From Pseudofrankia saprophytica (lineage in GTDB: Bacteria > Actinomycetota > Actinomycetes > Frankiales > Frankiaceae), in NCBI RefSeq assembly GCF_000235425.2, contig NZ_KI912266.1, positions 2,919,671 through 2,983,670 on the forward strand: a stretch of DNA of 64,000 bases, read 5' to 3'. Positions 1-64,000 of this stretch are shown piece by piece. Position 1 is the stretch's first letter, and each line of letters opens with the position of its first letter. Made by a program: the position numbers and the translations under genes. The notes under the pieces were generated by a model, which worked only from the letters and a program-made list of their open reading frames with translations, was not told the origin of the DNA and did not search any database.

Positions 1-299
1 TCGGCCTCCGGCTGGTCGAGGAGACGCCGTCGGCGGTCGTGTTCCAGGCGGACGGCACGATGCTGCGGGTCAGCGCGGTGCGCGAGGTCGTGCCCCAGCC
101 GTTCACGGCGCTCGGCTGGCGGGTTGACGATCTCGCCGACGCCGTGCGCTGGCTCACCGGCCGAGGTGTGCGGGTCAACCGCTATGACGGCCTCGATCAG
201 GACCGCCTCGGCATCTGGACATCGCCGGACGGTGATCGAATCGTGTGGTTCAACGATCCCGACGGTCACACATTGTCGGTAACCCAGTTCTCCAGTTAA
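1..299 (+). CDS. VOC (glyoxalase/bleomycin-resistance) family protein, C-terminal part
   Basis: The open frame runs in from the left edge without a stop, so the true start lies outside the window; a GTG at 39 is only an internal codon. About 98 residues are visible. They end in the pattern typical of the last beta-alpha-beta unit of vicinal-oxygen-chelate proteins: a GWRVDDL segment, a DRLGIWTSPDGD segment and the closing FNDPDGHTLSV, whose acidic residues in this family often bind metal. The reaction cannot be told from this half. It ends with TAA, and the next gene converges on it. Confidence 0.75.
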   Translation, partial: GLRLVEETPSAVVFQADGTMLRVSAVREVVPQPFTALGWRVDDLADAVRWLTGRGVRVNRYDGLDQDRLGIWTSPDGDRIVWFNDPDGHTLSVTQFSS

Positions 300-436
300 C
301 CCGGTTCTCCAGTTGTATGGAGCTGTCCGCCGGCGGCGACCGTCCAGAAGCAATTCTGTCGCCTCGGCGTCTTTGCCGGCCAGAATGGTCGAAGATCGCG
401 CGGCGGGGCACCTGGACGAGTATTCGCCCCACCCGT

Positions 437-1159
437 TCAGCGGACGGAACGCGCGTATCCCGTGCGGGGCGCGGCGCCCGGCGGGCTCATCGGGACCGGC
501 GGGGGGCCCACGGACGGGCGTAGCAGCTGCGCCGGCACGCCCGCCCAGACCTCGCTGTCGCCGATCCCGCGGATCACGGCCGCGCCCATGCCGATCATCG
601 ACCAGGAGCCGACCGTCAGCCCCTCGCGGATCGCGCAGCTCTGCCCCAGGTAGGCCCCGGCCCGCACCCGGACGGCGCCGGCGAGGGTCACCGACGCGCA
701 GACGCTCACGTAGTCCTCGACGACGACGTCGTGGGCGAGCACCGCGTTCGGCATGATGGCGACGTGCCGGCCGACGGTCACGTCCGCGGTGAGCACGGCA
801 CCCGCGAGCAGCACCGACCCGGCCCCGACCGAGCAGGAGGGCGGCACCACGGCACGCGGGTGGATCACGTTGGTGTAGCGGTCGTCGCCGACGCCCATCT
901 CCTCGAGCCGGTGCCGCAGCACGGCGCGCGAGCGCCCACGGCCAGGCCCGAGCAGCAGGCGGGCCCGCGGGTACTGGGCCACCCGGTCCAGGCCGCCGAG
1001 CACCTGGGCGCCGCCGATCGGTGCGCCCCACAGCGCCGGGTTGTCGTCGAGGAAGCCCACGACGTGGTGCTCACCGGACGCGCGAGCCGCCTCCGCCGCC
1101 TCCCGAGCCAGGCCACCGGCACCGACGATGAGCAGCGGGACTGGCCCGGCGGCGGTCAT
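437..1159 (-). CDS. NeuD/PglD-like sugar O-/N-acyltransferase (left-handed beta-helix)
   Basis: A 240-residue protein with the two-part layout of the NeuD/PglD/EpsM family. An N-terminal Rossmann-like domain (LLIVGAGGLAREA, residues about 9-21, then GFLDDN) binds the sugar nucleotide. From about residue 97 hexapeptide repeats (VIHPRAVV, VGAGSVLLAGAVL, VGRHVAIMPNAVL) form a left-handed beta-helix. The HD pair in VLAHDVVV matches the family's catalytic histidine. Such enzymes acetylate nucleotide-linked amino sugars for surface glycans or glycoproteins. No glycan genes are adjacent, so the substrate is unknown. The tail of about 25 residues after VPAQLL is Pro/Ser-rich. Confidence 0.82.
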   Translation of the reverse strand: MTAAGPVPLLIVGAGGLAREAAEAARASGEHHVVGFLDDNPALWGAPIGGAQVLGGLDRVAQYPRARLLLGPGRGRSRAVLRHRLEEMGVGDDRYTNVIHPRAVVPPSCSVGAGSVLLAGAVLTADVTVGRHVAIMPNAVLAHDVVVEDYVSVCASVTLAGAVRVRAGAYLGQSCAIREGLTVGSWSMIGMGAAVIRGIGDSEVWAGVPAQLLRPSVGPPPVPMSPPGAAPRTGYARSVR

Positions 1160-1428
1160 GCTGTCCTTTATACGGCCTTTCTCACCCGAAGGCGCCCCGG
1201 GGTATTCCGGCTGGGCATGGTGGACCGTCGTTCATCCCGGTCGAAGACCGTACGAACGTCACGGGGCGCCCCGGTATGGCTGCGCACGGAACATCCTCGT
1301 CGCCGGCCCACGCCCCGCCGGCGGTGAACCGGCGGGGGTGAGCTGGTGGCGGTGAAGCGGTGGCGGTGAAGCGGTGGGGTTCCGAAACGATCTCCCGCCG
1401 TTTTCCGCCTCTTTCCGCGCGGCCGCGG

Positions 1429-1782
1429 TCAGCTCGAGAACAACGTGTTGAAGAAGCCGCCGTGACCGCGGCGGCCGTGGCTGGACCCATGGCCGAACAT
1501 GCCGTGCCCACCCTGACCGCTGTGGCCCCAGGCGGGCTGGCCGTAGGGCTGGGCGGGGTAGGGCTGCGCGGGCTGGCCGTAGGGCTGCGCGGCCGGCGGA
1601 GCGGGCGGGATCGGCGGGGCGGGCTGCGCCCACTGCGCCTCCAGTCGGGTCAGCGCCTCCAGCTCGCCGTAGTCGAGGAAGATGCCGCGGCAACCGTCGC
1701 ACTGCTCGATCTGGACGCCGTTGCGGCTGTAGGTCCGCATCGCCGAGTGACACTTGGGGCACTGCATCGTCGGGTGGTTCAC
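1429..1782 (-). CDS. zf-TFIIB zinc-ribbon protein with Pro/Gln/Tyr-Gly-rich tail
   Basis: A 117-residue protein. The first 50 residues form a TFIIB-type zinc ribbon: CPKC (from residue 8) and CDGC (from about residue 29), followed by GIFLDYGELEAL, which is characteristic of this short family. The rest is low-complexity, with repeated QPYGQP and PYPAQ units and a Gly/His-rich end (HGMFGHGSSHGRRGHGG) finishing in FFNTLFSS. Function is unknown; members are thought to bind zinc and perhaps nucleic acid or protein. It is monocistronic. The short direct repeats just downstream (1342-1377) carry no evident function. Confidence 0.78.
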   Translation of the reverse strand: MNHPTMQCPKCHSAMRTYSRNGVQIEQCDGCRGIFLDYGELEALTRLEAQWAQPAPPIPPAPPAAQPYGQPAQPYPAQPYGQPAWGHSGQGGHGMFGHGSSHGRRGHGGFFNTLFSS

Positions 1783-1945
1783 GTGTACCTACCCATCCTT
1801 GGGGCGGACTCGTCGGGCCCGTAGCCTACTGAGCCTTCATCCTCTACAGCGCTGTCAGATGTACGACTCGGGGGGTACAGCCTGGGCCGCGCCTCGTGCG
1901 GCGCCGCGCCGCACAGCGAGGTGCGTTGCGGTGCGGTGACCACGG

Positions 1946-3130
1946 CTACGACAGCATCCGGCGGCAGCAGGTGACGAACGCCTGGCCCAGCGGGTCCAGC
2001 CCGTCCGGATCGTCCGGCCCCGCAAGGGCGTCGGACCCGTCAGGGCCGACCCGCTCGTCACTGTCTGGCCCGATCTCACCGCCGCTCCCGCCGCTTCCGC
2101 CGGGGGATGTCGGCAGCGACGCGGTCAGGGCCCGGGCGGCGTACTCGACGACGAAGGTCCGCGCTGGCAGGTCGACGGCCGACCAGGGATCGCCGCTGGG
2201 CGGCAGCGCCGGGCCGCCGGCGGCCCGGTAGGCGTCGACGAACCGCGTCCACACCGCCGGCGGCAGCAGCCCGGCGGCGAACCAGGCCGCGGGCCTGGCC
2301 AGATCCCAGGCCGGGTCGCCGATCCCGAGGTCGTCGACGTCCACCAGCCGCCATCCGTCGGCGTCGGTCCTGACCAGCTGCCCGAGGTGCCAGTCGCCGT
2401 GGATCAGCGTGACCGGCCGGCCCGGCCGCGCGGTCATGACCACGTCCCGGTCCGGCAGCGCGCGGTAGGCAGCCAGCACCGCCGTCCGGGCCGAGCCGCC
2501 AGCGCCCGGGTCGCTTCCCGCCACGGCCGCGCCCCCGGTCGTGTCCGTGGCGTCGGCCTCGGGCTCCTTCGCTGGACGGCGGGTCGGCGCCTGACGCTCC
2601 AGTGCCCCGATCGCGGGCGCGAGCCGTCGGCGCGGGTGCGCGGCGAGGCCCGAGATGCCCGCGGGGCAGGGCGCGGTGTGCAGCCGGGCCAGCAGCGTGG
2701 CGGCCTGTTCCCACGGCGCGGCATCGGCGTCGGCGGGCCCCAGCGCCAGGCCGAACGGCCAGGCGCTCACCCAGCGCCCGGCCACCTGGGCCGCGTAGCC
2801 GGCGAGCTCGGCGTCCGGGATGGGCAGCGGCGCGAGCAGGGCGGTGGTGAGGCACGGGTCGGCGGCGGCGAGCAGGCGGGCCGCGAGCGCGGCCGGGTCG
2901 ACATTCGCCTGATGCGCCTTCAGCACCGCGCCCCCGCGCCGCACGACCAGCCGGTCGTGCCGCTCCGAGAGCACCTCGACCGCGCCGCCGTCTCCTGCCG
3001 CCGCCAGGCGCGCCGTGAGCGCGGCCATGCCGTCCAGAAGCGCCCCGGTACCAGTTCTCGGCTCCTGCGCGCCGACGGTCGTGGCAGCTCCCGTCCGTAC
3101 CGGAACCGCCCGGGGCAACGCGTCATCCAC
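1946..3130 (-). CDS. APH-fold (aminoglycoside/choline) phosphotransferase-like protein
   Basis: A 394-residue protein kinase-like phosphotransferase. The catalytic loop HGDWHLGQ fits Brenner's motif HGDxHxxN with Gln in place of Asn, as in the maltokinase-like branch. It is followed by the metal-binding VDVDDLGIGDPAWDLAR. The N-lobe has RRGGAVLKAH, with a likely ATP-contacting Lys. An Asp/Gly/Pro-rich insert lies before the catalytic loop and another at the C-terminus. The GTG at 3130 was chosen because it follows the LuxR-type stop by 8 bp and is the longest plausible start; an ATG at 3028 is the alternative. The substrate may be a sugar, an antibiotic or a small metabolite and cannot be assigned. 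Confidence 0.75.
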   Translation of the reverse strand: MDDALPRAVPVRTGAATTVGAQEPRTGTGALLDGMAALTARLAAAGDGGAVEVLSERHDRLVVRRGGAVLKAHQANVDPAALAARLLAAADPCLTTALLAPLPIPDAELAGYAAQVAGRWVSAWPFGLALGPADADAAPWEQAATLLARLHTAPCPAGISGLAAHPRRRLAPAIGALERQAPTRRPAKEPEADATDTTGGAAVAGSDPGAGGSARTAVLAAYRALPDRDVVMTARPGRPVTLIHGDWHLGQLVRTDADGWRLVDVDDLGIGDPAWDLARPAAWFAAGLLPPAVWTRFVDAYRAAGGPALPPSGDPWSAVDLPARTFVVEYAARALTASLPTSPGGSGGSGGEIGPDSDERVGPDGSDALAGPDDPDGLDPLGQAFVTCCRRMLS

Positions 3131-3138
3131 CTGGCGAT

Positions 3139-3750
3139 TCAACCAACCGCGATCGAACCAACCGTGAGTGCGGCGCGAATGTCCTCCCGGCGGGTGATCC
3201 CGAGCTTCCGGTTGACGCGGCCCAGGTGGTACTCGACGGTCCGTACCGACACGGCCAGCTGGTCGGCGATCTCCCGGTTCGTCAGGCCGTCGACGGCGAG
3301 CAGGGCGACCTGCCGCTCGCGCCCGCTCAGCGAGGCGGCGCCAGCGGGCCACGGCCGGGATCCGGCCTCGTCCGCCGGGCCGGAGCCCTCGCGACGGCCT
3401 CGCCGGTGCCCGCCTGGCGCGCCGCGGCGCCCACCGGCCGGGCCGTCGACGGGTGGACGGCGCGTCGGGCCGAGGGCGCCCGGCCGCTCGGGAAGGCCGA
3501 TGCCTCCCGGGCTGGGCGTGGCGGGGACGCGGGCGCCGGCCGGGAGCAGCCCGGCGTGCTGGGCGCGCAGGACGGCGGTGAGCCGGTCGGAGGCGCCGAG
3601 CTTGCGGTGGATCGGCTTGGCGCCTCCGACCGGAGTGCCCGGAGTGCCCGAGTGCGTGAGCGCCCGGAGTGCCTGGAGCGATCGCGGCGGACTTCGTCGG
3701 CAACCGGGGCTTGCCAAGCGTCCTAACGCGATATATCGTGAGCGTGTCAC
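3139..3750 (-). CDS. LuxR-type HTH protein, probably a remnant of a larger regulator
   Basis: Only the last 60 or so residues are recognisable. LSGRERQVALLAVDGLTNREIADQLAVSVRTVEYHLGRVNRKLGITRRED, written here in family terms as a GerE/LuxR four-helix DNA-binding domain, covers roughly 3166-3327; its GLTNREIA and VRTVEYH helices are intact. The upstream sequence in this frame is Pro/Gly/Arg-rich without a sensor, response-regulator or ATPase domain, and no convincing start or ribosome site exists. The left coordinate given is the stop; the GTG at 3750 is a guess, and it overlaps a palindrome. It may be the tail of a decayed LuxR/MalT-type regulator. Confidence 0.45.
   Translation of the reverse strand: MTRSRYIALGRLASPGCRRSPPRSLQALRALTHSGTPGTPVGGAKPIHRKLGASDRLTAVLRAQHAGLLPAGARVPATPSPGGIGLPERPGALGPTRRPPVDGPAGGRRGAPGGHRRGRREGSGPADEAGSRPWPAGAASLSGRERQVALLAVDGLTNREIADQLAVSVRTVEYHLGRVNRKLGITRREDIRAALTVGSIAVG
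3729..3738. promoter_or_regulatory. Perfect palindrome CGATATATCG, candidate PadR operator
   Basis: A perfect 10-bp AT-centred palindrome stands out in very GC-rich surroundings, about 195 bp upstream of the PadR gene. PadR regulators commonly repress their own promoter through short palindromes of this kind, so autoregulation is inferred. It could also control a leftward transcript into the LuxR/APH genes. Confidence 0.4.
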
Positions 3751-3931
3751 TGAAACACTGGCCCGCTCCAGACAGGCAAACGCCGGGAGCGAGCTCGGTG
3801 CCCGTGGCACTCGCGGGAGGCGCCGGGCTCGGCCGGTGCGCCTGGTCGCGCCGATCGGACACCCGACGGACGCCCCCGCACCCCTACCTCCATCAGCGCG
3901 TATGCGCACACATTCCGCAAGGAGAAACACC

Positions 3932-4768
3932 ATGAAGTTCGATCATCGTGATTGGCCCGAGCCTCGCTCGGAGGAGCACGGTCCGCGCGGCGGTGGCCGA
4001 CGGCACCACGGCCCGTTCCGTCGCCACCACCACCAGGGGTTCGCCCACCACCCCGGTCCCGGCATGGGCCCGTTCCCCGGTCCCGGCATGGGTCCGTTCC
4101 CTGGCCCCGGCCTCGGAGTGTTCGGGGGCCCGCCGCCCCTGGGCCCGGTTCCCCCGGGCGGTCCGGTCCCCCCGGGCGGCCCGGGGCCGTGGGGACGACG
4201 GGGGCGCCCAGGCGGTGGCCGCGGCCGCGCCGGCCGCGGCGACGTCCGCGCCGCCGTGCTGCTGCTGCTCGCCGAGGCGGACGGCCCGATGCACGGTTAC
4301 CAGCTGATGCAGGCGATCGCCGAACGCACCGGCGGTGCCTGGCAGCCCAGCCCCGGCGCCGTCTACCCGACGATCAGCCAGCTTGAGGACGAGGGCCTGG
4401 TCACCGTCACGGCCGAGGGCGGCCGGCGCCTGGTCACCCTCACCGAGGCCGGCCGGGAGCACGTCACCGCGAACCGCGGCACGCTCGGTGATCCGTTCGC
4501 CGGGTTCACTGCCCGCGCCGGCAGCGGCGCCAGCCTGCTCGGCCCGGCCCAGGAACTGCACGCCGCCATCTGGCAGGTCGCCAGGACCGGCGACGCGGAC
4601 CAGGTCGCGGCCGCCAACAAGGTCCTCACCGAGGCCCGGCGCGCGCTGTACCTGATCCTCGCTGGCGAGCCCGCCGCCGAATCGACTGCCGAGTCGACCG
4701 ACTCGGCCGCCGAGCCGGCGCCGCCGGCGGCATCCGCCCCGGATGACGCCACGCCCGCCGCCGAGTAG
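3932..4768 (+). CDS. PadR-family transcriptional regulator with His/Gly/Pro-rich N-terminus
   Basis: A 278-residue protein; the ATG at 3932 has a good AAGGAG site about 8 bp upstream. Residues about 100-185 form the PadR winged helix: DVRAAVLLLLAE, then GPMHGYQLMQAI, PSPGAVYPTISQLEDEGLV and the wing RRLVTLTEAGRE. The first 95 residues are unusual: many His (RRHHGPFRRHHHQGFAHH), two near-identical PGPGMGPFP units and PPGG runs, then a Gly/Arg-rich stretch. The C-terminal part (QELHAAIWQVARTG) resembles the family's dimerisation helix and ends in an Ala/Glu/Ser tail. The ligand is unknown; the His-rich tail suggests metal binding, which is inference. It is monocistronic. Confidence 0.88.
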   Translation: MKFDHRDWPEPRSEEHGPRGGGRRHHGPFRRHHHQGFAHHPGPGMGPFPGPGMGPFPGPGLGVFGGPPPLGPVPPGGPVPPGGPGPWGRRGRPGGGRGRAGRGDVRAAVLLLLAEADGPMHGYQLMQAIAERTGGAWQPSPGAVYPTISQLEDEGLVTVTAEGGRRLVTLTEAGREHVTANRGTLGDPFAGFTARAGSGASLLGPAQELHAAIWQVARTGDADQVAAANKVLTEARRALYLILAGEPAAESTAESTDSAAEPAPPAASAPDDATPAAE

Positions 4769-4784
4769 CTCGCGGCCGTCCAGC

Positions 4785-4829
4785 CCGCGCCCCTCTCCCG
4801 TCCGGCGAAGCCACGGAGGAGGGGCGCGG
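4785..4829 (+). terminator. Hairpin after the PadR gene
   Basis: Eleven-base arms CCGCGCCCCTC and GAGGGGCGCGG (4785-4795 and 4819-4829) pair perfectly around a 23-base loop, 17 bp after the stop codon. There is no T-run, so termination is likely but unproven. Confidence 0.5.
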
Positions 4830-5582
4830 CCAGCTCAGCTCGCCGTCCGCGGCCGGGTCTGGCCGTTTAGCCAGCCCAGCGGCTAGGGTGGCCGGCGGCC
4901 GGCGGCCGGCGGCCAGTCGCCGGTGGCGTGCCGGCGCGGCCGGCGTGGACTCGGCCGCTCGTCAGCAGCTCTACAGCTTTTCTTAAGGCGCAGCCAAGAC
5001 TCCGCCTCCATGCTGCATGGCGAGGCCCTTCTCACACCCGGTCGGTCGTCGCGTAGAGCTCCCTCCACGCGACGCCCGGCCGGGTCCCCCCACCAGCCCA
5101 GCCCGGCGCCAGCCCATCGAGGCTCGCGCGGCCGGTCTGCTACGCCGGGGGGCGGGCCGGACTTACCCCCGCGGACCCGCCTGAAGCGTGGACACATCCG
5201 GTAGTGACCGCCGTTTCGGCGGCACCGCGGTCCACACCGACGCCTTCACCGAGACTCGCCGGGCCATCCCGCGTCGAGCCATCCCGCGCCGGTCCCCGAC
5301 CTAACCCGTTCTGACCGGCGGACCGCTCGGCGATCGGAGCGGGCGATCTCTCTAACGATTTACGAATTCTCCGGTTGTCGCGCCGTTCGACGGCCGCATG
5401 ATCGAACAGGCCGGCGCCCGGAATCTTCCCGTTGGGGTCCCGTCGCGGCGTCCGGTTCGGCGGCGCGGTTTTCGAGATCGTGTGGCTGATTTGTCGCCCG
5501 GCTCCATCCTGGCCGCGCGATGGTCCACGGGTGGCCGCGGACGGTTTTGGCCGCGACGGGTGTGTAGACGGCCCACAACAAA
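4830..5582. other. Non-coding stretch between padR-like gene and cold-shock gene
   Basis: No open frame here shows a known domain or a good start. A 7-bp unit GCCGGCG is repeated about three times at 4891-4914. Otherwise I see nothing that can be named. Confidence 0.4.
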
Positions 5583-5612
5583 GCAGCGCGCGACCGCCGG
5601 GCCGCGCGCTGC
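5583..5612 (-). terminator. Rho-independent terminator of the cold-shock gene
   Basis: Perfect 10-bp arms (GCAGCGCGCG and CGCGCGCTGC) around a 10-base loop. Read on the minus strand they are followed by TTTGTTGT, and they lie 22 bp beyond the stop of the cold-shock gene. Confidence 0.8.
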
Positions 5613-5634
5613 TCTGTCTGAGGTCGAGGGGTCG

Positions 5635-5838
5635 TCAGACGGGCTGAACCTTGTCAGCCTGCGGACCCTTCTGGCCCTGCACGATCTCGAACTGCACGTT
5701 CTGTCCCTCGTCAAGCGACTTGTAGCCGTCCGACTGAATCGCCGAGAAGTGGACGAACACGTCCGGACCGCCACCGTCCACGGAGATGAATCCGAAGCCC
5801 TTCTCCGCGTTGAACCACTTGACGGTACCCTGAGCCAC
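5635..5838 (-). CDS. CspA-family cold-shock protein
   Basis: A 67-residue single OB-fold (cold-shock domain) protein that binds single-stranded nucleic acid and acts as an RNA chaperone. The signature is complete: [15 protein letters not shown] contains RNP1 (KGFGFI), and DVFVHFSAI carries RNP2 (VFVHF). The length is typical. The GTG start at 5838 follows AAGGAGAAC at good spacing; an extended frame upstream is not credible. The roughly 280-bp upstream gap may hold a long structured leader, as in other csp genes. It is monocistronic with its own terminator. Confidence 0.93.
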
Positions 5839-6118
5839 GAGCGTTCTCCTTGCTACTTTCCCGGTAGACGTCCTTCGTCTCCCGGTCTCGCGCCAGCCGC
5901 GGACCGCTCCACGGCCGGCCGTTCCCGTTCGACGATGCATGACGTTCATACAGCGGAGAACCGGTAACACCACCACCCTACCCGCCGTCGGCGCTGGCAG
6001 TCTCACCACGGCGGAACCACGGTCCCTCTGTTTGCGCGGCCAGGACGCACGAAAACGGGGCAATCGGCTGTGCCCGTGGCCTACTTGGCGTCTCTGGGCA
6101 GGGCCGGTCGGACGGGGC

Positions 6119-6613
6119 TCAGAGCGGGGCGAGGACCACGACGGGGATTTCGCGGTCGGTCCACCCCTGGTACCGCGCGAAGTCGGCGTAGAGATCGACC
6201 AGCCGCGGCCACAGATCGGCGCGCTCCTCGGGCGAGGCGACCCGGGCGCGGACGGGGATGTCGCGCCAACCCTTCATGTGCACCCGCGTCTCCGGGTGGG
6301 CGACGAGGTTCAGGTACCACTGCGGGTTCCTCGGCAGCCCGCCCTGGGAGGCCACGACGACCAGGTCGTCACCGGATCTCAGGTACAGCAGGGGCGTGGT
6401 GAACATCTTTCCGGACCTGCGGCCGCGGTGCTGGAGAAGCAGCGTCGGCACCGGCCGGCGGAAACCTGCCCCGACCCGCCACTTGCCGCCGATGCGCCCA
6501 TTGGTCATCCTGAAGATCTTCACCTGGGTCCTGGCCAGGTACTTGATGGCCTTGGCCGTCGTGGGGGAGTCCAGGCCGCTGGGGGCCTTCTCTGGCAGGG
6601 AGAAACGTGCCAC
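6119..6613 (-). CDS. DDN-like deazaflavin (F420)-dependent nitroreductase family protein
   Basis: A 164-residue member of the flavin/deazaflavin-dependent nitroreductase (DDN) family. Typical features are [20 protein letters not shown], where the RRSGK stretch lines the F420 pocket, then [18 protein letters not shown] and [10 protein letters not shown]. These proteins are split-barrel oxidoreductases that use reduced F420; natural substrates are mostly unknown, with quinones among those proposed. A possible RBS (GGAGCTTCGGT) precedes the start. The next F420-type gene lies 39 bp upstream in the same direction, so co-transcription is likely. Confidence 0.87.
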
Positions 6614-6652
6614 CGAAGCTCCTGAAAGTGCCCGATCTACCGACCCGCTGAT

Positions 6653-7168
6653 CTATCGGGGCTGAGGACCGGGGTAGTGGGCGGCTGTGGACCCTCCGAG
6701 GGGCATCGGGCTCATGCCGAGCTTGCGATGATCCCAGGAGCGAACGCGCTCGACATCGACGCGCACGGCTACACGCTTGTGGAGCATGAATTCCACCAGC
6801 GGCCGCGCCTCGTCGCTGTATGGGCCGTGGTACCGCTCCCAGACATTCACGCCCACGGCCCACAGCGCCTCGGGGTCGTCCACGATCTCGGCCCGCCCCT
6901 CCATCGAGACCCCACGCAGTGTGTCGTAGGTCAGGCCGTCCTCCAGCAGGACGGTGACCCGTGGGTCGCGGCGGATGTTGAGCGCCTTCTGCGCCTTGGC
7001 CTTGGTCTCGAACCACAGCACCCCGTCGAGGACGGCGAACCACATCGCGACGGCGTGCGGGTGGCCGGTCGGCCCGAGCGACACCAGCGTGGCCGTGCGC
7101 CGTGTCGCCACGTAGGCCGAGATCTCCTCGGCCGTCATCTCGATCTGGGATCGCTGGTTGGTGCCCAC
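6653..7168 (-). CDS. PPOX-class F420-dependent oxidoreductase
   Basis: A protein of about 171 residues with the pyridoxamine-phosphate-oxidase-like split barrel. Family features are ATLVSLGPTGHPHAVAMWFAV, GVLWFETKAKAQKALNIRRDPRVTVLLEDG and TLRGVSMEGRAEIV. The GTG at 7168 was chosen because AGGAGAGG stands just upstream; an ATG at 7138 (MTAEEISAY) would give the shorter form. Such proteins are usually F420H2-dependent reductases. It is probably cotranscribed with the DDN-like gene downstream, so two F420 enzymes would be made together. Confidence 0.87.
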   Translation of the reverse strand: MGTNQRSQIEMTAEEISAYVATRRTATLVSLGPTGHPHAVAMWFAVLDGVLWFETKAKAQKALNIRRDPRVTVLLEDGLTYDTLRGVSMEGRAEIVDDPEALWAVGVNVWERYHGPYSDEARPLVEFMLHKRVAVRVDVERVRSWDHRKLGMSPMPLGGSTAAHYPGPQPR

Positions 7169-7394
7169 CCGTCCCTCTCCTGGTCCGCTGTCCGCTGTCG
7201 GCGGTGGGAAGTCGGGGGTCCGACCCAGGCCGGTCCGTCCGGCGTCGCCAGAGAATGCCACAGAGTGTGCTCAAGCCGCGCGACTATCCCGGATATCCCT
7301 GAATCGCGAGCACCACGGCGGCTTTGCGCGGAAAGGGAGAGTCGAGCAGATCACCACTCCCGATCCCGCCGCCATCGACTGGACCGGGCCTGTC

Positions 7395-7769
7395 TCAGGA
7401 GACGTAACGCAGCCGGAGCGCCTGGCGCGGGCAGGTGTCGGCGGCGCGGCGGGCGTGCGCGGCCAGCGGCGGTGGGACCGGGATGTCGCGGCTGGGACGC
7501 CCCGGGGGGCGCTCGCCGTCGCGGGCGGCGGCCGCGCGGGCGGCCTCCTCGCGCGAGATCGGATAGCCCCACCGGTCCTGGGCGAGCACCTCGGGCAGCA
7601 GCTCGGCGCACCAGCCGCGGCCGTCGCACGCCGTCCAGTCGACGGTGAGCAGCCAGCTCGACGGCGGCTTCACCGCCGGTCGCGGGCCATCGCCGTGCGC
7701 CTGCCTGTCGGGTGCCGAGTGCGTGGGCGCCTGCGAACCGGCTGACGGTTGTGGCAGTCGACTGGTCAT
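7395..7769 (-). CDS. Three-cysteine ferredoxin, probably [3Fe-4S]
   Basis: A 124-residue protein. After a non-conserved N-terminus of about 40 residues come TVDWTACDGRGWCAELLPE, with Cys48 and Cys54, and ADTCPRQALRL, with Cys113 followed by Pro. The order C-x5-C...C-P matches small actinobacterial [3Fe-4S] ferredoxins. The ATG at 7769 follows GGAGGG at good spacing. The gene lies 127 bp after the NuoF-like gene on the same strand and is probably the last gene of that redox operon. It would be the soluble electron carrier of the module. Confidence 0.82.
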   Translation of the reverse strand: MTSRLPQPSAGSQAPTHSAPDRQAHGDGPRPAVKPPSSWLLTVDWTACDGRGWCAELLPEVLAQDRWGYPISREEAARAAAARDGERPPGRPSRDIPVPPPLAAHARRAADTCPRQALRLRYVS

Positions 7770-7896
7770 CGCTGTGCCCTCCCTGCTGGTCGGGTGGATG
7801 TGGTGGCTCGAGACGGTGTCGGCGGTGGGGGGGGGGAGCGCGGCCATGCCAGGAACTACCCGTTTCGCGGCGCCGCAGCCCTTTCGATGACGACGA

Positions 7897-9405
7897 TCAC
7901 GCGGCCGAACCCGCGCAGCGGCCGGCGGCGTGGGCGGCCAGGTCGACGGCGAAGGCTCGCAGCGCCGTGCGGACGAGGCGGGCGGCGCCGTCGGGATGGC
8001 GACAGGCGCCCCGCCCGTCGACCAGTTCGGCGAGCTCGGCCGCCTGCCACGCCCAGTGGCCAGTCAGGCCGCCCGTGGCCGGCAGGCTGGGCATCGCGGC
8101 CATCGCTCCCATCGCGGCCAGGCCGGACATCGCGGCCGCCAGCTCCGGCAGGCCGTCACGGCACGGCCCGCACTGCCCCGCGCTCTGCCCGGCCAGGTAG
8201 CCGACGATCCTGGCCGTCTCCGCCAGCCCGCAGAGCCGCCCGGGCAACAGGTGGACGAGACCAGGCCCGGGACCGGCGCCCCAGGCCGCGAGCCCGGCCC
8301 GTGACATCGGGACCGCGTGCGCCCGGCCCGCCGGCAGCCAGCCGCCGCCGTAGCCGCCGACGCGGACCGCCCCCGGCTCCTCGGCCGGGCCGCCCGCGAG
8401 CCCGACGATCTCCCTGAGGGTGGCGCCGACCGGCACCTCGACCAGCCCCGGGGAGACGACCGCGCCGCTGACGGTGACGAGCATGGTGCCCGGGTCGTCG
8501 GGCGCGCCGGTGCTCCGGAACCAGGCCGCGCCGTACCGGGCGACGAGTGCCACGTGGGCGAGCGTCTCGGCGTTGAGCACGACGACCGGACGACGCAGCC
8601 GCCCGGATCGCCCGGACTGCCCGGACTGCCCCGCCCGGCCGGCGCCGCGTGGCGCGGGCGCGGCGAGCGGGACCCACTGGGGGAACGGCCTGGCCGCCTT
8701 CCCGCCGACCACGGCCGCCGCGGCGGCGGTCGCCTCGCCCGCGACGAACACCCCCGCCGGGGCCGCTCGGACGACGGGTGGGACACGGTCGAGTCGGGCG
8801 GCCCGCCGTTCGGCCAGAGCGCGGGTCACGGCATCGGCGGCTGGGCCTGGCTTGACGTAGACCCGGGTGTCGGCCGCCGCGACGGCCTCGGCGACCAGCG
8901 CCAGACCGTCCAGCACCAGATGGGGCGCCGCGGTCAGCAGCCAGGCGTCCTTGCGACTCTCCGGCTCGCCCTCGGCGGCGTTGGCGATCACCGTCACCGA
9001 TCCACCCACCGCCTGCCCACCGCCTCCTCGCCCGGTGGCCGTCCCACCGTCGCGCGCGGCGGCCAGCTTGCGCCAGACGGGAAAGCCCGCGCCACCACGC
9101 CCGGTCAGGCCGGCGGCGCGTAGCTCATCGACGAGCGGGCCGGGACCGCCGCGCAACGGGACGGGGCCCAGCCGGGCAAGGTGCTCCTCGAGGCTCGCGG
9201 CGGCGGAGCCGAACAGGCGGGGCTCGTGACCCGGCCGCGCGGGAGATTCCGGCCCCGTGCAGGGCGGCGACCCGGCTGGGCGCGCCGCCCCTTCGGCCGC
9301 TCGCCCCGCCGCGGCGGCTCCCGGGCCCGAGGACGAGGCGGACATGACGTCCCCGTTCCGGCCGCGTCGCGGCAGTTGGGCGTCGTTCACGGGCGCCGCG
9401 GTCAT
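7897..9405 (-). CDS. NuoF-like NADH:acceptor oxidoreductase subunit with SLBB domain
   Basis: A 502-residue protein resembling the 51-kDa (NuoF) flavoprotein of complex I and related diaphorases. Seen in order: a disordered N-terminus (about 60 residues); the glycine-rich flavin/NADH segment GRGGAGFPVWRKL (about 102-114); ANAAEGEPESRKDAWLL, equivalent to the NuoF EPGTxKDR region; an SLBB-like segment (VTVSGAVVSPGLVEVPVG); and the C-terminal cluster region QCGPCRDGL, with a further Cys in GACRHPDG. The usual ESCGxCxPC is reduced, so a complete N3-type cluster is uncertain. The start ATG overlaps the upstream stop (ATGA), and GGAGGGGG precedes it. It probably feeds NADH electrons to the ferredoxin or the membrane partner. 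Confidence 0.78.
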   Translation of the reverse strand: MTAAPVNDAQLPRRGRNGDVMSASSSGPGAAAAGRAAEGAARPAGSPPCTGPESPARPGHEPRLFGSAAASLEEHLARLGPVPLRGGPGPLVDELRAAGLTGRGGAGFPVWRKLAAARDGGTATGRGGGGQAVGGSVTVIANAAEGEPESRKDAWLLTAAPHLVLDGLALVAEAVAAADTRVYVKPGPAADAVTRALAERRAARLDRVPPVVRAAPAGVFVAGEATAAAAAVVGGKAARPFPQWVPLAAPAPRGAGRAGQSGQSGRSGRLRRPVVVLNAETLAHVALVARYGAAWFRSTGAPDDPGTMLVTVSGAVVSPGLVEVPVGATLREIVGLAGGPAEEPGAVRVGGYGGGWLPAGRAHAVPMSRAGLAAWGAGPGPGLVHLLPGRLCGLAETARIVGYLAGQSAGQCGPCRDGLPELAAAMSGLAAMGAMAAMPSLPATGGLTGHWAWQAAELAELVDGRGACRHPDGAARLVRTALRAFAVDLAAHAAGRCAGSAA

Positions 9406-10049
9406 CGGACCCCCTCCGCGCTGGCGGGGTGGCTCGGGCCTGGGCGCGGTGACGATCTGGCGACGTCCGGGGGAGCCGGTCTCTGGCTCGCCCTCCTGGC
9501 CGAAAGGCTCGCCCTGCCGGCCATCGGGAAGGACGTCGAGCATCGCCAGCCGACCGCGAGCAGTACGGCGGCGGCGCAGAGCACGGCGACGAGCAACTGC
9601 CAGCGGGTGCCGACGTCGCTGCCCGAGCCGAGCGAGTGCGCGAACGCCAGCGGCCAGGTGGCGTAGGCGGCCCAGTGCAGGGCCCGCCAGGCGCGCGCGC
9701 CGATCCGGTGGCGCAGCAGGCTCGTCACGACGAGCGCCACGAGCAGGTCGAGCGCGACCGTCCCGAGCCCCACCCACAGCGACCGGTAGTTGGCGCGGAA
9801 CGGCAACACCACGTCAAGGGCGCCGATGTGGGCGTACGGGTCGGCGACCAGCGTCGTCACGTGGACGGCGAGCAGCGCCACTGCGAGCAGGCTCGCGTCG
9901 CGGTGCACCGTGGCCAGCGCGAACCCCGGCAGCCCGGCGGCCGGTCGCCCCGAGCGGGCCGTGATCCCCAGGACGACCGTCAGCGTCAGGACCAGCAGCA
10001 ACGTCATCCCGGTGCCGCGGGCGGCGTACCAGAGCGCGTCGTTCGTCAC
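9402..10049 (-). CDS. Ferric-reductase-like heme-b membrane protein
   Basis: A 215-residue protein with about six membrane helices: TLLLVLTLTVVLGITA, a helix with HRDASLLAVALLAVHVTTLV, one around LWVGLGTVALDLLVALVVTSLL, ALHWAAYATWPLAFAHSLG and LLVAVLCAAAVLLAVGW. Paired histidines in two helices (HRDA...AVHV and LHWA...FAHS) fit the bis-heme-b site of the ferric reductase/YedZ transmembrane superfamily. It has no own flavin or NAD domain, so the adjacent NuoF-like protein may supply electrons. Starts and stops overlap both neighbours (GTGA and ATGA), which implies translational coupling. The C-terminal 40 residues are Pro/Ser/Arg-rich. Confidence 0.77.
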   Translation of the reverse strand: MTNDALWYAARGTGMTLLLVLTLTVVLGITARSGRPAAGLPGFALATVHRDASLLAVALLAVHVTTLVADPYAHIGALDVVLPFRANYRSLWVGLGTVALDLLVALVVTSLLRHRIGARAWRALHWAAYATWPLAFAHSLGSGSDVGTRWQLLVAVLCAAAVLLAVGWRCSTSFPMAGRASLSARRASQRPAPPDVARSSPRPGPSHPASAEGVR

Positions 10050-11233
10050 CGCGCGTCGCCTTCCCACGCCGTGGCCGCCAGCGCCGCCGCTGCCAGCGCC
10101 GTGTCCGCCGTGTCCGCCGTGTCCGCCGTGTCCGCCGCGGTCGCCGTGACGGCGGCGATGGCGGTGGAGGTGCGATCGGGGGCGGAGGTGGGAGTGGGAG
10201 CCGGTGGGGCGGGTGGCCAGCCGGCGACGGCGTGGACGGAGCCGGCCGCGTCGACCAGCCGGGCGGGCAGGCCGGTCCGGCGCAGCCAGCCCACGGCCAG
10301 CTCGGCGCGGACGAGGGCGGCGGTGCTCGCGGTGTTCGCGGCGAGGCAGCTGCGCGCGGCGACGGTCACCGTCCGCCAGGTCACCGGGGCAGGCTGGCAG
10401 GTGCGCGGGTCCAGGATGTGGTGGAGCATCCGGCCGTCGCGTCGCCAGCGCCGGCCGATCGTGCTCGACGTGGCCAGCGCGCCGCCGGCGGCAAGCGTCA
10501 CGGCGCAGGCCGGCTCGCCAGGGCGGTCCCGCACCTGGACGCGCCACCCGCCTGGCGGCGCGGCGCCGGCCGTCGCGATGTCGCCGCCGAGGCTGACGAG
10601 CGTGCCCACGCCGAGCCGACTCGCGACCAGAGCCGCGCACCGGTCCGCCGCGTGCGCCTTCGCGGTTGCGCCCAGGTCGAGCTGGACGCCGGCTGGCACC
10701 GTCAGGACGTCGCCGTCGAGAACGATCCGCCGCCACGCGGGCGCGAGCCGCATGACAGTGGCCGGCGTGCCGTCGACGCCGAGCGCGGCCGTGGCGATGG
10801 CGAGCGCGGCGCCCGAACTGCCCGAACTGCCCGAACTGCCCGAAGCGTGCGCGGCGCCGGCGCGCGAGGCCCCGGCGGGGCTGGGCATGACCGCGCCGCC
10901 GGGGGCGATCAGGGCGATGTCGCGGTCGTAGCCGAGCGCGGCGAGCGGGCCGCCGAGCGTCGGGTCGACGTCGCCGCCGCTGGCCTCGGCCGCCTTGAGC
11001 GCGGCCGCGACCAGCTCGGCGAACAGCGGGCTGACCCTGTGCGGCCGCCCACCGGCGGTCGCGACCTGGCTGAGTTCGGAGTCGTCGCGGAACCGGCTCG
11101 CCGCCGCGTCCACGGCCGCGAGCTCCTCCACGACGAGCAGCCGCGCCTCGTCGATCGCCGCGGGGTCGGTGACGACCACCCGTGCCGTCGTGCTCCACAC
11201 CGCCCACTCGGCGGCGGCGTCCTCGGCGCGCAT
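10046..11233 (-). CDS. apbE: ApbE-family FAD:protein FMN transferase
   Basis: A 395-residue protein with the ApbE order of motifs: WSTTARVVV at the start; ASRFRDDSELSQV; GGDVDPTLGGPLAALGYDRD; QLDLGATAKAHAADRC; LVSLGGDIATAG; and DGRMLHHILDPRTCQP, whose acidic and Thr-type positions bind Mg-FAD. ApbE attaches FMN covalently to Ser/Thr of exported redox proteins, or supplies FMN. A Gly/Ser/Ala insert (ASGSSGSSGSSGAA) and a C-terminal stretch with repeated ADT units are not family features. No neighbour shows the usual flavinylation motif, so its target is unclear. The ATG at 11233 follows the upstream stop by one base. Confidence 0.87.
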   Translation of the reverse strand: MRAEDAAAEWAVWSTTARVVVTDPAAIDEARLLVVEELAAVDAAASRFRDDSELSQVATAGGRPHRVSPLFAELVAAALKAAEASGGDVDPTLGGPLAALGYDRDIALIAPGGAVMPSPAGASRAGAAHASGSSGSSGSSGAALAIATAALGVDGTPATVMRLAPAWRRIVLDGDVLTVPAGVQLDLGATAKAHAADRCAALVASRLGVGTLVSLGGDIATAGAAPPGGWRVQVRDRPGEPACAVTLAAGGALATSSTIGRRWRRDGRMLHHILDPRTCQPAPVTWRTVTVAARSCLAANTASTAALVRAELAVGWLRRTGLPARLVDAAGSVHAVAGWPPAPPAPTPTSAPDRTSTAIAAVTATAADTADTADTADTALAAAALAATAWEGDAR

Positions 11234-11234
11234 G

Positions 11235-11552
11235 TCAGCTCCCGCCCGAGCTGGCGTGGGAACCGCCCGTACCGCCGCCGGAGACCAGGCCGCCGCTGGA
11301 CCCGTCGTCGAACGACCAGGTCGAGTCGCCGCTCCCGGACGAGGACCCGTCGTCCTGTGTGCCGCCGGTGGTCGTGTTGCCGTCCGTCTCGCTGCCGCCC
11401 GAACCGGCCGATGCGGCGGAGTGATCACGCGCCAGGACGCCGAACCCGATGACGGCGGCGGCGCTGACGGCGAACAGGCTTCTGGTCGCCCTCGCCGTGC
11501 GCCGGATCCCGTCGTCGCGGGATGGTCGGACACCGTTGTCACGGGTTGGCAT
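11235..11552 (-). CDS. Small single-pass membrane protein, Gly/Ser/Thr-rich outside
   Basis: A 105-residue protein. A basic N-terminus (RRTARATR) precedes one hydrophobic segment, SLFAVSAAAVIGFGVLA (about residues 25-41). The rest is Ser/Gly/Thr/Asp-rich (GGTQDDGSSSGSGDSTW) with no cysteine or histidine cluster. This pattern suggests an N-in membrane anchor with a flexible extracytoplasmic tail. The ATG at 11552 has GGAGGGACAGG upstream. As first gene of the apbE operon it could be a scaffold or an acceptor of FMN; neither is shown, because the known flavinylation consensus is absent. Confidence 0.6.
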   Translation of the reverse strand: MPTRDNGVRPSRDDGIRRTARATRSLFAVSAAAVIGFGVLARDHSAASAGSGGSETDGNTTTGGTQDDGSSSGSGDSTWSFDDGSSGGLVSGGGTGGSHASSGGS

Positions 11553-11771
11553 GGTCCTGTCCCTCCGTCGGCCCTCGCCGCGATCGCCACCGTGAGCGAC
11601 CGGCCTCGCCATGGTTGGCGTGGTCGGTGCGGGTGCAACGATCGCTGCATCACCGTCAGAGTGACCGCGAACCCTTGGAGCGGACTGAACGGACGCTGTG
11701 CGCAGGCCCGGAGGATGTGTCAGCGACCCGACTCCTCGACCAGGCTTTTCGTACACCGGTCGGCCATCCCA

Positions 11772-12554
11772 CTAGCCGACGAGGATGACCTCCAGCGTGC
11801 GGGGCCCGTGCACCCCTTCGACCCGGTGGAGCTCGATGTCGCTGGTGGCGCTCGGCCCGCTGACCCAGGTCAGCGGGCGGGCCGCGGCGCCGGCGGCGCG
11901 CAGGCGGGCCAGGGCGTCCGGCACACCTGCGACCACCTGGTCGGCGCGCACGACCACCAGGTGGTAGTCGGGCACCAGGGACAGCGCCCGCCGGCCCTGC
12001 CCCGGGCCGCCGTCCAGCACGATCGTCCCGGTCTCGGCGATCGCGAGCGCGCAGCCGGTGAGCACCCCGTCGGTCGCGTCCAGCTCGGCGGCGGTCAGTG
12101 GCGGCTCGTCGTCGACCATCTCGATCCCGCGCGCCGCGGCGAGCCAGCCGGGTGGCAGACCCGGCGGGCGGACCAGTCGACGCGCGCCGCGCCCGGTCAG
12201 CGCGGCGGCGACGGCGGACGCGATGTTCCCGTCGGATGCGCCGTCCCCGTTGGGTATGCCGTCTCCGTCGAGGGCGCCGTCCCCGCCGGTCGCCGGGCCA
12301 CCGGGCGAGACCTGCCCGGCCGAGACCCCACGGACGAGTGCGTGGTAGTCGGTGAGTCGGCTGGCCAGCAGCTCGAACAGCGCAGCTGGCGGCGCGTCCG
12401 CCGCCAGGCTCGGAGATCCTGCGCCAGCGGTCCGGTAGTCCCGGGTGACGGGAGGCGGGGCCGGCCGGTCGGCGAGCGCCGCGCGCACCCGGGCCAGGAC
12501 CTCCGCCCGCGCGTCACCGGACGGCCGCGGCGGCAGCGGGTTCGTCGGACTCAT
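11772..12554 (-). CDS. lutC: L-lactate utilization protein LutC (LldG)
   Basis: A 260-residue LUD-domain protein. Its C-terminal half has the family motifs ITAxxA-like LTAAELDATDGVLTGC, AIAETGTIVLD, LVPDYHLVVV and GPSATSDIELHRVEGVHGPRTLEVILV. LutC acts with LutA and LutB in the iron-sulfur oxidation of L-lactate to pyruvate. An Asp/Gly-rich insert with repeated GDG units (about residues 88-110) is not typical. Its ATG overlaps the lutB stop (ATGA). In this locus it would complete oxidation of lactate made from rhamnose-derived lactaldehyde. Confidence 0.9.
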   Translation of the reverse strand: MSPTNPLPPRPSGDARAEVLARVRAALADRPAPPPVTRDYRTAGAGSPSLAADAPPAALFELLASRLTDYHALVRGVSAGQVSPGGPATGGDGALDGDGIPNGDGASDGNIASAVAAALTGRGARRLVRPPGLPPGWLAAARGIEMVDDEPPLTAAELDATDGVLTGCALAIAETGTIVLDGGPGQGRRALSLVPDYHLVVVRADQVVAGVPDALARLRAAGAAARPLTWVSGPSATSDIELHRVEGVHGPRTLEVILVG

Positions 12555-14152
12555 CGCGGCGTCCCTTCGTCCAGCGTCCCCTCGTCCGCCGCGTCGGTCG
12601 CGTCCGGCGCTTTCGGACGGTCGGAGCCGGGCCGCTGACGCGACCAGCGGTCGCGGAAGCTCTCGGCCGGGGGGAGCGGCAGGTCGCGACTGACGGTCCA
12701 GGCGGCCAGCGGCGGTGGCAGCCGGCCGATCGCGCCGCGGCGGCGCCCGAGCAGCCGGCCGAGGCGGGCGGCGCGTAGGGCGCGTGCCCAGCGGTCCGGT
12801 TTCGCCATCGTCCAGGCGGCCGCGGCCATGACGGCCCGTTCGGGCTTCGGCGGGTGGCCGGCGCCTCGTCCGGTATCCACGACTTTGGCGCGCAGGTGGA
12901 CCAGCATCGACGGTATGTCGATCGCGACGGGGCAGGCGTCCAGGCAGGCCCCACACAGCGTCGACGCGTAGGGCAGCGACGGGTTGTCGGCGACGCCGGC
13001 GAGCTGCGGCGACAGCACCGCGCCGATCGGGCCGGGGTAGACCGACCCATAGGCGTGGCCGCCGGTCCGCTCGTAGACCGGGCAGACGTTCAGGCAGGCC
13101 GCGCACCGGATGCAGCGCAGCGCCGCCCGCCCGGCCGGGTCCGCGAGCGTCGCCGTCCGGCCGTTGTCCAGCAGCACCAGATGGAACGCCTGCGGCCCGT
13201 CGCCGGGTGCCACCCCCGTCCACATCGAGGTGTAGGGATTCATCCGCTCGCCGGTCGCCGAGCGGGGCAGCAGCTGGAGGAAGACCTCCAGGTCGCGCCA
13301 GGTCGGGACGATCTTCTCCAGGCCCATCACGGTGATGAGCGTGTCGGGCAGCGTCAGGCACATCCGGCCGTTGCCCTCCGACTCGACGACCGCGAGCGTG
13401 CCCGTCTCGGCGACGGCGAAGTTCGCCCCGCTGATCGCGACCCGGGCGGACAGGAAACGCTCCCGCAGATGCCGGCGGGCGGCCTCGGCGAGCGCCCGGG
13501 GCTCGTCGGTCAGGCCGGGCGGCGCGGGGACGCCGCCGGAGGCGCCCATCTCCCGGACGAAGATGTCGCGGATCTCGGCGCGGTTGCGGTGGATCGCCGG
13601 GACGACGATGTGGCTGGGCCGGTCGTGGCCGAGCTGGACGATCAGCTCGGCGAGGTCGGTCTCCCAGGCGGCGACGCCGGCGTCGGCGAGCGCCTCGTTC
13701 AGGCCGATCTCCTGGGTCGCCATCGACTTGACCTTGACGACCTCGGTGGCGCCCGCCGCGTGGACGAGGTCGACGACGATCCGGTTGGCCTCGTTGGCGT
13801 CGCGCGCCCAGTGGACGACGCCGCCGCGCGCGGTGACCTGCTCCTCCAGCTGGACCAGGTAGTCGCCCAGGTTCGCGAGCACGTCGTCCTTGATCGCGGC
13901 ACCGGCGGCCCGCAGTTGGTCCCAGTCGTCGAGCTCGGCGACGACGCGCGCCCGGCGCCCGCGGATCGTGCCCGTCGCCTTCCCCAGGTTGCGACGTAGC
14001 TGCGCGTCGCCGAGCGCCCGGCGGGCGGCCACCGGGAACGGCTCGTCGCCGCGCAGCATCCCGACCCCACGCGGCGCCGTCGGCGGCACCACCGCCGGCA
14101 GCCCCAGAAACGTCGCCGCGGATGCCCCCGTCGCCCCGCCCGACGCCGTCAC
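12551..14152 (-). CDS. lutB: L-lactate utilization iron-sulfur protein LutB (LldF)
   Basis: A 533-residue protein. The N-terminal LUD domain holds VVKVKSMATQEIGLNEAL, ETDLAEL, HIVVPAIHRNRAEI and FAVAETGTLAVVESEGNGRM. The C-terminal ferredoxin-like part has two 4Fe-4S motifs, CIRCAACLNVCPVY and CGACLDACPVAIDIP, with the conserved YGSVYPGPIGAVLSP between them. It transfers lactate electrons within LutABC. The GTG at 14152 follows AGGATGTC; the first 20 residues are Ala/Gly-rich. It is the first gene after a 321-bp gap with nested inverted repeats, so lutBC may have its own promoter or control point. Confidence 0.93.
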   Translation of the reverse strand: MTASGGATGASAATFLGLPAVVPPTAPRGVGMLRGDEPFPVAARRALGDAQLRRNLGKATGTIRGRRARVVAELDDWDQLRAAGAAIKDDVLANLGDYLVQLEEQVTARGGVVHWARDANEANRIVVDLVHAAGATEVVKVKSMATQEIGLNEALADAGVAAWETDLAELIVQLGHDRPSHIVVPAIHRNRAEIRDIFVREMGASGGVPAPPGLTDEPRALAEAARRHLRERFLSARVAISGANFAVAETGTLAVVESEGNGRMCLTLPDTLITVMGLEKIVPTWRDLEVFLQLLPRSATGERMNPYTSMWTGVAPGDGPQAFHLVLLDNGRTATLADPAGRAALRCIRCAACLNVCPVYERTGGHAYGSVYPGPIGAVLSPQLAGVADNPSLPYASTLCGACLDACPVAIDIPSMLVHLRAKVVDTGRGAGHPPKPERAVMAAAAWTMAKPDRWARALRAARLGRLLGRRRGAIGRLPPPLAAWTVSRDLPLPPAESFRDRWSRQRPGSDRPKAPDATDAADEGTLDEGTPR

Positions 14153-14169
14153 GACATCCTCCCGCCAGC

Positions 14170-14283
14170 GAAGTGTGGCATCTCAGCGTGCCTATGGACC
14201 CGCTGAGATGCCACAGTCCCAACCTCAGGCGGCGAACTGTGGTGGATGAGCATGCCTATAGACACCTCCAGATGCCACACTTC
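14170..14283. repeat. Nested inverted repeats in the lutA-lutB gap
   Basis: Two features overlap. The outer pair GAAGTGTGGCATCT (14170-14183) and AGATGCCACACTTC (14270-14283) is a perfect 14-bp inverted repeat. Inside its left half is a perfect 15-bp hairpin, TGTGGCATCTCAGCG (14174-14188) and CGCTGAGATGCCACA (14201-14215), with a 12-base loop. The sequence between the outer arms also repeats CATGCCTATAGAC-like and GTGCCTATGGACC-like units in partial symmetry. It could be an operator pair, an attenuator between lutA and lutBC, or a small palindromic mobile element. Confidence 0.75.
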
Positions 14284-14473
14284 GACGTTCGAACCTGGCG
14301 GGGATGGGAGGTCACCAGTCGGAGGACGGGCCGGGGTGTGCCCGGCCTACCAGCCCGCCCCGGTTCGCCTGTCCACGGCCCGCTCAGCCGTACACATTTG
14401 ATCGCTGTGCGTGTCCAGCCCGGCCGGTGACCGCCCCGGCGGCCCCGAGGAGGCCGGTCGGCACCCGGCCGGA

Positions 14474-15253
14474 TCATCGCGCGGCCCGCGTGGCGGATGA
14501 CGCGGCCGGCGCGGCGACCCGCGACCCGGGGGTGGACGCAAGGATCTCGGCCAGGTGGACGGGGCGGACGCCGGCCCGGAGCCGGGACAGACCGCCACCG
14601 ATGTGCATGAGGCACGACGAGTCGCCGGCGGTCACGACCTCCGCGCCGGTGGACAGCACATCCCGCATCTTGTCGGCGAGCATCGCCGTCGACGTGTCCG
14701 CGTTCTTCAGCGCGAACGTGCCGCCGAAGCCGCAGCACGCCTCGGCGGCGGGCAGCTCCACCAGCTCCAGGCCGGCGACGGCACGCAACAGCCGCGTCGG
14801 CGCGTCGCCGACCCGCAGCAGCCGCAGCGAGTGGCAGGTCGGGTGGTAGGTGACCCGGTGCGGGTAGTAGGCCCCGACGTCGGTCACGCCGAGCACGCCG
14901 ACGAGGAACTCGGACAGCTCATAGGTGCGCGCCGCGAGGTCGGCGGCGGCCTCGGCCAGCGCCTCGTCGCCGGCGGCGGCCGCGAGTGTCGCGTACTGGT
15001 GGCGTACCGAGCCGACGCAGGACCCGCTCGGCGCGACGACCGCCTCGTATCCGTCGAACGCGCCGACGTGCCGCCGCACCAACGGCAGCGCCTCGCGGGC
15101 GTAGCCGGTGTTGATGTGCATCTGGCCGCAGCAGGTCTGCGCCAGCGGCAGGTCGACCTCGTGGCCGAGACGCTCCAGCACCCGCACGGTCGCGTCGCCG
15201 ACGTCCGGGAACATCCCGTCGACGAGGCAGGTGACGAACAGGCCGATCCGCAT
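14474..15253 (-). CDS. lutA: L-lactate utilization protein LutA (LldE)
   Basis: A 259-residue protein with the two CCG-type cysteine-rich domains of the LutA/GlcF/HdrB family: LAQTCCGQMHINTGYAREA and LPAAEACCGFGGTFALKN. Further Cys lie in the TCLVD and YHPTCHSL segments. It is the cluster-bearing partner of LutB in L-lactate oxidation at the cytoplasmic side. The ATG at 15253 follows CCGGAGGGAGC and lies four bases after rhaB, so it is translated with the rhamnose operon. The fixed linkage to rhamnose genes fits lactate being a product of this pathway. Confidence 0.92.
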   Translation of the reverse strand: MRIGLFVTCLVDGMFPDVGDATVRVLERLGHEVDLPLAQTCCGQMHINTGYAREALPLVRRHVGAFDGYEAVVAPSGSCVGSVRHQYATLAAAAGDEALAEAAADLAARTYELSEFLVGVLGVTDVGAYYPHRVTYHPTCHSLRLLRVGDAPTRLLRAVAGLELVELPAAEACCGFGGTFALKNADTSTAMLADKMRDVLSTGAEVVTAGDSSCLMHIGGGLSRLRAGVRPVHLAEILASTPGSRVAAPAASSATRAAR

Positions 15254-15257
15254 CCGC

Positions 15258-16790
15258 TCAGCTCCCTCCGGTCGCTCCGGCGCCGCCGCGCCACGGCGTG
15301 CCTGGCACGAGGACCGTCCCGCTCCTCGTCGGTTCGTACCGCGTCGGCGGGGCCGTCGCACGGACCAGCGCGCGTAGCGCCGCCAGACTGACGTCATCGC
15401 CGCCCGCGCGCTGCCCGCCGAGGGCCCCGTGCGCGCGGGCCTGGACCAGCACGTTGCCGAGCGCGGTCGCCTCCGCCGGGCCGGCGAGCACCGGCAGGCC
15501 GAGCGCGTCCGCGGTCAGCTGGCACAGCGGCGCGTTGCGTGCCCCGCCGCCGACGAGGTGCACGACGTCGATGCGCCGGCCGGACAGGCGCTCGGCGGCG
15601 CGCACCGCCTGGGCGTATGCGGCGGCGAGGCTGTCCAGGACGCAGCGGACGATCTCGGCGGGGCCCCGCGGCTCGCGCTGCCCGGCGGCCCGGGCGGCGG
15701 CGGCGACCCGGGCAGGCATGTCGCCGGGTGGCAGGAACTCCGGGGCGTCGGGGTCGACCACAGGCCCGCCGGGCGGCAGAGCCGCGGCCTGGCCCAGCAG
15801 GTCGGCCAGCGCCCAGCGGTGCCCGGCCCGTTCCCACGTGCGTAGGCACTCCTGCAGGATCCACAGGCCCATCACGTTGTGCAGGTAGCGGGTCCGGCCG
15901 TCGACGCCCGCCTCGTTGGTGAACCGGGCGGCGCGGCTGTCCTCGGTGAGCACCGGCGCGTCCAGCTCGACGCCGACGAGCGACCAGGTGCCGCAGGAGA
16001 TGTACGCCCAGTTCTCACCCTCGGCGGGGACGCCGACGACCGCGGAGGCGGTGTCGTGCGAGCCGACCGCCGTGACCGGCGTCCCGGCGGCGAGCCCGGT
16101 CTCCTCGGCCACCTCGGGGCGCAGCCCGCCAACGACGGTGCCCGGGGTGACCAGCGGGGGCAGGATCTCGGGCTGGATGCGGGCGAGCCGGGCGAGCGAC
16201 GCCCACCACGTCCGGTCGCGCGCGCCGAGCAGGCCGGTGGTCGACGCGTTCGTCACCTCCGCGGCGCGCTGCCCGGTCAGCCAGTAGGCCAGCAGGTCGG
16301 GGATGAGCAGCAGTGTGGCCGCGGCGCCCAGCGGGCCCCGGCCGCCCGCGGACTCGACGGACTCGACGGACTCGGAGGCGAGCTGGTAGAGGGTGGTGAA
16401 CGGCAGGAACTGCAGTCCGTTCGCCTGGTAGAGCGCCGCGGGGGAGGCCGCGGCGTGCACCGTGTCGAGAACCGTCTCGCCGGTCCGGGTGTCGCGGTAA
16501 TGGTAGGGGAGGCCGAGCAGCCGGCCGGCGCCGTCGAGCAGCCCGTAGTCGACGGCCCAGGAGTCGACGCCGATGCTGCGCGGTTGGCCGTGCGCCTCGC
16601 CGAGGGCCCGCAGCCCGGTGAGCACCTCGAGGTAGAGGTGCCCGACGTCCCAGTGCAGGCCGTCGGGCAGCCGCAGCGGCGTGTTCGGGAACCGGTGTAC
16701 CTCGGTCGCCTCCAGCCGGCCGGGGCCGACGTGCGCGGCGAGTACCCGCCCGCTGGAGGCCCCGAGATCGACGGCGGCGAAGAGGGTCAT
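15258..16790 (-). CDS. rhaB: Rhamnulokinase
   Basis: A 510-residue FGGY-family sugar kinase that phosphorylates L-rhamnulose to L-rhamnulose-1-phosphate with ATP. Seen: the N-terminal phosphate motif FAAVDLGASSGRV; IGVDSWAVDYGLLD; YHYRDTRT; the catalytic Asp in VGSHDTASAVVG; and the C-terminal VVHLVGGGARN with QLTADALGLPV and ATALGN, as in RhaB. The length fits the family, somewhat on the long side because of the Ala/Gly-rich end. The start ATG overlaps the previous stop (ATGA). It lies between the fused aldolase/dehydrogenase and lutA. Confidence 0.93.
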   Translation of the reverse strand: MTLFAAVDLGASSGRVLAAHVGPGRLEATEVHRFPNTPLRLPDGLHWDVGHLYLEVLTGLRALGEAHGQPRSIGVDSWAVDYGLLDGAGRLLGLPYHYRDTRTGETVLDTVHAAASPAALYQANGLQFLPFTTLYQLASESVESVESAGGRGPLGAAATLLLIPDLLAYWLTGQRAAEVTNASTTGLLGARDRTWWASLARLARIQPEILPPLVTPGTVVGGLRPEVAEETGLAAGTPVTAVGSHDTASAVVGVPAEGENWAYISCGTWSLVGVELDAPVLTEDSRAARFTNEAGVDGRTRYLHNVMGLWILQECLRTWERAGHRWALADLLGQAAALPPGGPVVDPDAPEFLPPGDMPARVAAAARAAGQREPRGPAEIVRCVLDSLAAAYAQAVRAAERLSGRRIDVVHLVGGGARNAPLCQLTADALGLPVLAGPAEATALGNVLVQARAHGALGGQRAGGDDVSLAALRALVRATAPPTRYEPTRSGTVLVPGTPWRGGAGATGGS

Positions 16791-18910
16791 CGCAGGAAGG
16801 CGGCGGCGACGCCGGCGTCGACCGGGATGTGCAGGCCGGTGGTGTGGGACAGGTCGCCGGCGGTGAGGGCGAGGACGGCGTTCGCGACGTGCTCGGGCAG
16901 CACCTCGCGCTTGAGCAGGGTGCGCTGCGCGTAGTACGCGCCGAGCTCGGACTCCGGGACGCCGTAGACGGCGGCCCGCTTCGCGCCCCAGCCGCCGGCG
17001 AAGATGCCGGAGCCGCGGACGACGCCGTCGGGGTTGACGCCGTTGACGCGGATGCCGTGCTCGCCGAGCTCGGCGGCCAGCAGCCGGACCTGGTGGGCCT
17101 GGTCCGCCTTGGCCGCGCCGTAGGCGATGTTGTTCGGGCCGGCGAACACGCCGTTCTTGCTGGCGATGTAGACGATGTCGCCGCCCAGGCCCTGGCCGGT
17201 CATGATCCGGGCCGCCTCCCGGGCGACGAGGAACGACCCGCGGGCCATCACGTCGTGCTGCAGGTCCCAGTCGGCGGCGGTCGTCTCCAGCAGCGGCTTG
17301 GAGATCGACAGGCCGGCGTTGTTGACGACCAGGTCGACCCCGCCGAACGCGAGCGCCGCGGCGGCGAGCCCGGCGGCGACCTGCTGCTCGTCGGTCACGT
17401 CCGCGGCCACCGCGACCGCCCGGTCGGCGGGCCGCGCCGCCGCGGCGCCGATCTCGGCGGCGACCTTCTCGGCCGCGGCTCCGTCCCGGTCGGCCACCAC
17501 CACGCAGGCGCCCTCGGCGGCCAGCCGCAGCGCGATCGCCCGGCCGATGCCGGAGCCGCCGCCGGTGACGAACGCGACCCGGCCGGCGAGCGGGCGCGGC
17601 TTCGGCATCCGGGCGAGCTTGGCCTCCTCCAGCGCCCAGTACTCGATCCGGAACTTCTCCGCCTCGTCGATCGGCGCGTAGGTCGAGACGGCCTCGGCGC
17701 CGCGCATCACGTTGATCGCGTTGACGTAGAACTCGCCGGCGACGCGGGCGGTCTGCTTGTCGGCGCCGAACGAGAACATGCCGACGCCGGGGACGAGCAC
17801 GATCGCCGGGTCGGCGCCGCGCATCGGCGGGCTGTCGGGTGTGGCGTGCCGCTCGTAGTAGGCGCGGTAGTCGTCCCGGTAGGTGGCGTGCAGCGTGCGC
17901 AGGCGGTCGACGACGTCGTCGAGGGGCGCGTCGGGGGGCAGGTCGAGCACCAGTGGGCGGACCTTGGTGCGCAGGAAGTGGTCCGGGCAGGAGGTGCCGA
18001 GGGCGGCGAGGCGCGGGTGTTCGGCGTGCGCGAGGAAGTCGAGCACGGCGTCGTCGTCGGTGAAGTGCCCGACCATCCGCCGGTCCGTGGACGCGAGCCC
18101 CCGGATGACCGGGGCGAGGGCGGCCGCCCTGGCGTGCCGCTCGGCCGGCGGCAGTGGGCCGAAGCCGGCCAGCGGCGGGCCGAACGGCTCGGCCTTGCCG
18201 CGCTCGGCGAGGAACCGCGCCGCCGTCTGGATGATCTCCAGCGCGTTCGCCTCGGACTGGGCCGAGGTCGCGCCCCAGGCGGTGATGCCGTGCCCGCCGA
18301 GGATCACGCCGATGGCGTTCGGGTGCTCGCGGGCGACGGCGGCGATGTCGAGGCCGAGCTGGAAGCCAGGCCGCCGCCACGGTACCCACACGACCCGGTC
18401 GCCGAAGCACTCGGCGGTCAGCCGCTCCCCGTCGGCCGCGGTCGCGAGCGCGATCCCGGCGTCGGGGTGCAGGTGGTCGACGTGGGCGGCCTCGACCAGA
18501 CCGTGCATGGCGGTGTCGATGGACGGGGCGGCGCCGCCGCGGCCGTGCAGGCAGAAGTCGAAGGCGGCGACCATCTCGTCCTCGCGGTCCTCGCCCGGGT
18601 AGACGTCGACGAGCGCGCGCAGCCGGTCCAGCCGCAGGACGGCGAGGCCGGCGGCGGTGAGGGTGCCGAGGTCACCGCCGGAGCCCTTGACCCAGAGCAG
18701 CTCGACGGGGCCGCCGGTGACCGGGTCGGTCGCCGTGCCCTTCGCCGACGTGTTGCCGCCGGCGTAGTTGGTGTTGCGGGGGTCCGCACCCAGCCGGTTC
18801 GACCGGCCGAGCAGCTCGCCGACCACCGTGGTGGCGTCCGTCCCGGCCGCGTGGCTGGCCGCGTGGCCGGTCCCGCTGGCCGCGGCCGGTCGTGCTGGCT
18901 GCTCGCTCAT
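16787..18910 (-). CDS. Fused rhamnulose-1-phosphate aldolase / lactaldehyde (short-chain) dehydrogenase
   Basis: A 707-residue bifunctional protein. Residues about 25-400 are a class II aldolase (AraD/FucA-like) region: NTNYAGGNTSAKGT, VKGSGGDLGTL, and the Zn-binding VDHLHPDAGIALATA and GGHGITAWG. From about residue 440 a short-chain dehydrogenase follows: RVAFVTGGGSGIGRA (NAD-binding), VVNNAGLSISKPL, and active-site Ser, Tyr and Lys in IASKNGVF and AYGAAKAD. Known fusions of this type cleave L-rhamnulose-1-phosphate to dihydroxyacetone phosphate and L-lactaldehyde and oxidise the latter to L-lactate. The gene ends overlapping rhaB. Confidence 0.92.
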   Translation of the reverse strand: MSEQPARPAAASGTGHAASHAAGTDATTVVGELLGRSNRLGADPRNTNYAGGNTSAKGTATDPVTGGPVELLWVKGSGGDLGTLTAAGLAVLRLDRLRALVDVYPGEDREDEMVAAFDFCLHGRGGAAPSIDTAMHGLVEAAHVDHLHPDAGIALATAADGERLTAECFGDRVVWVPWRRPGFQLGLDIAAVAREHPNAIGVILGGHGITAWGATSAQSEANALEIIQTAARFLAERGKAEPFGPPLAGFGPLPPAERHARAAALAPVIRGLASTDRRMVGHFTDDDAVLDFLAHAEHPRLAALGTSCPDHFLRTKVRPLVLDLPPDAPLDDVVDRLRTLHATYRDDYRAYYERHATPDSPPMRGADPAIVLVPGVGMFSFGADKQTARVAGEFYVNAINVMRGAEAVSTYAPIDEAEKFRIEYWALEEAKLARMPKPRPLAGRVAFVTGGGSGIGRAIALRLAAEGACVVVADRDGAAAEKVAAEIGAAAARPADRAVAVAADVTDEQQVAAGLAAAALAFGGVDLVVNNAGLSISKPLLETTAADWDLQHDVMARGSFLVAREAARIMTGQGLGGDIVYIASKNGVFAGPNNIAYGAAKADQAHQVRLLAAELGEHGIRVNGVNPDGVVRGSGIFAGGWGAKRAAVYGVPESELGAYYAQRTLLKREVLPEHVANAVLALTAGDLSHTTGLHIPVDAGVAAAFLR

Positions 18911-18986
18911 CGTTCCCCAAGTCCCTTCGTCTTCTGGCGGTTCTGGGTCTGGTTCTGGCGGGCCTGGATTCCGCGCCTCGGGCCGG

Positions 18987-20435
18987 TCACGTGCCGCCGC
19001 CGGGGCCGACGACGACGAGCTCGATGCCGAGCAGGTCGGCGACGGCGGCGAGGTCGGCGACGCGGTGGCCGGTGCCGAGCGCCCAGTGGTGGTCGACGCC
19101 GGTGGCCGACCAGGCGTCGACCCACTCGCCGGGGTCGCGCCCGAAGTCGACGCGCGACGTCGTGTTGCCGATCCGCAGCAGCGGCCCGTCGACGACCGTG
19201 CCCTCGGCGGCGACGAACCGGAACGTGCCGTCGCGCAGTTGGCCGAGGCCGAAGGCGGTCACCGGGCCGTGGGCGACGTCGAACTCGACGGACACGCCCC
19301 AGCCACGCTTGCCGTGGTAGGTCCCGAGCCCGCGCAGCAGTGGCCGCCGCGCGCTGATCGCCAGGTGCGCCGGGCCGTCGTGGCCCATCTCGACCACGCC
19401 GTCGCGGAAGTTCAGCGCCTGGATCTCGGTGAACGAGCCGCCGGCGCCGAGCCGGTCGAACATCAGCATGGCGAGGCTGGCGCGCAGCTCGTACTCGCCG
19501 CAGGCCGGGATGCCGCGGGCGGTGAGCAGCGACGCGCCGAGGATCAGCCCGGCGCCGACCCGCTCGTGCTTCTCGCCGTCGAGGCCGCGGTGGTAGTAGG
19601 CGAGCGAGTCGAGCGCGAAGTCGTCGACCAGCCGGTCGAGCGCGACGGAGACCCGGGCGCCCCAGCGCAGGTCGTCGCCCGCGACCGACTCGTCGAGGGT
19701 GAACACCTCGCGGGCGAGCGCGAGCCGGGCGTCGGTCTCGGCGTCGGTCACCTTCTCGACGCGGACGCGCAGATCGTCGATCTCCAGGATCTCGACGTGC
19801 CCGCCGAGCTGGGCGGAGACGAGCGTCGGGTCGGTGGCGACGTCCATCATCCCGGGGTAGAGGTGGCCGAGCAGGCCATGCCGGCCCGTGCGCAGCGCGG
19901 CCCGGACCCCGGCGGCGCGTACCCAGCGCTCGATCCGGCGCCAGGCCCGCTCGTCGGCGAGGTAGCCCGAGACGGACCGGAACTCGACGCCGCAGCGGCG
20001 GAACGCGTTCGCCATCTCGGGCAGCGGGCAGGCGCCGCAGTAGGCCAGCCAGTCGCCGGTGTCGAAGGTGTCGTGGTCCATCGCCTCGGTCGGCTGCAGG
20101 TTGAGCAGGAGGACCGGGGCCCCGGCGCGCTGCGCGATCGGGACCAGCATGCTCGCGGTCATGTAGGTGGTGAGGAAGCCGACGATCAGGTCGCAGTCCG
20201 CGGCCCGCAGCCGGTCGGCGGCGCGGGCGCCCTCCTGCGCGTCGGAGATGAAGCCGACGTCGACGACCTCGCAGTCGAGCGCGGACAGCCGGGCCGAGAC
20301 CTCGCGCGCCGACTCCTGGAGCCTGGGCAGCAGCGCCGGGAACTGCGGCCAGTAGGCGCCGAGCCCGCCGGCCACCAGGCCCACCCTGGTCGGGCGGGGC
20401 GTGACCCGCGCCAGCCCCGCGTCCGTGGATGACAT
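18987..20435 (-). CDS. L-fucose/L-arabinose isomerase family protein in the rhamnose operon
   Basis: A 482-residue protein with the fold pattern of AraA/FucI isomerases: VGLVAGGLGAYWPQF at the start, DLIVGFLTTYMTASML, LPEMANAFRRCG, and later GASLLTARGIPACGEYELRASLAMLMFDRL. The acidic and His residues typical of the metal site occur in EYELR and in VDHHWALGTGH, so an active enzyme is possible. It starts two bases after the rhaI stop. As RhaI is already present, this may isomerise a second sugar such as L-fucose, L-lyxose or an epimer, or be a non-isomerase paralogue. The exact substrate cannot be assigned. Confidence 0.8.
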   Translation of the reverse strand: MSSTDAGLARVTPRPTRVGLVAGGLGAYWPQFPALLPRLQESAREVSARLSALDCEVVDVGFISDAQEGARAADRLRAADCDLIVGFLTTYMTASMLVPIAQRAGAPVLLLNLQPTEAMDHDTFDTGDWLAYCGACPLPEMANAFRRCGVEFRSVSGYLADERAWRRIERWVRAAGVRAALRTGRHGLLGHLYPGMMDVATDPTLVSAQLGGHVEILEIDDLRVRVEKVTDAETDARLALAREVFTLDESVAGDDLRWGARVSVALDRLVDDFALDSLAYYHRGLDGEKHERVGAGLILGASLLTARGIPACGEYELRASLAMLMFDRLGAGGSFTEIQALNFRDGVVEMGHDGPAHLAISARRPLLRGLGTYHGKRGWGVSVEFDVAHGPVTAFGLGQLRDGTFRFVAAEGTVVDGPLLRIGNTTSRVDFGRDPGEWVDAWSATGVDHHWALGTGHRVADLAAVADLLGIELVVVGPGGGT

Positions 20436-20437
20436 GG

Positions 20438-21607
20438 TCAGGCACCCCAGCCGGCCTGCTGGCCGCCCGCGCGCTCGGCGATGATCCGCTCGGCGTAGCC
20501 GGAGCGGCGGTAGGCGGCGGTCGGGTCGGGGTCGAGGCCCGCGTCGGCGCGCAGCTCGGCGAGCAGCGGGCGGACGTCGGTGTTGTAGGCGTCCATCAGG
20601 ATGGCGTTCGAGCCGAGGACGTCACCGGCCCGCTGGGCGGCGCGCAGCGCGTCCCGGTCGACGAGCAGCGCCTTAGCGGTCGCCTCCTGGACGTTCATCA
20701 CCGAGCGGAGCACCGCGGGAATCTTCGGCTCGATGTTGTGGCACTGGTCGAGCATGAACGCGATGCCACCCGCGAGGGCGTCGGCGCGGACGATCTCGTA
20801 CATGATGCGGAACAGCTGGAACGGGTCCGCCGAGCCGACCATCAGGTCGTCGTCGGCGTAGAACCGCGAGTTGAAGTCGAACGCGCCAAGCCGGCCGGCG
20901 CGCAGCAGGAACGCGACGATGAACTCGATGTTGGTGCCCGGCGCGTGGTGGCCCGTGTCGATGCAGACGGCCGCCTTCGGCCCGAGCTCGACGCAGTGCG
21001 CGTAGGAGGTGCCCCAGTCGGGGACGTCGGTGGCGTAGAACGCGGGCTCGAACAGCTTGTACTCGAGCAGCATCCGCTGCCCCGCGCCGAGCCGGTCGTA
21101 GACCTCGCGCAGCGCCTCGGCGAGCCGGTCCTGGCGGTCGCGCAGGTCGTCCTGGCCGGGGTAGTTCAGACCGTCGGAGAACCACAGCTTCAGGTCGTTC
21201 GAGCCGGTGGCGTCCATGATGTCGACGCATTCCAGCAGGTGCTTGACCGCCTTGCGGCGGATGCGCGGCTCCGGGTTGGTGACGCTGCCCAGCATGAAGT
21301 CCGGGTCCTGGAAGACGTTGGAGTTGATGGCGCCGATCCGGACGCCCTGGTCGCGGGCATAGGCGGCGAGCCCGGCGTAGTCGTCGACCCGGTCCCAGGG
21401 GATGTGCAGGGCCACGCTGGGCGCGGTCCCGGTGAACCGGTGCACCTGCGCGGCGTCCGAGATCTTCTCGAACGGGGTCCTGGGCACGCCCTGCTGCGGG
21501 AACACCTTGAACCTGGTCCCGGAGTTGCCGTAGGCCCATGACGGGGTCTCGATCTGCAGCGAACGCAGGCCTGTCTTCACGACATCCGTCGGGTTCGCCA
21601 TCGTCAT
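20438..21607 (-). CDS. rhaI: L-rhamnose isomerase (RhaI type)
   Basis: A protein of about 389 residues of the TIM-barrel RhaI group (Pseudomonas/rhizobial type, distinct from E. coli RhaA). It interconverts L-rhamnose and L-rhamnulose using divalent metals. Seen: VALHIPWDRVDDY, IGAINSNVFQDPDFMLGSV, DLKLWFSDGLNYPGQDD, MLLEYKLFEPAFYATDVPDWG, VCIDTGHHAPGTNIEFI, GAFDFNSRFYADDDLMVGS and MLDQCHNIEPK; the Glu, Asp and His ligands of the barrel are present. The start MTMANPT (21607) has AAGGAGCGTG upstream; a second ATG (21601) is also possible. Confidence 0.92.
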   Translation of the reverse strand: MTMANPTDVVKTGLRSLQIETPSWAYGNSGTRFKVFPQQGVPRTPFEKISDAAQVHRFTGTAPSVALHIPWDRVDDYAGLAAYARDQGVRIGAINSNVFQDPDFMLGSVTNPEPRIRRKAVKHLLECVDIMDATGSNDLKLWFSDGLNYPGQDDLRDRQDRLAEALREVYDRLGAGQRMLLEYKLFEPAFYATDVPDWGTSYAHCVELGPKAAVCIDTGHHAPGTNIEFIVAFLLRAGRLGAFDFNSRFYADDDLMVGSADPFQLFRIMYEIVRADALAGGIAFMLDQCHNIEPKIPAVLRSVMNVQEATAKALLVDRDALRAAQRAGDVLGSNAILMDAYNTDVRPLLAELRADAGLDPDPTAAYRRSGYAERIIAERAGGQQAGWGA

Positions 21608-21829
21608 CACGCTCCTTGAGGTCCGGCGCCGCCGGGGCGCTGTGGGTGGCGCCGCGGACGTCGGCGGGAAAGCGACCCGGGTTGGTCGGTTGGGTCTGTC
21701 CGGGAGGGCGGGCCGGGTCGGGCCGAGCCGGGCCGAGCCGGGCGGGCGCACCGAAAGCCACCGATGCGGGCGCGGGTGCGGTACCGCCAGGCAGGCCGGA
21801 CAGAAGAGGGAGGGGAAAGGGGGAGGGGG

Positions 21830-22150
21830 TCAATCGAGGTGGAAGACCTCGGCGAGCGGTCGCATGGCCTCGTCGGGCCCGCGGCCGTCGATGCCGGTGA
21901 AGAAGTCGGCCATCTCCTTCTGCCAGCGTGCGTTCACCTCGGTCGCGGCCATCGCCGCCTGGGCGGCGGCCAGGTTCGGCGACTCGACGTACCCGATGAG
22001 CAGCCCGTCGTCGCGCAGGAAGAGCGAGTAGTTGTGCCAGCCTGCCGCCCGCAGCGCGTCGAGCATCTCCGGCCAGACGGCCCGATGGCGCTCGGCATAC
22101 TCGGCCAGGCGGTCCGGCCGAACCCGCAGGGTGAAGCAGTACCGTCGCAC
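21830..22150 (-). CDS. rhaM: L-rhamnose mutarotase
   Basis: A 106-residue RhaM-type protein (dimeric ferredoxin-like barrel) that speeds anomer exchange of L-rhamnose before isomerisation. The family pattern is clear: RYCFTLRVRPDRLAEYAERH, AVWPEMLDALRAAGWHNYSLFL, DDGLLIGYVESPNL and RWQKEMADFF. The active-site His, Tyr and Trp seen in characterised members have counterparts in RHRAVWP, HNYSLF and ARWQKE. The GTG at 22150 follows GGAGGGGAAG and gives the usual length. The gap to rhaI is 222 bp. Confidence 0.93.
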   Translation of the reverse strand: MRRYCFTLRVRPDRLAEYAERHRAVWPEMLDALRAAGWHNYSLFLRDDGLLIGYVESPNLAAAQAAMAATEVNARWQKEMADFFTGIDGRGPDEAMRPLAEVFHLD

Positions 22151-22385
22151 CGCGATCTTCCCCTCCGATGTCCCGTTCAGGCTGGTTCGCACCCCCCGGC
22201 AATGCCGGTAGTGCCGGTGACTCCGGTAGTGCCGGTTGTCGTGTCGCCGGTCCCTACCGTCGCGTCGGGCGCGTCCGCCGCGACGGTCCCGGCCCCCGCG
22301 ACGGACGCGCCCGACGCGACGGGAACGCCGCGGCGAGGCCGGCCCGCCGGCCGCCCGGGTGGGGCGACCGGCGTGCCGGACGTGC

Positions 22386-23471
22386 TCAGAAGTCGAACTT
22401 GTCGATGTTGTCGGCGTCGAAGACCGTCGGCGGGCCGAGGACGATCTCGCCGTCCTTGCCGATCGTGTACTTGCCGAGCTTGCCGGCGGTGAACGTCTCG
22501 CCCTCGGCGCCGGTGATCTGGCCGGAGGCCAGCGCGACGCCCGCGTAGGCCGCCAGGTAGCCGATGTCGGCCGGGTTCCACAGCGCGAACTGCTTCACGG
22601 TGCCGTCCTTGACGTACTCGCGCATCTGGTTCGGGGTGCCGAGACCGGTGACGACGACCTTGCCCTTGTAGCTGGAGCTGCTCACGTACCGGGCGGTGGC
22701 CGCGATGCCGACGGTGGTCGGCGAGACGATCGCCTTCAGGTTCGGGTACGACTGCAGCAGGCCCTGCGCCTGCTGGAACGACGTCTGGTCGTCGTCGTTG
22801 CCGTAGGCGATCTTCACCAGCTTCAGGCCGCTGTACTCCGGCTTGGCCAGCTCGGTCTTCATGACGTCGATCCAGGCGTTCTGGTTCGTCGCGTTCGGGG
22901 TGGCCGACAGGATCGCGATGTCACCCTGGCCGCCGACCAGGTCGCTGGTCATCTTCACCAGGCCCTCGCCGATGCCCTGCGTCGTCGCCTGGTTGATGAA
23001 CACGTCGCGGCAGTCCTTCGCCGCGTCCGAGTCGAAGGCGACGATCTTGATGCCGGCCGCGGACGCCTGCTTCAGCGACGGGCAGACGGCGTTCGGGTCG
23101 TTCGCCGCGATGCCGATGACGTCCTGCTGCTGCTGGATCAGCGTGTTGATGTAGCTGACCTGCGACGACGCGGACGCGTCGTTCGGCCCCACCAGCTTGT
23201 ACTCGCCCTTGAGGTCGCCGAGCGCAGCCTTGCCGCCGCTGACCTCGATGTCGCTGTAGGGGTTGTTGAGCTGCTTCGGCAGGAACGCCATCTTCACGCC
23301 GGTCTTCAGCGTCGCGTTCGGGTTGGCGGACGCCGCGGTACCGCCCGAGGTGGCAGCGCCGGCGGTCGCCGTGTCGTCCTTCGACGTGCCGCCGCAGGCC
23401 GTCAGGCCGACGGTCAGCGCGACTAAGGCCGCGGCGGGCAGCAGGAGTTTTCTGGATCTGTGTGGCTGCAT
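22386..23471 (-). CDS. rhaS: Rhamnose ABC transporter substrate-binding lipoprotein (RhaS-like)
   Basis: A 361-residue periplasmic-binding-type protein of the ribose/rhamnose group. The lipoprotein signal is clear: a basic start, a hydrophobic core and LTAC with Cys26 lipidated. The mature part has MAFLPKQLNNPYSD, GPNDASASSQVSYINTLIQQQQDVIGI, NDPNAVCPSLKQASAAGIKIVAFDSDA and WIDVMKTELAKPEY, the sugar-cleft signatures of this group. The assignment to rhamnose rests on its place between the transporter genes and rhaM/rhaI. It follows the downstream permease by 75 bp and is probably the most abundant component. Confidence 0.92.
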   Translation of the reverse strand: MQPHRSRKLLLPAAALVALTVGLTACGGTSKDDTATAGAATSGGTAASANPNATLKTGVKMAFLPKQLNNPYSDIEVSGGKAALGDLKGEYKLVGPNDASASSQVSYINTLIQQQQDVIGIAANDPNAVCPSLKQASAAGIKIVAFDSDAAKDCRDVFINQATTQGIGEGLVKMTSDLVGGQGDIAILSATPNATNQNAWIDVMKTELAKPEYSGLKLVKIAYGNDDDQTSFQQAQGLLQSYPNLKAIVSPTTVGIAATARYVSSSSYKGKVVVTGLGTPNQMREYVKDGTVKQFALWNPADIGYLAAYAGVALASGQITGAEGETFTAGKLGKYTIGKDGEIVLGPPTVFDADNIDKFDF

Positions 23472-23546
23472 GGCTGGGGATCCCTTTCGGAGTGGCCGCC
23501 AGGCGGTGGTGGGTGATGGAGAAGCGGCGGTCGGGCGACCCGGCGG

Positions 23547-24644
23547 TCAGGAACCGGGCAGCGGAGGGGAGAGGGCGCTCGACCCGCGGCGCCGGGCGCG
23601 GGAGACCGCGGCCCTGGTCCGGCGGATGAGGTTCGGGACGAGCACCGACACGATGAGCAGCGCGCCGGTGACGACGTTCAGGGACTCGTTCGAGACGTCC
23701 GACAGGCGCATGGCGTTCTGCAGCGCCGCCAGCAGTACGACCCCGCCGAGCACCCCGGGCAGGGTGCCGCGGCCGCCGAAGATCGAGACCCCGCCGAGCA
23801 GGACGGCGGCGACGACCGCGAGCTCCAGACCGGAGCCGTTGTCGGCGCGGGCGCTGGAGTAGCGCAGCGTCCACAGCACCCCGGCGAGCCCCGCGACCGC
23901 GCCGGTCACGACGTAGAGCCAGAACTTCAGCCGACCGACGCGGATCCCGGCGAACCGGGCCGCCTGCTCGCTGGCCCCGGCGGCGAAGGCCCAGCGGCCC
24001 ACCGGCGTCGCGTGCAGCACGACGGCGAACACCACCGCCAGCGCCGCCAGCGGGATCAGGACGTTCGGCACCGCGGAGCCGCCGATCGTGCCCGTGACCC
24101 AGGTCGTGTAACCGCCCGGGAAGTCGGCGACGGCGGTGTCGCCGAGGACGACGAGCGCCAGCCCGCGGAAGAGCGCCAGCGTGCCGATCGTCACGGCCAG
24201 CGACGGCAGCCGGAACACCGTCACGAACAGGCCGTTCACCGCGCCCAGCACCGCCCCGAGCACGACGCACAGCGGGATGATCGTCTCGATGGTCAACCCG
24301 TGGTTCCACAGGCTGCCCATCACGGCGCTGGACAGGCCCAGCGTGCTGGCCACCGACAGGTCGATCTCACCGGTCACGATCACGAACGTCATCGGCAGCG
24401 CGATCAGCGCGATCGGCAGCAGGTCGAGGACGAGGAACGTGAAGTTGCGCGACGTCCCGAAGTTCTCGACCGACGCGGAGGCGACGACGATGACGAGGAC
24501 CGCGAGCACGATGACGCCGACGTCCCAGCTCGCGAGCCGTCCCAGCTGCGCTCGCCGTCCTGGCTGCGCTGCCCGTCCCAGCTGCGCTGCCCGTCCTGGC
24601 TGCGCTGCCCGGCCCGCGGCCGGCTGGTCGCTGTCAGCGGACAT
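23547..24644 (-). CDS. Sugar ABC transporter permease of the rhamnose operon
   Basis: A 365-residue BPD_transp_2-type permease with about ten membrane helices (VGVIVLAVLVIVVAS, FLVLDLLPIALIALPMTFVIVTG, LSLA-type helices to LLIVSVLVPNLI). The conserved EIDLSVASTLGLSSAVMG and LGGVSIFGGRGTLPGVLGG loops face the ATPase. Its first 33 residues are odd: four alternating AAQPGR/AAQLGR hexapeptides encoded by 18-bp tandem repeats. It overlaps the upstream permease by 11 bp. The two permeases would form a heterodimer with the double-domain ATPase. Confidence 0.9.
   Translation of the reverse strand: MSADSDQPAAGRAAQPGRAAQLGRAAQPGRRAQLGRLASWDVGVIVLAVLVIVVASASVENFGTSRNFTFLVLDLLPIALIALPMTFVIVTGEIDLSVASTLGLSSAVMGSLWNHGLTIETIIPLCVVLGAVLGAVNGLFVTVFRLPSLAVTIGTLALFRGLALVVLGDTAVADFPGGYTTWVTGTIGGSAVPNVLIPLAALAVVFAVVLHATPVGRWAFAAGASEQAARFAGIRVGRLKFWLYVVTGAVAGLAGVLWTLRYSSARADNGSGLELAVVAAVLLGGVSIFGGRGTLPGVLGGVVLLAALQNAMRLSDVSNESLNVVTGALLIVSVLVPNLIRRTRAAVSRARRRGSSALSPPLPGS
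24541..24612. repeat. 18-bp tandem repeats inside a permease gene
   Basis: About four units of an 18-bp sequence, alternating by a C/T change, encode AAQPGR/AAQLGR at the cytoplasmic N-terminus of the permease. Unit number could vary between strains by slippage. Confidence 0.7.
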
Positions 24645-25695
24645 GGGATCCCCTCTTCTTCAGCGCCGCCGCGACCCGCGCGGCGATCAGCCGGTCGATC
24701 CCGATCGCGAGCAGGATCAGCGCGCCGACGATGGCCTGCTGCCAGAACTGGTCGACGCCGAGCACGGGCAGCGCGCTGCCGATCGTCGTGAGCAGCAGCG
24801 CCCCGAGCGCCGCGCCCCACACCGAGCCGCTGCCACCGAAGATCGCGACACCGCCGACGACGACCGCCGCGACGACGTTCAGCTCGTAGCCGTTGCCCGC
24901 CGCGGCGTCGACCGTGCCGAACCGGGCGGCGAACAGTACGCCGGCCAGGCCCGCGAGGGTGCCGCTGGCGAGGAAGGCGGCCAGGGTGCGCCGGCCCACC
25001 GGGATGCCGGCGAGCCGTGCCCCGTCCGGGCTCGACCCGAGCGCGTAGAGCTGGCGCCCGGCCGGGTAGGACCGCAGCACGATGCCGGCGACGACGAGCA
25101 CGGCGACCGCGATCAGCACCAGGTACGGCACGCCGAGCACGGTCGCGGTGCCGAACTTCAGGAAGCCGTCCGGCAGCTCGTCGGCGTTGATCTGGCTGCC
25201 GCCCGCCCACAGGTAGGCGACCCCGCGGTACGCGTACAGCGTCCCGAGCGTCACCACCAGCGCAGGCACGTTGCCGAACCGGACGAGCAGGCCGTTGACC
25301 AGGCCACAGCCCGCGCCGACCGCGATCCCGACCAGGACCGCCACGATGATCGGCACGCCGGGGTGGTCCATCAGCAGCGTCCCGGCGGCGAACGCCGACA
25401 GGCCGAGCACCGAGCCGACCGACAGGTCGATGTTGCGGGTGATGACGACGATCGTCTGGCCGACCGCGAGCACGCCCAGGATGGCGGAGCCGAGCAGGAT
25501 GTCGCGGATCGACTGCGAGTGCACGAAGCTGGGATGGCCGACGGCCGTCACGAGGACGAGCAACGCCAGCGCCAGCACGATGCTGATCTCGCGCGCCCGC
25601 AGCACCCGCTGCAGCACGGACGTCCGCGTGGGCACCGCGCGCGCCGGCGCCGTGCGGACGGGGCCCTCGACGACGGAGTCCTCGACGGTGGTCAC
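24634..25695 (-). CDS. Sugar ABC transporter permease of the rhamnose operon (first)
   Basis: A 353-residue permease of the ribose/rhamnose transporter type with roughly nine to ten membrane helices (SIVLALALLVLVTAVG, GSAILGVLAVGQTIVVIT, VPIIVAVLVGIAVGAGCGL). NIDLSVGSVLGLSAFAAG and VVVGGVAIFGGSGSVWGAALGALLL match the conserved permease loops. The GTG at 25695 overlaps the ATPase stop (GTGA), so the two are translationally coupled. The 40-residue cytoplasmic N-terminus is non-conserved. The paralogue downstream forms the second half of the pore. Confidence 0.9.
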   Translation of the reverse strand: MTTVEDSVVEGPVRTAPARAVPTRTSVLQRVLRAREISIVLALALLVLVTAVGHPSFVHSQSIRDILLGSAILGVLAVGQTIVVITRNIDLSVGSVLGLSAFAAGTLLMDHPGVPIIVAVLVGIAVGAGCGLVNGLLVRFGNVPALVVTLGTLYAYRGVAYLWAGGSQINADELPDGFLKFGTATVLGVPYLVLIAVAVLVVAGIVLRSYPAGRQLYALGSSPDGARLAGIPVGRRTLAAFLASGTLAGLAGVLFAARFGTVDAAAGNGYELNVVAAVVVGGVAIFGGSGSVWGAALGALLLTTIGSALPVLGVDQFWQQAIVGALILLAIGIDRLIAARVAAALKKRGSHVR

Positions 25696-27371
25696 AGCGC
25701 GACCTCCACGTCCTGCTCGGCCGGCTTGCCATCGGTGGGCCGGCCCCCCGCGGATGCCTTGCCGTCGATGGCCTTGCCTTCCGCGGATGCCTTGCCGTCG
25801 GCGGCGTTGCCTTCCGCGGGCGCTTCGCCGTCGACGGCCGTGGGCGTCGTCCCGGTCGCCGCGGATCCCGGCCGTCGCTGGCCGACCGCCGCGAACATGA
25901 CGGACTCCTCGGTGGCGTCGGCGCGGTCCAGTTCGGCGACCAGCCGGCCCTCCCGCATCACCAGCACCCGGTCGGCCAGGCCCAGCACCTCGGGAAGCTC
26001 GGACGAGACCATCAGGACAGCGACGCCGTCCTCGGCGAGGCCCGAGATCAGCCGGTGGACCTCGGCCTTCGTCCCGACGTCGATGCCGCGGGTCGGCTCG
26101 TCCACGATCAGGACGCGGGGCAGGGTCGCGAGCCACTTGGCGAGCACGACCTTCTGCTGGTTGCCGCCCGACAGGGTCGACACCGTGTCGGCCAGCCGGC
26201 CGTACTTCGTCTGCAGCCGGGCCGTCCACTCGGCGGCCGCGCGCCGCTCGGAGCCGCCGAAGAGCAGCCCAAGGCGGGCGAGCGCCCCGGAGCGCGGCAG
26301 CGTGACGTTGCGGGCGATCGAGGCGTCCATGACGAGGCCCTGCAACCGCCGGTCCTCCGGCACGAGCGCGAGCCCCGCGGTCATCGCCGCGCGTGGCGAC
26401 CCGGCGCGCAGCTGGCGGCCGTGGACGCGGACGGTACCCGCGTCGCGCGGGTCGACGCCGAAGACCGCCTGCGCGACCTCGGAGCGCCCGGAGCCGACCA
26501 GGCCGGCGAGCGCGACGATCTCGCCGGCGCGCACCTGGAAGGAGACATCCCGGAAGACGCCGTCGCGGCGCAGGCCGTCGACCTCCAGCACGACGTCGCC
26601 CGGCGTCGCCGACCGCTGCGGGTAGAGCGTCGACAGGTCGCGGCCGACCATCCGGCGGACCAGGTCGTCGACGGTGAGGCCGGCGAGCGGGTCCGTCGAG
26701 ACGTGCCGGCCGTCGCGCATGACGGTCACCCGCTGGCACAGCGCGGTGATCTCCTCGAACCGATGCGAGATGAACAGGACCGCCGCGCCTCGGTCGCGTA
26801 GCGAACGGGCGACGGTGAAGAGGCGCTCGACCTCGACGGTGGACAGGGCGGCCGTCGGCTCGTCCATGACGAGTACCCGCGCGTCGGCGGACAGCGCCTT
26901 GGCGATCTCGACGAGCTGCTGGTCGGCGATGGAAAGGCCGCGCGCCGGCCGGGCCGGGTCGATGGCGACGGCGAGCCGCTCGAACAAGGCCTCCGCGTCC
27001 CGGACCATGCGCGTGCGGTCGATCGCGCGGAACCGGCCGCGAGGCGGGTTGGCCATCGCGATGTTCTCGGCGACGGAGAGGTCGGGGAAGAGGGTGGGCT
27101 CCTGGTAGATCACCGCGATGCCGGCCGCTCGGGCGTCGGCGGGGGAGCTCAGTGCGAGCGGGGCGCCGTCCAGCTCGATCGCGCCGGTGTCGGGGCGGTG
27201 CACCCCGGCGAGCATCTTGACGATCGTGGACTTGCCGGCGCCGTTCTCGCCGACCAGCGCGTGCGCCTCGCCGGCGTAGAGCGGGAACGAGACGTCGCGG
27301 ACCGCGGCGACCGCCCCGAAGGACTTGGAGACGTCGCGCACCGCTAACAGCGGCGCCTGCTCTGCGGACAT
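25692..27371 (-). CDS. rhaT: Rhamnose ABC transporter ATPase (RhaT-like, two ATP-binding domains)
   Basis: A 559-residue double ATPase of the ribose/rhamnose class. Domain 1: Walker A GENGAGKST, degenerate signature RGLSIADQQ, Walker B VLVMDEPTAAL. Domain 2: GLVGSGRSE in place of Walker A, the proper signature LSGGNQQKVVLAKWL and LIVDEPTRGIDV. This asymmetry is normal for the class. The C-terminal 60 residues are extra: repeated GKAS, ADGK and DGKAS units. It is the first gene of the operon; GAAGGGGTGAG precedes the ATG, and a LacI-type palindrome lies 14 bp upstream. Confidence 0.9.
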   Translation of the reverse strand: MSAEQAPLLAVRDVSKSFGAVAAVRDVSFPLYAGEAHALVGENGAGKSTIVKMLAGVHRPDTGAIELDGAPLALSSPADARAAGIAVIYQEPTLFPDLSVAENIAMANPPRGRFRAIDRTRMVRDAEALFERLAVAIDPARPARGLSIADQQLVEIAKALSADARVLVMDEPTAALSTVEVERLFTVARSLRDRGAAVLFISHRFEEITALCQRVTVMRDGRHVSTDPLAGLTVDDLVRRMVGRDLSTLYPQRSATPGDVVLEVDGLRRDGVFRDVSFQVRAGEIVALAGLVGSGRSEVAQAVFGVDPRDAGTVRVHGRQLRAGSPRAAMTAGLALVPEDRRLQGLVMDASIARNVTLPRSGALARLGLLFGGSERRAAAEWTARLQTKYGRLADTVSTLSGGNQQKVVLAKWLATLPRVLIVDEPTRGIDVGTKAEVHRLISGLAEDGVAVLMVSSELPEVLGLADRVLVMREGRLVAELDRADATEESVMFAAVGQRRPGSAATGTTPTAVDGEAPAEGNAADGKASAEGKAIDGKASAGGRPTDGKPAEQDVEVAL

Positions 27372-27384
27372 CTCACCCCTTCAA

Positions 27385-27396
27385 TGAAAGGTTTCA
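27385..27396. promoter_or_regulatory. LacI-type operator TGAAAGGTTTCA at the rhamnose operon start
   Basis: A TGAAA-N2-TTTCA palindrome, the usual half-site spacing for LacI/GalR proteins, lies 14 bp upstream of the transporter ATPase ATG and 243 bp from the divergent LacI gene. The octamer TTCAATGA also occurs twice around it. AT-rich sequence here contrasts with its surroundings. Binding by the adjacent regulator, with relief by a rhamnose intermediate, is inferred. Confidence 0.65.
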
Positions 27397-27638
27397 ATGA
27401 GCGTGACCAGCGCAACGTAGCCGCGCGTCCCGAACGGTGTCAAGGTCCAGGTTCGGGCCCGGTTGGGCGCTTCGGTTGCGTTGTCGCAGCGGACCGTCGG
27501 TACTATCCGCTGGTCGGGCGGCGCGCTTCGACGCCTCGCCCGCCCGGTACGGCCAGCTCGGTTCGTCGACTGGCTCGGGTCAGCTGTCCGGATCAGTTGG
27601 CGCGGTTCGGCTGGCACGTTTCAAGGGTCGGGAGCGGT

Positions 27639-28934
27639 GTGGACGACGGCGAGCAGGCACCACCCGCGGCCGGGGCCGAGCGCCCCCACCGGGCGGCCGC
27701 CGTGCCCGCGCAGCCCGCTCCTCGAGACGCGGACGGCGCTGCCGATCGGGCCGCGGACGTCAGCCGCGCGGCCGGTGCGAGCCGGACGGCGGATGCCGGC
27801 CCGGCCGCAGGCGCGGGCCGCGCGACGGATGCGGGCTCCGTCTCGGGTGCCGGCCGGCCGGCCGGCACGGCCCGGCCTGGGGATGTGCGCCGGCCCGGTG
27901 GTGCGGGCCGGGCCACGGCGGTGAGCCGTGCCGCCGGCATCAAGGAGGTCGCGGCGGCGGCGGCGGTGTCGCTCGGCACGGTCTCCAACGTCCTGAACCG
28001 GCCGCAGCTGGTCAGCCCCCGGACCCGGGCCCGGGTCGAGCGGGCGATGGAGGAGCTCGGCTTCGTCCGCAACGAGTCCGCGCGGGCTCTGCGCGCTGGC
28101 AGCAGCCGAATCCTCGCGTACGTCATGCTCGACCCGTCGAACCCGTTCTTCACCGATGTCGCCACCGGGATCGAGGAGGTCGCCGAGGCCGCGGACCTGT
28201 CGGTGTTCCTGTGCAACAGTGGCGAGGACGCGGACCGCGAGGCCCGCTACCTGGACCTGCTTCTCGAACAGCGCGTCCAGGGCGTGCTCATCACCCCGGT
28301 CGACGCGGCGAACGAGCGGCTGCGCACCCTGCCCGCCCGCGGTACCCCCGTCGTGCTCGTCGACCGCGTCGCCGGCGCCGGCGAGGGCTGCTCGGTGTCC
28401 GTCGACGACGTCCTCGGCGGTGAGCTCGCCGCCACCCACCTGCTCGAACGCGGCCACGAGCGCATCGCGTTCATCGGCGGCCCCGACACCCTCAGCCAGG
28501 TCCGCGACCGGCGCGCTGGCGCGCTACGCGCCCTGGAACACGCCGGCCTGCCGCCGGACCGGCTGACCGTGCTCGCGACCGGCGCGCTCACCGTCGCCGA
28601 GGGCCGGGGCGCCGCCGAACGACTCGTCGGCCTGCCCGCCGCCCGCCGCCCCACCGCCGCGTTCTGCGCGAACGACCTGGTCGCGCTCGGCCTGCTGCAG
28701 ATGTGCGTGCGCCTCGGCGTCGCCGTCCCCGGCGACTGCGCGATCGTCGGTTACGACGACATCGACTTCGCCGCGGCCGCCGCCGTCCCGCTGACGTCGG
28801 TCCGCCAGCCCCGCCACCTCCTCGGCCGCACCGCCGCCGAGCTTCTGCTGGACGAGGCCAACAACCCCGCCCACGAGCACCAGGCCGTCCAGTTCACCCC
28901 CGAACTGGTAGCCCGCGCCTCGACCGTCGGCTGA
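27639..28934 (+). CDS. LacI-family regulator of the rhamnose operon
   Basis: The typical LacI part starts near residue 94: AGIKEVAAAAAVSLGTVSNVLN (helix-turn-helix with hinge region RARVERAMEELGF), then the periplasmic-binding fold with YVMLDPSNPFFTDVATGIEE, LLLEQRVQGVLITPV, GTPVVLVDRV, ERGHERIAFIGG, TAAFCANDLVALGLL and CAIVGYDDIDFAAAA. The GTG at 27639 has GGGAG upstream and gives 431 residues, with 94 residues of Ala/Gly/Arg/Pro-rich leader. A GTG at 27921 would give a normal 337 residues. Divergent from the transport operon, it very probably represses it. Confidence 0.85.
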   Translation: MDDGEQAPPAAGAERPHRAAAVPAQPAPRDADGAADRAADVSRAAGASRTADAGPAAGAGRATDAGSVSGAGRPAGTARPGDVRRPGGAGRATAVSRAAGIKEVAAAAAVSLGTVSNVLNRPQLVSPRTRARVERAMEELGFVRNESARALRAGSSRILAYVMLDPSNPFFTDVATGIEEVAEAADLSVFLCNSGEDADREARYLDLLLEQRVQGVLITPVDAANERLRTLPARGTPVVLVDRVAGAGEGCSVSVDDVLGGELAATHLLERGHERIAFIGGPDTLSQVRDRRAGALRALEHAGLPPDRLTVLATGALTVAEGRGAAERLVGLPAARRPTAAFCANDLVALGLLQMCVRLGVAVPGDCAIVGYDDIDFAAAAAVPLTSVRQPRHLLGRTAAELLLDEANNPAHEHQAVQFTPELVARASTVG

Positions 28935-29039
28935 CCGCGGCCTGGGTCAGCCGGCTGACCGGGGGCGGCGCGTCGTCCGGGACCGGCGTACCCGCCGGCG
29001 CGCGAGCGCTGGTCCGGGGCGAGACGGCACAGCAAGAGA

Positions 29040-29069
29040 GGGGCCTCCAGGGAGGACCCTGGAGACCCC
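29040..29069. terminator. Hairpin terminator between convergent genes
   Basis: Thirteen-base arms (29040-29052 and 29057-29069) with one mismatch and a four-base loop lie between the LacI gene and the converging secreted-protein gene, and could serve both. Confidence 0.6.
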
Positions 29070-29156
29070 TCGTCGTACCTGAGGTGAACCCTCTCGACCG
29101 GTGCGGCAGACCAGTGGGTCCGCGCTCCCGGTCACCTGAACCTGCGGGTCATGGGA

Positions 29157-29510
29157 TCACCCGAAGCTGCGGAGCTGGGCCGAACCGATCGTCGGCCGGT
29201 TGATGGTGAACGCCTTGGTGAAGGTCCCGTCGTCACAGACGATCCTGGCGTTCGCCCGGATTCCGTTGGGGGGGATCTGGTTGAAGGTGACGCTGTAGCT
29301 GCCGCTCTCGGGGTCGGGAAGCGCGTTCTTCGTCTCGAAGCCGGTGGAGATGGTCAGCCGATTCGCGGGGTCGGTGCTCGGGCACAACGCGGTACCGAAG
29401 ACGGTGACCTGGGGGCTCTGCGGAAGGGCGTGGGCCGGTGCGGCCACGGTCACGGCAGCCGCGACACCGACGGAGGCGGCGAGTACACGGGCGGTTCGAC
29501 GCATCATCAT
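29157..29510 (-). CDS. Small secreted protein of unknown function
   Basis: A 117-residue protein. It starts with a basic segment (MMMRRTAR), a hydrophobic core (VLAASVGVAAAVTVAAP) and an AHA-type cleavage site, so it is exported by Sec. The mature part of about 88 residues is mainly beta-forming (VTVFGTALCPS, NRLTISTGFETK, SYSVTFNQIP, ARIVCDDGTFTKAF) with two Cys that could form a disulfide. I recognise no family. The ATG run at 29510 follows AAAGGAC. It is monocistronic. Confidence 0.65.
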   Translation of the reverse strand: MMMRRTARVLAASVGVAAAVTVAAPAHALPQSPQVTVFGTALCPSTDPANRLTISTGFETKNALPDPESGSYSVTFNQIPPNGIRANARIVCDDGTFTKAFTINRPTIGSAQLRSFG

Positions 29511-30010
29511 CTACGAGTCCTTTCCTGACGTGTTTCGCTCGTCGATCGCGGTTCACCTCATGCACATGACCCAAGGGTTACCCGGAGTAATGCTGCGCGA
29601 TATCTTTTTCGGGACCACTGTCGGTCATTTCTTGCCTGAGGTTTGGGTGACGACTGCGGTGGCCAGCGCGGAACGTCCGTCATCGACCCGTCGGTGACGC
29701 GACGGATGGTGCGGTGACGGAATATGTCGGGCGGGCCCTTCGCCGTCATTCCGGTTTCGTGGTGGCCCGACGACGCCGTCGCTGAACTGGTTCTCGCGGA
29801 TGCGCGCTGGCCTGTGAACAGGCGCTGGCCGACGCCTGCGCCCGGGTCGCCCCGCCGCGCCCTCCGGGCGACATTGTCCCGGGAGTCCTGGCCCGACGTA
29901 AGTTTGATCAGCGGTTCTGCACCCGGATCCGAACTGGCGATGGCCCGTAGTTCGGATTCCGGTGCAGGCCTGGCGATCTTCTGAGGTGAAGGTGGCCGCC
30001 AGGCGGCGGG
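29511..30010. other. Intergenic stretch, no supported gene
   Basis: No reading frame here has a recognisable domain or convincing start. The left part is AT-richer and probably holds the promoter of the small secreted-protein gene. Confidence 0.4.
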
Positions 30011-30514
30011 TCAGGGGAGGCGGGTGGTGGCGAGTTCGCCGAGGTGGCGGGCGGCGTCGGGTGGGGCGCCCGCGCCGATCGTGATGAACAGGTAGTTCTT
30101 GTCCTTCAGGACATACATGTCCTGAATGTTGGCGCCCGTCGTGCAGACATAGGCCCGGTAGCGGACGGTGTCGGCGTGTTCGAGCTGGCCGTCGCACCGC
30201 GGGTCGTCCGGCCAGACGAGGGCCATGGGCACCTCGGCATCGGTGTGCTTGGCCCAGGTCGCGGTCCAGACGGTGGCCCAGCCCTTCGGGGACTGGTACG
30301 TGCAGCCGAGGACCTCGTGGTCCGCCTCGGACGGGAACTCGTGCCCCTGGACGAAATCCGAGCCGGCGGCGGCGCTGACCTCGGCCGCGGTGAGCAGCGA
30401 GCACGGCGGAACGGCCGCCAGCCTCGATCCGGCAGAGCCGCAGCCGGTGGCGAAAAGCAGCACCATCGCCAGTCCCACCGTCGCCACCGACCGCATTACC
30501 GTGGCCCCGCTCAT
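30011..30514 (-). CDS. DUF3558-like lipoprotein
   Basis: A 167-residue protein. The signal peptide VATVGLAMVLLFATGC ends in the lipidated Cys (position 25). The mature part carries PCSLLTAAEVSAAAG and a later HEVLGCTYQS, the pattern of DUF3558-type actinobacterial lipoproteins, whose two Cys probably pair. The function of this family is unknown; surface exposure is inferred. The ATG at 30514 was taken, with a second in-frame ATG at 30496 as alternative. The next gene diverges. Confidence 0.72.
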   Translation of the reverse strand: MSGATVMRSVATVGLAMVLLFATGCGSAGSRLAAVPPCSLLTAAEVSAAAGSDFVQGHEFPSEADHEVLGCTYQSPKGWATVWTATWAKHTDAEVPMALVWPDDPRCDGQLEHADTVRYRAYVCTTGANIQDMYVLKDKNYLFITIGAGAPPDAARHLGELATTRLP

Positions 30515-30694
30515 GGCGCGATCATGGCGAACCGTCGCCTCCGTGTGCGGGCTTGTCCTGATCCCGACACCCCGACCGTGGGCCCGGGACGCGAACGCGC
30601 AGGTGGTCGATGTGGATGGGCCCGGGTGTGGCTCGCGCCGCATCAGGGCGTCGTCGGTTGTCGAGGGGCGGCGGGTCGGGCTGAATGAGGCGCC

Positions 30695-32041
30695 ATGAGG
30701 ACGTTGGTGCGGGGTGGGGTCGTGCTGCCGATGGCGCCGAGACGGGCGCTGCTGCAGCCGGGGTCGGTGCTGTTCGACGGGACGGAGATCCTCGCCGTCG
30801 GGACGGTGGAGGAGGTCGACGCCGACCCGCGGGCGGCCGGGCCCGGGGTCGAGGTGATCGACGCGGCGGGGTTCGCCGTGCTGCCGGGGCTGCACAACTG
30901 CCACCTGCACTCCGGCCTGTTGCGTGGGACGGCCGAAGGGCTCGCCCTGTTCGACTGGCTGCAGACCTACGTCGACCCGGCCCACCGGGCCCTCACGCCC
31001 GAGATCGCCGAGGCGGCGAGCTGGCTGTGCTACGCCGAGGCGGTCCGCTCCGGCACCACCTCGGTCATGGACATGTGGCGTTTCCTCGACGGCTCGGCGC
31101 GCGTCGCCGGGGAACTCGGCATCAGGGCCACGCTCGTGCCGTACGTCGCCGACGAGGAGGGATATGACTACTTCGAGTCGATCGACTCGACCCGCGCGCT
31201 GCTCGCCGCGCACCGCTCGTCCTTCGGCGGCCGGGTTCGCTCCTGGGTCGGGCTGGAGCACCTCTTCTACTGCACCAAGCGCGCCTTCGCCGACGCGGCG
31301 GCGCTCGCCGCCGAGTACGACACCGGTCTGCACGTGCACTCCAGCGAGAGCCGCTGGGAGGTCGAGGAGTCGCTGCGCCGTTATGGCCACCGCCCGCTGG
31401 CGGAGATCGCCCGGCGCGGCGCGCTCGCGGACGGCCGGGCGGTCGTCGCGCACTGCGTATGGCTCGACGACGCCGAGATCGAACTGATCGCCTCGACCGG
31501 TACCCGGGTCGCCCACTGCCCGGCGTCGAACATGAAGCTCGCCTCCGGCGCGGCGCCCGTCCCGAAGCTGTGGTCCGCCGGAGTCACCGTCGGCATCGGC
31601 AGCGACGGGGAGAAGGAGAACAACAACCTTGATCTTCTCGAAGAGGTGAAGATGGCGTCGCTGCTGCAGAAGCTCGTCGCCCTCGACCCGACCGCAGGCG
31701 ACCCGTGGGACATCCTGGCCATGGCCACGATCGAGGGCGCCCGCTGCCTCGGCCTCGCCGACGTCACCGGCAGCCTCGAACCCGGCAAGCGCGCCGACCT
31801 CATCACCGTCGACCTGCGCAAGCTGCACACCACGCCGCTGCTGTCCGGACCGGACGCCAACGTCGCGGCGCATCTGGTCTTCTCATCGTCCGGCCAGGAC
31901 GTCGACAGCGTCTGGGTCGACGGCCGCCGCCTGCTCGCGGCCGGTGAGCTGCTGACCTGCGACGAGACCGCCGTCCGCGCCCGCGCCCAGTCCGCCGCGG
32001 AGGAACTGTTCGCCCGCCGCGCCGCCCTCACTCCCCGTTAG
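30695..32041 (+). CDS. Amidohydrolase (guanine/SAH/cytosine deaminase-like)
   Basis: A 448-residue metal-dependent amidohydrolase. Metal-site motifs are in order: PGLHNCHLHSGLLRGT (HxH), YDTGLHVHSSE, AVVAHCVWL, HCPASNMKLASG and the final VTVGIGSDGEKENN with the Asp that activates water. An N-terminal beta-sandwich segment (RGGVVLPM, ILAVGTVEEV) and a C-terminal one (PGKRADLITVD, VWVDGRRLLA) close the fold. It resembles S-adenosylhomocysteine/chlorohydrolase-type deaminases; the substrate is uncertain, probably a heterocyclic amine. It stands alone, divergent from the lipoprotein gene. Confidence 0.85.
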   Translation: MRTLVRGGVVLPMAPRRALLQPGSVLFDGTEILAVGTVEEVDADPRAAGPGVEVIDAAGFAVLPGLHNCHLHSGLLRGTAEGLALFDWLQTYVDPAHRALTPEIAEAASWLCYAEAVRSGTTSVMDMWRFLDGSARVAGELGIRATLVPYVADEEGYDYFESIDSTRALLAAHRSSFGGRVRSWVGLEHLFYCTKRAFADAAALAAEYDTGLHVHSSESRWEVEESLRRYGHRPLAEIARRGALADGRAVVAHCVWLDDAEIELIASTGTRVAHCPASNMKLASGAAPVPKLWSAGVTVGIGSDGEKENNNLDLLEEVKMASLLQKLVALDPTAGDPWDILAMATIEGARCLGLADVTGSLEPGKRADLITVDLRKLHTTPLLSGPDANVAAHLVFSSSGQDVDSVWVDGRRLLAAGELLTCDETAVRARAQSAAEELFARRAALTPR

Positions 32042-32082
32042 TAGCGTGCCCTACAGCGAAGGCCTGCCCTACCACGGAGGGG

Positions 32083-32739
32083 TCAGAGCGCGGCGGCCGC
32101 GGCCCGGGCGACCGCCTGGTCGTCGTCGGTCGTGCCGCCACTGACCCCGACCGCGCCGACGACGAGCCCGTCGCGTATCAGCGGGACGCCGCCGACGGGC
32201 CGCGCGGACCGTCCGCGGCCGCTGACGCCGTCGAACCGGTCGTCGTCGACGGCGGCCTGGTCGCGAACGGCGTCCGCCCGGTAGCCGTTCTCATGGCGGC
32301 CGCCCTTCTCGTACCCGCCGCCTTCCTCATACTCGCGATACTCGCGCTCGTCGTATCCGCCCTCGTCCTGCCCACTCCCGCGGTGCCCGTCCCCGTCAGG
32401 CCGGTCCGAACGGAATCCGTCGGAGCGGAATCCGTCGGAGCGGTAGCGGCCCGGGTGGTAGCCGTTGTCGGCGCGGTCGGATCCGCCGAAGCGGGACACG
32501 CCGGCCGCGGCGAGGTCACGTGCCCGTTCCTCGGCCGGCCGGGTGCGGCCAGCGCGCGCGGTGACCGCCTTGTTGATGGACACGTCGACGCTGCCGACCC
32601 AGGCACCGTCCATCCGCACGTGCGACACGAGGTTGCCGCCATCGTCGACGACGGCGATGTTCATCGGCTGGCCGAGTTCGCGCGCTCGCCGCTCGCCCGC
32701 CGAGATGACCCGGCGTGCGTCGGACAGTGACAAGGTCAC
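32083..32739 (-). CDS. GlcG/HbpS-type protein with large Gly/Asp/Tyr/Arg-rich insertion
   Basis: A 218-residue protein. The first 70 residues match GlcG/HbpS (DUF336): SLSDARRVISAGERRARELGQPMNIAVVDDGGN, then HVRMDGAWVGSVDVSINKA. The end, GGVPLIRDGLVVGAVGVSGGTTDDDQAVARAAA, closes the same domain. Between them are about 90 residues rich in Gly, Asp, Tyr, Arg and Glu, with repeats such as SDGFRSDGFRSD. In the usual family the core is continuous, so this is an insertion in one fold. HbpS binds heme and senses redox stress in streptomycetes; whether this version does is unknown. GTG start after GAGGGGGG. Confidence 0.8.
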   Translation of the reverse strand: MTLSLSDARRVISAGERRARELGQPMNIAVVDDGGNLVSHVRMDGAWVGSVDVSINKAVTARAGRTRPAEERARDLAAAGVSRFGGSDRADNGYHPGRYRSDGFRSDGFRSDRPDGDGHRGSGQDEGGYDEREYREYEEGGGYEKGGRHENGYRADAVRDQAAVDDDRFDGVSGRGRSARPVGGVPLIRDGLVVGAVGVSGGTTDDDQAVARAAAAAL

Positions 32740-33032
32740 AGTCCCCCCTCACCTTCCACTGACGGGTCTCGTCGCCCCGTCGGCGCCGCCCCCGTGCGTT
32801 GCTGTGAACCTGGGCGGTTTGCCCGTCGCCGACGCTAGATCCGTCGGCGCCGCCGGGCGCCGTTCGCCACGTGGCACACCTGTCGCCCTGCTGGTGGCGG
32901 CGGTGTGTTGGTGGTCGGGGAGGGTGCGGTGGCCGTGGAGGGTGCGGTGGCCGTGGGGGAGGACGCCACAGCCACCGCGGGTGTTCGGCCGCCGGTTGGG
33001 CCGCCCGGTGGCCGGGCCACCAGACCGCCCGG

Positions 33033-33431
33033 TCAGGACGCCGGCGGGGCGAAGAACTCCAGCGCGATGTCGTCCGGGTCCTTGATGGCGAGGCCGGAGC
33101 CGTAGTGCGCGTCGACGATGCCGCCGTGCTTGATGTCGAGCCGCTCCAGCCGGTCGCACCAGGCCTCCAGCTCGGCGCGGTCCGCGCAGCCGAACGCGAC
33201 GTGGTCGAGGCCGACCCGCCGCGGGCTGAACTCGCCCGCCACGGTGCCCTCGGGGAAGTGGTGCAGGCCGAACAGCTGCCCGCCGTCCAGGGCGAAGACG
33301 ACGTGGCGGAACGGACCGGTGTCCTCGTCGAGCACCGGCTCGGCGCCGAACAGGCGGGTGTACCAGGGGACGCTGGTCTCGAGGTCGGTCACCGTGACAG
33401 CGACGTGCGTGACCGCGGGGAAAGACGTCAT
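33033..33431 (-). CDS. VOC (glyoxalase-like) family protein
   Basis: A 132-residue complete vicinal-oxygen-chelate protein with two beta-alpha-beta-beta-beta modules. The first starts THVAVTVTDLETSVPWYTRLFG, with His as a likely metal ligand. The second holds RRVGLDHVAFGCADRAELEAW and closes with GSGLAIKDPDDIALEFF, with the Glu expected for metal binding. Possible functions include lyase, dioxygenase or resistance; none can be picked. The ATG at 33431 has AGAGGAGACG upstream. It diverges from the large regulator gene. Confidence 0.88.
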   Translation of the reverse strand: MTSFPAVTHVAVTVTDLETSVPWYTRLFGAEPVLDEDTGPFRHVVFALDGGQLFGLHHFPEGTVAGEFSPRRVGLDHVAFGCADRAELEAWCDRLERLDIKHGGIVDAHYGSGLAIKDPDDIALEFFAPPAS

Positions 33432-33735
33432 CGGACGTCTCCTCTCTTGAATCTCGTCTGAATCTCGTCGAGGGATCTCGTCGGGTCGTTCCGGTGTGGA
33501 GTACGGGAACCGGACGTCGCTGAAGCTAGGGACGGTCTCTTCCGCCAGGCTTCTTCCTGCCTGTCGCGGCCGTGACCGTGCCGGGGAAGATCCAGAGAAG
33601 GCGCGCGTATGTCGGCCCGCGCGGGCGGTTTTGGTGGAAGACGCCGGTCGGCGGCGGGGAAGGTGTCGGGAAGGCGACCGCCACGGCGGTTTTACGGTGG
33701 GTCCGACGGCCCTGCCTCGGCCGACAATCGTCGTC
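33432..33735. other. Divergent promoter region of the VOC and SARP genes
   Basis: A 304-bp gap between divergent genes, so it should hold both promoters. No clear -35/-10 or operator could be named; a GAATCTCGTC sequence is repeated at 33453 and 33463. Confidence 0.4.
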
Positions 33736-36700
33736 ATGACACTCGCTGAGCGGGAACCGGTCGTCTCGGCGCGGCCCGAGGTGGAGATCCGGCTGCTCGG
33801 CGGCTTCGAGGTGACGCTGCGGGCCGGCCTGGACGGCGGCGACCGGCGGCGTGTCGAGGTGCTGCCCGAGGAGGTCTGGCGCCGGCGGCAGGCCGCGGCG
33901 CTGGTGAAGCTGCTGGCGCTCGCGCCGGGGCGGCGGCTGCACCGGGAGCGGGTGCTCGACGCGCTCTGGCCCGACGTTCCCGTCGACGAGGCGGCGCCCC
34001 GGCTGCACAAGGCGGCGCACTACGCCCGCCGCGCACTGCGTGACCCGGAGGGCATCCTCCTGCGCGGCGAGGTCGTCACGCTCTGCCCCGACCGGGACGT
34101 GACCATCGACGTCCGGATCTTCGAGAACCTGGCCGAGCAGGCCCTAGGCCCGGCCGGCGGGCCTGGCACGACGGAGCCGTCGCCGGCGGCGCGGGCGGCG
34201 GACGCCTACGGCGGGCCACTGCTGCCGGATGACCTGTACGAGCCGTGGACGCAGGCCGACCGCGACCGGCTCCGGCTGCTCTACCTGCGGCTGCTGCGCG
34301 CCGCCGGCCGCTGGGAGCGGGTGCTCGCGGAGGACCCGGCGGACGAGGAGGCCCACCTGACGCTGATGCGCGGGTACATCGCCCGGGGTGAGCGGCATGC
34401 GGCGCTGCGCCAGTTCGAGCGGATGGACAGGGCGCTGCGCCGCGAACTTGGCTTCGGCCCAGGGCCCGACGCCCTCGCGCTGCGGGCCGCCGCCCTGGTC
34501 GACCCGCCACTGCCACCGTCGCCAGCCTCCGCGCCGCCGCCACCACCTGCGGTCGCCGCCGCGGCGGCGCGTCCACCCGCCGGCGAGCGGACCGACGGAC
34601 GGCAGGAGAGTGCCAGGGTTGGCAGGCTGGCTTCTTCGATCCCTCGTGACCGCGCGGCGGCCGCGGACGCGGACGGCCTGGTCGGGCGGGACGCTGAGCT
34701 GCGGCTGGTCGAGCGGGTGCTTGCCCGTGCCGGCGTCGAGAGCCTCGGCAGTGGCAGTGGCAGTGGCAGTGGCAGTGACAGCGGTGCCGGCGGCGGCGCG
34801 AGTGCGTCGGCGGGCGTCGCCAGTGGTCGAGCGGGCGGCGCGGCGGTGCTGGTCAGCGGCCCGGCGGGCGTCGGCAAGTCGGCGCTGCTCGACGCCGTGG
34901 CCCGCCGCGCCGCGGCGGCGGGCTGGCAGGTGGGCGTGGGCACGGCGGCGGCGGTCGAAGGCGGCTGGCCTTACGCGCCGGTCCTGGAGGCGCTCGCCGA
35001 TCTGTGCCGCCGCCGCCCGGCGTTGCTCGGTGGGATCGACGAGCGTTTCCGCTCCGAGCTGGAGCGCGCCATGTCCGGCCGCGACCTGGACTGGCCTGGT
35101 GCCGGCGGGCACCAGCGGCTGTTCATCGCCGCCGCGGAGCTTCTGCGCGCCGCGGCCGAGGGCACCGACCTCGCCGCCACCGACCTCGCCACCGCCAACC
35201 CCGCCGCTTCCAACCCCGCCGCTTCCAACCCCGCCGGCGCCGCTCACCCCACCGGACCCGCCGCGTCCGGCACCCGCCCGGGCGCGCTGCTCGTCGTCGA
35301 CGACCTGCAGGACGCTGACGACGCCAGCCTGCGGCTGGTGCACTACCTGGCCCGCTCGCTCGCGGGACGGCCGGTCGTGCTGCTGCTCGGCCACCGTCCG
35401 GTCGCCACCGGCCCGGCAGCCCTCGCCGAGATCCGCGCGAGCCTGCTCGCCCGGGAGGCCGCCGTCGCCGTCGACCTCGGCCCGCTCGACCGGGCGGCCA
35501 CCGCCGCGCTCGTCACCCGAGAGTCGGCACTTGCCGGCCCGCTGGTCGAACGGATCTGGGAGGCGTCGGGCGGCGTGGCGTCCACGGCCCTCCAGCTCGC
35601 CCGGAGAGCGGCGCTCGACCCGGAGGGTCCGCTGACCCTGATCCTCGACGCCTCGGTGATCGCCGGCCTCGCGCCCGCTACGCGCGATCTGCTGCGCCTG
35701 CTCGCCGTCGCTGGCGCCTCGTTCGACACGGACGAGTTCGTCGCCCTGTCCGGCCGCCCCGAGCCCGACGCGTACGTACTGCTCGACGACCTGCTCGACC
35801 GCGGGGTTCTCGACCGGACCGAGGGCGGCTTCCGGTTCCGCCATCAGCAGGTCCGCGATGGGCTGCTCGCCGAACTGGCGGCGCACCGGCTGCGGATGGC
35901 GCACCGTGAGGTGGCCGACCGGCTCGCCGCGGCGGCCGGTTCGCCCGGCCGAGTCGGACACCACCTGGTCCAGGCAGGGGAGCGCGCCCGCGCCGTGCCG
36001 TACGTGGTGCGCGCCGCCGAGACGAAGGCCGCGCTCGGGGCCTACCGGGACGCGCTCAACCAGCTCGACGAGGTCCGCGAGCACGCCACCGGCACCGACG
36101 CCGTGGCGCTCGCGACGCTGCGCGCGGACCTGCTGGTCGCGCTCGCCGACCCGGGCGCCCCGGACGCCTACCGGGCGGCGATCGTGCTCTGCTCGCCGGT
36201 CGATGCCCGGGTACCGCGCGCCCGCCTCGCCCGTGCCCTGCTCGTGGCCGGTGACCTCGACGGAGCCGCCGCCGCGCTCGACGGGCTGGAGCCGGACGGT
36301 GGTCCCGCCGACCTGGCGATCCTGCTGGGACGGGGACACCTCGCCTACTTCCGGGGCGACATCGACGCAGCCGCCGCGATCGCCGACGAGGGCGGTCGTC
36401 GGTTCGTGTCCACCCCGACGACCCGGTTCGGCTTCGACCTCGTCAGCCTGCGGGGACTCGTCTCACACAGTCGCGGCGAGTACTTCGCGCAGCTGACCGA
36501 GGACCTGCGGCACAGCAGCCGCCTGCCGGCGCTCGCGACGACCTTCTTCGACGCCCACCTGTGCGTCGCCGAGATCATGCTCTACGGGCCGACGCCCTAC
36601 GCCGAGGTGATCAGCATCGCGGATCGGCTGGCCGAGGCGGCCGAGCAGACGGGCGCGGCCAGAGGGCTGGCGTTCGCCGCCTGCCTCGCCGGAGAGGCGA

Positions 36701-37338
36701 GGCTGCTCGGCGGCGACCTCGAACGGGCCGAGCGGCGGCTCGCCGAGGCGGTCGACCTGCACCGTCACATCGGGGCGACGTCGGGTGAGGCGCACTCGTT
36801 GCAGCGGCTCGCCGAGGCGCGGCTCGCGCGTGGCGACGCCGCCGGCGCCAACCGCCTGCTGCTGCGCGCCCTGCCGCTGGCCCGCTGGTCGCCGATCGCC
36901 GCCCACCTGCTGCACCGCATCCACGGAACGCTGATCGCGGCCGCGCCGGACACCGCGGCCGCCGAGGTCGCGCTCACCAGGGTGGAGGAGACGCTCGGCG
37001 TCGAGGACGGCTGCCTGTTCTGCTCGGTGACCTCGGCGGTGCCGGCGACCATCGCGTCCGCCCGGTCGGGCGACCTGGCCCGCGCGCACCGCCACCTCGC
37101 CGTGGCGCGCTCGTCGGCCGCGCTGTGGGACGGTACGGCGTGGCAGGCCGCGACGCAGGAGGCCGAGGCATACGTCGCCCGCCTGGAGGGTGACACGGAA
37201 CGGGCCGGAGCGCTGTTCGTCGCCGCCGGCCGGCTGTTCGACTACGTCGGCCACCCGCTCGACGCCGCCCGCTGCTACGGCGCGCTCACCGCCGCCGAGG
37301 CCGGCCTCAACCAGATCGGTGGCAACATCGTCCGCTGA
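33736..37338 (+). CDS. SARP/BTAD-type ATPase transcriptional regulator (AfsR-like)
   Basis: A 1200-residue protein. In order: an OmpR-like winged helix with VEIRLLGGFEVTL and RRRQAAALVKLLALAPGRRLHRERVLDALWPD (to about residue 120); a bacterial transcriptional activation domain (about 130-270); a Pro/Ala linker; an AAA/STAND-like ATPase with Walker A GPAGVGKSALL (from about residue 375) and Walker B-like ALLVVDDLQDADD; then a long helical region resembling degenerate TPR. Ser-Gly repeats (about 336-350) and NPAAS repeats (about 480-500) link domains. AfsR-like proteins activate secondary metabolism. The target is unknown; only the small gene downstream follows it. Confidence 0.86.
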   Translation: MTLAEREPVVSARPEVEIRLLGGFEVTLRAGLDGGDRRRVEVLPEEVWRRRQAAALVKLLALAPGRRLHRERVLDALWPDVPVDEAAPRLHKAAHYARRALRDPEGILLRGEVVTLCPDRDVTIDVRIFENLAEQALGPAGGPGTTEPSPAARAADAYGGPLLPDDLYEPWTQADRDRLRLLYLRLLRAAGRWERVLAEDPADEEAHLTLMRGYIARGERHAALRQFERMDRALRRELGFGPGPDALALRAAALVDPPLPPSPASAPPPPPAVAAAAARPPAGERTDGRQESARVGRLASSIPRDRAAAADADGLVGRDAELRLVERVLARAGVESLGSGSGSGSGSDSGAGGGASASAGVASGRAGGAAVLVSGPAGVGKSALLDAVARRAAAAGWQVGVGTAAAVEGGWPYAPVLEALADLCRRRPALLGGIDERFRSELERAMSGRDLDWPGAGGHQRLFIAAAELLRAAAEGTDLAATDLATANPAASNPAASNPAGAAHPTGPAASGTRPGALLVVDDLQDADDASLRLVHYLARSLAGRPVVLLLGHRPVATGPAALAEIRASLLAREAAVAVDLGPLDRAATAALVTRESALAGPLVERIWEASGGVASTALQLARRAALDPEGPLTLILDASVIAGLAPATRDLLRLLAVAGASFDTDEFVALSGRPEPDAYVLLDDLLDRGVLDRTEGGFRFRHQQVRDGLLAELAAHRLRMAHREVADRLAAAAGSPGRVGHHLVQAGERARAVPYVVRAAETKAALGAYRDALNQLDEVREHATGTDAVALATLRADLLVALADPGAPDAYRAAIVLCSPVDARVPRARLARALLVAGDLDGAAAALDGLEPDGGPADLAILLGRGHLAYFRGDIDAAAAIADEGGRRFVSTPTTRFGFDLVSLRGLVSHSRGEYFAQLTEDLRHSSRLPALATTFFDAHLCVAEIMLYGPTPYAEVISIADRLAEAAEQTGAARGLAFAACLAGEARLLGGDLERAERRLAEAVDLHRHIGATSGEAHSLQRLAEARLARGDAAGANRLLLRALPLARWSPIAAHLLHRIHGTLIAAAPDTAAAEVALTRVEETLGVEDGCLFCSVTSAVPATIASARSGDLARAHRHLAVARSSAALWDGTAWQAATQEAEAYVARLEGDTERAGALFVAAGRLFDYVGHPLDAARCYGALTAAEAGLNQIGGNIVR

Positions 37339-37564
37339 GTGTCCGCGCGCCGACGCAGGGTGGAGGGCCACCGACCGGAAACTGTCGGCCAGCTGTCGGA
37401 AAAGGTGTCGGCTACGCGCAGGGCATGTCAGCCGGGCGTCGAACAGGAGACGGGACACCCTCGGACGGGATTTCATGACGATGCGCCCCAACGCCGAGGC
37501 GCACCGGAAAGAAATCCTTCGCGGCCACGGCCGCGGGGCTAGCCACAGAAAGCAGGGGAGCTCA

Positions 37565-37774
37565 ATGACGCGCTCATTTCCGTCCGTGTCCCGGATCGGT
37601 GGCGTGCTCCGCGGCCTGACCCACTCCGACGCCGCCGCCCACGGCGCCACCAGCGGCGAGGGCGACGTCCCGGACTGGCTGGTCGCCTCGATGGCGCCGG
37701 GCAGGCGAGGCGAGGCCGGTTCCTCCGTGGACCGTTCCTTCTCGCTCCCGCCGCGGCTCGGGGTCTTCTTCTGA
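37565..37774 (+). CDS. Possible small gene of unknown function after the SARP gene
   Basis: A 69-residue frame with a good ribosome site (AGGGGAG, 7 bp before ATG). The peptide has a basic amphipathic start (MTRSFPSVSRIGGVLRGL), a polar middle and an end rich in Ser, Pro and Phe (PPRLGVFF). No cysteines, no signal peptide. The size and position after a regulator might fit a peptide precursor, but no modification genes are near. It is followed by a strong terminator. Function not recognised. Confidence 0.4.
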   Translation: MTRSFPSVSRIGGVLRGLTHSDAAAHGATSGEGDVPDWLVASMAPGRRGEAGSSVDRSFSLPPRLGVFF

Positions 37775-37913
37775 CCGGATGACGAAGGCGCGGCAATCAG
37801 GCTGCGTTTCCCAGAAGATCGGCCGGCACCGATCCTCTGGGGACCCGGCGGCGACAATGGTGTCGACCGCACCGCCGGAGGCCTGAGGAAGCATCAGGGG
37901 GGCCGCACCTACG

Positions 37914-37952
37914 ACGACAAAGGCCGGCAGCCAGGCTGCCGGCCTTTGTCGT
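37914..37952. terminator. Strong bidirectional rho-independent terminator
   Basis: Perfect 17-bp arms (37914-37930 and 37936-37952) around CCAGG, followed on the plus strand by TTTT-C. It serves the rightward small/SARP transcript and, from the other side, the leftward MFS gene. Confidence 0.88.
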
Positions 37953-37991
37953 TTTCGCGCTTGTCGCGCTCGCGATATCCCGCGGGCCGGC

Positions 37992-39380
37992 CTATCCGGC
38001 CTCGCGGGTTGTTCTCACCGGCCCCACCGTCAGGTGGGGGACCGGGTCGTGCGCCGCGCGCGGACCGCCCTCGCCGCGTGGGTCGCCCTCACCGCGCCAT
38101 GGGCGGGCGAGCGCCAACAGGGACGCCACCGAGCACAGCAGCGCGGCCAGCATGATGACCGCCATCGGGGTGGCACTGGTGGAGCCGAACAGGCCGACGA
38201 GCGGGGCGGCGACCGCGCCGAACGCGAACTGGGTGCCACCCTGCAGCGCGGCCGCGGCGCCGGCGTTCTCCCGGCCGAGCGTCTGGCCGAGGCTGATGCT
38301 CGCCGGGAACATGCCGCCGATCCCGGCCTGGACGACGACCAGGCTGACCCACGTCCCGGCCATGCTCGCGCCGACGGTTGCCAGCAGCAGGGCCTGCAGG
38401 ACGGCGCCCCCCGCGGCCACCGCCACGGCCCCGGACAGCAGCGTGGTCAGCCGGACCCGGCGCGACAGCCGGCCGAACAGCGAGTTGGCGGCGAGCATCG
38501 ACGCGGCGTTCGTCGCGAACACGAGGCTGTACATCGCCGCCGACGTCCCGTAGACGCGCTCGAAGACGAAGCTCGATCCGGAGATGTAGGTGAACATCGC
38601 GCCGGTCGCGAACGCGCTGGTGAGCACGTAGCCGACGAACGCGCGGCGGCGCAGCAGCCGACCCATCGACGCGAACGTCCCGCCCAGGCCGCCCGCGTGC
38701 CGGCGCCGCGGCGGCAGCGACTCGGGCACCGCGAACACCACCGTCGCGACGAGCAGCACGCCGATCACCGCGAGCACCACGAACACGGTCCGCCAGCCGG
38801 ACAGGGTGAGCACCAGGCTGCCGATCAGCGGGGCGACCACCGGCGCGACGCCGAGCACCATCGCCAGCAGCGCGAAGTAGCGTGGCAGGTCGGGCCCGTG
38901 GAACCGGTCGGTGACGACGGCCCGGCTGAGCACCATCCCGGCCGAGGCGGCGAGACCCTGCAGGAAGCGGGCGGCGTCCAGCGTCGCGATGTTCGGCGCC
39001 AGCGCGCAGACCACCGACAGCACCGCGAACAGCGACGTGCCGACGAGCAGCGGCCGGCGCCGGCCGATCTTGTCGGACAGCGGGCCGACGAACAGCTGCC
39101 CGAGGACGATGCCGGCGAAGAACGTCGTCATCGACAGCTGCACCGCCGAGTCGCTCGCGTGCAGCGACGAGCCCAGGTCCGGGAACCCGGGGATGTACAT
39201 GTCGGTACCCAACGGGGCGAACGCCGTCAGCGCCCCGAGCGCGACGATGAGTGGCCCGGTCCGCCCGGCCCCGGCCTGTCCGGCCGGGGCGGGGCTGGCC
39301 GGGGAAGACCGCGCGACAGGGAGAATCCTCCGCGGCGCGGCATCCGCGTCGGGGGCGCGAGGGTCGTCGCCGATTACCAT
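37992..39380 (-). CDS. Bcr/CflA-type MFS multidrug exporter
   Basis: A 462-residue major facilitator with about 12 membrane helices. Motif A in the first cytoplasmic loop is GPLSDKIGRRRPLLVG, and the start LGALTAFAPLGTDMYIPGFPDLGSSLHASDSAVQLSMTTF is the signature of the Bcr/CflA drug:H+ antiporter group. The N-terminal 45 residues before the first helix are Pro/Ala/Arg-rich. Its ATG at 39380 faces a MarR gene with a shared 18-bp palindrome, so expression is probably drug-inducible through MarR. The exported compound is unknown. Confidence 0.9.
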   Translation of the reverse strand: MVIGDDPRAPDADAAPRRILPVARSSPASPAPAGQAGAGRTGPLIVALGALTAFAPLGTDMYIPGFPDLGSSLHASDSAVQLSMTTFFAGIVLGQLFVGPLSDKIGRRRPLLVGTSLFAVLSVVCALAPNIATLDAARFLQGLAASAGMVLSRAVVTDRFHGPDLPRYFALLAMVLGVAPVVAPLIGSLVLTLSGWRTVFVVLAVIGVLLVATVVFAVPESLPPRRRHAGGLGGTFASMGRLLRRRAFVGYVLTSAFATGAMFTYISGSSFVFERVYGTSAAMYSLVFATNAASMLAANSLFGRLSRRVRLTTLLSGAVAVAAGGAVLQALLLATVGASMAGTWVSLVVVQAGIGGMFPASISLGQTLGRENAGAAAALQGGTQFAFGAVAAPLVGLFGSTSATPMAVIMLAALLCSVASLLALARPWRGEGDPRGEGGPRAAHDPVPHLTVGPVRTTREAG

Positions 39381-39389
39381 GCCGCAAAG

Positions 39390-39407
39390 GGTAGAATATG
39401 GTCTACC
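39390..39407. promoter_or_regulatory. MarR-type operator palindrome between mfs and marR genes
   Basis: GGTAGA-N6-TCTACC, a perfect 6-bp inverted repeat, lies 10 bp from the MFS start and 27 bp from the MarR start. Its AT-rich core stands out. It fits an operator by which MarR represses both genes. Confidence 0.6.
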
Positions 39408-39433
39408 GGTTAACAATCCTCCGGGGGAGCCTG

Positions 39434-39937
39434 ATGGCCGCCACCTCGTCCCCGCGCGAGCGGTGGGCCGCCGCCCGGCCCGACCTCGACACCTCCCCGA
39501 TGGAGGTGATCGCGCTGCTCAAGCACGTGCAGGCGCTGCGGGACCTCGCACTCGAGCCGCTCTACGACGGCGCCCCCGCCACCGCGCCCGAGGTCGACGT
39601 CCTGATCCACCTGCGCCACGCCGAGCAGCCCGTTATCGCCCGCCGCCTCGCGGAGCGGATGCGCTGCTCCCGCGCCGCGATCAGCAAGACGCTGGCGAGA
39701 CTCGAAGGCCGCGGCTACGTCGAACGCCAGCCCAGCCCGACCGACCGGCGAGCGGCGCTGATCACGATCTCGCCCGCCGGGGCCGCGGTCGTCGACGCGA
39801 TCTTCCCCCGGCAGCTCGCGATCGAGGCCGAGCTGCTCGCCGGCCTCGGCCCCGACCGCGCCCGCGTCGTCGAGGCGCTCACCCTCCTCCTCGACACCGT
39901 CTCCGGCCGCGTCGCCGCCAACGCCGCCGCGCCCTGA
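39434..39937 (+). CDS. MarR-family transcriptional regulator
   Basis: A 167-residue winged-helix regulator. Helical dimerisation ends flank the DNA-binding core: ALEPLYDGAPATAPEVDVLIHLRHA, RRLAERMRCSRAAISKTLARLEGRGYVERQPSPTDRRAALITISPAGAAVV, the last part being the wing with the DRR pair typical of MarR. The ATG at 39434 has GGGGGAG upstream; an ATG at 39398 is the longer alternative and would overlap the operator. It presumably represses itself and the MFS exporter, released by a small ligand. Confidence 0.88.
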   Translation: MAATSSPRERWAAARPDLDTSPMEVIALLKHVQALRDLALEPLYDGAPATAPEVDVLIHLRHAEQPVIARRLAERMRCSRAAISKTLARLEGRGYVERQPSPTDRRAALITISPAGAAVVDAIFPRQLAIEAELLAGLGPDRARVVEALTLLLDTVSGRVAANAAAP

Positions 39938-39979
39938 CCCGCACCGCGAGGCCCGGACCGCGAGGCCCGGCCGCGGGCG

Positions 39980-41368
39980 TCAGATTCTGGCCCAGGCCTC
40001 GGTGAGGACGGAGTGCAGGATGGACTCCATCTCGTCGAAGTGGCTCTGCTCGCAGATCAGTGGCGGGGAGAGCTGGACGACGGGGTCGCCGCGGTCGTCG
40101 GCACGGCAGTACAGGCCGGCCTCGTAGAGCGCGCCGGACAGGAACCCGCGCAGCAGCCGCTCGGACTCGTCCGCGGTGAAGCTCTCCTTCGTCGTCTTGT
40201 CCTTGACCAGCTCGATGCCGTAGAAGAAACCGTCGCCGCGGATGTCGCCGACGATCGGCAGGTCGGACAGCTTCTCCAGGGTGGCGCGGAACGCGGCGGC
40301 GTTGCGGTCGACGTGGCCGACGAGGTCCTCACGCTCGAAGATGTCCAGGTTCGCCATCGCCACGGCCGCCGACACCGGGTGGCCGCCGAAGGTGTAGCCG
40401 TGGGCGAAGGACTCGGTGCCACGAAGGAACGGCTCGACGAGCCGGTCGCTCACGATCATCGCGCCGAGTGGCGCGTAGCCGGAGGTCAGGCCCTTCGCGC
40501 AGGTGATGATGTCCGGCTGGTAGCCGTAGCGCTGCGCCCCGAACATCGCGCCGGTCCGGCCGAAGCCGCAGATCACCTCGTCGGAGACGAGCAGCACGTC
40601 GTATTCGTCGCAGATCTCGCGGACCCGCTGGAAGTACCCGGGCGGCGGCGGGAAGCAGCCACCGGCGTTCTGCACCGGCTCCAGGAAGACGGCCGCGACC
40701 GTGTCCGGCCCCTCCTGTTCGATCGCGACGGCGATCTGCTCGGCGGCCCAACGGCCGAACGCGACCAGGTCATCGCCATGCTCAGGTGCCCGGTAGAAGT
40801 TCGTGTTCGGGACGCGGAAGCCGCCGGGCACCAGCGGTTCGAACATCTGCTTGAGCGACGGGATGCCGGTGATCGCGAGCGCTCCCTGGGTGGTGCCGTG
40901 GTAGGCGGTGGTGCGGCTGATCACCTTGTGCTTGAGCGGCTTGCCGACGAGCTTGAAGTACTGCTTGGCGAGCTTCCAGGCCGACTCGACGGCCTCGCCG
41001 CCGCCGGTGGTGAAGAAGATCCGGTTCAGGTCGCCCGGGGCGAGGCCCGCGACCCGCTCGGCGAGTTCGATGGCGCTCGGGTGCGCGTGCGCCCAGATCG
41101 GGAAGAAGGCCAGCTGCTCGGACTGCTTGCGGGCGGCCTCCGCGAGCTCGGCGCGGCCGTGGCCGACCTGGACGACGAAGAGCCCCGCGAGCCCGTCGAG
41201 CACCCGGTGGCCCTGGGCGTCCCAGATATAGGGGCCTTCCCCGCGCACGATGACGGGCAGTTCGCCGGCGGTGACCGAGGACAGTCGGGTGAAGTGCGGC
41301 CACAGGTGGGCCGCGGCCGACCGGGCGAGCGAGTCGGTGGAGGGGGTGAGGTCGGTCGGGGCTGTCAC
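39980..41368 (-). CDS. Class III pyridoxal-phosphate aminotransferase
   Basis: A 462-residue omega/class III aminotransferase. PLP-site features: FFTTGGGEAVESAWKLAKQY, TAYHGTTQGALAITG, VLLVSDEVICGFGRTG (Asp that pairs with the pyridine), and the Schiff-base Lys in ITCAKGLTSGYAPLGA. The TFGGHPVSAAVA loop is also typical. Likely amino donors are beta-alanine, GABA, putrescine or similar, with pyruvate as acceptor. It diverges from alanine dehydrogenase, which would re-use the alanine formed; that link is inference. GTG start with GGAAGGACAG upstream. Confidence 0.88.
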   Translation of the reverse strand: MTAPTDLTPSTDSLARSAAAHLWPHFTRLSSVTAGELPVIVRGEGPYIWDAQGHRVLDGLAGLFVVQVGHGRAELAEAARKQSEQLAFFPIWAHAHPSAIELAERVAGLAPGDLNRIFFTTGGGEAVESAWKLAKQYFKLVGKPLKHKVISRTTAYHGTTQGALAITGIPSLKQMFEPLVPGGFRVPNTNFYRAPEHGDDLVAFGRWAAEQIAVAIEQEGPDTVAAVFLEPVQNAGGCFPPPPGYFQRVREICDEYDVLLVSDEVICGFGRTGAMFGAQRYGYQPDIITCAKGLTSGYAPLGAMIVSDRLVEPFLRGTESFAHGYTFGGHPVSAAVAMANLDIFEREDLVGHVDRNAAAFRATLEKLSDLPIVGDIRGDGFFYGIELVKDKTTKESFTADESERLLRGFLSGALYEAGLYCRADDRGDPVVQLSPPLICEQSHFDEMESILHSVLTEAWARI

Positions 41369-41584
41369 GGCTGTCCTTCCGCCTGGCCGGCAGGGGTCAC
41401 CGACGTTACGCCATAAGATCCGTCTCATCATACGGTTATCGCGGAACAGAGGTGACCTTACGAGTGTTTCCGCAGCGTATGATCGACATGGCAACGGTTC
41501 CCGCATTGCATCCCCGTGTCGCGCGGACCGCGGCCTGGTGAACCGAGCCGCGTCGGCGTGGCGCTGTTACAAGGGAGCCCAGCT

Positions 41585-42709
41585 GTGAGGATCGCGATTC
41601 CCCGCGAGGTCAAGAACCGCGAGTACCGGGTGGCCGCCACCCCCGCGGGCGTCCACGAGCTGACCCGGCACGGCCACGACGTGTTCGTCGAGGCCGGCGC
41701 CGGCACCGGCTCGATGATCACCGATACCGAGTACGCCGCCGCCGGCGCGAAGATCGTCGAGGGTGCCGACGCGACGTGGGCCGTGGGCGACCTGGTCCTC
41801 AAGGTCAAGGAACCGGTCGAGGAGGAGTACCACCGGCTGCGCCCCGGCCTGGTGCTGTTCACCTACCTGCACCTGGCCGCGTCGCTGCCCTGTACCCGGG
41901 CACTGCTGGACGCACGGGTCACCGCGGTCGGCTACGAGACCGTCGAGCTCACGGACCGGTCGCTGCCGCTGCTCGCGCCCATGTCGGAGGTGGCTGGCCG
42001 GCTCGCGCCGCAGGTGGGCGCCCAGGCGCTGCTCGCGGCCGCCGGCGGGCGTGGGGTGCTGCTCGGCGGGGTCCCGGGTGTCGACCCGGGCAGGGTCGTC
42101 GTCATCGGTGCGGGTGTGGCCGGGCTCAACGCGACGTCGATCGCGGCCGGCCTGCGCGCGGACGTGACCCTGCTCGACCGCGACCTGGGCCGGCTGCGTG
42201 CCGCCGACGCCCGCTTCGAGGGCCGGGTGCGCACCGTCGCCTCCAACGCCTACGAGATCGAGCGGGCGGTGCTCGACGCCGACCTGGTGATCGGCGCGGT
42301 GCTGATCCCGGGGACGCGGGCACCGAAACTGGTCACGAACGCGATGGTCGCCCGGATGAGGCCCGGCGCGGTGCTCGTCGACATCTCCGTCGACCAGGGC
42401 GGCTGCTTCGAGGACACCCACCCGACGACGCACGACGATCCGACCTATAAGGTGCACGACGCCGTCTTCTACTGCGTCGCGAACATGCCCGGCGCCGTCC
42501 CGCGCACCTCCACCCACGCGCTGACGAACGCCACCCTGCCCTACGCGGTGGCCCTCGCCGACCACGGCTGGCGCGGTGCCATGCGCCTCGATCCGGCCCT
42601 GTCTCGCGGCCTCAACACCCATGCCGGCGAGGTCACCTGTGCGCCGGTGGCCGAGGCCCATGGCCTCCCCGGCGTTCCCGTCGCCGCCGTGCTCGCCGCC
42701 GAAAGCTGA
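41585..42709 (+). CDS. ald: Alanine dehydrogenase
   Basis: A 374-residue NAD-dependent enzyme that interconverts alanine and pyruvate plus ammonia. Seen: N-terminal RIAIPREVKNREYRVAATPAG, the KVKEP lysine, LFTYLHLAA with the catalytic His, VVVIGAGVAGLNA for NAD, and VDISVDQGGCFE with the catalytic Asp. The length is the usual one (about 370). The GTG at 41585 was chosen with CAAGGGAG upstream. It is divergent from the aminotransferase and followed by a large hairpin. Confidence 0.94.
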   Translation: MRIAIPREVKNREYRVAATPAGVHELTRHGHDVFVEAGAGTGSMITDTEYAAAGAKIVEGADATWAVGDLVLKVKEPVEEEYHRLRPGLVLFTYLHLAASLPCTRALLDARVTAVGYETVELTDRSLPLLAPMSEVAGRLAPQVGAQALLAAAGGRGVLLGGVPGVDPGRVVVIGAGVAGLNATSIAAGLRADVTLLDRDLGRLRAADARFEGRVRTVASNAYEIERAVLDADLVIGAVLIPGTRAPKLVTNAMVARMRPGAVLVDISVDQGGCFEDTHPTTHDDPTYKVHDAVFYCVANMPGAVPRTSTHALTNATLPYAVALADHGWRGAMRLDPALSRGLNTHAGEVTCAPVAEAHGLPGVPVAAVLAAES

Positions 42710-42734
42710 CGAACGAGTTCGAACGATGCCAGCT

Positions 42735-42781
42735 GCCGACAAGCCGCCGACCGGTTGGCGACCGGTCGGCAGCTTGTCGGC
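42735..42781. repeat. 20-bp-arm hairpin after ald, embedded in CGACCGGT repeats
   Basis: Arms 42735-42754 and 42762-42781 are complementary with one mismatch and a 7-base loop. The octamer CGACCGGT recurs three or more times up to about 42812. No T-run follows, so it may be a processing or terminator structure, or a palindromic repeat family. Confidence 0.65.
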
Positions 42782-42924
42782 GACCGGTCGCCGACTGGTC
42801 GTCGACCGGTTGTGGATCAACGAATGAGAACTGGAGGTAGTACCCGGGTACCGCTCCTGGTACTGTTCGGCCCGCCGGGCGCGAGTCGTGTCCGGGGGGC
42901 TGGTCGCCGAGAGGGGTGGTCGCC

Positions 42925-44076
42925 GTGCCGGCAGAGCGTCTGTTGCCGTCCGACGAGGCGCGGGAGCTGGTCGCGCTCGCCGCGGACATCTGCGCCAAGG
43001 AAATCGAGCCGCGCATCGCGCGGGACGAGGCCGAGGCGCACTTCCCACGCGAGGTGTTCACGACCCTCGGGCAGGCCGGGCTGCTGAGCCTGCCGTACCC
43101 GGAAAGGTTCGGCGGCGGCGAGCAGCCGTTCGAGGTGTACCTCCAGGTCCTGGAGGAGATCGCCTACCGGTCGGCGTCCGTCGCCGTCGGCGTCAGCGTG
43201 CACGCGCTCTCCTGCTATCCGCTGGCAAACTTCGGCACCGACACCCAGCGCGAGGAACACCTGGCGCGCCTGCTCTCCGGCGACCTGCTCGGCGCCTACT
43301 GCCTGTCCGAGCCGCACGCCGGCTCCGACCCGGCGGCGCTGAAGACCACGGCCACCCCGCCGACCGAGACCGGCGGCGACTATGTCCTTTCCGGCACCAA
43401 GGCCTGGGTGACGCACGGCGGCGTCGCCGACTTCTACACCGTGTTCGCCCGCACCGGCGAAGGCCGCGGCGGGATCTCCTGCTTCCTCGTCGACGCGGAC
43501 ACCCCGGGCATGACTCCGCACACGCCCGAACGCAAGATGGGTCTCACCGCGTCCCCGACCACCCAGATCGGTTTCGAGAACGCGGCCGTGCCGGCGAGCC
43601 GGCTGATCGGCTCCGAGGGCCAGGGACTCACCATCGCGCTGTCGGCGCTGGACTCCGGCCGGCTCGGGATCGCGGCTGCGGCGACGGGCCTCGCCCAGCG
43701 CGCACTCGACGACGCCGTTGTCTACGCCAAGGAGCGAGAGGCGTTTGGCAGGCCCATCATCGACCACCAGGGCCTGGGTTTCCTGCTCGCGGACATGGCG
43801 GCGGACGTCGAGTCGGCCAGGGCGACGACCCTCGCCGCGGCCCGGCTGCGCGACGCCGGCCGGCCGTTCTCCAGAGCGGCGAGCATCGCGAAACTCGTCG
43901 CCACCGACGCGGCGATGAAGGTCACCGAAGACGCCGTCCAGGTTCTCGGCGGCGCCGGCTACACCAAGGACTACCCGGTAGAGCGCTACATGCGCGAAGC
44001 CAAGGTCATGCAAATATTCGAGGGAACCAATCAGATCCAGCGGCTGGTGATCAGCCGGCACCTGGCGAAGGCCTGA
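42925..44076 (+). CDS. Acyl-CoA dehydrogenase
   Basis: A 383-residue flavoprotein of the short/branched-chain acyl-CoA dehydrogenase type. Motifs: LPYPERFGGGEQPFEVYLQVLEEIA, AYCLSEPHAGSDPAAL (FAD), KAWVTHGGVADFYTVFARTG, YAKEREAFGRPIIDHQG, VLGGAGYTKDYPVERYMREAKVMQIFEGTNQIQR; the Glu in EGTNQI is the catalytic base of this group. It introduces the alpha-beta double bond in acyl-CoA. The GTG at 42925 was chosen because GAGAGGGG is 9 bp upstream; a GTG at 42916 is possible. An integrase gene begins 20 bp downstream on the other strand. Confidence 0.9.
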   Translation: MPAERLLPSDEARELVALAADICAKEIEPRIARDEAEAHFPREVFTTLGQAGLLSLPYPERFGGGEQPFEVYLQVLEEIAYRSASVAVGVSVHALSCYPLANFGTDTQREEHLARLLSGDLLGAYCLSEPHAGSDPAALKTTATPPTETGGDYVLSGTKAWVTHGGVADFYTVFARTGEGRGGISCFLVDADTPGMTPHTPERKMGLTASPTTQIGFENAAVPASRLIGSEGQGLTIALSALDSGRLGIAAAATGLAQRALDDAVVYAKEREAFGRPIIDHQGLGFLLADMAADVESARATTLAAARLRDAGRPFSRAASIAKLVATDAAMKVTEDAVQVLGGAGYTKDYPVERYMREAKVMQIFEGTNQIQRLVISRHLAKA

Positions 44077-44096
44077 TCAGGGGCTGTTTCCGCAGG

Positions 44097-45710
44097 TCAC
44101 AGGCCCCAGTCGGGGTCTGGTGGGGCGTCGGGTAGCTCGGGGCTCATGTCCGGCTGGGTCCGGTTGAGAGCGGCTGTGTCCGGCGGTCTGTGGCTGAGCT
44201 GTGGCTGGGAGCGATCTTCGTTTGGGGGCGCCGGTTGGTCGGTGGTGTCGTCGGCGGCTGCCAGGGCGTCGTCGATCCGCCGGCGGGCGATCTCGTCCTG
44301 GCCGGCGATGCACTTGGCGTAGACCATCAGGAGGACGCGGACGGAGTGCCCGGCCCATTCGGCGGCCTGGGTGATGGGGACGCCGGCGTTGAGCCAGCCG
44401 GAGACCGCGGCGTGGCGGAGGTCGTAGGGGCGGCGGGCGAGTGGTGAGGCCGCTTCGGCCGGGGTGAGGGCGGCGGCGCGGGCGTCGCGCCAGACCGGGA
44501 GATAACGGCTCGCCTTTACCGGTCCGTCGAGGCCGGATCGGAACAGCCGTCCGTCGGCGGTGGTGCCGAACGTGTCGAGGTGGCGCCGCAGGATGGCGAC
44601 GAGTCGTGGGTTCAGCGGAACTGGTCGAGTTTCGCCTTTCGCGCGGTGTTTGAGTTCCCGTGGCTGGCGGGGAGCGTCCGGGGTGTCAGACCAGCGGGGT
44701 GAGATCTCGGGATTGTTGCCGGAGAGAAGTACCTCGCCCCAGCCGGAGGTAGGCAGTGTCAGCTGGTCGAGGCGTAGTTCCTGGAGTTCACCGGGTCGCA
44801 GGGCGGCGTGGTAGATCGTGGCGTAGAAGGCCTCGAGTTCGGGTGCCCGTTCGGCGACGGCGGCGAACAGGCGGTGTGCCTGGGCGGGATTGACGACGAC
44901 GCGGCGATCGATGGCGACCAGTGTGCGTGGCGCCTTCCAGCCGAGGCTGTCGAGTGGGTTGCTGTCTAGATCACCGCGCTCGACGGCGTATTTGATCGCC
45001 ATGCCGAAGACCTGGCGGCGGCGAGTGATGGTGTTCGCGGCTGCGGGATTGCCGTTCATGCGTCGAGACAGCGCCGCGTTGGCTGCGCGGATGATGTCGG
45101 GATCGGCGAGGTCCGTGATGGGTCGGCTATGGCGTTCCATCCAGTCGATCACTGTCGACCACGTCGCGGGTGGCGTGGCGTCGCGTCGTCGGCCCGCCCG
45201 GTCGGTGACGGTGCGGGCACCGGTGTTGAACGTCCAGCCGGACAGGGCTTCGCGAGCGAGTTCGGCGAGTTCGGTGGGCATGGGCGCGTCGAAGAGGGCG
45301 CCTGTGACTGCGCCGAGTGCCTCGGCGATCGACCGTCGACTTCCCGGAGCCTGTCGCTCGTCCCATTTCGCGTCACAGAAACTGCGGGCTACCTCAAGCC
45401 ATGTTCGTGGCGGCGGCGGGGGTGGTGCCGCGGCGTGCTGAGCGAGCGCCTCGCGTATGGGGAGTCCGGTCGCGATGTCGAACGCCTCGCCCTTGTTCAC
45501 AGCGGTCAAGATCTCGGCTCGCCGAGACTCGGCTGCTCTCTTGGTCGGAAAGGTGTGGGTGTTCGCGGTCGGGCGCCCCGCCACCCACCAGCGTGCTTGC
45601 CAGCTGGATCGGGTCTTGCCTTTCATCTCGCGTAGCGCCCAGACCCGAACATCGAACGAGGTCTGTCGGGCCTCGTCGGCCTCACCGGTTCCGTCGAAGG
45701 CGGCGTTCAT
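44097..45710 (-). CDS. Tyrosine-type site-specific integrase
   Basis: A 537-residue integrase. An Arm-type/SAM-like N-terminus (SSWQARWWVAGR, then RTWLEVARSFCDAKW) precedes the catalytic domain. Catalytic residues are Arg in AALRPGELQEL, Arg in YDLRHAAVS (with Tyr where His is usual), His in WAGHSVRVLL and the nucleophile Tyr in LMVYAKC. The C-terminal tail is Pro/Gln/Asp-rich. Its ATG overlaps the stop of the excisionase-like gene (ATGA), as in many actinobacterial integrative elements. It lies at the left border of the defence-type genes; its attachment site is not obvious. Confidence 0.88.
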   Translation of the reverse strand: MNAAFDGTGEADEARQTSFDVRVWALREMKGKTRSSWQARWWVAGRPTANTHTFPTKRAAESRRAEILTAVNKGEAFDIATGLPIREALAQHAAAPPPPPPRTWLEVARSFCDAKWDERQAPGSRRSIAEALGAVTGALFDAPMPTELAELAREALSGWTFNTGARTVTDRAGRRRDATPPATWSTVIDWMERHSRPITDLADPDIIRAANAALSRRMNGNPAAANTITRRRQVFGMAIKYAVERGDLDSNPLDSLGWKAPRTLVAIDRRVVVNPAQAHRLFAAVAERAPELEAFYATIYHAALRPGELQELRLDQLTLPTSGWGEVLLSGNNPEISPRWSDTPDAPRQPRELKHRAKGETRPVPLNPRLVAILRRHLDTFGTTADGRLFRSGLDGPVKASRYLPVWRDARAAALTPAEAASPLARRPYDLRHAAVSGWLNAGVPITQAAEWAGHSVRVLLMVYAKCIAGQDEIARRRIDDALAAADDTTDQPAPPNEDRSQPQLSHRPPDTAALNRTQPDMSPELPDAPPDPDWGL

Positions 45711-46138
45711 GTGGCTGGGTCTCGGGTGAGGCCGTCGAGCCAGGTGTTCAGGTCGTCACGGGCGACCCGGGTCTGCCCGTTGGGCAGTTTGATGGTCTTG
45801 GGGCCGGTGCCTTTGCGTTGCCAGGCGTGCCAGGTCGATCGTGGCAGTGGGCCGTCGGGTCCGCCGAGTTCGGTGAGGACCTGGTCGAGGGTGAGCAGGA
45901 TCCGCTGGTCGGTGCGGGGTGTCGCTTTGATGGCCCGGCTGTTCCGCGTTGGTCTACTCGGCTGCCGCTGCTGGTCTTGGTGGCGCTGTTCAGGTCCTAC
46001 CGGAGCTGCGAAAGGGGCCGATCTGCTTCCCGGGGTTGGTGGTGTCCGGTGCGCCGGTTGGCCGTGCCCGTTCGCCGGGGCGGTGGATGGCGGCGCTCCG
46101 AGGGAAGTCTTGTCCGCCCGGTGCGGTGAGGTATGCAT
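45707..46138 (-). CDS. Excisionase-like HTH protein partner of the integrase
   Basis: A protein of up to 143 residues; only its last 70 are informative. They hold ILLTLDQVLTELG, LPRSTWHAWQRKGTGPKTIKLPNGQTRVARDDLNTWLDGL, the winged-helix of the Xis/AlpA/MerR-like excisionases (STWHAWQRKG is the recognition region). The first 65 residues are Pro/Arg/Ser-rich and may not be coding; no good ribosome site is seen before 46138. It would set the direction of recombination by the integrase. Coupled to the integrase by ATGA overlap. Confidence 0.7.
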   Translation of the reverse strand: MHTSPHRADKTSLGAPPSTAPANGHGQPAHRTPPTPGSRSAPFAAPVGPEQRHQDQQRQPSRPTRNSRAIKATPRTDQRILLTLDQVLTELGGPDGPLPRSTWHAWQRKGTGPKTIKLPNGQTRVARDDLNTWLDGLTRDPAT

Positions 46139-46317
46139 AGCGTTGGACCGTCGGCGGTCATGGCATCCCCGCTGTCACCGTGAACTACATCGCTGGTGAC
46201 ACCGCGCCGGACCAATGCATCAGACCCCAGGCCGGGACGACATCCGCACCCGCACCGCGGATGGCATCTCCGCCACGGTCGATGCAGTCCCGATGGTGCT
46301 GGAGCGCGAAAGCCGAC

Positions 46318-46370
46318 CCCACGACCGGAGGATTATGAGTCTTCTGCCCTGACCGGCTGGGCTACTGCCG
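46318..46370 (-). pseudogene. tRNA-Met(CAU)-like fragment, 3' part missing
   Basis: On the minus strand the sequence reads as the 5' two-thirds of a tRNA: TAGCCCAGCCGGTCAGGGCA forms a D-arm with a GCCC/GGGC stem, followed by anticodon arm GAAGACTCATAATCCTC with anticodon CAT, a variable loop CGGTC and GTGGG of the T-stem. The matching T-loop, second T-stem and acceptor end are absent. One anticodon-stem pair is mismatched. It may be half of an attachment site or a decayed tRNA used by the neighbouring integrase. Confidence 0.55.
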
Positions 46371-46936
46371 TCGGCTGACGCAGGCTTCCGGCTGCTGCCG
46401 ATTTGTGCTGCGGTGTCTGGTGATTGGCTGTGGAACAGGCTCGCTCGATCCTTGCTCGTGCCGGCCGGTGTCGGTTCGTACCGTCGTCTGTGCCGCAGGT
46501 CGTCACAGGTTTGTCACCGGCCGAGCATCGTGTTGACACATCGCGCCGACGTCACTGAGGGTTACCGTCCGCCATGCTGCAGACGCTCGAAATCGTAGTG
46601 GATATTCCACGCGCTGGCGGCCTGTAGTTTCCGGCATCGGTGCCTCAAGGCCGTTGACCAGCTGTCCGATCCGGCCCTGCGGACCGCCCGACTACCTCGC
46701 CCTGTGACAACTAGGCGAACCGGCTCCGGCGCGGTCAGCGCAGCGGCGACCGCTCGTGCCATGACGCCGTGGGCGCGAGGACAGACCAAGCTGTGCGGCC
46801 GCGGGCTCTCGCGTTTTGCTCTGAATGTGCCGATATGTCCGGCTGTTTAGGAAAGCGCAGGCTTGGCTGTCGGACTCCGTCCGATGTGCGATCGGGTTGG
46901 TGACGTTCTGGGGCCTTGCTGTCAGACTGTGTGGGT
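46371..46936. other. Intergenic stretch before the TIR gene
   Basis: No supported open frame. It should carry the promoter of the TIR-NB-ARC gene. A CCGGC-type GC skew is absent here and AT content is higher than in the left half, in line with acquired DNA. Confidence 0.4.
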
Positions 46937-49783
46937 ATGGCCTTGCGCACGGGGGTGCCGGCGGTGCCGATCAGCTCTGTCCCGCGGCCGGGTGCGTTCG
47001 CCAAGCGAGATTTTTTCGTCTCGCACGCCGGTCCGGATTCGGACTGGGCGGAGTGGATCGCCAAGACGCTGGTGGACGCCGGGTACAGCGTCGAATTGGA
47101 CGTGTGGGACTGGGCTGCAGGGACGAACTTCGTCGCGGCGATGGAGCGGGCGTTGGACGGCGCCCGGCGGATGATCGCGGTGATGAGCCCGGCGTACTTT
47201 GAGCGGACCTGGACACGGGTGGAACGCTTTGCGGCGTTCGCCGTCGCGGCGGAATCCGACGGATTTCTTGTACCCGTGCTGGTCGCCACATGCGAAGAAG
47301 TGCCGCGGTTGTTTCACCCGCTCATTTGGATCGAACTGGTCGGGTTGACCGAGCCTGCGGCCCGGGTCAAGCTGCTGGATGGGGTGGCGCCTGCGGGACG
47401 GAAAGCGACGACGGGACAGATCACCTTCCCGGGAGCAGCAGCGTTCCCAGGCGGACTGACCGCAGTACGGAACCTCCCGGCGAGGAATCTGTTCTTTACG
47501 GGTCGGCAGCCTCATCTGGAACGATTGGCGGGGCGGCTGTCCGAGGACGGTGGTACCGGCCGCGTCGCGATCTCGGCAGTACGTGGGGTAGGCGGCGTGG
47601 GCAAGAGCCAGCTCGCTTTGGAATACGCCTGGCGGCATGCCGATGCCTACCCCACGGCGATCTGGTGGCTCAATGCTGAGGACCCTGCCGGGTTAGCCGC
47701 AGGGATGCTCGAACTCGCCGTGGCCTTCGCATTGGTGACTGACGGCGGACCGCGAGCCGTCCGACGTCGGGTTGGTGCCGAGCTGGGCCGCCGCGGTGAT
47801 TTCCTTCTGATCTACGACAACGTCGAGGACCTCGACCTGCTGGAAGATCTACCTGCAGGGGGTCACATCCTGCTTACTACCCGCCTTCCCACGGTTGCAG
47901 AGCAGATGCCAACGCTGTCTCTAGAGGTATTCCCTCGGTCTGAGGCTGTCCAGCTGCTGCGGCGGCGGGTTCCGGATCTGTCCGCCGCGGACGCCGACCG
48001 CCTCGCGGTCGCCGTCGGCGACCTGCCCTTGGCGGTCGCCCAAGCCGGTGCCTACCTCGCCGACACAGGTACTACTCCAACGGCCTATCTCACCGAACTC
48101 GCCGCCAGACAGGAGGTGAACGAGCCAGACGGCCTGCGGTCAACCGTCACCACGGCGCTGGTGGAGCTAGCCGACCGCGACCCAGCCGCGCTCGGCCTGC
48201 TCCGCCAGCTCGCCTACCTCGCCCCCGAGCCCATCCCGTTGACCGCGCACGCCACCGCCGAGGCAAACACCTCCGTCGGCGGGCTGGCCGTTGCCGACCC
48301 GGCCACCACCAGCGAAATCATCGACGCCATCACCCGACTCGACCTTGCGCGCCGCTCCGGAACGCACCTGCTCCTCCACCGTCGCGTACGCACCCTCATC
48401 GCCGACACCATCCCCGCCGACCGTCGACGATCGGTGCTCACAAGAACCCTGCGCATGATGGCCACCTCCCATCCCGGCGACCCCGTAATCCCAGCCCACT
48501 GGGCCGCCTACGCCGATCTCACTCCGCACGTCACCGCCCTGTCCGACCTTCTTCACGACCCGCAGATGTCCGAACCCCCGGGCTTCCGGCGCCTCCTGCT
48601 CGACGTATGCCGCTACCTCTCCAGCAGCGGCCAGTACCAGCAAGCCCATCAGCTCGCCTCTCGCACCCGGACGCGCTGGACCACGGCCCTCGGCCCCGAC
48701 CATCCCGACACCCTGAGCTCAGCAAGCAACGTCGCCATCGATCTCGCCGCGCTCGGAGATAACCAGGCGGCACGGGCGTTGGACGAGGACACGTTGACCC
48801 GCCGCCGCCGCGTCCTCGGCGACGACAATCCCGAAACCCTGCGCTCGGCGCACGGCCTGTCGATCCGACTGGCCGCGCTCGGCGACCTACACGCAGCACG
48901 GACGCTTACGGAAGACACCCACACCCGCCTACACCGCCTACTCGGCCCAGACGACCCCGACACCCTGCGCTCCGCCAACAGCCTTGCCATCCGGCTTGCC
49001 GCACTCGGGGAACTCAAGGCGGCGCGAACGCTGGACGAAGACACCTTGACCCGCCGCCGCCGCGCCCTCGGCGACGACCATCCCGAAACGCTCACCTCCG
49101 CATCCAATCTGGCTATCCGCCTGGCCGCGCTCGGAGAGATTCAGGCGGCACGGATCCTGGACGAGGACACGTTGCAACGTCGCCGCCGAGTCTTCGGCGA
49201 TAGTCATCCCGAAACCCTGCGCTCGGCGAACAACCTCGCTGTCCGCCTCGCAGCGCTCGGAGAGCTACAGGCAGCACGCGCGCTCGCCGAGGACACGTTG
49301 ACCCGTCGACGACGCGTCCTTGGCGATAACCATCCCGAAACCCTGCGCTCGGCGAACAACCTCGCTGTCCGCCTCGCAGCGCTCGGAGAGCTAGAAGCAG
49401 CACGCGCCTTGAACGAGGACACCCTGACTCGCCGCCGCCGACTCCTCGGCGACGACCACCCCGACACCCTCACCTCAGCGCATTTCCTCGCCACAGACCT
49501 CGCCGCACTCGGCCAACTCCAAGCAGCGCACACCTTGAACGAGGACACCCTGACACGGCGCCGCCGACTCCTCGGCGAGGACCACCCTGACACCCTCACC
49601 TCAGCGAACAGCCTCGCCAGCGACCTCTCCGCACTCGGCGAACATCAAGCAGCACAGACACTGGCCGAAGACACCCTGACCCGTCGCCGGCGCATCCTCG
49701 GAGATGACCACCCAGACACTCACCAAAGCGAGCAGCTTCTACGAGAGGTGCAAGAGCATGGTCGCCGTCCCGCAGACCGTTGA
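46937..49783 (+). CDS. TIR-NB-ARC-TPR protein, probable immune/conflict receptor
   Basis: A 948-residue protein. TIR domain (about 24-150): RDFFVSHAGPDSDWAEWIAK, SPAYFERTWTRVERF; Glu96 of the latter matches the NAD-hydrolysing glutamate of TIR enzymes. NB-ARC STAND ATPase: Walker A GVGGVGKS (217-224), Walker B-like DFLLIYDNVEDL, HILLTTR, GDLPLAVAQAGAYL. Then nine 42-residue kinesin-light-chain-like TPR units (from about 584). Related bacterial STAND proteins sense intruders and trigger the effector; here NAD depletion is the expected outcome. The ATG at 46937 was chosen; a TTG at 46916 would add seven residues. It also resembles the TPR protein of FxSxx-COOH systems, whose other genes are not seen. 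Confidence 0.88.
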   Translation: MALRTGVPAVPISSVPRPGAFAKRDFFVSHAGPDSDWAEWIAKTLVDAGYSVELDVWDWAAGTNFVAAMERALDGARRMIAVMSPAYFERTWTRVERFAAFAVAAESDGFLVPVLVATCEEVPRLFHPLIWIELVGLTEPAARVKLLDGVAPAGRKATTGQITFPGAAAFPGGLTAVRNLPARNLFFTGRQPHLERLAGRLSEDGGTGRVAISAVRGVGGVGKSQLALEYAWRHADAYPTAIWWLNAEDPAGLAAGMLELAVAFALVTDGGPRAVRRRVGAELGRRGDFLLIYDNVEDLDLLEDLPAGGHILLTTRLPTVAEQMPTLSLEVFPRSEAVQLLRRRVPDLSAADADRLAVAVGDLPLAVAQAGAYLADTGTTPTAYLTELAARQEVNEPDGLRSTVTTALVELADRDPAALGLLRQLAYLAPEPIPLTAHATAEANTSVGGLAVADPATTSEIIDAITRLDLARRSGTHLLLHRRVRTLIADTIPADRRRSVLTRTLRMMATSHPGDPVIPAHWAAYADLTPHVTALSDLLHDPQMSEPPGFRRLLLDVCRYLSSSGQYQQAHQLASRTRTRWTTALGPDHPDTLSSASNVAIDLAALGDNQAARALDEDTLTRRRRVLGDDNPETLRSAHGLSIRLAALGDLHAARTLTEDTHTRLHRLLGPDDPDTLRSANSLAIRLAALGELKAARTLDEDTLTRRRRALGDDHPETLTSASNLAIRLAALGEIQAARILDEDTLQRRRRVFGDSHPETLRSANNLAVRLAALGELQAARALAEDTLTRRRRVLGDNHPETLRSANNLAVRLAALGELEAARALNEDTLTRRRRLLGDDHPDTLTSAHFLATDLAALGQLQAAHTLNEDTLTRRRRLLGEDHPDTLTSANSLASDLSALGEHQAAQTLAEDTLTRRRRILGDDHPDTHQSEQLLREVQEHGRRPADR
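48686..49693. repeat. 126-bp tandem repeats encoding TPR units
   Basis: Eight 126-bp units encode 42-residue TPRs with the core DEDTLTRRRR-LGDDHPDTL. Two neighbours (around 49207-49266 and 49333-49392) are nearly identical at the DNA level, which points to recent unit duplication. Confidence 0.85.
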
Positions 49784-50395
49784 GAACCAGCCACGTCCCT
49801 GCAGATCATCGAACACCTGATACGGAGTCCTCGCCGCAAGGCGGTACAGGCGGTCGGCCGCCCGACCAGATGGCCGAGACAAGATCGCAAACGAGGCCAC
49901 CGCTCACGCTCTCCCTCGCCGACCTGTTCCACGGCTAGGCCTATTGCACCGGCCGGGACCATGATCTTCTCGGCGACCACAGCATGATCATCCAGGTGAA
50001 GCGTAGCCCGTCTGAGGCCGCGCATTGGCCGCGGCCGGGCTTTGAGCCTCCGTGGTCCGACTCGGTCGGATTGTTCTGCTGGTCATCGGCTGGGGTCTGG
50101 CGGAGCACGACGGCAAGCGGTCTCCAGCGGAGGGGATTAAGAGTTACGGAAAGTAACTGTCGTTCGGTGTCGGGGTGGACCGGGTGATGCCGCGGTGTCA
50201 ATAGCCACAGGAGTCTCCACGGTCTACCCGTAACGCCTGGTGTCGGTGCGTGACGGCTCCTACTTGCGCGTCCGCACCCACCTCGCACCCACAATGATCT
50301 TGATGGTGAATTCATTTCGATAGGACACGCAACAGCCGCGACACGCAGGTGGTCGAACGTGACACCGGAAGTGGTCCGGTCGGTCGTCGGGTGAG
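49784..50395. other. Intergenic stretch between TIR gene and CATRA-like operon
   Basis: No supported gene. A short inverted repeat AGTTAC-GGAAA-GTAACT lies at 50142-50158, in an AT-richer patch that could be part of the promoter region of the following genes. Confidence 0.4.
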
Positions 50396-52024
50396 ATGCC
50401 ACGTCGATTGGATAACAGCGACGCCGCAGGGGCGACGGCTGCGGACCTTGGTGTGGCGCCGCTGCCCCGTGCCGCCTGGTTCACTGGAGACGTGACGAGC
50501 AGTCCCAGGCCGACGGCGCAGGAGATGCCCCCTGAAGACGCGCGACCTGTGGACCCGGCATTGGTCGTCTACCTGTTCGCTCCGCTCGGAGGACCGGGCG
50601 CCCAGACCGCTTACGAATACCTCCGGGTCGTCTGGGAAGCCTGCCGTTCAAAGCTGCACATGGACCGGCCTATCAAGAAGTTGAGCGCCGGGAGCACCCT
50701 GCCTGGCAGCCTTACGGGCCTTGAGACTGTGACTGGCCTCCCGCCGACGGGCAGCGTGTTGGCCGCGCAGGCCGGCAGGGACCCCGAGGCTGGCCGCGGT
50801 GAAGCGCTCCTGCGGCTGCACCATGAGATGATCAGCCTGGCGGTTCGCCTAGGGCCGCCGGTGCAGGAACACGACTGGCGTTACCTCGATGCGCGATGGG
50901 CCACCGTCGGTGGTCCACCGCCGCCCGCCGTGGACGATGCTCTGCTGGGCAGGGCCTACGTCTATCTCGGGCACACCGGTATCCTGGACGGTCCGGCCGC
51001 GGTGGCGCGGCGCCTGCTGCCGTCGCTGCCGGCCGTGGCATCCGACGACTGGGCCGACCGTGGCGCCGCAACCCGCTCGGGCCACGTCGTCTGGGAGTTT
51101 GCCGACTTCCCGGACGCACGGGTGACGCGCCAGATTGTCGCGGTGGCGGCCCGCGGTCGCGACACGGCGCTGAGCGCCTGGCTGTGGTCGCGGGGTACCG
51201 CTGACATGACGCCCTTCGGCTACTACCTGTTGCAGACGGCGAAGATCCGGTACCTCGCCCGGTTGTGGGACGACGGACGCCGAGTCAGGGCGACCCGGAT
51301 CGCCCTGGACGCGACCATCGTCGAGTTGTCCCGTCTGCTGGCCGAATTGGCTGAGCCCAGTGTCGACGGGAATCGACTAGACGACCGTAGGGCTCGGGCG
51401 CGCGATCTGCGGCTGCGCTCGCAAGCGGCGGTGGCGGCGTTGGCCGTGCAGTCCGCTGAGATCGGTCTTCTCGTCCACGCTGTCGACATCGCGGCGTCCA
51501 ACGCGCGGGAAGCGCTCAACGCTGAGGCGCCGATCGAGCCGTCCGTCGGCCTGTTTGGCGATGACGCGGCCCTGTCCGCCCTGTTCAGCTGCCGCCTCGC
51601 TGACGAGCGGCAATACGCCGAACGGTCGGCAGCCACGGCGCGCGAGGTCGAAGGCTTGGCGGCGGTCGCACTGGGTCCGCTGGCAGCGACACCGGACACC
51701 CCGTCCACGACCCCGGCGCCCCGGGAGCCGCGTCGGCTGACCGATGAGGATCGTGATGCGCTGGTTAGCGCCTTGGCGCAGGTCTTCCACCAGCCTGATG
51801 CGGCGCTCCAAGTTCTGGAAGATGCTGGGCTAAGCCCCGCGCTGCAAGCACTGACCGGCGTCCTCGGAGCACTCACCGCTTGGCGGAAGAACGTCACCGA
51901 GCTTGAGAACGGCCTGGTGCGCGACCCCCACGGCCAGCTCGTCCGTGCCGCCCTCGTGCGCTATCCCCACAACGGGATGTTCCGGACAGCCGCGCGCCGC
52001 CTTGGAATCCCCATCGTCGACTAG
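50396..52024 (+). CDS. CATRA-N-like conflict-system protein with EAD-like C-terminus
   Basis: A 542-residue protein. From about residue 55, PALVVYLFAPLGGPGAQTAYEYLR and VWEACRSKLHMD, then RGEALLRLHHEMISLAVRLG, WRYLDARWA and GRAYVYLGHT, resemble the CATRA-N family (caspase/TPR-repeat-associated protein of CATRA conflict systems). A helical middle follows. The last 90 residues (RLTDEDRDALVSALAQVF, EDAGLSPALQALTG, TAWRKNVTELENG, RYPHNGMFRTAARR) look like an effector-associated domain (EAD), which couples sensors to effectors by homotypic contact. Start uncertain: ATG 50396 after GGGTGAG, GTG 50492 or ATG 50525. Confidence 0.75.
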   Translation: MPRRLDNSDAAGATAADLGVAPLPRAAWFTGDVTSSPRPTAQEMPPEDARPVDPALVVYLFAPLGGPGAQTAYEYLRVVWEACRSKLHMDRPIKKLSAGSTLPGSLTGLETVTGLPPTGSVLAAQAGRDPEAGRGEALLRLHHEMISLAVRLGPPVQEHDWRYLDARWATVGGPPPPAVDDALLGRAYVYLGHTGILDGPAAVARRLLPSLPAVASDDWADRGAATRSGHVVWEFADFPDARVTRQIVAVAARGRDTALSAWLWSRGTADMTPFGYYLLQTAKIRYLARLWDDGRRVRATRIALDATIVELSRLLAELAEPSVDGNRLDDRRARARDLRLRSQAAVAALAVQSAEIGLLVHAVDIAASNAREALNAEAPIEPSVGLFGDDAALSALFSCRLADERQYAERSAATAREVEGLAAVALGPLAATPDTPSTTPAPREPRRLTDEDRDALVSALAQVFHQPDAALQVLEDAGLSPALQALTGVLGALTAWRKNVTELENGLVRDPHGQLVRAALVRYPHNGMFRTAARRLGIPIVD

Positions 52025-52095
52025 ACAGGACCACGGCGGGCCCGGCCTCGCAGCCCAACGCACCCCGACCATCCGCCGTGGATATCGTCTCACCC

Positions 52096-52443
52096 ATGGG
52101 TTCATCGCCGGTACCGGCTGACAACCGCGAGCAGGCGTTGCTCACGCTGAGCCTCGCACGGCGCTGGCGGTTGTCCGCAGAGCAGTGGGACGAAGTCAAC
52201 AAGACGCTCACCGAGCTTTGGAAGGCGCTGCGCGCGGGCAACCCAGCCGCCTTCGCCGAAGCGGCCGACGACCTGCTCTTCTTCGGGCCTCCCCGGGAGG
52301 TCACCGATGTCGACGGCACGGTAGTGGAGCCCGCGCCCGGCAAGATCCAAGAACGACTCAATACGCTGATCCACACGCTCACCGACCCGTCGGCGAGCCT
52401 CGCACCCTCCGACAGTCGTCATCCAGACCGAACCAAGCCCTAG
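52096..52443 (+). CDS. CATRA system-associated small protein
   Basis: A protein of 115 residues. ALLTLSLARRWRLSAEQWDEVNKTLTELWKALRAGNPAAFAEAADDLLFFGPPREV and KIQERLNTLIHTL follow the helical pattern of the small partner in CATRA systems, which always lies beside the CATRA-N gene. A GTG at 52078 is an alternative start. The 71-bp gap to the CATRA-N gene suggests one transcript. Its role is thought to be adaptor-like; that is inference. Confidence 0.7.
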   Translation: MGSSPVPADNREQALLTLSLARRWRLSAEQWDEVNKTLTELWKALRAGNPAAFAEAADDLLFFGPPREVTDVDGTVVEPAPGKIQERLNTLIHTLTDPSASLAPSDSRHPDRTKP

Positions 52444-52823
52444 CCAGCGCGACTACGACAGATGCTGGACACTTTGCGAGACGGATTTCGTCGGCCGCCG
52501 ATTCCTGCATTGCGGCGGGCCATATAGCGTCATCTCGACTCCGGCACGGTCCACAGACTGCTCACGACCGTGTCGAGCACACTTGCCCGCCGAGGAACTG
52601 AAGCGCCATGATCGGTGCTTCGCGGCCGGACTTGCGCCCAGGGGACGGTCCCGTGATCGGTTCTGGATCGCGACGGCATGTCGATCATGCGGGATCGCGG
52701 GGCAGAACCGCCACAGCGGGCCGCCCCGTCGCAGCCCGACGTGCCGCTCCGGGTAGAGCGGACGGGAGGGAACAGACCAGGTAAGGTCAAAGCCGAGTTG
52801 TCGGACGGCCGGGGGGCGTCGAT
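52444..52823. other. Gap between the small CATRA gene and the HtrA-like gene
   Basis: No supported frame. A possible rightward promoter for the downstream four-gene set may lie here; no motif could be named with confidence. Confidence 0.35.
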
Positions 52824-53936
52824 GTGCAGGGCTGGTTCGGAACACACGCCACGTGGCTGAGACGGTCGGCGTACCTCGCCGTTGCAGCCCAGTTCTGTTT
52901 TTTCTCCGCGCTGAGCCTGGCCGGGTGGGGCGCCAACGGCGGAAATCCGGATCCGCCTAAAATGGAGCGGCTCGGCCCACCACCAGGACTTGCGCAGGTG
53001 TGCCAAGACCTGCGCGGGTTGACCTTTCCCGTCGAGAACGGAAACCGCGACGTCGTCGCTGTCGGAGCGTTTGCCGGCTCGTTTGAGACCTGGGCCCCGG
53101 AAGCTGGCTCCGACGTGTCAGGGACGGCGCTGCTCGACTTCCTGAGGCCGTCGTCGGACATCGCCCTGTTCGTCGTTCCGGTGGTAGCACTCGCTCAACG
53201 TCCACTCGACGTGCGCGTAGCGGGCGCATTCTCCAGGCTGACGGTGGTCGAGATCGACGAGCCGGGGCATTACGCAGTCATGTCTGCGACCGTGGCGGGC
53301 GACGCGTGGTCGGCCTTCGACTCGTCGTTGGTCTGGGCAAACCGGGCCATGGCCGTTCCCGTCGACGAACCCCTGCTGGTCGTCAGCGGCGACCCGACGA
53401 AACAGTCGTCGGCGGGCTTCGTGCTGACATTCGGCCGGCGGGAGGCGGCATCGACCGGTGGCGAGATCGAAGGAATGGTGACCGGCCCGGCACTCGGCAC
53501 ACCGGTCGCCTCCTTCGACGGTGAACTGGTCGGCTTTGTCGAGGTGGCCGGCGGCTCCATGACGCGGTTCGTCGCGGCCGGGCGAGTCGCCTCGACGCTG
53601 TTGGCGGTGGGCAGCGCACACGCGCCCGCCACGGCCAGCACGGCGACGCTCGGCGCCTCGGTCGTCACGACGGAGGTGGCCCGGCTGGGTGGAACCTATG
53701 ACGGTCGGGCCGTCGGGGCACTCGTCGGGGGCCTCGTTGCGCAAGGCCCGGCGCAGCACTCTGGACTGCGGTCCGGCGATGTCGTCGTCGGTTACGACGA
53801 CGAGCCGATTCCCTCATCGAGCGCGCTCGTCGCCGCGGTCCGCGCCGACAGCATCAACAGCACACATACCCTGTCCGTCGTGAGCCTGTCGGGAACCACC
53901 CGTTCGGTCACCGTCGAGCTTGGAGCACGTCGTTAG
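52824..53936 (+). CDS. HtrA-like trypsin-fold/PDZ membrane protein lacking the catalytic serine motif
   Basis: A 370-residue protein. One N-terminal membrane helix (SAYLAVAAQFCFFSALSLAG, about 15-34). The next 200 residues run like an HtrA protease domain (ALFVVPVV, MAVPVDEPLLVVSGDP, GFVLTFGR, VTGPALGTPVASFDGELVGFV), but the usual GNSGGP is replaced by PALGTP and no HDS triad is seen, so it is probably inactive. A PDZ domain closes it (residues about 290-368: GGLVAQGPAQHSGLRSGDVVVGYDDEPI). Probably an extracytoplasmic binding or sensing protein. GTG start at 52824 after GGGGGGC. Confidence 0.7.
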   Translation: MQGWFGTHATWLRRSAYLAVAAQFCFFSALSLAGWGANGGNPDPPKMERLGPPPGLAQVCQDLRGLTFPVENGNRDVVAVGAFAGSFETWAPEAGSDVSGTALLDFLRPSSDIALFVVPVVALAQRPLDVRVAGAFSRLTVVEIDEPGHYAVMSATVAGDAWSAFDSSLVWANRAMAVPVDEPLLVVSGDPTKQSSAGFVLTFGRREAASTGGEIEGMVTGPALGTPVASFDGELVGFVEVAGGSMTRFVAAGRVASTLLAVGSAHAPATASTATLGASVVTTEVARLGGTYDGRAVGALVGGLVAQGPAQHSGLRSGDVVVGYDDEPIPSSSALVAAVRADSINSTHTLSVVSLSGTTRSVTVELGARR

Positions 53937-55869
53937 CCAGTCATTACTTCGGCGGTCGGTCAGTGGCCACCTGAGAATCAGGTTCACTGGCCCGGTCGAA
54001 ACGCGTACGGCACGTGCCGGGCTCGCGATCGGTATCGTCGCCGCGGCCGTCCTTGCCCTGCCCGTCCGCGTGCTGTCGACCGGTGCGGGCTGGGTCGACG
54101 GGGGAACCGGAAACCACCTCGTCCCGACGGCGTCCTTTGCGGTGGGCCTAACCTGCCTGACAGCGGCGATCTGGGCGGCTGCCCGCGCCGTGACCGACAC
54201 GTCAGTCGAGCGCGCCAGCCTCGTCGCCCTCGGGTTGACGAGCGCGGCGCCGTTCGGCGCGGTGACCCGGGAATTGCTCCAGGTGTCGGCCCTGCATCGA
54301 TTCTATCTCTCGGCCGGCTCCGGCGGATTCCTCGCCGCCTACTGGGGCCTGGCCCTGCTCGCCGTCGCGACCCTGAGCTTCTGCCTGCCGCTCATGGTCG
54401 TGGCCGCGAATCTCGTCCCCCGCAGATTCAGCAGCGCCCGCGGTCGGCGGAGTATCACGGCGCTTTCCCACCGCCGCGGCTACCTCCTGGCTCCCATGAT
54501 CGGCGCCGCCCTGCTCATCACGATGTGCGCCGTCGTGCCCGAGTCTCTCGGCGCGACGATGGGGTATTCGGCACCCGGCGCGAACGGCTCGCGAATCGGC
54601 GTCACCAACGATGTCCTTAACGAGGCCGTCTGGAACTCGTTCGCCCGGCTGGCATTTCTGCCGCTGCTCGTCGGAGTGTGGGAGGGCATGGAGTCGGCGC
54701 GTGCCTGCTTGCTGCTGTCGGGCCCTTTTGGCCTCCGGCGGCTGGTGGACACGGTCGCTAGCAGGGGCAGCACCCGAGAAGGCGGCGGAGGCGGACCTGG
54801 TGGCACCCGCGTACTCGCCGGCGCCGCGACCTTCGGGGCCTGCGTCGCCGCCGCTGCGACCCACGTGCCGCTCTCGCTACTGCTCGGGGCCGCTGCGGTG
54901 ATCGGTGTCGTGGTCTACGCGACCGCGGGTCTCACGCCGCGACTCGCGGCGATCCCGTCGCCGCGCAACGCTGGAACACGCTGGAACGTGTCGGCCGCCT
55001 GGCAGGCCACTTCCCCCATCGCGCTGGTGCTGTTGGTCCTCGCGGCCCCGGTGGCGGTACCTCTTGGGTTGGACCTGTGGCGCGGGCTGGAGGCGCCGTT
55101 CCGCCTGCCGTCCGACGCCCTGCACTATGTCTATTTCTGGCGCGAACCCGGCCACATGCAGGTACCTTCGGTGACGCCCGGCGGAGTCTTCGGCCATGGC
55201 ATGTGGCAGGTCGTACAGTGGTCCCTCGCTCTCGCCGTCGTTCTCGCCGTTCTAGCTGCCACCATTCGGCTGTCAGAACACCGACAACCGTCGATCCTGA
55301 CGCCCACTTTCTGGTTGCTGGTTCGCGTCGCCGTGATCGCGTTGGCGTTCATACCGATCATGAACGCGGCGGCCCGACCAGCCACCGCGTGGATACTGGG
55401 TGCCTTCGCCGCCCCCGCCATGCTGGTCGCGCTACGGCTGCGCGCCGATGCCGGAGCTCACGCCGCGCGGCTCGCTGTCGCATCCTTCGCTCTCCTCGGA
55501 GCCTGGTCATACCTCATGTGGCAGTACGACTCGCTGCCGTCGTCCGCGGTACTCGCAGCGACCGTACTTTGGCGTTTCGTCTTCAACGCCGGCGAACTTA
55601 ATGAGATCGAGGACGGGCCCACCCAGTTCCGCCGCATCTGCGCCTTCGCGGCCATCGCGTTCCTCGGACTGGGATTGCTGTTGCTCGACCATGGAGGCGT
55701 CAGCGGTGTGTTCGCCACGGACCGGTTCTCCGAAGTCGCCAGCCAGGTCGCGGTGAGCGTCGTCGCGCCGGTCTGGCTGGCGCACCTCGTCCTATTGCAA
55801 ACTTCACTCGCACCGCGACGAGCTCCGGAACCCACCAGGCGGGCCGGCGCCGAGACACGGTCGGCGTGA
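53920..55869 (+). CDS. Polytopic membrane protein of the CATRA-like locus, unknown
   Basis: A protein of about 649 residues with roughly 14 hydrophobic helices (for example IGIVAAAVLALPVRVL, GLALLAVATLSFCLPLMVVAANL, VAVIALAFIPIMNAAARP, FAAIAFLGLGLLLLDHGG). No transporter or enzyme motif was recognised. It overlaps the HtrA-like gene by 17 bp and, by GTGA, the following TPR-CHAT gene, so the three are translated together. The start is a TTG at 53920; no ATG or GTG in frame is suitably placed. It may sense envelope damage or be the target or pore of the system; both are speculative. Confidence 0.65.
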   Translation: MEHVVSQSLLRRSVSGHLRIRFTGPVETRTARAGLAIGIVAAAVLALPVRVLSTGAGWVDGGTGNHLVPTASFAVGLTCLTAAIWAAARAVTDTSVERASLVALGLTSAAPFGAVTRELLQVSALHRFYLSAGSGGFLAAYWGLALLAVATLSFCLPLMVVAANLVPRRFSSARGRRSITALSHRRGYLLAPMIGAALLITMCAVVPESLGATMGYSAPGANGSRIGVTNDVLNEAVWNSFARLAFLPLLVGVWEGMESARACLLLSGPFGLRRLVDTVASRGSTREGGGGGPGGTRVLAGAATFGACVAAAATHVPLSLLLGAAAVIGVVVYATAGLTPRLAAIPSPRNAGTRWNVSAAWQATSPIALVLLVLAAPVAVPLGLDLWRGLEAPFRLPSDALHYVYFWREPGHMQVPSVTPGGVFGHGMWQVVQWSLALAVVLAVLAATIRLSEHRQPSILTPTFWLLVRVAVIALAFIPIMNAAARPATAWILGAFAAPAMLVALRLRADAGAHAARLAVASFALLGAWSYLMWQYDSLPSSAVLAATVLWRFVFNAGELNEIEDGPTQFRRICAFAAIAFLGLGLLLLDHGGVSGVFATDRFSEVASQVAVSVVAPVWLAHLVLLQTSLAPRRAPEPTRRAGAETRSA

Positions 55870-58800
55870 CCGCGGCCGGAAGGCGCGACGAGCTTCTCGG
55901 GCGACTGGAAGAACGGCTGGCCCGGTTCGTCGCCGACCACGACCCGGCACGGCTACTTGACCCGATGGTGGGCGTCGAGGTCACCGCCCTGCTGAAGTCG
56001 GTGCCTGATCCGAGGATCGACGTGCCCTTGATGCACGCCGTCGGGCAGGTGATGTGGCACAGGCATCTCCTGGCTGGTGCGGGCGCCGACGAGTCCACCT
56101 TCGCCGGCGCGGTCGCCGTGTTCTCGCACGTTTACCCCACCCGCCCGCACCTCGTTCCGGACCCGATCCGGAAGGTCCTCGACGACAGCCGGTCCATCCC
56201 GCCGGACGGGCCTGCGGCATGGGCGTTCCAGGCGGCCTCGCTACTGCAGGAATCGCTGCGCGATGGAGGAGTCGAATCTCTGGACACCGCCATCCAGCTG
56301 CTACGGAGGGCGCTGCACCGCACGGCCCAAGCGGATCCGAACCGGCTCGATTACCTGACAAATCTTAGGACGGCACTATCGACTCACCACTTCCGAACAG
56401 GGAACCTCGCCGACCTCGACGCGGCGGTCGACGCCGCGCATCAGGCTGTGGCGGCCGCACCACCGGGGCACGCCGATCGATCGAGTCACCTGTCCCACCT
56501 CGCCGCCATAGCCGTCAGGCGATACGAGATGACGGGCAGCACAATCGACATCGCTGTGGCGGTTGACGCGGCCGGACAGGCAGTAGCAACGGCGCCGGCC
56601 AACGACCCGAATCGGCACTGGCACCTGTCCGAACTGGGCCTCGCTGTGTTGGCTCGCCATCGTCGCACCGGCGTGGCCGACGACCTCGAACTCGCGATCA
56701 GCACGCTCAGGAACGCCGTCGCGGCCGCCCCCGTTGGCGGGCCCAGCTGGACCGGCGGACTGTCCAATCTGTCGATGGCGTTGCGCAACCGCCACGAGCG
56801 AACGGGAAACCTTGTCGATCTCGACGACGCCATTGTCGCGGCCGCACAGGCGGTCAAGGCCATCGACCCTGCGGGGCCCGGCCGTCGCACTGCCTTGACG
56901 AACCTCGGCGTCGCACTGCGCGCACGGTTTGAGGTCATCGGCGATCCCGACGATCTGGACGGTGCGATCGATGCCGCTGAGCAGGCTCTTGAGGACATCG
57001 CCGACGGGCATCCGTCGCGAGGCGGGTACCTGGCGAATCTCGGCGCGGCACTGCGCGAGCGCTACGAGCGCAGCGGGAACACCGACGACCTCGACGCCGC
57101 CGTGGCGGCTGGTCGCAGTTGCGTGGCCACGACGGTGGCCGGCGACGCCCGGCGGCTCGGATTCCTCACCAACTTCGGCGCCAGCCTGCGGGTGCGCGCT
57201 GAACGGACAGGGAATCTTTTAGATCTTGAAGAGGCCGTCGCTATCGGACGTGCCTCGGTCACCGAGACCCCGGACGGCCATCCCGACCGCCCTCGCCAAC
57301 TCTCGAACCTCGCTGGCAGTCTCAATGCCCGCTTCAATCGGACCGGGGACGGGACCGACCTCGATGAAGCGGTCGACGCGTTCCGCGAGGCGGTCTACGC
57401 GACGCCGCCTGACCAGCCGGCCGCGGCCGGATACCGGTCCAATCTCGCGGGATCCCTGCGTTCACGGTTCGGTCGGACCGGCCGTCTCACCGACCTTGAC
57501 GAGGCGATCGACGCTGCGCGTGCAGCGGTCAATGCCACGCCGGACGGGCACGAGAACCGCGCCCGATGTCTGGCTCTCGTCGGTGACGTCCTGCTGGCCC
57601 GCTTCCACCGAACGGAGCAGCTGCCCGACATCGATGAGGCAGCCGCAGTTGTCCGGTCGGCGATCGCGGCCGCCCCGGCGGGTCGCACCGCCCGTGCCTC
57701 ATACCAGAGTGACCTCTGCAATGTCCTGCTGAGGCGGTTCCGGTTCACTTGGGAGGCGGACGACCTCGACGCGGCCATCGTCTCCGGCTCCGCTGCGGTC
57801 AACGTCACGGCGCCAGACAACCCGGCCCGCTCCAACTATTTGCACATTCTGGCTACCGCATTGCGAACTCGCTTCGAACGCGGCGGTGACCAGGAGGACC
57901 TCGAAGCGGCGATCGACGCAGGTCGCCGCGCCGTCGAGTCGGATGTGGCCTCGCCCCGGGTACGTGCGTTCGCCGCGCGACACTGGGCCTCGACGGCCGC
58001 CAGCGTCGGACGCTGGCCGGAGGCGATGGCGGCCTACGAGGCCGCGGTGGACCTGTTGACATATGTCGCGGGTCGCGGCCTCCACCAAACCGACCAGGAA
58101 CACCAGCTCTCCTGGCTCACCGGCATCGCCTCGGACGCCGCAGCTGTGTGCCTGCGGGCGGGCCGCCCTGACCGGGCTGTCGAACTGTGGGAACACAGCC
58201 GCGGCATCATTCTCGGTCAGGCGCTGGACCTCCAGACCGATCTCACTGCGCTGGCCGAACATTCGCCGGCCTTGGCTGAACGTTTCGCCACCGCACGCGA
58301 CGCGCTCGACCCGAGCCGTGCCCCGGTCACCAGCACCGCGTCACGCCGCGCGGATGCCGACCGCCGGCGGCAGGCAGCCGACGTGTTCGAGAAGGTACTT
58401 GCGGAAATCCGCCGGACGGCGGGGTTCGCACGCTTCCTCAGGCCGCCGTCGCTCACCGACCTGCTGTCGGCGGTCGGAGACCACCCGCTGATCGTTGTCA
58501 TGGTGTCGGAACTCGGTTCGTACGCTCTGATCTTGAAGAACGGGAGTCCGCCGGAACCGGTCGAGCTGCCGAACGTCAACCCCGACGAGGTTCTGCGGCG
58601 CGCGTCCGCACTGATCGACGGGCCGCGCGGTGCCACCCGGTCTCTAGACCGGGCGGCGGCCGAGGAGCAGCTCTCCGACACGCTGAGCTGGCTGTGGACG
58701 GAGATCGTGTACCCCGTCCTCGACCGGCTCGGCATTGCCGCCCCGCCGCCGCCGGATCGCCCTTGGCCGCGGCTGCGCTGGTGCGCTTCGGGCCTGCTGT

Positions 58801-59540
58801 CATTCCTACCGCTGCACGCTGCCGGCCTCCACGGGACCCGCTCCGTGCCGTCCTCGGCGACTCTGCTCGACCGGGCTATCTCCTCCTACGTTCCAACCAT
58901 TCGAGCATTGGGCCATGCCGCCCGACCTCAACAGTCCGGCTCACAGCGGGCCGCGGCCAGGAAAGGCGGGCGGCTGGTCGTCGTCGCGATGCAACACACC
59001 CCTCACCGCGCCGAACTGCCCTCCGCGGCACGTGAGGCAGCGGCGCTGGCAAAGCGGTTCCCAGGCCAGGTCAAGCTGTTCGCCGACACCGACGCCACCC
59101 GCGAAGCAGTGCTCGCCGCGCTGCCGTCAGCGCGGTGGGCGCATTTCGCCTGCCACGGTTCGTTCGACCTCGGCGATCCGTCGAGCAGCGGACTCTTGCT
59201 GAACGACCACGCCCTCACCGTGCTCGACCTGACCCGGCTCCGACTCGACGCAGATCTGGCATTCCTCTCGGCCTGCTCGACCGCCTTGCCTGGCGGCCGG
59301 ACACCCGACGAGGCAATTCACCTGGTCACGGCACTCCAACTGGTCGGCTACCGGAACGTGGTCGGGACGCTCTGGCCTATTAACGACCAGATCTCCGCCA
59401 GCGTCGCTGATCACGTCTACGCCGCACTCGAAGCCGGTGCCGAAATGGCCGCGGCGGTCCACCAAGCAACACGCGCGCTACGGGAGGCCCACCGGAATCG
59501 ACCAACCGCGTGGGCAGCTCACATCCACGCTGGCGCCTGA
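55866..59540 (+). CDS. TPR-CHAT protein (caspase-like peptidase), CATRA effector
   Basis: A 1224-residue protein. About 13 TPR-like units of roughly 48 residues, with core DLDAAVDAA-QAV...GNL, fill residues about 135-780. A helical linker (RPDRAVELWEHSRGIILGQAL) leads to the C-terminal CHAT domain (caspase HetF-associated with TPRs): WAHFACHG with catalytic His1097 and FLSACSTALPGG with catalytic Cys1137. Both residues are present, so it is probably an active protease. CHAT effectors cut a partner when activated by a sensor. GTGA overlap with the membrane protein gene. Confidence 0.9.
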   Translation: MTAAGRRDELLGRLEERLARFVADHDPARLLDPMVGVEVTALLKSVPDPRIDVPLMHAVGQVMWHRHLLAGAGADESTFAGAVAVFSHVYPTRPHLVPDPIRKVLDDSRSIPPDGPAAWAFQAASLLQESLRDGGVESLDTAIQLLRRALHRTAQADPNRLDYLTNLRTALSTHHFRTGNLADLDAAVDAAHQAVAAAPPGHADRSSHLSHLAAIAVRRYEMTGSTIDIAVAVDAAGQAVATAPANDPNRHWHLSELGLAVLARHRRTGVADDLELAISTLRNAVAAAPVGGPSWTGGLSNLSMALRNRHERTGNLVDLDDAIVAAAQAVKAIDPAGPGRRTALTNLGVALRARFEVIGDPDDLDGAIDAAEQALEDIADGHPSRGGYLANLGAALRERYERSGNTDDLDAAVAAGRSCVATTVAGDARRLGFLTNFGASLRVRAERTGNLLDLEEAVAIGRASVTETPDGHPDRPRQLSNLAGSLNARFNRTGDGTDLDEAVDAFREAVYATPPDQPAAAGYRSNLAGSLRSRFGRTGRLTDLDEAIDAARAAVNATPDGHENRARCLALVGDVLLARFHRTEQLPDIDEAAAVVRSAIAAAPAGRTARASYQSDLCNVLLRRFRFTWEADDLDAAIVSGSAAVNVTAPDNPARSNYLHILATALRTRFERGGDQEDLEAAIDAGRRAVESDVASPRVRAFAARHWASTAASVGRWPEAMAAYEAAVDLLTYVAGRGLHQTDQEHQLSWLTGIASDAAAVCLRAGRPDRAVELWEHSRGIILGQALDLQTDLTALAEHSPALAERFATARDALDPSRAPVTSTASRRADADRRRQAADVFEKVLAEIRRTAGFARFLRPPSLTDLLSAVGDHPLIVVMVSELGSYALILKNGSPPEPVELPNVNPDEVLRRASALIDGPRGATRSLDRAAAEEQLSDTLSWLWTEIVYPVLDRLGIAAPPPPDRPWPRLRWCASGLLSFLPLHAAGLHGTRSVPSSATLLDRAISSYVPTIRALGHAARPQQSGSQRAAARKGGRLVVVAMQHTPHRAELPSAAREAAALAKRFPGQVKLFADTDATREAVLAALPSARWAHFACHGSFDLGDPSSSGLLLNDHALTVLDLTRLRLDADLAFLSACSTALPGGRTPDEAIHLVTALQLVGYRNVVGTLWPINDQISASVADHVYAALEAGAEMAAAVHQATRALREAHRNRPTAWAAHIHAGA

Positions 59541-59631
59541 CCTCTCCTGCGCCCCGACTCTCACGTCCCCTGAGCACGGTGCCGACCACAAGCCAGAAGA
59601 TCGCCCCTTGACTGTTAGAGCCGTGGGATGT

Positions 59632-62600
59632 CTATGCGCCAGTGTGGATGTGCGCTGCCCAGGCTGACGGCCGGTCGCGGAGGCTGTCGCGCATCCGGCG
59701 GGTCACGGTGTGAACGGCCGCCCCGATGTCACTCGTCATCGCGATGGCCTCGTAGATCTCGTCTGCCACGACCGGTGTGTCGGCGATCGGCCACAGCGTG
59801 GCGATGACGTGCCGGTAACCAGCGAGCTGGCACGCCGAGGCTAGGTGGATCGCCTCGTCGGCGAGCCTGTCGCCTGGCCGAGCTGTCGAGCAGGCTGACA
59901 GGAACGCGAGCTCCGGCGCCGCGAGGCGCAGTCGGGCGAGGTCCACGACGGTGAGTGGTCGCGTCTCGTGGTCGGCGAGCAGTAGCCGACTAGCCGACGG
60001 GTCCGCGATGTCGGTGTGGCCGTGGCAGGCAAAGTGCGCCCACCGCGCGCTCGTAAGCGCAGTCAGAACCGCGTCCCGCGTGGCTCTCGCACCGACGAGG
60101 ACACGAAGGCGGCCGCGGAAATGCTGGCCGACCAAGTCGGCCTCGGCTCCGGTGCCCGGCAACGACGACGCGCCGGGGGTTTCAGGCATGGCCACCACCA
60201 GCGCCTCGCCTTCGTCGAGGCGCGCAGCACTGGCACGGCTGGTTCGGCCAGCACGACGAGTCTCGGCCAAGACCCGAACGGTGGGGGTGTACGAGGAGAC
60301 CGCCCGGTCGATCACCGCTTCCGAGCTCGGTCCATGCTGCGTAGCGTGGCGTCCGGCCGCGTGCACCGGCAGGAATGACAGTAGGCCGGACAGACACCAC
60401 CACACCCGCGGCCACGGCTCGCCGTCCTGAGGTGGATCGGTGATCCCGAGCCGCTCCAGTACTGGACCCGCGATCACGTCCCAGAGCCAGTCCAGGGTGT
60501 CCGAAAGATCCTCGCCGAGCGGTGCGGAGCTGCCGGCAGCCGTATCGACGATTCGGAGGACTCGCTCGCGCACCTCCTCTTGCGTCAAGCCCTCCAACGG
60601 CAGTGCGTCTATCTTTCCGTCCGCTGTGAGGATCAGTGCGTGGGCGCCGAACTGGGACACGGTGACCGCGACGACCGGCCCTTGCTCGGCCGCGACAGCA
60701 AGCTCCGACACAGTCAGCGGCCGAAGAAATGTCCCGAAACCGGGCATAGATCGAACTTCATCGACGATTCGTTCGAATCCAGCGGCTGCCTCGCGTCGCA
60801 GGGCGAGCGACCAGCGGGCCATCTCGGCACCGTCCATCAGCGAGGATCCGTCAGCGCTCATCGACCCCGCCAACGTAGCGGGGTCGGCTCGGTCGATCTC
60901 GTCCCGCAACGCGACGAACTGGGACGCCAGGTCGGGATGACGCTCTTGCAGCGCGGTGAGGTCGGTTCGGGTGTCCAGGGCCTGGCCCAGCAGCACTCCG
61001 CGGCCCTGGTCAAGCAGTTCGAACGCGCGGGTGACCAGGCCGGCGCGCAGGCAACACCCCGCAGCCTCCGATGCGAGACCGCCCAATTCACCGAGCAAGA
61101 ACTCCTGGTCCGAGCGATCGAGGCCGCGCGCGGCGACCCGCGCCGTCAACTCCACCCCCGCGCCGAACCCAGCAGCCGCATCTGACCAACGGTTCCGGTT
61201 TGCCGCCGCCAACCCCCAGGCCACCGCCGCCGACAACCGAATGATCGCCGACGCGGTGGCCATTCCGGCCGCCTCACGGTGCGCGTCGATCGCGGCGTCC
61301 AGGTCCGCCTGGTTGCCAGTTTCCGCGAACCGTAGTTCCAGGTTGGACCCGAGATTGAACAACGCAGTGGCACGGTTGGGGTGGTCGGCCGGGACGGCGG
61401 CAATCACCTGTCGGTCGACGAGAATGGCCTCGTCCAACGACGTCATGTTCCGGTCGTGTTCGAACCTCGCGGTCAGGGCGACGCCGAGATTGGTCAACGC
61501 CACGATCCGGTCGGGGTGATCTTTCGGTAGCGCGGCTACCGCAGTCCGGGCAGTTTCTGCCGCGGCAACCAGGTCTGCCGCATCGGCAGACTCATGGAAC
61601 CGAGTGGTCAACGCCGCGGACAGGGCGGCCAGCACCTTGGGGCGCTCGGGATGGTCGTCCGGTATTCCGACTAGTGCGGCCCGGCCGGCGTCGATCGCCG
61701 CGTCGATGTCTACCGCTTGGGCGGTACGTTCGTATCGACTGACTAGTGCTTGAGTCAGGTTGACCAATACCAGGACGCGGCTGGGGTGCTCCGCGGGCAG
61801 GCTGGCGAGCGACTGGTCGCTGGCCGCTATCGCGGCGTCGAGGTCGGACAGGCTGTTGACCTGTCGAAAGCGACTCAGTAGAGCATTCGCGAGGTTGGCC
61901 AGCCAGAACGGGCGCTGCGGATGGTCGGGCTCTGTCGCGGCCACCGCCGTGTACCCGGCGTCGACCGCAGCGTCTAGATCGGCGAGGTTACCGAAGCGTG
62001 CAAACCGCATCCCCAAGACAAGATTGAGGTTCGAACTCACTTGAGCGCGTGCATGGTGGTTTGCCGGTAGGGTCTCCGCCGCCCGCCGCACGGCATCGAC
62101 CGCGCGCTCAAGGTCCGCGACGCTGCCTGTCCATTGAAACCTGGTCATGAGCATCTCGCCCAAGCTGGCTTGCACGGTCGCGTACTCGGCGTGAGTGGCC
62201 GGCGCCGCGGTGGCCGCGCCACCGGCTGCCGCTACTGCGTCGTCGATGTCGGCTGCGTCCCCGACTCGCCTGAAGCGGTAGTGCAGCGCCTCGGCGAGGG
62301 CCAGGAGCACCTCTGGCTGACTGGCATGGCCGGGTGGCAGCGCGGCTGACCCCTCGCGAGCCAAGTCCACCGCGCTGTCGAGGTCGCCTACGTCGTCGGC
62401 TCGCACGCCTCTCGACGTCAGCACGCTGGCCTGACCAGCGAGTAGAAGAGGCCATCCCGGATGGTTGCGAGGAATGGCGCGGAGGGCTTGCCACCCGATC
62501 TCAACTGCTCTGTCGAGGACGTCCTCGGTGCCGGTTTCACGGAACTGGAAGCGCAACGTTTCGGCCAGGCTCATCAGCACTATCGGCCAGTCTGGATCGG

Positions 62601-63606
62601 ACTCCTGTGTCACGGCGGCTGCGTGTTCGCCGGCTGCCACGGCTCGGCGCAGATCGTCCTGGTCGCCGGTCTGTTGGAAGCGCAGCACGAGTATGCCCGC
62701 CAGCCCCGCCAGCGTCGCACCGTAGCCAGGTTCGTCTTCCGGTGTCTTGGCGAACGCCTGCAAGCCGGCGTCCACCGCATAATTGAGGTCGGTGAGGTCT
62801 CCGGTACTCCGAGAGCGCATCGCGAGAGTGGAGCTAATACTTAGCCAGAGTGCACCGCTCTCGTCATCCGGCGTTACTTCGAGTGCCTTCCAGGCGGCGT
62901 TCAGCGCCCTTCCCAGATCTTCCGCGTCACCGGTCACCTGGGATCTCAGCAATAGGGCGTTATGAAGTTCGGTCGCCGTGCCGGCGTAGCTTGGACTGTC
63001 TACCGGCAATAACGCTATCGCTGTATTGGCGGCCTCCACCGCAACGTTGAGGTCGGCAAAGTCGCCCGCGTACAGGTAGCGTGCCCGCATTCCCGGAGCC
63101 AAACCGGCCAGCAGAATCGTCCGGCCGGGATGGTCGACCGGCAACGCCGTCATCGCCGTCACGGCGGCGGTAAGAGCCGCATCGACGCCGGCCAGACCGT
63201 CGGTCTCCACCCGCAGGCAGGCGTCCATGACTGCCGTCGATTTCGACTCTGCGTCCAGCCTGATGAGATTTTCGAGGCTGGCCAGCACGGCGATCCGGTC
63301 CGGATGGTCCACCGGAAGCCCGGCTACCGAATGGAGCCCGGTCTGCACTGAGAACGCGACCGAGGCGTCCAGATCGGCGGTGTCGCCGGTCCGCTCGTAG
63401 CGTACGTGGGAGAAATGGGCAAGAGTGGAGAGCACTTGGCCGCGACCAGGGTGGCCTGTCGGCGTGACAGCCATCGCCGCGTTCGCCGCGTCTATCAGGG
63501 CGTCCAGGTCGTCGACGCCGTCGGACTGGGCGAACTGAGTCCGCAGGCCGGCGAGTTGACTGATGAGGAAGGTGGCCTGGTCGGGCCAGCCTGCTGGTGC
63601 GCTCAC
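59632..63606 (-). CDS. Second TPR-CHAT protein, convergent paralogue
   Basis: A 1324-residue protein of the same build as the plus-strand CHAT gene. About 17 TPR-like repeats (GDLTDLN, GDADLD-type units), then the linker FELLDQGRGVLLGQALDTRTDLTAL, and the CHAT domain with His1195 in WAHFACHG and Cys1239 in FLSACSTARPGD. The C-terminal WAAHIHTGA mirrors WAAHIHAGA of the other gene, so they are paralogues. The GTG at 63606 has GGGGGACATT upstream; a longer frame to 63708 lacks support. The convergent gene lies 91 bp away. Two effectors with separate transcripts allow separate control. Confidence 0.88.
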   Translation of the reverse strand: MSAPAGWPDQATFLISQLAGLRTQFAQSDGVDDLDALIDAANAAMAVTPTGHPGRGQVLSTLAHFSHVRYERTGDTADLDASVAFSVQTGLHSVAGLPVDHPDRIAVLASLENLIRLDAESKSTAVMDACLRVETDGLAGVDAALTAAVTAMTALPVDHPGRTILLAGLAPGMRARYLYAGDFADLNVAVEAANTAIALLPVDSPSYAGTATELHNALLLRSQVTGDAEDLGRALNAAWKALEVTPDDESGALWLSISSTLAMRSRSTGDLTDLNYAVDAGLQAFAKTPEDEPGYGATLAGLAGILVLRFQQTGDQDDLRRAVAAGEHAAAVTQESDPDWPIVLMSLAETLRFQFRETGTEDVLDRAVEIGWQALRAIPRNHPGWPLLLAGQASVLTSRGVRADDVGDLDSAVDLAREGSAALPPGHASQPEVLLALAEALHYRFRRVGDAADIDDAVAAAGGAATAAPATHAEYATVQASLGEMLMTRFQWTGSVADLERAVDAVRRAAETLPANHHARAQVSSNLNLVLGMRFARFGNLADLDAAVDAGYTAVAATEPDHPQRPFWLANLANALLSRFRQVNSLSDLDAAIAASDQSLASLPAEHPSRVLVLVNLTQALVSRYERTAQAVDIDAAIDAGRAALVGIPDDHPERPKVLAALSAALTTRFHESADAADLVAAAETARTAVAALPKDHPDRIVALTNLGVALTARFEHDRNMTSLDEAILVDRQVIAAVPADHPNRATALFNLGSNLELRFAETGNQADLDAAIDAHREAAGMATASAIIRLSAAVAWGLAAANRNRWSDAAAGFGAGVELTARVAARGLDRSDQEFLLGELGGLASEAAGCCLRAGLVTRAFELLDQGRGVLLGQALDTRTDLTALQERHPDLASQFVALRDEIDRADPATLAGSMSADGSSLMDGAEMARWSLALRREAAAGFERIVDEVRSMPGFGTFLRPLTVSELAVAAEQGPVVAVTVSQFGAHALILTADGKIDALPLEGLTQEEVRERVLRIVDTAAGSSAPLGEDLSDTLDWLWDVIAGPVLERLGITDPPQDGEPWPRVWWCLSGLLSFLPVHAAGRHATQHGPSSEAVIDRAVSSYTPTVRVLAETRRAGRTSRASAARLDEGEALVVAMPETPGASSLPGTGAEADLVGQHFRGRLRVLVGARATRDAVLTALTSARWAHFACHGHTDIADPSASRLLLADHETRPLTVVDLARLRLAAPELAFLSACSTARPGDRLADEAIHLASACQLAGYRHVIATLWPIADTPVVADEIYEAIAMTSDIGAAVHTVTRRMRDSLRDRPSAWAAHIHTGA

Positions 63607-63758
63607 AATGTCCCCCGTTTGCTGTCTAGCCGATGGTTCATGCGCCAGATTCCGTGCGTACAGGACGCCGGCCCCACGGCGAACGACCCCGAACGAGCTT
63701 AGCGCCATTTGGTCACGCGGCGACGCTCAAAAGCATAGCTGTACAGGCTCCGAGTGGC

Positions 63759-64000
63759 TTAGCGCCGGTTTCGGAGTGAGCTTTTTAGGCGGCGTAGGCA
63801 GATGATCGTGCAGGCGAGGGTGAGTAGTACCTGGTGGATGTCGGCGCGGCGTTCTCACCGAGTGCGCAGCCGGCGGAACTGGTGCAGCCAGTCGATGGTG
63901 CGTTCCACGGGCCAGCGTTGCCGGGCCAGGCCGGAGCCGTGTGGCGCTCGTCGGCGGGCGATGATCGGCGTGATCTGCCAGCAGGTGAGCTTGCGGCGGT
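63759..64000 (-). pseudogene. IS5-family transposase, broken 3' end
   Basis: The minus strand reads RRKLTCWQITPIIARRR, HGSGLARQRWPVERTIDWLHQFRRLRTR, stop, ERRADIHQVLLTLACTIICLRRLKS. This is the C-terminus of an IS5-group DDE transposase (VERTIDWLHQFRRLR includes the catalytic Glu region). A TGA replaces the usual Tyr codon of RYERRADIH, so the copy is inactivated unless read through. It continues past the right edge. Confidence 0.78.

Follow-up and report, generated by a model that had tools for sequence, protein, structure and literature searches.

The window, the 64,000-nucleotide stretch of DNA analysed here, carries five closely spaced minus-strand genes that probably encode a small transmembrane electron-transfer system ending in FMN held covalently on the C-terminal serine of a short tail protein (probability roughly 0.7). 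The genes encode, in order, the tail protein, ApbE, a heme-b membrane protein (cytb), a NuoF-like subunit and a Fer4_15 ferredoxin:

11235..11552, minus strand: tail protein, 105 aa; open reading frame of no Pfam or NCBIfam family, proposed ApbE substrate
11235..11258, minus strand: C-terminal HASSGGS plus stop codon, a flavinylation-like peptide; FMN is proposed to sit on the last Ser
10046..11233, minus strand: apbE, FAD:protein FMN transferase family (Pfam), 395 aa; no signal peptide; Asn300
9402..10049, minus strand: heme-b membrane protein, 215 aa; Ferric_reduct, predicted MsrQ/NOX fold, four conserved His
7897..9405, minus strand: NuoF-like NADH dehydrogenase subunit, 502 aa; Nuo51, SLBB, NADH_4Fe-4S
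7395..7769, minus strand: single-cluster ferredoxin, 124 aa; Fer4_15, three conserved Cys

Coordinates, strand and Pfam domains agree with the five-gene operon of the original prediction, and the stop-start overlaps it described between the NuoF-like, heme-b and ApbE genes were found as GTGA (apbE to cytb) and ATGA (cytb to nuoF). A single base separates the tail stop from the apbE start. An alternative ferredoxin start upstream at 7847 is possible, but lacks a ribosome-binding-like GGGAGGG.

Conservation of the gene set

The NuoF-like gene is present in 17 of 35 family genomes with an identical order of surrounding genes wherever the contig reaches, so the conservation of the gene set lies far beyond chance; the neighbourhood survey that had been proposed as a check thus found the genes conserved together. 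The small gene occurs in all 14 family loci with sufficient upstream sequence (the window and 13 others). Across Actinomycetota, 113 NuoF-like loci were gathered, some from the same genomes (L040 with L046; L062 with L168; L031 with L044, two copies in G033), the phylum-wide loci being a biased set, the best 80 of 504 matches. A horizontal oddity of the window was ruled out by this presence across the phylum. In four loci where apbE lies apart (L089, L099, L115, L200), the tail gene stays beside cytb and nuoF, and four others (L048, L102, L117, L195) have a tail without apbE in the stretch around the locus; the genome of L195 (G050) has other ApbEs elsewhere. L106 has apbE, cytb, nuoF and ferredoxin, with no tail seen in three frames. 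Sister NuoF-like loci whose cytb scores weakly and whose stretch lacks apbE (L196–L199, L204–L206) showed no motif-ending tail beside these genes; a loose pattern caught one opposite-strand open reading frame each in L196 and L199, taken as chance.

No conserved terminal reductase was found among the 18 commonest neighbour families. A response-regulator family, named by eye, lies near 21 of 80 loci, and another family, near 20, is read as the kinase, since two plasmid records carry an annotated pair of this sort there. Streptomyces loci share neighbours that, by eye, look like housekeeping genes. A link to the lactate (lut) genes was set aside as incidental, since no family loci other than the window, L028 and L045 have the full set.

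A fold-free tail with an ApbE-type end

The tail protein consists of a basic N-terminus, a single hydrophobic helix serving as anchor and a Ser/Thr/Gly-rich tail closed by HASSGGS-stop; the tail spans ~20–220 residues among relatives (median 77). The protein matched no NCBIfam model and stayed below the cut-off of every Pfam model, and an FMN_bind domain (PF04205) inside the protein was ruled out by Pfam. Read from sequence, the protein ends in an ApbE-type motif that is canonical in Streptomyces relatives, and the earlier statement that no flavinylation motif is seen is not supported. Compared with the canonical form, HASSGGS has His in the place of Asp, Gly in the place of Ala, and a terminal Ser. 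According to PMC12052999, ApbE needs no more than a 7-residue motif, acts best when that motif lies at an end of the protein and is little affected by loss of the motif's Asp, with terminal Ser less favoured than Thr.

Tails were taken as the open reading frame beside apbE or cytb, picked blind to its C-terminal end, which gave a pick in 101 of 113 NuoF-like loci and none in 12. The relaxed motif [ST]x[GA][ST]-stop closes 86 of the 101 and is absent from 15, and the strict form [ST]G[GA][ST]-stop closes 65; shuffled tails yielded means of 4.7 (maximum 13) and 0.64 (maximum 3), respectively, an expectation that takes no account of kinship among tails. Canonical Dxx[ST]GA[ST]-stop ends were seen in 16/101 tails, 15 from Streptomyces and one from strain OV320; as the Streptomyces rows are close relatives, these do not represent 16 independent events. 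Counted by isolate label (17 named genera plus OV320), the relaxed motif is found in 17 of 18 and the strict motif in 13 of 18. The motif ended none of 11 open reading frames picked beside FMN_bind-type apbE, a comparison set defined by an FMN_bind match or by a low ApbE score without NuoF, with several of its 14 members classed by score.

A set of 106 unique tails was compiled by removing wrong automatic picks (L035, L098, L103) and adding the window and eye-read tails of L098 and L183; some uncertain picks remain, L181 among them. Within it, another residue replaces the first Gly of the motif in 35 tails, and only 51 have His or Asp at −7. Variant ends of tails include SRGS, THGS and TKGS. 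The mean net charge is +3.4 at the N-terminus versus −2.0 in the tail, the N-terminus being the more positive in 87 of 106.

FMN_bind was matched in no NuoF-like locus with an 11-sequence HMM that misses some FMN_bind-looking lipoproteins, and in the class sample no FMN_bind position falls within a NuoF-like stretch. In the class sample of 118 genomes, ApbE is encoded by 72 and FMN_bind by 46. We examined 14 of 26 orphan-ApbE genomes for four substrate families, FMN_bind, NqrB/RnfD, DUF2271 and DUF3570. Six single-ApbE genomes (G037, G038, G042, G044, G067, G074) hold a tail with a motif-like end and no FMN_bind, NqrB/RnfD, DUF3570 or above-cut-off DUF2271, G067 having a sub-threshold DUF2271. 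Some orphan apbE genomes are still without a substrate according to Meheust et al. 2021 (PMC8238504). The window's own genome has two ordinary FMN_bind/ApbE clusters elsewhere.

Redox subunits and ApbE

The NuoF-like protein contains Nuo51, SLBB and NADH_4Fe-4S domains (Pfam; predicted model mean pLDDT 78.5) and resembles complex I NuoF in its Nuo51 FMN/NADH site, SLBB and Fe-S domain. It differs at the cluster: Ala (A409) replaces the leading Cys of the SCGxCxxC motif of complex I in 109/111 sequences, in line with the reduced motif noted originally, and C392 and C497 are additional to complex I among its invariant cysteines (C392, C412, C415, C468, C497). A complex I fragment was ruled out because a separate NuoF-like match exists at G000:C1:449950 and the protein reaches 139.6 bits with the complex I NuoF model, whose cut-off is 558.65. 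The lack of complex I partners was likewise borne out, with no NuoE or NuoG gene among the operon neighbours inspected. The ferredoxin conserves C48, C54 and C113, a motif from which we take its cluster to be of the 3Fe-4S type.

Ferric_reduct (PF01794; 8.8e-9, Pfam) is the only domain of the heme-b protein, and such a membrane protein is present in the apbE cluster of the window by Pfam and of relatives by a custom HMM. His 49, 63, 125 and 138, kept in 106–107 of 107 sequences, would form two His pairs with room for two hemes. A phmmer search against the PDB gave no matches; the predicted model aligned with SpNOX (8qt6) at Z 13.5 over 148 residues (rmsd 3.6). The helix bundle and conserved His pairs recall the transmembrane domain of SpNOX, eukaryotic NOX and STEAP, whereas NOX enzymes also have a fused FAD/NAD(P)-binding domain, which is missing here; the NuoF-like protein and ferredoxin may stand in for it.

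The window ApbE matches PF02424 at 4.8e-44, and its relatives keep the core residues S256 (109/109) and H272 (108/109). Alignment to solved ApbEs places Asn300 at the catalytic/metal Asp of ADxxxT. Of 101 core loci, 86 showed Asn when read by pattern; 13 gave no reading, and two misread by the pattern also hold Asn. With Asn where that Asp is expected, activity of this ApbE clade is not assured. A hydrophobic N-terminus was indicated by hydropathy in 4/96 core ApbEs, a signal peptide being otherwise absent. ApbEs beside FMN_bind-matching lipoproteins (L184, L186, L190) or lookalike lipoproteins (L185, L187, L189, L193) lack one too, so its absence is uninformative on the membrane side.

Proposed mechanism and alternatives

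We propose that NADH reduces the NuoF-like flavo-iron-sulfur subunit, from which electrons would pass through the 3Fe-4S-type ferredoxin to the two-heme NOX/MsrQ-type membrane protein and on to FMN that the ApbE of this operon would attach covalently to the last Ser of the tail. Since the tail is a membrane anchor plus a flexible line without a recognisable flavin-binding fold, this FMN would move on a swinging arm. The arm probably projects from the outer side of the membrane, which would bring the FMN within reach of mobile acceptors, for instance ferric iron, a quinone or oxygen. The originally suggested chain from NADH through Fe-S to heme b and a flavinylated acceptor is supported as a model. 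Should it be correct, Streptomyces, Frankiaceae, mycobacteria and relatives would share a widespread NADH-driven electron export.

A cytosolic-looking ApbE without signal peptide is awkward for an extracytoplasmic tail, and the FMN tail could instead face the cytosol, taking electrons from NuoF and ferredoxin and feeding the inner heme in place of the NOX FAD domain, with the heme protein alone reducing the outside acceptor. A NOX transmembrane fold minus its FAD/NAD domain is compatible with such an arrangement, and Klebsiella has a cytosolic ApbE whose substrate is cytosolic too (PMC12052999). We nevertheless consider this arrangement unlikely, because the charge difference between N-terminus and tail predicts the tail outside and lipoprotein-associated ApbEs also lack a signal. 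Equally doubtful is that the conserved end serves docking or assembly while the target of ApbE is an FMN_bind protein from another part of the genome. The SRGS, THGS and TKGS ends, the tails without nearby apbE (L048, L102) and the two FMN_bind proteins of the window's genome would fit this; however, those FMN_bind genes each adjoin their own apbE, the motif is canonical in Streptomyces, and the six single-ApbE genomes have no FMN_bind.

The Asn substitution also raises the prospect of an Ftp-like FAD hydrolase supplying FMN to NuoF, again with the heme protein alone reducing the acceptor; Treponema Ftp is an FAD pyrophosphatase (PMC4767422). We judge this quite improbable, as the core Ser and His are retained and the tail and its motif would go unexplained. 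Least credible of all, to the point of being nearly dismissed, is an ordinary MsrQ-like flavinylation cluster that lost its FMN_bind gene, which is typical of such clusters (PMC8238504), and left the small gene as a remnant: a remnant would decay, whereas this gene persists in every informative family locus and across the phylum with its end conserved.

Relation to known flavinylation systems

The original prediction of a new operon stands in part. MsrQ-like systems joining a two-heme-predicted Ferric_reduct protein, ApbE and a NuoF-like PF10589 donor are already known, the NuoF-like/MsrQ-like/ApbE combination having been noted in 31 clusters by Meheust et al. 2021 (PMC8238504). New is the proposed substrate: where the systems described there have FMN_bind, these loci encode a fold-free tail closed by a C-terminal motif. 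A literature search of titles and abstract openings, without supplements, returned no fold-free natural ApbE substrate; prior notice is possible. In the filter of Meheust et al., a cluster was retained only when one of its genes for ApbE, FMN_bind, DUF2271 or DUF3570 encoded a signal peptide or a site for lipidation. The present loci have no FMN_bind match, and few of their ApbEs a hydrophobic N-terminus, so NuoF-like tail clusters would mostly have been dropped.

Known ApbE substrates, as listed in PMC8238504 and PMC11334425, comprise FMN_bind, NqrB/RnfD, DUF2271, DUF3570, Flavodoxin_4 and FMN_red. They share with the tail an [ST]GA[ST]-like motif adjoining apbE, on an unstructured C-terminal extension in FMN_red, but each is either a folded domain or an integral membrane protein, whereas the tail matches no family model. 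The Flavin-tag of Tong et al. 2021, a 7-residue sequence engineered as an ApbE tag (described in PMC12052999), likewise indicates that a short end motif suffices; unlike it, the tail is natural, genome-encoded, C-terminal and carried on a membrane-anchored line.

On balance, we favour the view that a natural flavin tag at the C-terminus is in use in Actinomycetota, an anchored fold-free line with ApbE-loaded FMN and no binding pocket, of which the anchor and the last few residues are the conserved parts. If so, the tail would be the substrate of many actinobacterial ApbEs, and a flavin could work in electron transfer without a binding pocket. This mode may be general, as other actinobacterial apbE neighbours have similar ends: TRGS in a DUF2271 protein (L165) and SHGS in a lipoprotein (L167).

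Operon layout and conservation

The genes under study form a single compact unit in the window:

7395–11552, minus strand: five-gene operon, in transcription order tail protein, apbE, heme-b protein (cytb), nuoF-like, ferredoxin

The tail stop and the apbE start lie 1 base apart, apbE and cytb meet at GTGA, and cytb and nuoF meet at ATGA, while the ferredoxin gene follows 127 bases downstream of the nuoF-like gene with its own ribosome-binding-like GGGAGGG. Pfam searches matched the four larger products to ApbE, Ferric_reduct, Nuo51/SLBB/NADH_4Fe-4S and Fer4_15; the small protein matched no Pfam or NCBIfam family. The window's genome spans 10 Mb in two contigs. A NuoF-like gene scoring >200 bits was found in 17 of 35 family genomes, with identical gene order recurring around it. 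The small gene is present in the window and 13 fetched family loci; at the remaining four (L032, L034, L035 and L042), the contig stops short of its place. At L045 (G032:C231), from the same genus as the window, the ferredoxin, the lactate (lut) genes and a remnant of the nuoF end persist, whereas the tail gene, apbE, cytb and the bulk of nuoF have been lost together. One genome (G033) carries two operon copies (L031 and L044).

The operon also resides on plasmids of Rhodococcus (L216, tail ending SAGS), Cnuibacter (L217, TKGS) and Arthrobacter (L218, TRAS). In the three plasmid records inspected, out of seven matches, the tail ORF is present yet missing from the gene tables, which are incomplete by design. 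A VIT-family gene sits close to one of the plasmid copies.

The tail protein ends in an ApbE-like motif

In an alignment of the small proteins, the N-terminus is basic and is followed by a single hydrophobic helix, after which a variable tail leads to a fixed end. The locus set combined the best 80 of 504 relatives from a named-genome scan by NuoF-like alignment, all 80 bearing actinobacterial names, with the family loci and stretches from 118 sampled class genomes. Tail ORFs were chosen by script on position, helix, codon bias and composition, leaving the C-terminal end unused; of the 113 loci carrying a strong NuoF-like gene, 101 yielded one. The end [ST]x[GA][ST]-stop was present in 86 of the 101 tails (shuffled mean 4.7, maximum 13; each tail shuffled 500 times), and the strict form [ST]G[GA][ST]-stop in 65 (shuffled mean 0.64, maximum 3). 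The published ApbE motif, Dxx[ST]GA[ST]-stop, terminates 16 tails, 15 from Streptomyces and one from strain OV320. Counted by isolate label (17 named genera plus OV320), the relaxed motif occurs in 17 of 18 and the strict in 13, and none of 11 ORFs picked adjoining FMN_bind-type apbE genes carried the motif end. Among the 106 unique tails, Ser/Thr occupies the final position in 96, with Gly/Ala at −2 in 96, Gly at −3 in 71, Ser/Thr at −4 in 94 and His/Asp at −7 in 51. Past the helix, tails extend 23 to 221 residues; one quarter of residues are Ser, and 8.6% are aromatic, Ile, Leu, Met, Val or Cys.

The 15 tails failing the motif are heterogeneous: L041, L124 and L159 hold it a few residues before the end, L123 and L160 deeper inside, L057 and L118 end in SGSS, and L095, L097, L107, L112 and L164 have looser ends. 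The other three (L035, L098 and L103) are wrong ORF picks, L098 ending by eye in TSGGS. Inspection by eye of the 12 loci lacking a pick disclosed the ends THGS (L183), STGASGA (L170) and TRASKG (L169); in L100 and L122 the expected end is visible, but in another frame, consistent with a frameshift or an error in sequencing. Neither apbE nor tail was seen in L047 and L087, and no tail was visible in L106, a Frankiaceae MAG with apbE, cytb, nuoF and ferredoxin; L032, L042, L056 and L194 lie at or close to a contig edge.

The tail as a candidate ApbE substrate

As outlined in passages of a JBC 2025 review (PMC12052999), ApbE recognizes D-x-x-[S/T]-G-A-[S/T] and attaches FMN to the last residue. 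Seven residues suffice, Asp is replaceable with minor effect, Gly-to-Ala and Ala-to-Val changes lower labelling to about half, and an engineered flavin tag performs best at the protein end (same passages). A natural tag would be expected to take the form of such a motif at the C-terminus of a protein encoded next to apbE. In the class sample, ApbE was present in 72 of 118 genomes and FMN_bind in 46, leaving 26 with ApbE and without FMN_bind at the threshold used; in G001 and G012, FMN_bind is probably just under threshold. Fourteen of the 26 were checked for other families: NqrB/RnfD and DUF3570 were absent from all 14, and DUF2271 exceeded its cut-off in G119 alone, with a sub-threshold match in G067. 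Six of the 14 combine a single ApbE match with a motif-like tail end: G037 (SRGS), G038 (THGS), G042 (TSGS), G044 (SGGS), G067 (TQGS) and G074 (SGGS).

Gene neighborhoods bear on the same point. In G037, apbE and ferredoxin map to other parts of the genome, and in L099 and L115 they occupy the opposite strand some kilobases off; in all three, the tail gene remains grouped with cytb and nuoF, which fits the tail being part of the electron path. Seven further NuoF-like loci (L196–L199 and L204–L206) form a sister set whose fetched stretches contain a weak-scoring cytb and ferredoxin and lack apbE; no motif-ending tail adjoins these genes, and the set is possibly an unflavinylated sister system. 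The tail–apbE link is imperfect, given that L048, L102, L117 and L195 have a tail and no apbE within the fetched stretch. Our own FMN_bind HMM matched in no NuoF-like locus, a weak test as it missed FMN_bind-looking lipoproteins in L185, L187, L189 and L193; matches of the Pfam FMN_bind profile in the class sample likewise fell outside every fetched NuoF-like stretch. Beside other apbE genes, a DUF2271 protein (L165, 2941–3672, minus strand) and an L167 lipoprotein have tail-like ends, TTYTRGS and DSHSHGS, respectively.

MsrQ-like clusters typically include FMN_bind, and 31 contain a NuoF-like gene, in a survey restricted to clusters in which one of the target genes encodes a signal peptide or lipidation site (Meheust 2021, PMC8238504, in part). 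Flavodoxin and FMN_red were later added as substrates, with the FMN_red motifs in an unstructured C-terminal segment appended to a flavin-binding domain (Huang 2024, PMC11334425, in part). No fold-free ApbE substrate was found described in the available portions of PMC8238504 or PMC11334425. The operon would thus work like an MsrQ-like flavinylation system, set apart from its members by a proposed substrate of a new kind, the tail replacing FMN_bind.

ApbE features and membrane sidedness

In the window's apbE (10046–11233) and its clade, Asn occupies the position where solved ApbEs align the catalytic/metal Asp of the catalytic triad, with the core Ser and His retained. This is a clade-wide feature, not decay, of an enzyme with putative ApbE activity. 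By hydropathy, a signal peptide was predicted in 4 of 96 ApbEs of NuoF-like loci and in 0 of 14 FMN_bind-type ApbEs (L184–L190, L193, L208–L210 and L213–L215). Because the latter include neighbors of evident lipoproteins, the actinobacterial enzyme seems to act before export or to leave by another route. Mean charge is +3.4 for the N-terminus and −2.0 for the tail, a pattern that places the tail, by prediction, outside the membrane; the same covalent FMN tail facing the cytosol is kept as the rival arrangement.

Proteins of the proposed electron path and neighboring genes

In the heme protein, His 49, 63, 125 and 138 are each kept in 106–107 of 107 sequences. Its predicted model is a helix bundle (mean pLDDT 85.6) whose best structural match is SpNOX (8qt6; Z 13.5 over 148 residues, rmsd 3.6), a Z reachable by chance for helical bundles, followed by NOX5, STEAP and cytochrome b561. 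The top matches are nevertheless all membrane heme-b electron carriers, in line with the Ferric_reduct match. Among proteins of known structure, complex I subunits are closest in sequence to the NuoF-like protein, which retains the Gly-rich NADH/FMN site and invariant C392, C412, C415, C468 and C497; in 109 of 111 sequences, Ala stands in for the initial Cys of the complex I motif. Three Cys are conserved in the ferredoxin, arranged as CxxxxxC...CP, a pattern which we take to be of the 3Fe-4S type.

No reductase was seen among the commonest neighbor families of operon loci; a response-regulator family occurs near 21 of 80. Elsewhere in the window's genome, L007 (about 4400–13900; G000:C1:812–822 kb) holds two near-duplicate clusters of an MsrQ-like/NAD-domain fusion, FMN_bind and ApbE, with a histidine kinase and a response regulator, identified by eye, in between.
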